Part shown: piece by piece, positions 1 through 21,497 of the stretch
Position numbering within the stretch: position 1 is the stretch's first letter
Layout of the letters: each line of letters opens with the position of its first letter
NCBI GenBank assembly: GCA_000482145.1
Contig: AUXH01000323.1
Coordinates: 1-21,497, forward strand
Length of the DNA: 21,497 nt
Source of the DNA: Strigomonas culicis
Taxonomy: Eukaryota > Euglenozoa > Kinetoplastea > Trypanosomatida > Trypanosomatidae
Reading direction: 5' to 3'
Position numbers and translations under genes: made by a program
Notes under the pieces: generated by a model
Database searches by the model: none
Seen by the model: only the letters and a program-made list of their open reading frames with translations
Told to the model about the DNA's origin: nothing

Positions 1-518
1 TTCACCTAAGCAAAAAAAAAAAGAATGGGAGAGGGNGAAAAGATGTATATACAGTGGAATCATTCTTTTTCGTCACCATTTATTCTTCATACATATTGGT
101 TTGTTTGCTTATTATCATTATCATTATTGCTGTTATTGTTCTTATTCTTGATATTGACAGAATTGAGGCGTCCCTGAATAGTGATAGGTATTAACTATTT
201 AAGTGCTTGGACTTAAACGTTATACTTTTATATATATTTTTATTTTTACGTTCCTTCTTTTGCGTGCCACTGGCGCATGTCATCATCCCTTTTGAAGAGT
301 AAAAAGGGCAGACAGTTACACGAAATAAATAAGAATCGAAACAGAAGTCAATAAAAAGGCAATATACATAAGAGTACATTCATATCTACTACCAGAAAGT
401 AATATGGAAATGAAAAGTAAAAAGAAAGAGTGGGAACACAACAAGAGCACCAAAAGGAAATAAAGAACGAATGAAACGTTTCGAAAACTCCATACGGATC
501 CGAGAAAAGAACCCAGCG

Positions 519-538
519 TATATATATATATATATATA
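519..538. repeat. (TA)n microsatellite
   Basis: About ten uninterrupted TA units in an AT-rich intergenic region. No coding frame of interest crosses it. Confidence 0.9.
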
Positions 539-637
539 AAGAATAGCAAAAGGAATGCTGATAACACGACATGTATAGTTATAATATGTTTATATCTGCA
601 TGTTGGTCTACTTATGTATAAAGGAAGAAGAAGCATC

Positions 638-688
638 ATGAAATCCAAAAAAAAAGAGAGAACTGATCCTTTTTTTTTTGGATTTCAT
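638..688. repeat. 18-bp perfect inverted repeat (potential hairpin)
   Basis: The left arm 638-655 (ATGAAATCC followed by nine A) is the exact reverse complement of the right arm 671-688, with a 15-nt loop at 656-670. It begins about 90 nt downstream of the stop codon at 781-783, so in the minus-strand transcript it would probably fall in the 3' UTR or intergenic RNA. The A:T part of the stem is a homopolymer, but the nine-base ATGAAATCC/GGATTTCAT match is not low complexity. Its role is unknown. Confidence 0.75.
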
Positions 689-780
689 CACACTCCATCC
701 ATTTTTTAAGGACTTTTTACTTCCTTTTGTTTTGGTTTTATCATTTTGTCGAACAGTTCTTTGTCACTGTGCTACTATTA

Positions 781-1761
781 TTACATGGGATGTGTGGACA
801 CGGCGGCGGCGGAATGGCGCGTGACAGCGTGCATCGCGATGTGCGTGCCCTCTCGCTTCACCTCGGGCGACACGCATTCAGGGAACGACACGAATCGTGT
901 CTGCGGCCGGCGCAGCGGCGTGATCGTCCGTGGCGCGTTGCGGATGGCGGAGTGCCACTGCGACGGGGCGACGGAGGTCACGGGCGTCGCCGCTTTCGCC
1001 GCGGCGGCCGGTCGATTCTGCCCCCACAGCTGCCGCCACGCGTTGGTGGAGAGGGGGTGCAGGCAGGGCTCGACGGCGACGCCGCTGTGCGCGGCGAGCA
1101 CGGGGAAGCTGAGGTCGCGGACGCCCTCGCAGGGGCTCGGGTCGCGCGGGAGCGGGCGCGTCGTCTGCAGCTGCGGGAGCGAGCCGCAGGTCTGGCCGTC
1201 CAATTCGTCCGGCCCCGGCCGGGGCTCCGGCGCGTCGACCGACGCCGGCGCGCTCTGGAAGGAGGTGAGGGACTCGAGGCTGTGCTTCAGCGGCGAGGTG
1301 CGGCAGCAGAAGACGGCGAAGTCCGCTGCGAAGGAGGCGCGCGCGCTGCGGACCGCGGCGCGCTCCTCGCGCGCTCCGCACGCCCACGTCAGCCGCCGCA
1401 GCGCGTCCGTGACGTGCAGCGCGGTGGGCGACACCGGCCGCTGCAGGCACTCCACCGACTGCAGGAAGAGCCCCGCCCCGCTCGCGCGGCTGCGGCCCTG
1501 CGCGCTGTCCTCGCGGCTGCCGGGTCCGGTGATGTCGAGGGGCGAGCGGTCCGGCGGCGCCTCGCACGGCTCCGGGCTCTCCGCGCCGTGCCGCTGGCGG
1601 CTGCGCGACACGCTGCTGCATGCGCTCAGCGTCGGCGACGCCAGCGCGATCAGAGGCGCGTCCGAGAGGTACTGGCGGTCGAGTGAAGGGAGATACCGCT
1701 CCGGGGACTCTCGTGTGAAGGACAAGGCTACATCGCGCGGAGCGCAGGCAGGCACTTCCAT
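781..1761 (-). CDS. hypothetical protein, 326 aa, no recognised domain
   Basis: I recognise no family. Reasons to call it coding: it opens with ATG at 1761, ends with TAA at 783-781, lies on the same strand as every other gene, has strongly G/C third positions, and is preceded by a good trans-splicing signal (minus-strand pyrimidine run at 1830-1808, then AG at 1780-1779, giving a leader of about 17 nt). The protein is rich in Ser, Ala, Pro and Arg with scattered Cys. It has no clear signal peptide or membrane helix and looks largely disordered. The antiparallel frames are also open, as often happens in GC-rich DNA, but they would run against the transcription unit. It could be a lineage-specific protein. 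Confidence in expression is moderate and in function nil. Confidence 0.6.
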   Translation of the reverse strand: MEVPACAPRDVALSFTRESPERYLPSLDRQYLSDAPLIALASPTLSACSSVSRSRQRHGAESPEPCEAPPDRSPLDITGPGSREDSAQGRSRASGAGLFLQSVECLQRPVSPTALHVTDALRRLTWACGAREERAAVRSARASFAADFAVFCCRTSPLKHSLESLTSFQSAPASVDAPEPRPGPDELDGQTCGSLPQLQTTRPLPRDPSPCEGVRDLSFPVLAAHSGVAVEPCLHPLSTNAWRQLWGQNRPAAAAKAATPVTSVAPSQWHSAIRNAPRTITPLRRPQTRFVSFPECVSPEVKREGTHIAMHAVTRHSAAAVSTHPM

Positions 1762-2601
1762 GGCACAACGAGTATTCTCTTGTTGTTAGTTTTTTTTTTT
1801 TTGGTGTAAGGAAGGAAAAAAAAAAGGAAACAAATCGTAGTCGTTACAACAACAAAAGAAAAACAATACGGGTTCAAAGAAAGTACGACAATACTCTGCA
1901 GATTACATACACTATTCAGTAAAAAAGAATATGTATGATAACTCGGGAATGAGTAGATGTATAGAGATATAATGTCAAGAGGGACGAGATTCTATATATT
2001 CAAAAAAAAAAAAGAGTACAAAAAAAAAAAGCAATGACCAAGAAAATGCAATGAGCAAAAAAAGAAAGATAGTGTTATTTATCAAGAAATAAAAAAATAA
2101 AAAGAGTTTAAAACAAGGATTTTTTTTTGTATGAAAGGATTTGCTTGATGATAATGATGCCTAGTTTATAGAGAAGAAAACAATATATCAAATACCCTGT
2201 TAATGCTAATAGTAAATAATAGTGCAAGATATTAATAAACAAGCTGAAGAAAGCAAACGAAAGCAATGACAAAAAAAGAAGAACGAGGTATAAAAGCTTT
2301 TTTCCCTTTTGAAAACGAAATAGAAAAGACGAGAGAGGGAGAGAAGACGAAGCGGAAAATGAGGAATAAGGACACCTATAATAATAAAAAAGAGCCCATC
2401 GTACTATTCAGCACTGCTGATCATAAAGATGCGTGCTTGGTTTGACTGCATGTCATGCGTGGCATCGCCACCCGGCGTCCAGATTGCTTAATCTTATCCA
2501 GTGCAAGTCCGTCGCGTCACGCGAGTTAACCGATTGTTATTACAGTTTAATGAGAAAAAAAAATAGAAAACAACGAAACCACCACCACCACAACGGCGTC
2601 G
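1762..2601. other. AT-rich intergenic region
   Basis: About 840 nt without a supportable gene. It contains the predicted splice acceptor of the 1761-781 gene near its left end, several A runs of 10-13 (minus-strand T tracts) around 2000-2030, and a short GC-richer stretch near 2430-2530 next to the 3' end of the NOL12-like gene. No tRNA or other structured RNA was recognised. Confidence 0.6.
1779..1830 (-). promoter_or_regulatory. predicted spliced-leader acceptor for the 1761-781 gene
   Basis: Read on the minus strand, positions 1830-1808 are an unbroken pyrimidine tract; the first AG after it is at 1780-1779, 17 nt before the ATG. This is the usual arrangement for trypanosomatid trans-splicing. 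The exact site is inferred. Confidence 0.5.
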
Positions 2602-3411
2602 TCACTTTTTGCGGTTCTTCCGTTTGCCTGACTTGCTGCGCTTGCCGTGTCCCTTTCGCGAGTGCTTCCGGATCTTGCGGATCTTCTCCAGCTCCTTCAT
2701 CACGTGCACCTTCGACTTGGTCTTGGCGGCGCCGCGCGTCTCCACACGGAGGCGCCGCAGCTCCTCCTCCACCACGGCGGGCAGATCCGCGAGGGTGCTG
2801 GCCGGCGAGCGACCGGCCGGCAGCAGCGGCCGCACCTCCACCGTCACGTACTCGTCGTCGATGCGAGCGGTGCCGCTGTCGGCCGCGGCGGCGCCCGTCA
2901 TGGCGGAGGGCATCGCGTGGACGCTCTCGGAGCGCATGGCCAACCGCTGGGCGCGGCGTCGCCGCTGCACACCGGAGTCGTCGTCCGCCTCCGCCTCGTC
3001 GTCCGCGCCGCTGTGGCTGGCCTGCTCCTCCTCCTGCGCGTAGCGCGGGATCTGGTAGCTGTAGTCGGGCAGGATGGGCACCTTCGCGAAGCTGTTGTAC
3101 GCCTTGCGGGCCTCCTCCCGCTGCTCCTTCCGCGTCTTGGCGTTCGCGCGCTGCATCTTCTTCTTCACGTCCACGAAGGCCTGCACGCGGCGCTCGTTCT
3201 TCTTCTTATGAAGTGTCAGGAGGTAGTCGCGGCGCGCCTCGTCGTCGAAGACGATCTTCTTCTCGCGCGTCGGCTTCGCCTTGGGCTTGACGTCTTTGCC
3301 GGTCGCCTTTTTGGTGAGCATGCGGAGGTAGTTCTCGCGACGGTCCGTCTTGAAGCCCTTCTTAACCTTCTTCTTTCCGTCATCCTCGCCGGTATCGACG
3401 TAGGCGCCCAT
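2602..3411 (-). CDS. NOL12: NOL12/RRP17 (Nop25)-family nucleolar protein
   Basis: 269 aa. A highly basic N-terminal half carries the Nop25/RRP17-type block at about residues 50-107: an IVFDDEARRDYL segment, then LHKKKNERRVQAF, then a charged helix of Lys/Arg/Glu/Gln. This matches the conserved part of human NOL12 and yeast Rrp17. Family members are nucleolar RNA-binding proteins; yeast Rrp17 is a 5'-3' exonuclease that trims 5.8S and 25S rRNA 5' ends. The middle (about residues 128-215) is acidic and probably disordered. The C terminus ends in a lysine/arginine-rich tail (GKRSKSGKRKNRKK) typical of nucleolar localisation. The ATG at 3411 is the first after a predicted acceptor (AG at 3474-3473), with no intervening ATG. 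The role in rRNA 5'-end maturation is inferred from the family. Confidence 0.75.
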   Translation of the reverse strand: MGAYVDTGEDDGKKKVKKGFKTDRRENYLRMLTKKATGKDVKPKAKPTREKKIVFDDEARRDYLLTLHKKKNERRVQAFVDVKKKMQRANAKTRKEQREEARKAYNSFAKVPILPDYSYQIPRYAQEEEQASHSGADDEAEADDDSGVQRRRRAQRLAMRSESVHAMPSAMTGAAAADSGTARIDDEYVTVEVRPLLPAGRSPASTLADLPAVVEEELRRLRVETRGAAKTKSKVHVMKELEKIRKIRKHSRKGHGKRSKSGKRKNRKK

Positions 3412-3472
3412 TGCTACAGCTCCGCTTTAGGCGCGTGTGACTGCTTTTCTTTTTTGTCTATAGACTTATGTG

Positions 3473-3522
3473 CTGGTCAGGAACCAAAAGGGATACAAGA
3501 AAATGAGAAGAAGAGAAGAGGA
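3473..3522 (-). promoter_or_regulatory. predicted spliced-leader acceptor for the NOL12-like gene
   Basis: The minus-strand pyrimidine run 3522-3505 is followed by the first downstream AG (as CAG) at 3474-3473. This predicts a 5' UTR of about 61 nt before the ATG at 3411, with no upstream ATG. Confidence 0.45.
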
Positions 3523-3644
3523 TCGCGCCGTCACAGCACGTGGGCGGTAGAGACACACAGTCTGTCCTTGTGCCCCCCCCCCTCTCCTCGCATCATAACA
3601 GCGACAAAAGGAGGGGAAACCACACCATCGCACCTACAAGACCC

Positions 3645-3668
3645 AATAATAATAATAATAATAATAAA
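3645..3668. repeat. (AAT)n microsatellite
   Basis: About eight AAT units in non-coding sequence. Confidence 0.85.
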
Positions 3669-3833
3669 ACGTGAGAGGAAATAATGAACAACACGAAATA
3701 AAAAATACCATGAACAGTAAAGGGTAATAAATAGAAACAAGCAAACCAGCGTAAAATAAATGATGATAGAGTGCAAAGCAAAGGACGGTATTGGTTGACA
3801 CGCTGAACACCCTCCGGCCCATCAAGATGGCTC

Positions 3834-4505
3834 TCAGAAGAGAATGATCTGTATCACATTCTTCACCCAATTCAACGCGACGCCCACCAGGCACGCGTAG
3901 GACTCCCCGCCAACGATGGGCAGGAAGACGGTGATGGGCCCCAAGAAGAAGCCAATCAGAAGGAAGACACAAATGGAGATCATCTCCTTCGAGCGCAGTC
4001 GCTCCGCCGCCTCGTCTTCCTGGAACCACACGTTGGCGGTGTCCGGCACCGGCTCGGCGCCGCCCGCCGGCGGCCCGTCCACCGCCGCCTCCTCCGCCGG
4101 CGCCGCCGCGGGTGGCCTCGGCGTGTCGGCGCCCGGCTCGCGCCGGTTGCCGATCATGCCGAGGATGTTTGCGAAGGTCCGCTGGATGGTGCGGTCGATG
4201 GCCTCCGCGGGGCGCTCCGCCGCGATGGCGTGCACGGCGCTGCCGCTGGTGAGGTGGTAGCGGCTGAGCGGCGCGTCGTCCCCCGCGAGCTCGGTGCCGC
4301 GGAAAAGGATGCGCACGTAGGCCGGCGCGAGCTCCTGCGCGCCGGCCAGCGCCTGGATGATGTCGGCGCGGAGCACCCCCACGGTGGTGTGCGCCACATC
4401 GCCGTCGAGGGCCACCGTGAGCGGCTGCCGCACGCCCGCCACGTGCACGATGACGTGATCGCCGCTGCTCGGCGCCGCGCCGGCCGCCGTCGTACCAGCG
4501 GACAT
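3834..4505 (-). CDS. ubiquitin-like-domain membrane protein, Dsc3-like
   Basis: 223 aa. Residues about 15-95 form a ubiquitin-like module: a VIVHVAG beta strand, a paired strand, the helix VLRADIIQAL, then VRILFRGTELAGDDAPLSRY, which corresponds to ubiquitin's IFAGKQLEDGRTLSDY segment. A Pro/Ala-rich linker follows. The C-terminal 52 residues form two hydrophobic segments, about 175-197 (containing GFFLG) and 201-223 (containing GVALNW). A Ubl followed by C-terminal membrane helices with GFFLG and G-x-x-x-N motifs resembles fungal Dsc3 (DUF2407/DUF2407_C), a subunit of a Golgi/endosomal membrane E3 ligase. Other Ubl-membrane proteins (TMUB, HERP) are alternatives. Architecture is seen directly; the Dsc3 link and a role in membrane-protein degradation are inferred. 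Confidence 0.6.
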   Translation of the reverse strand: MSAGTTAAGAAPSSGDHVIVHVAGVRQPLTVALDGDVAHTTVGVLRADIIQALAGAQELAPAYVRILFRGTELAGDDAPLSRYHLTSGSAVHAIAAERPAEAIDRTIQRTFANILGMIGNRREPGADTPRPPAAAPAEEAAVDGPPAGGAEPVPDTANVWFQEDEAAERLRSKEMISICVFLLIGFFLGPITVFLPIVGGESYACLVGVALNWVKNVIQIILF

Positions 4506-4839
4506 GATTCGGTCCTATGGGATAGCGATCCTTCCTTTGCGCTTTCTTGCTTCTTTTTTTTTTTTTGTTTTGTGGAGCCTGCGCACCACACTGGACCGAA
4601 GTGGAGAGATACGGGGAAGACAGAAGAGTACATGTACGGAGAGGGGAGGTGGAGGTGGTGCAGCAGCAGGCGCGATGGCACCGGTCGCTGCTTCTCATCC
4701 CGGTGCAGTCAACAACAAGTAGGTGTATTGAACAAAGAGACCATCAAAACAGACGAAACAAACAAACAAACGGCAGAGCATTCACTTACTGTACAAGAAC
4801 CCTTTCCGATATCGAAAACAAAACAAAAGAAAAAAAATC
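4506..4839. other. intergenic region
   Basis: 334 nt. It carries minus-strand pyrimidine-rich segments around 4590-4660, a possible trans-splicing signal for the Ubl-membrane gene, a T run at about 4555-4566, and the 3' flank of the XRCC4-like gene. No gene is seen. Confidence 0.55.
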
Positions 4840-5820
4840 TCATTGAATGGCGTACAGGTCCTCCAGCCAATCTGTCTCTCCCTGGCCGCTCCGCCGTCGC
4901 TTGCCGGCGGCCCCCCTCGCGGCCTGCACCCCTCTGCCCCCGGCAGGGATCTGCGTCTCGTCCAGCGTTTCCTGCGGCTCCGCGTAGGTGTCCTGCAAGG
5001 GCGCCTCCCCGCCCAGCACGGCGCCGCCGGACGCGGCCAGCGCCTCGCCGTCGTCGTCGCTGGCGTGTGTGCTGCTTCCGTCGCCGTCGGCGTCGGGGCT
5101 GGCGCGGCTCGCGGAGGGGCCCTGGCGCGGGCCGCCGCGCGCGGCCTGCGCTTGCAGCGCAGCCGTCAGCTCCCGTATCTTCGCCTTCTTGGCGTTGACG
5201 ATGCGCTGCACGCCGGTGAGCAACACCTCGTCGCGCTCCGCGAGCTGGCCGGAGGTCACGAGCTCCACCTGGCGCCGCAGCCGCGCCTGCTCCTCCGCCT
5301 GGGCCGCGCCGTGCGTGGACGCCGTGTTGAGGTGGCGCAGCGCGCCGCCCAGCGCGCGCAGCAGGACGCCCGCGTGCACGGCGGACGCCTCCACCGCGTA
5401 GAGATCGAGCGATGAGAGGAGGAGAGAGACGTGCTGGGCGTGGCTCACCAGCCGCAGCTCCACCCTCGCGCAGCCGGCGCCGCACGGCGGCACGGGGGCG
5501 TCGATCTGCACCTCGTGCGGCGCATCCTCCGCCGGCCAGCGCAGCACGTCGTCCACGAGCTGGCAGTACATGGCGGGCGCCATCCCCGCGGGCGCCATCG
5601 AGCCCACCTGGACGGGCGCGCGCGAGGCGAAGGCGCGCAGTTCCGCACAGCCGCGCCCGTCGCCGAGGTGCAGCAGCGTGATGCTGAGGCGGTCCGTCGC
5701 CTGCGTCGCGCCGACCGGCAGGGCCGCGCTGCTGCCGCTGCCGCTGGCGGGGGTGCACGAGAGGTGCAAAAAGCTGGACCCGCGCGGCACGGGCAGCAGG
5801 CAGGACCACGATGGCTGCAT
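4840..5820 (-). CDS. XRCC4: XRCC4-like DNA end-joining scaffold protein
   Basis: 326 aa from Met at 5820, close to the 334-336 aa of human XRCC4. The N-terminal head contains SSFLHLSC near residues 15-22 (compare THFLQVSW in human XRCC4) and ends in strand-turn-helix VELRLVSHAQ...SSLDLYAVEAS...LLRAL (about 125-155). A long helix, probably a coiled coil, spans about 145-225 and contains IVNAKKAKIREL; N209, K211, K212, K214 and R216 parallel the human LNEKKTKIR motif at a similar distance from the N terminus. The tail is acidic and disordered, with a DETQIP site, a basic patch (GKRRRS) and a final LEDLYAIQ resembling the human C-terminal PEDLFDEI. XRCC4 dimers bind ligase IV and bridge DNA ends in classical NHEJ. 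An in-frame ATG at 5913 lies upstream of the predicted splice site (AG at 5855-5854), so the shorter start is preferred. XLF, PAXX and SAS-6 share the fold but not this motif set. Confidence 0.65.
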   Translation of the reverse strand: MQPSWSCLLPVPRGSSFLHLSCTPASGSGSSAALPVGATQATDRLSITLLHLGDGRGCAELRAFASRAPVQVGSMAPAGMAPAMYCQLVDDVLRWPAEDAPHEVQIDAPVPPCGAGCARVELRLVSHAQHVSLLLSSLDLYAVEASAVHAGVLLRALGGALRHLNTASTHGAAQAEEQARLRRQVELVTSGQLAERDEVLLTGVQRIVNAKKAKIRELTAALQAQAARGGPRQGPSASRASPDADGDGSSTHASDDDGEALAASGGAVLGGEAPLQDTYAEPQETLDETQIPAGGRGVQAARGAAGKRRRSGQGETDWLEDLYAIQ

Positions 5821-6133
5821 GTCGGTACGGAGGCACAATACGTACGTGTGTACCTGCAGGGAGGAAACGCAAGGGAACGAGTTGACACGAGAAGGGGAGA
5901 GAGAACTATACACGTTGTCAGCAGTATAGAGAGTTTATACAGAGCCATCGTTCTTCTTTTCGCTCTGAAAAGCAGACAAGCAACCAACAGAAGCGTACCC
6001 TTTTGTTTTGCCGTTTGTGCATACGTTTTGTAAAAAAAAAAAGAGATGCGTTTTACTTAATTGTTACTCGTACAATTTGGGCGCCGACGCCTCCTGTGAC
6101 AACGACCTTGCGGTGGGGCCCGACGACCGCCTG
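5821..6133. other. intergenic region
   Basis: 313 nt between MDH paralogue 1 and the XRCC4-like gene. It holds the XRCC4-like splice acceptor, more pyrimidine-rich minus-strand sequence, and an A10 run near 6032-6041. No gene is seen. Confidence 0.55.
5854..5905 (-). promoter_or_regulatory. predicted spliced-leader acceptor that sets the XRCC4-like start
   Basis: The minus-strand pyrimidine run 5905-5889, extended by a C/T-rich stretch, leads to the first AG (CTGCAG) at 5855-5854. The mature mRNA would start near 5853, leaving 33 nt before the ATG at 5820 and excluding the in-frame ATG at 5913. Confidence 0.55.
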
Positions 6134-7093
6134 CTAGCCGCGCTGCCCGAAGGCGACGCCCTTTGCCTCCTCCTGCGCCAGGATGGGCAGCGCCGCGGCC
6201 AGCAGCGCCTGCTCGTGGGCGCTGAGGGCGGGCAGCGGGAGGACCTGCGCGACGCCGCCGGGCCCCAGCTCCACCGGGCAGCTGAACCACAGGCACGTCG
6301 GCGCGTGCGCCGGGCTCTCGACGAGCGCGTACTCGATCACGCCCTTATCGCCGCGCAGCGCCTTCAACACAGACGTGGACCACTCCGCGGCCGCGTACGC
6401 CATGGAGAGCGTCGCGGAGCCGGCGCCGGCCTTCGCCTTGACGACCTCGTCGCCGCCGAACTGGATGCGGTGGGTCAGCGCCTGCACCTGTTCCGCGGAG
6501 AGCTCCGGGTACTTGGACAGGAGGGGCACGATGGTCTCGCCGCTGTGGCCGCCGATCACCGGCACGTCCACGTCGTACGCGCTGCAGTGCAGTGCATCCG
6601 CCAGGAAGCGCCGCGCGCGGATGATGTCGAGCGTGGTCACGCCGAAGAGCTTGCGCGGGTCGTACGCGCCCACCTTCTTCAGCGCCTCAGCCGCTACGGG
6701 CACGGTGCTGTTGACGGGGTTGCTGATGACGCCGATGATCGCCTTGGGCGAGTTCTTGCCGACCGCGCGCGCGAGGGTCTGCACGATGCGCGCGTTGGTG
6801 TTGAAGAGGTCGTCGCGCGTCATGCCCGGCTTGCGCGGGACGCCAGCTGGGATGAGCACGAGGTCGACCGAATTAAGCGCCTCGTCCAGCTCCTCCTTCT
6901 CGAACCCGCGCACCTGCGCTGGGGAGCAGATGGGGTCCATGTCAGCGGCCACGCCCGTCGCGCCCCGCACGTCGTACAGATTGAGCTGCGAGACCAGCGG
7001 GTTGTTCTTTAGCAGCAGAGACAGCGGCTGGCCGATCCCACCCGCCGCGCCCAGCACCGCGACCTTCGTTCTCAAGAGAGCACTCGTGCGCAT
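6134..7093 (-). CDS. malate dehydrogenase paralogue (array copy 4 in transcription order)
   Basis: 319 aa. Complete NAD-dependent MDH fold: Rossmann motif [10 protein letters not shown] (about 15-24), acidic NAD ribose anchor in LNLYD, active-site loop [14 protein letters not shown], catalytic LDIIRAR and GGHSGE with His183. Catalytic residues are present, so it is probably active in malate/oxaloacetate interconversion. The short Arg-starting N terminus (MRTSALLR) suits a mitochondrial presequence but is weak evidence. There is no C-terminal peroxisomal SKL-type signal; it ends GQRG before TAG. Two segments (6382-6568 and 6626-6869) are nearly identical in DNA to the canonical copy at 9323-10276, while the N-terminal third and the last roughly 80 residues differ strongly. 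The [10 protein letters not shown] loop replaces the usual DLSHI. The patchwork suggests gene conversion plus divergence. Confidence 0.9.
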
Positions 7094-7430
7094 CGTACGA
7101 TGTTAGAACAGCTAATGTTAGGGGCAGCGAACAACACTAAAAAGGTTGATGGATCCGCTGCACAGACAGACGTTTCTTCTTTTTTTTTTAACAACAAGGA
7201 AGATAACAGAGAAGTTTGTGCGAAAGAAGAGGGAAATGCTATGTGCATTCATACACATGTAGTCCATCATCAGAATATCCGAACACCTTTTCTGTTTCGT
7301 TCTTTTTGTTCCTCTGTTAGAGAGACATGTGAAAACTTGTATACAACAGAGGGTGCTGGTAAACAATAAGAAAAAAAAAACAAGGAAAATAAAGTAGAAA
7401 AAAAAGTTTTGCTTTTTTGTTTTGTGAGGG
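7094..7430. other. intergenic region within the MDH array
   Basis: 337 nt, AT-rich, with a T9 run near 7181-7189 and an A10 run near 7371-7380. The minus-strand pyrimidine-rich stretch near 7200-7235 may serve trans-splicing of the 7093-6134 gene. No gene is seen. Confidence 0.55.
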
Positions 7431-8402
7431 CTACTGCTGCTGCCGGCTGGCAACAAACTCAACGCCTTTACGTATGTTCATCTCCAAGTCCGGCAGGCAG
7501 CGGTCGAGCTGCTCCTCCTCGTAGGGACTCAGAGGTGGCAGCGGCAGCACGCGCTCCACGCCCTCCGTCCCGAGAGCAATGAGGGAGGCGAAGAACTCCA
7601 CCTTGGGCTCCATCAGCGGGCTCTTGACGAGGCTGCACTCCACCATGCCCCTGTCGCCCTTGAGGGCCCGCAGGACGCTTGCCGACCACTTCGCCGAGGC
7701 GTACGCCATGGTGAGTGACGCAGAGCCCGCCCCGGCCTTCGCGCGCACCACGTCGTCGCCACCGCGGCGGACGCGGTGCGTGAGGAACTCGATCTGCTGG
7801 GCCGACAGCGCAATGCCGCTCTGCGAGAAGAGCGGCACGATGGTCTGCCCGCTGTGGCCGCCGATGAGGGGCACGCGCAGCTCGCTCGCGTTGATGCCGA
7901 CCATGTTGCTCAGGAACGTCCGCGCGCGGATGACGTCGAGTGCGGTGACGCCCAGCAGCTTGCGCGGGTCGAACACGCCCTTGCGGCGCAGCGTCTCCGC
8001 GGCGACGGAGATCATGCTATTGAGGGGGTTCGTGATGAGGCCGATGATCGCGTTCGGCGCGTACTGCGCAACGCCCAGCGTCAACTCTTCCACCGTCAGC
8101 GCGTTGGTGTTGAAGAGGTCGTCGCGCGTCATGCCCGGCTTGCGCGAGAGGCCTGCCGGGATCAGCACGAGGTCTGCGCCCTTCAGCGCCTTGTCCAGGT
8201 CGCGCGGCCCGAAGCCCCGCACGCGCACCGGCACCGGCATGTGTGACAGATCCGCGGCAATGCCGGAGGCGTCCGAGCGGTCGTAGAGGCGCAGGTCGGT
8301 GACGTGCGGAGACTGCACCATCGCCAGCGACAGCGGCTGGCCGATGTTGCCCGAGCTGCCGAGGATGGTCACGCTCTTGAACAAGGAGAGGGTCGCGCGC
8401 AT
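7431..8402 (-). CDS. malate dehydrogenase paralogue (array copy 3 in transcription order)
   Basis: 323 aa from Met at 8402. It keeps the MDH motifs: a Rossmann loop in modified form (GSSGNIGQ), LRLYD, active-site loop LSRKPGMTR, NPLNS, LDVIRAR and GGHSGQ with His183. It is therefore likely an active NAD-dependent dehydrogenase, though it is the most diverged of the three catalytic-competent copies (for example ITNPLNSM, and RRGGDDVVRAKAG in the substrate-side region). It ends ASRQQQ with no SKL-type glycosomal signal. An in-frame extension to an ATG at 8516 would encode a His-Thr repeat from a CA microsatellite and is rejected; the MRATLSLFK start aligns with the other copies. Whether it uses malate or another 2-hydroxyacid cannot be told from the motifs alone; trypanosomatid MDH paralogues are known to include an aromatic 2-hydroxyacid dehydrogenase. 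Confidence 0.88.
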   Translation of the reverse strand: MRATLSLFKSVTILGSSGNIGQPLSLAMVQSPHVTDLRLYDRSDASGIAADLSHMPVPVRVRGFGPRDLDKALKGADLVLIPAGLSRKPGMTRDDLFNTNALTVEELTLGVAQYAPNAIIGLITNPLNSMISVAAETLRRKGVFDPRKLLGVTALDVIRARTFLSNMVGINASELRVPLIGGHSGQTIVPLFSQSGIALSAQQIEFLTHRVRRGGDDVVRAKAGAGSASLTMAYASAKWSASVLRALKGDRGMVECSLVKSPLMEPKVEFFASLIALGTEGVERVLPLPPLSPYEEEQLDRCLPDLEMNIRKGVEFVASRQQQ

Positions 8403-8416
8403 CCGAACTAGATGGT

Positions 8417-8457
<41 letters not shown>

Positions 8458-9322
8458 CGATAAGAGGAGGTTATGCGTGCTTGGCAGCAAAGGAGAGTGA
8501 TAGTAAATAATAACAATCAAAAAGGAAAAAAAGAAAAGTAAGGTTGCTAGACCGAAAAAAAAAAACGGATCAACTTCAAATGATTAGGCGAAGCTAAACA
8601 GGCTTGATAGAGACGAAGTGATGGAAGAAGGTATTAACAGCTTCTTTTGCGAAGAAGATCCAAAACAGGACACACAGTGTTTAAGAAGAGTGTCGCCACC
8701 CTCTCCTTATTGCTAATGAAAGCGTATACAGACATGTGCGCGCAGTCTTTTTTCTCTTTCTCTTTCCTTATTGCAAAGAATCTCATTCTTAACGAGTTTA
8801 TAGTTACGATCAGAGCATAATGTGAGTCCTGTGCGATGCTTACGCATATCCACACATAACTGAGTGCTAAAGGAAGATTCTTGCATGTGTATAATAAGTG
8901 GCGATCAACGAAACACCAATAAATGAATAAATAAAATAAGAGTATTAATATTCTCAAAAAGAGAAAATGAAAAAAGAAAAGAAAAAGCGATATCAAGAGT
9001 ACTTTAAAACGAAAAAAGTGCAGAACGAAGAAAAACACTTCAACAACGTGTGGCTACATATCTACTTCACCAGTTTCGTGCTGAAAGAGTGAATCGGCTT
9101 TATGTGTTTACACTTGCCTCTTTTTTTTTTTACTAGTTCTTACCTTTTTCACTTTGAAAGCGTTACACATGCGTTAAACTTCGCACTTTATGTATAAATC
9201 GTTCTGCCCTTGTCGTCATAAAAGCATGTCGCTACCAAAGGTGCCCCACGCAAAAACAAAAGAAGAGGAAAGAGCAAGGATGATAACACGAGAGCGTCAT
9301 GTAGCGGTCTGCGGCCGGTGCT
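8403..9322. other. longest intergenic region of the MDH array
   Basis: 920 nt, AT-rich. It holds the (TG)n microsatellite, several A runs and a T12 run near 9121-9132. A 134-codon open frame on the minus strand (9038-8634) is Phe/Leu/Lys-rich low complexity with no family resemblance and is not called. No remnant of a further MDH copy was recognised by eye. Confidence 0.55.
8422..8456. repeat. (TG)n microsatellite just upstream of an MDH paralogue
   Basis: An uninterrupted TG run of 35 nt, read as (CA)n on the coding strand, 20 nt upstream of the ATG at 8402. Depending on which AG is used (8409-8408, or one beyond the repeat), it lies either in the intergenic RNA or in the 5' UTR. Confidence 0.9.
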
Positions 9323-10276
9323 TCACTTGTTGGCAAAGGCGGCGCCCTTCTGGATGTTCTTCACGAGGCCATCCACGCACTTCTCAAGGAGGTCCTCCTC
9401 GAAGGCATTGAGCTTCGGCACGGGGAGCGTCTTCGCGACGCCCTCCTTACCGAGCTCCACCAGGGAGCTGAAGTACTCGCACTTGGGGTTCACCTCGCTC
9501 TTGACGAAGGTGTACACGGCCACACCCTGCTCGCCCTTGAGGGCGCGGATGGCGGCGTCGGCGAACTCCGCGGCCGCGTACGCCATGGAGAGCGTCGCGG
9601 AACCGGCACCGTCCTTCGCCTTGACGACCTCGTCGCCGCCGAACTGGATGCGGTGGGTCAGCGCCTTCACCTGTTCCGCGGAGAGCTCCGGGTACTTGGA
9701 CAGGAGGGGCACGATGGTCTCGCCGCTGTGGCCGCCGATCACCGGCACGTCGACCTCCACCGGGGCCTTTCCGATCGCCTCGCTCACGAAGGTCCTGGCG
9801 CGGACAAGGTCGAGCGTGGTCACGCCGAAGAGCTTGCGCGGGTCGTACGCGCCCGCCTTCTTCAGCGCCTCAGCCGCGACGGGCACGGTGCTGTTGACGG
9901 GGTTGCTGATGACGCCGATGATCGCCTTGGGCGAGTTCTTGCCGACGGCGCTCGCGAGGGTCTGCACGATGTTCGCGTTGGTGTTGAAGAGGTCGTCGCG
10001 CGTCATGCCCGGCTTGCGCGGGACGCCAGCTGGGATGAGCACGAGGTCGACCCCCGTGACCGCCTCGGCAAGCTGCTCCGCGCCGAAGCCGACCACCTTG
10101 GAGGAGGTGGAGATGTGGGAAAGATCCGCGGCCACGCCGGGGGCGCCCTTGACGTCGTAGATGTTCAGCTGCGTGACGTCCTTGTGGTGCTTCAGGAGCA
10201 GAGACAGCGGCTGACCGATGCCGCCGCCGGCGCCGAGGACGGCAACCTTCACGAACCGGGCAGAAGTTGCACGCAT
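9323..10276 (-). CDS. mMDH: mitochondrial-type malate dehydrogenase (canonical copy)
   Basis: 317 aa, the usual length for this family. Motifs are complete: [11 protein letters not shown]ossmann loop, LNIYD NAD anchor, [14 protein letters not shown] active-site loop, [14 protein letters not shown] and GGHSGE with catalytic His183. It catalyses NAD-dependent interconversion of malate and oxaloacetate. The N terminus ([10 protein letters not shown]) is short, Arg-bearing and free of acidic residues, fitting a minimal mitochondrial presequence. The C terminus (AAFANK) is not a peroxisomal signal. This is the least derived of the four tandem copies, so I take it as the parental enzyme. A predicted acceptor AG at 10323-10322, after pyrimidine tracts around 10340-10380, gives a leader of about 45 nt. 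Mitochondrial location is inferred from sequence type. Confidence 0.93.
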
Positions 10277-10625
10277 CGTGGGGAGGGGAGTGCGGGTAAG
10301 ATCGAAGTGAGGGGTAGCTTTCTTTCACAAATTACAAAGCAAAAGGAACAAGAACACGAAGAAATAGAGAGAGAGAGTATTGAAGAAAAAAAATGGCATG
10401 TGAACAAATCCAGGTGAGCTTTTTTAATGCAATGCAAGAAACGCAGCAGTAAAGCCCATGAGCGCTGAGAAAGTAATACGGAAGTACTCCATATCTTTCA
10501 TTTATTAGTTTACTACTGCAACGTATATGGAAGCTCACTGGCAAAGAGGAGAGAAAAAAAAAAGCGACAACGACGACCTACAATAATAATATGACGGACG
10601 TGTGCATATGTTTCTCTCCTAGTCT
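10277..10625. other. intergenic region within the MDH array
   Basis: 349 nt. It contains minus-strand pyrimidine runs around 10340-10390 that likely serve trans-splicing of the mMDH gene, and an A11 run near 10552-10562. No gene is seen. Confidence 0.55.
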
Positions 10626-11654
10626 TCATTTGTCTTCTTTCGCGGGCCCGCCCGCTTTCGCGTAGGCCATACCGGCTTCTACATCCTTCACCAGCTCGGC
10701 CACCGCGTCGTCGATGAGCTTCTCCTCGAACGCCGTGAGCCTTCCCATCGGGAGGATGCGCTCGACCCCCTCCGCGCCGAGCTCGACGCGGGAGGAGAAG
10801 AAGGGTGTCTCCGGCCGCATGGTCGACTCCACCAGCGCGCACTCCACGATGCCGTAGTCGCCGCGCTGCGCCTTCAGCACGGACACGGCGAACTCATACG
10901 CCGCGTAGGCGGTGCCGAGCGCCACCGGCGGCGCGACCGCCGTCGTGAGGGACGTGCTCTCGCTGCGGCGGCCCTCGCTGAAGGGCGAGCCGTACTGCTG
11001 CACTTCCATCGTGATGTGCATGATCTCCTCGTCCGCGAGCCGCAGGCCCGTCTGCGCGACCAGCGGGCACGCGGTGGCGCCCCCGCGGCCGCCGACGACG
11101 GGCACGTTCACGTCGTAGGGGTTCTTCGCGAGGGCCTTCGCGACGAGGCGGCGCGCGCGGATGACGTCGAGCGTGGTCACGCCGAAGAGCTTGCGCGGGT
11201 CGAACTTGTTCTCGCGCCGGAGGTACTCCGCGCAGAGCGGCGTGAGCGCGTTGACGGGGCTCGACACGATGCCGATCGCGGCGGATGGCGCGCCCGTCGC
11301 GACCGCGCGCATGACCGTCTCCATCGCCGGCGCGGTGGCCTGCAGCGCGGCGTCGCGGTGCTCGCGCAGCACGTCGAAGTTGGCGCCGGAGCACACGAGC
11401 ACCAACTGGGCCTCGTGGAGGGCGGCCGGCCAGTCGTTCACGTCCTGCGCGTAGCGCACCTGCGCGTCGGTGTCCATGTGGCTGATGTCGGCCGCGACAC
11501 CGACGGTGGGCACCGGGCCGTCCAGCGCGGTGTTGCAGCACACCAGCTCCCGCACGTGCGGGCACATCTTGAGCAGCAGCGCGAGGGGCTGCCCCACCGC
11601 CGTCGTCGCGCCGAACACGACCACCTTGCCCAGCTTCTTCTCCGCCTTCTTCCT
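10626..11654 (-). CDS. MDH-family pseudoenzyme (array copy 1 in transcription order), 5' end disrupted
   Basis: About 343 codons of MDH-fold protein without MDH chemistry. It keeps fold landmarks ([40 protein letters not shown], and the helical C terminus). However, the catalytic GGHSG is GGRGG (His codon replaced by CGC at 11087-11085), the RKPGMTR loop is absent (ANFDVLREHRD instead), NPVN is SPVN, and the acidic NAD anchor LYD is CCN. A segment with an insertion (SEGRRSESTSLTT) replaces the Gly/Ala-rich substrate-side region. Purifying constraint on the fold is suggested by intact reading for over 1 kb. No in-frame ATG exists before residue 40 of the open frame; an ATG at 11668-11666 is out of frame by one base across a ten-T run (11664-11655). 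Either the assembly dropped a T or the gene is newly broken. I start the feature at the first in-frame codon after that run. It may be regulatory or structural. Confidence 0.8.
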   Translation of the reverse strand, partial: RKKAEKKLGKVVVFGATTAVGQPLALLLKMCPHVRELVCCNTALDGPVPTVGVAADISHMDTDAQVRYAQDVNDWPAALHEAQLVLVCSGANFDVLREHRDAALQATAPAMETVMRAVATGAPSAAIGIVSSPVNALTPLCAEYLRRENKFDPRKLFGVTTLDVIRARRLVAKALAKNPYDVNVPVVGGRGGATACPLVAQTGLRLADEEIMHITMEVQQYGSPFSEGRRSESTSLTTAVAPPVALGTAYAAYEFAVSVLKAQRGDYGIVECALVESTMRPETPFFSSRVELGAEGVERILPMGRLTAFEEKLIDDAVAELVKDVEAGMAYAKAGGPAKEDK

Positions 11655-11705
11655 AAAAAAAAAACCATTCGTACCTAGAAGCAAAGATTGTTTTTTTCTT
11701 CTGGT

Positions 11706-11754
11706 CTATTGTGGTATACACACACAAAGAAAAAAAAAAAGAAGAGAAAGAGAA
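11706..11754 (-). promoter_or_regulatory. predicted spliced-leader acceptor for the MDH-family pseudoenzyme
   Basis: The minus-strand pyrimidine run 11754-11726 is among the strongest in the window; the first AG after it is at 11707-11706. This places the ATG at 11668 as the first start codon in the mRNA and so argues that the ten-T run just after it is coding, not a splice tract. Confidence 0.5.
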
Positions 11755-11851
11755 CAGAGTAACAAAACAGGGTAATGTACATGCATATGGAAAGAGAGGA
11801 ACAATACATCAAAAATTCATGACCTTGTGCTTTTTCTATCCTTCGCTCTCT

Positions 11852-11870
11852 CACACACACACACACACAC
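11852..11870. repeat. (CA)n microsatellite
   Basis: Nine to ten CA units followed by a T run, in the gap between the divergent adenylate kinase and the MDH-family pseudoenzyme. Confidence 0.85.
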
Positions 11871-11917
11871 GTTTTTTTTTTCTCGTTTCTCAACAGATAC
11901 GCATCAATCGACGATTC

Positions 11918-12616
11918 TCACCACAACTTCCACCACGCCTTCTTCGCGGTGCTCACCTTCGCGTTCAGAACAGACATTTGCAGCGCATCAAGGACCGCAA
12001 AGACGTTGTTGCGCACGGCCTCAATGTTGCCGCTCGCGTCGACGGGCACCCACTGGTCCGCGCGAAAGGTGCCGCGCACCTCGGCGATGAGCCGGCGGTA
12101 CTGCAGCATGCGCTGCGCAATGGCGTCCGGCGTATCCTCTTCCTTCTGCTGCAGCGGCTCGCCGGTCGCGTCATCCTTGCCGGGGTGGATGGGCGGGTTG
12201 TAGATGGTGTGGTAGAGCCTGCCAGAGCCGGGGTGGAACTGGCGGCCGCCGAAGCGCGCCTGCATCACGTGGTCCGCGAGGTCCATCTCCACCACCACGT
12301 CCGCCTGGACCTTCTCGAACTCCTGCAGCAGCAGCGCCTGCCGCTTCGTGCGCGGGAAGCCGTCGAGCACGAAGCCATTCGCGCAGTCCGGCCGCCGCGT
12401 CGCGTCGCTGACCGCCTTCACGAGGAGCGTGTCCGGGATGGCCTCGCCCTTCTCCATCAGCTGCTTGAGCGTGTTGCTGTAGGGAAAGCTGCCGACCTGG
12501 ATGGCATTCCGCACCGCCTCGGCGGACGACACGTAGCAGAGGCCATAGCGCTCCTTCACCACGGACGACACGGTGGTCTTCCCGCCCTGCAGCGGGCCTT
12601 CGATAATCACTTTCAT
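11918..12616 (-). CDS. divergent adenylate-kinase-like nucleoside monophosphate kinase
   Basis: 232 aa. Adenylate-kinase fold: P-loop GPLQGGKTT at residues 7-15 (canonical GxPGxGKGT altered but still Walker A), DGFPRT, and a long LID with GGRQFHPGSGRLYH and DDATGEPL. The Arg normally in the RxDD element of the LID is replaced (QKEED), and the NMP-site TGDMLR is SAEAVR, though its Arg is kept. It ends in a Trp-rich tail (KKAWWKLW) absent from the neighbour. It lies next to the canonical adenylate kinase and is likely a tandem duplicate that has diverged; trypanosomatids carry many adenylate kinase isoforms. Phosphotransfer is plausible because the P-loop Lys and most arginines remain, but specificity or activity may differ. 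A predicted acceptor CAG at 12657-12656 precedes the ATG by about 39 nt. Confidence 0.85.
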   Translation of the reverse strand: MKVIIEGPLQGGKTTVSSVVKERYGLCYVSSAEAVRNAIQVGSFPYSNTLKQLMEKGEAIPDTLLVKAVSDATRRPDCANGFVLDGFPRTKRQALLLQEFEKVQADVVVEMDLADHVMQARFGGRQFHPGSGRLYHTIYNPPIHPGKDDATGEPLQQKEEDTPDAIAQRMLQYRRLIAEVRGTFRADQWVPVDASGNIEAVRNNVFAVLDALQMSVLNAKVSTAKKAWWKLW

Positions 12617-13118
12617 GATCGACTAGTGTACGCCTCCTTTAAGAAATCGCTTCTTCTGGATGAGAACAGTGTAAAGTGGGGGAAGAAGGGTCCAGTAGCG
12701 GCGCACCATACCACAAGGAGTTACGTTACATCCGTGTCTGTGACGAGAGCGAACAAGAACGTGCAGCACAAGTGAGATGCCTTTTTTCGTTTCTTTTGAC
12801 ATTCTCTCATCTTATATTGAAAGTGAAAAAAATGTCGTGGTGGTATTATTCTTTTTGTTTAAATAATTAAGTCAAGACATGATTTTTTACGAAGTTTTTT
12901 TGTTGTTTTCTTTTTTTAATATTAAGAAAAAGGAAATATAATGCGATAACGTTTTCCCAAATCATTATGAAACCCTCTGCTGCTACCCATTGTTGAAATA
13001 CAAAGAGGACAGCGAGACGTAAGGAGTGAGCAGCGTACGTTGCGACTCGCTTCTGTCCGCGTCCGCTATTCGCGCCTTGCCACTCCAACAGGCCTACCTA
13101 TTAACTATGGCGCGGCTG
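12617..13118. other. intergenic region between the adenylate kinase genes
   Basis: 502 nt. It contains the pyrimidine-rich acceptor region of the divergent kinase (about 12656-12690 on the minus strand) and AT-rich sequence around 12780-12960. No gene is seen. Confidence 0.55.
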
Positions 13119-13775
13119 CTAGTGGAGCCCGGTCGCAACGCCAATGGGATCGAGGATGCTGGCGATCGACTTGCGGACCTCCTGTACAATGCGGTTGGCA
13201 TTAATGCTAGTGAACACACCCTGGGACTTGTAGTACTCAGCCAGGGGCTGCGTCTCCTTCTTGTACAGCTCGAGGCGCTTCACGCACACTTCGCGGCGGT
13301 CGTCCGGGCGCTGGTACAGCGGCTCACCGGTGACGTCGTCCTTGCCGGCCACCTTCGGGGGCGCGTACTTCTCGTGGTAGGTGCGGCCACTCCCCTTGTG
13401 GATCCAGCGGCCGCCGGTGCGCTCGAGGATGACCTCGTCCGGGGTGTCGAACATGATGGCGGCGTCGATCTTCTCGCCGGCCTGGTCCATCATCTCGGCC
13501 TGGCGCTGGGTGCGCGGGAAGCCGTCGAGCACGTAGCCGTAGCGGCACTCCGGCTTCTCGATGCTGTCCTTCACGATGCCGAACACAAGTTCGTCGCTCA
13601 CGAGGGCGCCCGAGTCCATGGCGCTCTTGGCGCGGATGCCGTTGGGCGTCTGCTTGGTGACCGCGTCACGCAGCATGTCGCCGGTCGACAGGTGGCACAC
13701 GCCGTAGCGGTCCGTGACAAAGGGGCTCTGCGTGCCCTTGCCGCAGCCCGGCGCACCCATGAGAATAATTTTCAT
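13119..13775 (-). CDS. ADK: adenylate kinase, long-LID form
   Basis: 218 aa, normal for long-type adenylate kinases. All signature elements are present: P-loop GAPGCGKGT (residues 7-15), STGDMLR NMP-binding helix, DGFPRTQRQ, and the long LID with ERTGGRWIHKGSGRTYH, DDVTGEPLYQR and PDD. It catalyses 2 ADP = ATP + AMP and balances adenylate pools. The LID lacks the four-Cys zinc site, as in eukaryotic AK2-type enzymes. There is no obvious targeting sequence, and the protein starts directly at the first beta strand, so cytosol or intermembrane space is possible. The ATG is preceded immediately by a pyrimidine tract and AG, giving an almost leaderless mRNA apart from the spliced leader. Confidence 0.95.
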   Translation of the reverse strand: MKIILMGAPGCGKGTQSPFVTDRYGVCHLSTGDMLRDAVTKQTPNGIRAKSAMDSGALVSDELVFGIVKDSIEKPECRYGYVLDGFPRTQRQAEMMDQAGEKIDAAIMFDTPDEVILERTGGRWIHKGSGRTYHEKYAPPKVAGKDDVTGEPLYQRPDDRREVCVKRLELYKKETQPLAEYYKSQGVFTSINANRIVQEVRKSIASILDPIGVATGLH

Positions 13776-13803
13776 CTCTCAAGAGAAGAAGAGGAAGGAA
13801 GAG
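13776..13803 (-). promoter_or_regulatory. predicted spliced-leader acceptor abutting the adenylate kinase ATG
   Basis: The minus-strand pyrimidine run 13803-13781 is followed at once by AG at 13779-13778 and again at 13777-13776, directly before the ATG at 13775. The native 5' UTR would be only 0-2 nt after addition of the spliced leader, unless an upstream AG is used. Confidence 0.5.
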
Positions 13804-14096
13804 CAAATAAAGACGAGTATGGATAACACTCCTAAAAATAAAAAATAAAAAAAAGTGAGGTGGAGAGAGAAGGGGATAATAGTAGTCTGCATGTGCAAAG
13901 GACAGTCATCGAGCATGAGAAGGGTCGAACATCTGCGGACACTCCCTTTCGAACAAAACAAAGCAGCATGGATTTGGGGTTTAGCAATATCTATCGAGTC
14001 AACCAAATCTATCGCGACGATAAAAAGTCGATCTAAAAGGCAACTGTACTCTGCGAGAGCTCGTGCGGTCGCAGGCGACGCTCTAACCCGCCGCGC
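13776..14096. other. intergenic region
   Basis: 321 nt between the adenylate kinase start and the PrimPol-like stop. Apart from the acceptor tract next to the kinase, nothing structured or coding is seen. Confidence 0.55.
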
Positions 14097-16229
14097 TCAC
14101 TCCTTGCAGACCTCCGCCGGCACCGGACCCTCCGTCAGCGCCGCCGCGCCGTAGCGGCGCACCAGCTCTTCTGGGGAGAGAGGGGGGAACAGGACGTCCC
14201 GGATGGCTGTGAGGCGCGCGTACTGCGGGTAGCCCGCAACGTGGGCGCCCTCGGCGGGCCGCGCGCCCTCCTCCCACGGCACCGCGAGGCAGCGGTCGCA
14301 GCAGTCGTTGGAGAAGCAGCGCACCTTGATGGAGCCGTACGTCAGGTACAGCTGCGCGTACGTAGACTTGTGGCACCGGTGCTGCCGCAGGCAGTACTTG
14401 TTCTGCTTCTGGATCACGTAGTACGCGCGGATGCCCTCCTCGTACTGGACGTACAGGTGCTCCGGCCGTATGCCGCTGGAGCCGCCGGAGGCGCCCGGCA
14501 TGCTGTCAAAGTTCGCGAAGGTGCGCGGGCCTGGGGCCGGCGCGGCATAGGCGGGCGAGAGACAGGCAAACACCTCCGCCAGGAGCCCCTTCACATGCAT
14601 GTCATACACGGGCACGCGCACGGAGGTGGGCCGCGGGGGGACCGGAACGCTGAACGGACCGCTGCTGGTCTCGGGCGGGTGCGTCTGGGCGCCGTCGTCC
14701 CCTGCGCGTATCCTGCGCAGCGGGCAGCTCGGCGCGTCGTCGCGCTGGACGCTGGCCATGTCCATCACCGCGACGGCGCGCGCCGCGGCGTCCTGCGGCA
14801 GGGGCGTGCTGAACGGGTGCGCGGCGAGGAACTGGATCAGCGTCTCACTCGTGAGGCGCGTCACGCCGGGCACGACGGGCAGCAGGAAGCGGAAATGGAA
14901 GAAGAGCTTCTGCAGCAGCGCCGTCTGGCGCTGCCGCACCGCCGCGTCGTGCGAGAGCTCGATGTGCGCCACGAGGGTGGGCGCGACAGCACCCACCGCA
15001 GGGTCCGGCAGCGCGATGCCCGTGGCCGCCAGCTGGTCGCACAGCAGGTCGTCCGTCGCCGCGTCCGCGAAGGTGTAGCTGGGGCTGATGGGCGACTTGA
15101 CGTTGTAAGGGAGGCGGAACGCGCGCCAGCGCGAGTACACACCGCTGTCCACGAGCCGCTCGAACAGGAGGGCGGCGCGCGGCGGGCCCGCGGGCGCGGG
15201 CCGCTCGCCGGCCAGCCGCGCCCGCACCCGGCCGACCAGCTGCTGCAGGTCCTTGATGCTGTGGAGGACGGCGTTGCCGCGGAGGCGGAAGTGGACGTGG
15301 AAGCTCACCTTCAGCTCGACGAGCGGCGCGCGGCCGTCCGGCGCGGCGCCGCGGCCCACCTGCGCGCTGCTCGTCAGGACGAGGCACCGCTCGACCGGCT
15401 GCTGCAGCCCGTCCTGCAGCTCCTGCGCCAGCAGCAGCAGCACCTCCGCGAGCGCCTCCTCGATCTCCGCCGGTGGCACCACGACGCGCTCCTTCAGTGA
15501 GGGGAACGGGAGCGCCTCGTCGCCGCCGTCCGCCCCACTCGACACCGCGTACGAAAAGTCAATGTCGAAGAAGGGGTCTACCGGCGCGTCCTCGTCGATC
15601 ATGACGTACAGGTTGCGCTCGAACGGATGTGCGATCCCGGCGACGAAGGCGGCGACGGTCGGCAGCGAGCCCCGCTCCGCGTGGACCCCGTCCACCGCCG
15701 CGGTGTCCCGCGACAGGACGTTGAAGACTTTGCTGCTGTTGCCGTGCGGCTTGTCCAACCCGACAACCAACGCGCCGCGGTTCGTGGCGTAGCCTCGGCT
15801 CGCGATGGCCTCCAGGCGCGTGGGGTAGAAGGTGGGCAACAGGCTGCGCGGGTCGGGCACCAACAGGTGGCGCGCCTGCACCGCCTTCGCAGCCTGCTGC
15901 ACGTACGAGGACCACGGCGTCGCGGCGGGGGGCGCTGACGACTTGTGACTCCAGTACTGGTCGGCCGGCACCCCGATCGCGTCCCAGGCGTCCTTGACCG
16001 CCATGTAAATGGCGTCATCTACGGAGTCATCCAACAGTTCCAAGGAGCTCTTACGATCGCACAGAGAGAGCACGTGACACCGCGGTGCGGTTAGGGCAAA
16101 GATGGCGTTCAGCGTGCCGGCCGAGGGGTCGACCAACGCTCCTTCCGCCGTTCCCGCCCCCGCAGCCGCGGACGCGCTCGGGGCCGCAGTTTCGGTCTGC
16201 TCCGTGCGAATTTTCTTTCGCTGAGACAT
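14097..16229 (-). CDS. PPL2: PrimPol-like primase-polymerase (probably PPL2)
   Basis: 710 aa from Met at 16229. Archaeo-eukaryotic primase core: motif I FFDIDFSY with D222 and D224, motif II VSFHVHF with S309/H311, motif III VDSGVYSRWRAFRL with D361, nearly the same as VDLGVYTRNRNFRL in human PrimPol. A C-terminal zinc finger has C613, H620, C638 and C643; the 7- and 5-residue spacings equal the human Cys/His/Cys/Cys finger. Such enzymes make primers on stalled templates and bypass lesions. Trypanosomes have two, PPL1 and PPL2, with PPL2 essential in T. brucei after bulk replication. I recall T. brucei PPL2 lying near adenylate kinase and mMDH on chromosome 10, which supports PPL2 here, but that needs checking. 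Ala/Pro-rich loops break up the core. A longer frame to 16301 is rejected: the likely acceptor (AG at 16287-16286) lies downstream of it. Confidence 0.88.
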   Translation of the reverse strand: MSQRKKIRTEQTETAAPSASAAAGAGTAEGALVDPSAGTLNAIFALTAPRCHVLSLCDRKSSLELLDDSVDDAIYMAVKDAWDAIGVPADQYWSHKSSAPPAATPWSSYVQQAAKAVQARHLLVPDPRSLLPTFYPTRLEAIASRGYATNRGALVVGLDKPHGNSSKVFNVLSRDTAAVDGVHAERGSLPTVAAFVAGIAHPFERNLYVMIDEDAPVDPFFDIDFSYAVSSGADGGDEALPFPSLKERVVVPPAEIEEALAEVLLLLAQELQDGLQQPVERCLVLTSSAQVGRGAAPDGRAPLVELKVSFHVHFRLRGNAVLHSIKDLQQLVGRVRARLAGERPAPAGPPRAALLFERLVDSGVYSRWRAFRLPYNVKSPISPSYTFADAATDDLLCDQLAATGIALPDPAVGAVAPTLVAHIELSHDAAVRQRQTALLQKLFFHFRFLLPVVPGVTRLTSETLIQFLAAHPFSTPLPQDAAARAVAVMDMASVQRDDAPSCPLRRIRAGDDGAQTHPPETSSGPFSVPVPPRPTSVRVPVYDMHVKGLLAEVFACLSPAYAAPAPGPRTFANFDSMPGASGGSSGIRPEHLYVQYEEGIRAYYVIQKQNKYCLRQHRCHKSTYAQLYLTYGSIKVRCFSNDCCDRCLAVPWEEGARPAEGAHVAGYPQYARLTAIRDVLFPPLSPEELVRRYGAAALTEGPVPAEVCKE

Positions 16230-16661
16230 GCTATATGACACCCCACGTGTTCTACAAACACCCAATTGCACAACAAGACGCACTTCTAAAAGACAAAGCA
16301 AATAAACAAACTAACCGATGCGCGAGAGCAAAAAGAGGAGGACGAGACAGACAGATGGTTCCATCAGTGGCGCACCACCACATACACGTGCACAGCGTAA
16401 TGAACAGAGGAGCGCATTGCAGCCGAATCATACATAGAGAACACTGTGACAGATATTTCACTTTTTTTTTTCTACCGACAACATGATAAAGACAAAAAAA
16501 AAACACGAGATACACATGTGCGGGAAAGAAAAATGGTCAGTAATCGCAAATATGCTTTTTTAGTAGTTGGCCTCACAACAAGCACACAAACGTACGGGGA
16601 AAAATAACAACAGTTTTTTTTTTAAATAGTACCAAACGAAACAACGAATACCAACTTTCAT
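16230..16661. other. intergenic region
   Basis: 432 nt. It contains a minus-strand T-rich tract ending in TTTTAG with AG at 16287-16286, a likely splice acceptor 56 nt before the PrimPol-like ATG, plus T or A runs near 16463, 16495 and 16614. No gene is seen. Confidence 0.55.
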
Positions 16662-18422
16662 TTATCTGTAATCTTGTACGAGTGTGTCCTGTACTCGCAA
16701 CGCGGCCCTGTCCCACGACTGTGGGTCGATGCTGTACAGTGAGGCGGTCACCAGATGACGCTGGATGGAGAGGAGCTGCAGCTGCGTCTCTGCATACGTC
16801 ATCGCGGTGTCGGTTTCATGCAGCGTCTTGCGCAGAAGCGCGTCCGTGTTGTGCGCGTCGGGCGGGACCACGCGAGTGAGCCGTCCCTCCACGTGGTTGA
16901 TGCGTGCCTGCAGCGCGTTACGGCTGATCAGCAGGTAGGCGACTTCTTCAATGTACTTCGTGGACAGCCCGGTCGCCGCGGCCACTTCCGTGAAGTGCAC
17001 CACGTCATGCGCCGCGAAGATGTGGTAGCAGACCGCATGGGCCACCTTCTTCTTCAACGTGGCCACGTGCGCGTGCGGCATGAACGCATCGTTGGAAACG
17101 TACCGGTGGAGAAGGATGTCCGTGGACCGGAGCACCTGCGCCCACTGCCCGTCGCACGCCGCCTGGACGAAGGCGGTGATGTCGGACGAGGAGAAGTAAA
17201 GGGACTGCACCTCCGCGACACTGGTGGCAATGCAAAGGACGTCGGACAGCGACTTGGTGGCCAGAGCGCTGAGGAGAAGCAGCGCCGCGAAGGTCTCTGG
17301 TGGAGCCACCACATTCGCCACGGTGAGTGCGAGCGTCTCCTCGAACGCGCCGGTGGCGGATGGGTACACCCACGTGTTGGCACTCGACGGCGTCAACGTG
17401 AAAAACGTGTAGGCGGAGTTATTGAATACGTTGAGTGCCCTTTTGGGGGGAATCGGCCGGTCGTCGCTGTCCAGTATGATCTGCCCAACCGACGGGAACC
17501 TGGACACGCCGTAGTGCGCGCTCTGATAGGGGAGGAAAGAGGCCGCAAAGGCGTCCAGCTCTCCGTGCATGCAGTCCACATAGGCGAACACGGTGTTGAA
17601 GAAGATGGCGTGCTCCACCAGGACGGCGCTGCAGCTGTTGCGCAGTATGAGCATGTCGCTCGTGGACAGATGCAGGTCGTTCAGCTCCTTGATGTCGTTG
17701 CTGATCGCCTGAATGCATTGGGCACCTTCGTGCAAGAGGTTCTCAATGCGTCTCTTCTCGCTCGCCGCGTGTTGCGCGAACGTGTTGCGACTCATGCCTG
17801 CCACGGTGGCGTGCCGCTTGATCTCCAAGGATCCATACACAACGTGCATCTTCTGAGCGTCCTTGTAGGATTCCTTCAAGGCGTCGATGTAGAAATCACA
17901 TCTCTTCTCCACGTCGACCGTCTGCCCGAGCTGGGCCGCGTAGCGCAGGTCGATAAGATAGGGCTCTACCGCGGTCGCCACGCTCGCCAGCGTGCGGAGG
18001 CGGAGCGGGCCCAAGAAGCTGCCGCTGTCCAGCGTCCACACGACCGTGGTGAAGTCGGGCGCTATCCCGTCGTTGTCCGTGATGCCGATGAGGTGTGTTC
18101 GCTGATTTGTTGCAATGGCTTGCGCGACCTTCTGAAGGAGGTCCTCTGCCTTCCGCACAGCGGTCGCCCGCTTCGTCGTGTGTGCTGCCTCCGCCTCGCG
18201 CGACCGCTGCAGAACCACGTTCTGCGTGAGGGAAAAGGGGATCTTCTGCTGATCGCAGACATTCTTTACGTCCGTCATATCGGACACATTGGCACACGTT
18301 TTCTGAAAGGCGTCCAACATCGCTACGGGTACCCGTTTGCTGCTGTCATCGGAGCGCAGCGTGTGAACCACGCGCGCGAAGCACTGCAGCGGCGGCGATA
18401 CGAGAGGGGCGTTATCGGACAT
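16662..18422 (-). CDS. PCI-domain protein, CSN1/Rpn7-like
   Basis: 586 aa from Met at 18422. The C-terminal part resembles the PCI module of COP9 signalosome subunit 1 and proteasome lid Rpn7. A helical repeat region leads to LHRYVSNDAFMPHAHVATLKK (about 440-460), then a winged helix with AAATGLSTKYIEEVAYLLI (about 480-505) and ALQARINHVEGRLTRV, then a C-terminal helix rich in Thr/Gln/Leu, as in CSN1. CSN1 acts in the complex that removes NEDD8 from cullins; Rpn7 is a lid subunit. The N-terminal half (Arg/Lys/Glu helices) shows no catalytic motif, as expected for a scaffold. Third-position GC is visibly lower than in the neighbouring genes. An in-frame extension to 18749 encodes a hydrophobic leader but crosses the predicted acceptor (AG at 18519-18518, pyrimidine tract at about 18566-18537), so Met at 18422 is chosen. 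CSN1 is favoured over Rpn7 only by eye. Confidence 0.65.
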   Translation of the reverse strand: MSDNAPLVSPPLQCFARVVHTLRSDDSSKRVPVAMLDAFQKTCANVSDMTDVKNVCDQQKIPFSLTQNVVLQRSREAEAAHTTKRATAVRKAEDLLQKVAQAIATNQRTHLIGITDNDGIAPDFTTVVWTLDSGSFLGPLRLRTLASVATAVEPYLIDLRYAAQLGQTVDVEKRCDFYIDALKESYKDAQKMHVVYGSLEIKRHATVAGMSRNTFAQHAASEKRRIENLLHEGAQCIQAISNDIKELNDLHLSTSDMLILRNSCSAVLVEHAIFFNTVFAYVDCMHGELDAFAASFLPYQSAHYGVSRFPSVGQIILDSDDRPIPPKRALNVFNNSAYTFFTLTPSSANTWVYPSATGAFEETLALTVANVVAPPETFAALLLLSALATKSLSDVLCIATSVAEVQSLYFSSSDITAFVQAACDGQWAQVLRSTDILLHRYVSNDAFMPHAHVATLKKKVAHAVCYHIFAAHDVVHFTEVAAATGLSTKYIEEVAYLLISRNALQARINHVEGRLTRVVPPDAHNTDALLRKTLHETDTAMTYAETQLQLLSIQRHLVTASLYSIDPQSWDRAALRVQDTLVQDYR

Positions 18423-18848
18423 GTTCAAGACGACGCAGTCGATGACGTAATAAGAAGGCAAACAAATGGTAATTACAATAAAAATAGATCTGGATACGGA
18501 TGACTCAAAGCGATAAACTACATAATAGGAATACCAAAAGAAAAAAAGGTAAGAGAAAGGAAGAGAGCGAACCGATATGTAATAAAAGGCAATAGGATAG
18601 TCGAGTACACGTAGTCGGCGCACGCACGGTCGAAGGAGGCTAATGAGGGAGAAAGCCACTGTCCACAGGGGCTCTTCATTCGAACGATGCCACACACCGT
18701 GAGCACTCCAAAAAACTGTAATCAAAGAGACAAGACACCGCTGACTCAAACACTAGTGGCCTCAGCGGATGGCCACTACGCATGCACCCTATACATAGCA
18801 CCCTTCGTTCTGTAGGCCTTACTCCCTGAGAAGAACCAATCATGTTTG
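18423..18848. other. intergenic region
   Basis: 426 nt between the HPP-family stop and the PCI-protein start. It holds the pyrimidine tract and acceptor of the PCI gene (minus strand, about 18566 to 18518), predicting a 95-nt leader without upstream ATG. No gene is seen. Confidence 0.55.
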
Positions 18849-19715
18849 TCACCAGAATTGAGGATACGGTGAGCGGGAGGGGACTAGGTTGTTTAGCACG
18901 ATTGCCATGACAACCACAATTAACGGACCTAAGAGACAAGGAGTGACCACGAAAAGAAAACCCCCATCCTGGTAGTACGCATTTAGAGTCTGTACCGCTG
19001 CGGAAATGACAGTGGCGCTAGCAGGGGGGTGGAGCGTATTGGTCACGATCATGAGCGCGAGGTGGATGGCGACGCCAGGTGCGCCAGCACAGTGCGAGCC
19101 GAACGGCTGCGGGGGATGGCTCACGGAGCGGAAGGCGTGAGTGAGGGCGGTTCCTATGACCGCCGCGGACACGTGCGAAAAGATGACGCAGCGGGGCTGC
19201 GCAATAGGCGCCTTGGGCACCGCGTAAATAACGGTGCAGGTGGCGCCCAGCGCGGGCAGGAACACGGCGACGCTGTGGCCCGCCAGGTGGTAGAAGCCGT
19301 AGTGGTCCACGAGGGCGAGAACGACCATCGTCACGCACACAAAGGCGAACGCGATGAGCTGATCCCAGGCCGGGTAGAGGCCGTACACGTCAAGGGACTG
19401 GTCGAAGCCCGACAGCCGCTGCCAGTACCACCGCGGGAACTTGTGGCACGTGGGCCACCCGTACGGCGCGGCGACCTTCTGCACCTTCGCCTTCTCCGCC
19501 GGCGCTGCGGGCTCGTGGTTCTCGTCCGCCTCCCCGCTGCACTCGCGCGCTGACAGGCGGTCGTAGTCCTCTTCGAGGGGGCGGTCCGAGAGCTCGGACT
19601 CGGAGAGCTGCATGCCGGTCTGCACCTCCAGGCGAGACTCCCGGCGGCGGGGCAGTGCAGGGACGGGGTGGGGCTCATCGGGGGAGGGAATGGCCTCGCG
19701 GGTGGGATCGCACAT
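18849..19715 (-). CDS. HPP-family integral membrane protein (second of tandem pair)
   Basis: 288 aa from Met at 19715. The first roughly 125 residues are hydrophilic, acidic and probably disordered on the cytosolic side. Four hydrophobic segments follow, with the family hallmark LHPPASAT (HPP at residues 229-231) and a second landmark HSVAVFLPALGATCTVIYAVP corresponding to the family's first-loop helix pair. It ends in a short tail after NNLVPSRSPYPQFW. HPP proteins occur in bacteria, algae, plants and fungi; an Arabidopsis chloroplast member transports nitrite, but most are uncharacterised, and no substrate can be assigned here. The last motif (NNLVP plus YP-W) is shared with the neighbour at 21380-20616, showing tandem duplication. 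The ATG follows a predicted acceptor at 19802-19801 after a pyrimidine run at about 19840-19827. Confidence 0.85.
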   Translation of the reverse strand: MCDPTREAIPSPDEPHPVPALPRRRESRLEVQTGMQLSESELSDRPLEEDYDRLSARECSGEADENHEPAAPAEKAKVQKVAAPYGWPTCHKFPRWYWQRLSGFDQSLDVYGLYPAWDQLIAFAFVCVTMVVLALVDHYGFYHLAGHSVAVFLPALGATCTVIYAVPKAPIAQPRCVIFSHVSAAVIGTALTHAFRSVSHPPQPFGSHCAGAPGVAIHLALMIVTNTLHPPASATVISAAVQTLNAYYQDGGFLFVVTPCLLGPLIVVVMAIVLNNLVPSRSPYPQFW

Positions 19716-20615
19716 CTTCGGTGGAGCGGCAGCGCTGTACACGGGATTGGGTGCCTATGCGTCACTCCCAATGTCAATTGAATGAGCCGACGTTGTTTAG
19801 CTGAGGAATACGATTGAGTCGACCACAGAGAGAGAAAAGAGATTCGCTGAGACGTAAACTTCGCTACGAGAGAAGAAAACCAGAAATGGCGGGGCGCAAA
19901 AGGGTACATAAAGACAGACAACAGGTGCGGCACACACCGCTGACAGCACCACAACGCCGACTCAGTATGCGCGGCACGGGCGGTAGAGGATGTAAGGCGA
20001 GGTATGCTGCTTTTCCTCCCATCGCGCTAGAAACCACATTAGTATGCAAGACTAGGAAGTCCAAAAAGGCACGAAGGAAGGGCTAGAGCTTACATAGAGA
20101 TTCCGCCAATTCATCAGGAACAGAAGAGGATACACGACGTACATTAAATTTTTAATGCGGAGGAACAGTGATCATTTGAGTCACACCTATGAAAGATGAG
20201 CTTCAAGGAGAACATACTACAGAAAAAAGGGGGACGCTTTCCCAACCAGGTAAAGAGGAAATACGACTGCTCCATCAGTTTTTCTCTCCCTTTTTAAGCT
20301 TTCCAGAACACGTTACAACGAGGGCACGCAGCCCAACCGCCCCCCGCCACAGCGGACGGGGTGGGACGGGGAGGAGAGGCAGGGTGCAACAACACAAACG
20401 AACGGTTGCAATTATACTTATCATACGGCACTTGTGCGTACGACAAGGAGTGCTTTAGGAAAAAAAAAAACAGAATACCCGTAAGCAGTGTATTTACACA
20501 TATCAGCACCCACTGGTAAGCGATGCGGACACACTTGGCTACTCACACACATACACACACAAAAGGGGAGGAGCTCAAAGGAGAGCCGTACCTGAGAGGA
20601 CGGCAGTCCTGCGGT
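19716..20615. other. intergenic region between the HPP-family genes
   Basis: 900 nt. Apart from the pyrimidine tract and AG at 19802-19801 serving the left HPP gene, and an A10 run near 20460-20470, I see no gene. A basic 90-codon frame on the plus strand (19814-20086) opposes the transcription unit and has no recognisable domain. Confidence 0.55.
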
Positions 20616-21380
20616 CTATAGCCACACAGGATAACAGTGTCGCCATGGAATTAGATTATTCAGGATCCACCCAAGAAAGCAAATAACGCAACCGCCCAGC
20701 AGCGCTGGGCACACCATGAACATGAAGCCCTGGTCCTTCATAGCACCGTACTCGTGCAGCGCGGCAAGACACGTTGTGGCAGACGCCGACGGCTGCATGG
20801 TGCCGGTAATCATCATGAGTGCCGTGAGAATCGAAACGGCAAAGGCGCAGGCGAGCAGCTGCCCAAGCGGCTGCGGCAGGCTCGACGTGATGTGGGCCCA
20901 CGACACGCCCAGGAAGGCGCCTACAATGTGGGTGGCCACGAGTGCCCGCGGCTGTGACCCCGGGGAGGTCAGCAGGTACATGACCAGTGTGCAGGACGCG
21001 CCGAAGGAGGGCAGGTACGAGAGGAGACCCTTGTTGTACGGCTGCAGACCCTCGGCTTCGATCACGGCGAGGACCGTCAGGGTAATAGCGGTGAACAAAG
21101 CAGCGGGGATGGCATCCCACTGCGGCTGGAAGATCGGCGGTGCCTTCTGCCCGGCCCCTCTGAAGCGCTTCAGGTAGGCAAGCACCGCATGGTCGCTTTT
21201 TGCTGGTCCCGCTATTTCAACGGGAATCGCAATCTCCGAGAGCGACTCGGAGTCTTGCACGGATTCATCCGCATCGAGGCTGCTGTTCGCGGCGGTGGGG
21301 CTCTCCTCTAGTACATTTCCTTCGGGTTCTGTCTCCGATCCGCCGTCTCTACGACGAGCATTGGGTGTGTGACGCGACAT
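20616..21380 (-). CDS. HPP-family integral membrane protein (first of tandem pair)
   Basis: 254 aa. A Ser/Glu/Asp-rich hydrophilic N terminus of about 85 residues precedes four hydrophobic segments. The landmark SYLPSFGASCTLVMYLLTSPG aligns with the neighbour's FLPALGATCTVIYAVPKAP, and the protein ends NNLIPWRHCYPVWL like the neighbour. The defining HPP triplet is degenerate here (MQPSASAT from residue 195, where the neighbour has LHPPASAT), so the His and one Pro are lost. It is probably a diverged duplicate membrane transporter-like protein with unknown substrate. The ATG at 21380 is preceded by a CAG acceptor candidate at 21388-21387 and, further up, by a 60-nt CT repeat, so the mRNA leader is short. 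Confidence 0.82.
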   Translation of the reverse strand: MSRHTPNARRRDGGSETEPEGNVLEESPTAANSSLDADESVQDSESLSEIAIPVEIAGPAKSDHAVLAYLKRFRGAGQKAPPIFQPQWDAIPAALFTAITLTVLAVIEAEGLQPYNKGLLSYLPSFGASCTLVMYLLTSPGSQPRALVATHIVGAFLGVSWAHITSSLPQPLGQLLACAFAVSILTALMMITGTMQPSASATTCLAALHEYGAMKDQGFMFMVCPALLGGCVICFLGWILNNLIPWRHCYPVWL

Positions 21381-21421
21381 CAGTGCCTGTGGCAGCAGTT
21401 GAACACTTCAAGCGGGTGTAT

Positions 21422-21424
<3 letters not shown>

Positions 21425-21484
<60 letters not shown>
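21425..21484. repeat. (AG)30 microsatellite, a perfect CT polypyrimidine tract on the coding strand
   Basis: About thirty uninterrupted AG units at the right edge. Read on the minus strand it is (CT)30, 45 nt upstream of the HPP-family ATG at 21380, ideally placed as the trans-splicing polypyrimidine tract. Candidate AGs follow at 21407-21406 and 21388-21387. Length at this site is likely to vary between strains. Confidence 0.85.
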
Positions 21485-21487
<3 letters not shown>

Positions 21488-21497
21488 TAGTAGAGAG

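Follow-up and report, generated by a model that had tools for sequence, protein, structure and literature searches.

Does a trypanosomatid, a member of a group thought to lack the ligase-IV-dependent end-joining pathway, encode XRCC4, and does its genome hold a ligase for such a protein to bind? A 2019 survey records Ku70 and Ku80 as present in trypanosomatids and Lig4 in none of those examined, describes Ku as lost in jaculum, and asks, leaving the matter open, why Ku should be kept where Lig4 is missing (PMC6635534). A 2025 review gives T. cruzi, T. brucei and Leishmania as having Ku and lacking Lig4 (PMC12578213). The window (the whole stretch of DNA analysed, 21,497 nucleotides) contains an open reading frame (ORF) of 326 residues that the original prediction took for XRCC4. 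We consider it probable (roughly three chances in four) that this ORF is a genuine, highly diverged XRCC4, but the identity is formally unproven: the sequence signal lies in one turn of the candidate coiled coil, and profile and fold comparisons fell short of significance. The ligase IV found in the same genome is the firmer and the more surprising finding of the two.

The XRCC4-like gene extends from ATG to stop (stop included) at 4840..5820 and encodes 326 amino acids. It had been proposed with no strand given; it is a real coding sequence on the minus strand, since it alone among the six frames over this stretch scores above zero for codon usage (+0.214 per codon, with 17 training genes from the same genome). 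Its third-position GC is 0.93 (0.90–0.93 in the neighbouring genes), and its GC at codon positions 1 and 2 exceeds that of the neighbours. In the sequence upstream, a C/T-rich stretch ending in CAG, 33 bases from the ATG (5854..5905, minus strand), is possibly a trans-splice acceptor; a search with a spliced-leader pattern gave no match. By Pfam, the neighbours on the same strand include a Nop25-like gene (2602-3411) and a pair of adenylate kinases (11918-13775). Between 6134 and about 11684, four genes of the malate/lactate-dehydrogenase type follow one another in tandem on this strand, and one of the four has clearly weaker Pfam scores.

All the motifs that had suggested XRCC4 were found where they had been reported or a few residues away, on the minus strand like the gene. 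From the N-terminus, inspection of the sequence gives SSFLHLSC (residues 15-22, 5755..5778), proposed as the counterpart of human THFLQVSW; NAKKAKIR (residues 209-216, 5173..5196), the XRCC4 ligase-IV-binding turn, also recovered by alignment; GKRRRSG (residues 306-312, 4885..4905), possibly a nuclear signal; and, at the very end of the protein, LEDLYAIQ (residues 319-326, 4843..4866), which resembles human C-terminal PEDLFDEI. Unconstrained local alignment added a head/coil junction, VSLLLSSLDLYAV (residues 131-143, 5392..5430), opposite human VSFRLGSFNLEKV, and AlphaFold2 (AF2) a candidate coiled coil at residues 147-228 (5137..5382), made of predicted helices 147-166 and 173-228. SSFLHLSC and LEDLYAIQ are thus present, but their likeness to human XRCC4 is not significant on its own: when the head piece (residues 1-134) and the tail piece are aligned to the human protein, they do no better than shuffled sequences (z -0.65 and -0.01, respectively). 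The hexapeptide LDLYAV within the junction (residues 138-143, window 5392-5409) also occurs in the second BRCT domain of human ligase IV, which was taken as coincidence.

The sequence-based case for XRCC4 rests on the coil turn, the position of that turn and the junction. Residues 209-218, NAKKAKIREL, fit the turn N-x-KK-x-K-[IL]-R-x-L. An alignment was made of 12 listed homologues (11 named mammals and one other, drawn from the best 120 of 756 hits of an XRCC4 profile search) with working copies of the Arabidopsis XRCC4 and Lif1 sequences. Seven turn positions are invariant in it (L184, N185, K187, K188, K190, R192 and L194 in human numbering), and the ORF retains six, with V in place of the first L. 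A review describes human Lys187 and Lys188 in modelling of the ligase-IV-binding region (PMC4001069). A sample of 252,821 bases (~1.4% of the genome; two of the loci overlap slightly) holds 390 ORFs and 505,530 six-frame codons, and N.KK.K[IL]R occurs a single time in it, in the XRCC4-like ORF; this rarity is partly post hoc, the motif having prompted the comparison. The protein is rich in arginine (24 residues) compared with lysine (four), yet three of these lysines lie inside the turn, and KK.K[IL]R arose in none of 200,000 shuffles of its sequence. The turn lies 74 residues past LSSLDL in the ORF and 77 past LGSFNL in human XRCC4.

When the ORF was aligned locally with human XRCC4, junction and turn were joined collinearly and the score was reached by 15 of 1000 shuffles; the corresponding counts were 0 of 1000 against Lif1 and 172 of 1000 against Arabidopsis XRCC4. 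With shuffling confined to 20-residue windows, the human score was equalled 101 times in 1000 and the Lif1 score 22 times. The coil piece alone gave z 1.43 (90 of 1000), and with the turn removed 366 of 1000 shuffles did as well. Against working copies of human XLF and PAXX the ORF remained at shuffle level (z 0.30 and -1.05).

It had been anticipated that BLAST-level searches would miss such a gene, and the standard database searches were empty. No Pfam family matched the ORF at E<=10, the XRCC4 profiles PF06632, PF21924 and PF21925 included, and there was no match among NCBIfam or PDB sequences. Homologue searches returned nothing at E<=1 with the whole protein (8000 candidates sharing most words scored) or with residues 130-226 (663 candidates), in a database that includes eukaryotes but through which a relative is reached by exact shared words alone, so the result does not show that other trypanosomatids lack the gene. 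As a calibration, Arabidopsis XRCC4 matches PF06632 (E 6.9e-27) and yeast Lif1 matches no XRCC4 profile; because Lif1 fails too, the Pfam miss is weak evidence against XRCC4.

Three purpose-built XRCC4 profiles were searched against 890 sequences, made up of the ORF, 500 of its own shuffles and 389 other ORFs. The ORF took first place with each, at E 0.017 (12 XRCC4s plus Arabidopsis and Lif1), 0.16 (the same without Lif1) and 0.013 (coil only). In a leave-out test of 2,393 sequences, it scored above every non-XRCC4 sequence with seven of eight full or coil profiles (E 0.035 to 1.4); with the eighth, a mammal-only coil profile, it reached E 2.1 and a generic coiled coil won (8.9 versus 5.8 bits). 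It was significant with none of the eight (E 0.035 to 2.1), and held-out Lif1 scored higher. Profiles ending 20 residues before the turn gave no signal for the ORF in any of four trials (ranks 92, 429 and 110, and in one trial not listed). When Arabidopsis XRCC4 was left out of profiles truncated in this way it did give a signal (ranks 1 and 2); Lif1, treated likewise, did not.

Searches of the genome produced two candidates that were set aside. PF21924 has two matches on one contig (C69; E 0.013 and 0.06). Both belong to a long coiled coil of generic type, which has no N.KK.K[IL]R in the part examined; the ORF is not among these matches. Human XRCC4 has a single match in the whole genome, on another contig (C145; E 0.26), antisense to a long ORF that by eye is WD40-repeat-like, and this was taken as chance; here too the ORF was not matched. 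PF06632 had no match in the genome and its controls were equally matchless, hence the result is uninformative.

The single-sequence AF2 model of the protein has a mean pLDDT of 43. It contains low-confidence strands at residues 5-10, 17-22 (over SSFLHLSC), 43-50, 59-65, 91-95, 103-110 and 120-125, followed by helices at 127-141 (over VSLLLSSLDLYAV), 147-166 and 173-228, likewise of low confidence overall; confidence peaks at residues 211-230 (block pLDDT 77 and 78). The human XRCC4 head has a helix where the model has strand 91-95 and a strand where it has helix 127-141, and the model departs from the XRCC4 layout at these two places. A Foldseek search of the PDB with this model returned nothing at E<=0.001, and XRCC4 was not among the best 50 of 70 matches. 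The predicted model and the Foldseek outcome count as evidence neither way.

Taken against XRCC4 (human; Lif1 in yeast), the ORF shares the turn N-x-KK-x-K-[IL]-R-x-L and its distance from the head/coil junction, a run of strands followed by a long helix (predicted at low confidence), a basic patch in the tail and EDL[FY] near the end. In contrast, its head is unrecognisable by sequence, its composition is Ala/Gly-rich and Lys-poor, its profile matches are not significant, and 30 residues separate SSFLHLSC from LSITLLHLGDG versus 15 from THFLQVSW to FVITLTDG in the human protein.

The XRCC4 proposal had been made on the premise that the lineage has no ligase IV. For this genome the premise is wrong. 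Five ATP-dependent ligase genes were identified via six matches, and one of them, by profile and PDB-sequence matches, is a clear LIG4 of 1143 residues (contig C7, L008:2192-5623). It matches LIG4 at E 2.8e-89 versus 1.2e-42 for LIG3 and 8.3e-32 for LIG1, across the DNA-binding, catalytic and OB parts, one BRCT domain and the linker, and its KYDGER aligns with LIG4 KLDGER, so that the adenylation lysine is kept. The first BRCT scores 19.6 bits with PF00533 in the whole protein (cut-off 21.3) and 24.5 bits (E 3.1e-5) in a 187-residue fragment, and aligns to the LIG4 BRCT chains 3ii6_X and 1z56_C. The XRCC4-binding linker was detected by PF11411 at residues 907-930 (E 0.0061 and 9e-4; 17.1 and 19.7 bits, below the 22.1-bit cut-off). 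Residues 913-931, DPYCDSFYEDCTVDSLRYS, are identical to LIG4 759-777, DCYGDSYFIDTDLNQLKEV, at 6 of 19 positions (D759, Y761, D763, S764, D768 and L774 in LIG4 numbering), and human Phe766 is replaced by Tyr. The XRCC4-interacting region of human Lig4 is reported to consist of a beta-hairpin (759-770) with Phe766 as hotspot, then a helix-loop-helix clamp (PMC4786802). Relative to LIG4/Dnl4, the protein shares the DNA-binding, catalytic and OB parts, one BRCT and the linker, and differs in some 50 additional residues ahead of the first match and in its second BRCT: Pfam finds no family at E<=10 among its final 214 residues, where a diverged domain may lie. The search for a ligase with tandem C-terminal BRCT domains that had been proposed as a check therefore did find Lig4, but with one of the two domains detected.

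Ku80 is present as well (725 residues; contig C371, L007:802-2979). Its residues 31-724 align to 42-729 of a Ku80 in the PDB (E 5.6e-31), and its N-terminal alpha/beta domain, Ku core and C-terminal PIKK-binding domain (PF03731, PF02735 and PF08785) all exceed the Pfam cut-offs, the last (Ku_PK_bind) at E 2.4e-17. Its C-terminal end, EEEDEDILDLIS, resembles the acidic tail that human Ku80 has. Three Pfam models detected no Ku70, one of them being matchless also in the controls (prokaryotes by name), and PF09302 detected no XLF and was likewise matchless in controls that are prokaryotes by name; the assembly searched looks incomplete, and neither gene need be absent.

What else might the ORF be? 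A coiled-coil protein restricted to trypanosomatids and having no relationship to XRCC4, with a basic N-x-KK-x-K-I-R turn arising by chance, would account for a head without sequence signal and for formal profile and fold tests that all stay under significance, and it would be helped by the partly post hoc rarity of the motif in so small a sample. Such a protein would not be expected to have three of its four lysines gathered in a turn that is absent elsewhere in the sample, at nearly the human distance from the junction, in a genome whose Lig4 has an XRCC4-binding linker and so implies a partner; the Pfam miss, shared with Lif1, does little for it. We regard this explanation as unlikely, although it is the strongest of the alternatives. 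Another member of the XRCC4 superfamily, of the SAS-6, CCDC61, XLF or PAXX type, is much less probable. The strands and long helices, predicted at low confidence, may suit the superfamily generally, but the ligase-binding turn is a feature of XRCC4, and the scores to XLF and PAXX were equalled by 342 and 877 of 1000 shuffles. The ligase IV, whose retained linker would point to a retained partner, is also the strongest argument for assigning the ORF to XRCC4; no other candidate partner of Lig4 was found, in searches that missed the XRCC4-like ORF too.

Contamination of the assembly by a non-trypanosomatid, as a source of these repair genes, is slightly less probable again. It might be raised by the state of the assembly, a 17.7-Mb draft in 670 contigs that looks incomplete because RPS6e was not found and cytosolic uL3 is present as one piece at a contig end, and by the window contig itself, which has no sequence-identity tie to trypanosomatids (one gene tried, no PDB match). 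Against this, two marker proteins point to a trypanosomatid. Ribosomal protein uL3m (contig C11) is 87.8% identical to that of T. brucei (402/458) and 86.9% to that of L. tarentolae (397/457), these two being 88.6% identical to each other (404/456), and the fumarase adjoining Lig4 (L008:6023-7385) is 72% identical (169/235) to L. major FH2, which ties the Lig4 contig to a trypanosomatid; the species are our assignments for the matched PDB entries. The window, Lig4 and Ku80 contigs have in common long ORFs without interruption, arranged in same-strand runs, and a high third-position GC (0.81-0.94 for the genes in question), and two further ligases look kinetoplast-type. The near-equal uL3m distances put this genome about as far from T. 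brucei and L. tarentolae as these are from each other, which would fit, and does not prove, an early branch within trypanosomatids. The fumarase has a broken reading frame in the present assembly.

If the ORF is XRCC4, it would dimerise via its long helix, and the N-x-KK-x-K-I-R turn would hold the linker of Lig4 (residues ~907-931); the dimer would stabilise Lig4 and carry it to Ku-bound ends, and the lineage would thereby be capable of classical end joining. The protein may have diverged fast under GC pressure while keeping the three lysines of the ligase-binding turn. Whether a C-NHEJ scaffold had been retained or repurposed was left undecided in the original prediction; with a Lig4 that has its linker, a genuine partner kept from the ancestral complex is more likely than an orphan put to another use.

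In one trypanosomatid lineage at least, an end-joining pathway thought missing from the group thus seems to persist. Literature searches brought up no description of either Lig4 or XRCC4 from a trypanosomatid, among the papers listed or in passages of PMC6635534, PMC12578213 and PMC12153298. The repair set given in the first of these agrees with this genome in the presence of Ku80; this genome differs in having Lig4, a LIG3-type ligase and an XRCC4 candidate, and in that Ku70 was not found. The genome contradicts the extension of Lig4 absence to the whole group, not the species-level statements on T. cruzi, T. brucei and Leishmania. We lean towards a scenario in which one trypanosomatid lineage kept a working Ku-Lig4-XRCC4 complex together with a LIG3-type ligase and a Ku80 with its PIKK-binding domain, classical end joining being ancestral and its later loss on the way to Trypanosoma and Leishmania having left Ku behind. 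A trypanosomatid with Lig4 and XRCC4 would, if true, place loss of the pathway within the group and not before it, provide a natural point of reference for studies of genome-editing outcomes, indel spectra and what Ku does, and show how far XRCC4 can diverge with its ligase-binding turn retained.

The remaining ligase genes comprise one of LIG1 type (contig C451), the two on contig C1, which are probably kinetoplast-type given their size, their pairing and one PF14743 match, and one of LIG3 type (contig C34, L009:869-3601; E 7.7e-123 to LIG3). To our knowledge, LIG3 is unreported in trypanosomatids. In the last 321 residues of the LIG3-type ligase Pfam shows no domain better than E 1, and a match (E 3.8e-7) to the C-terminal portion of CHD1L, a macro domain, covers residues 662-829.
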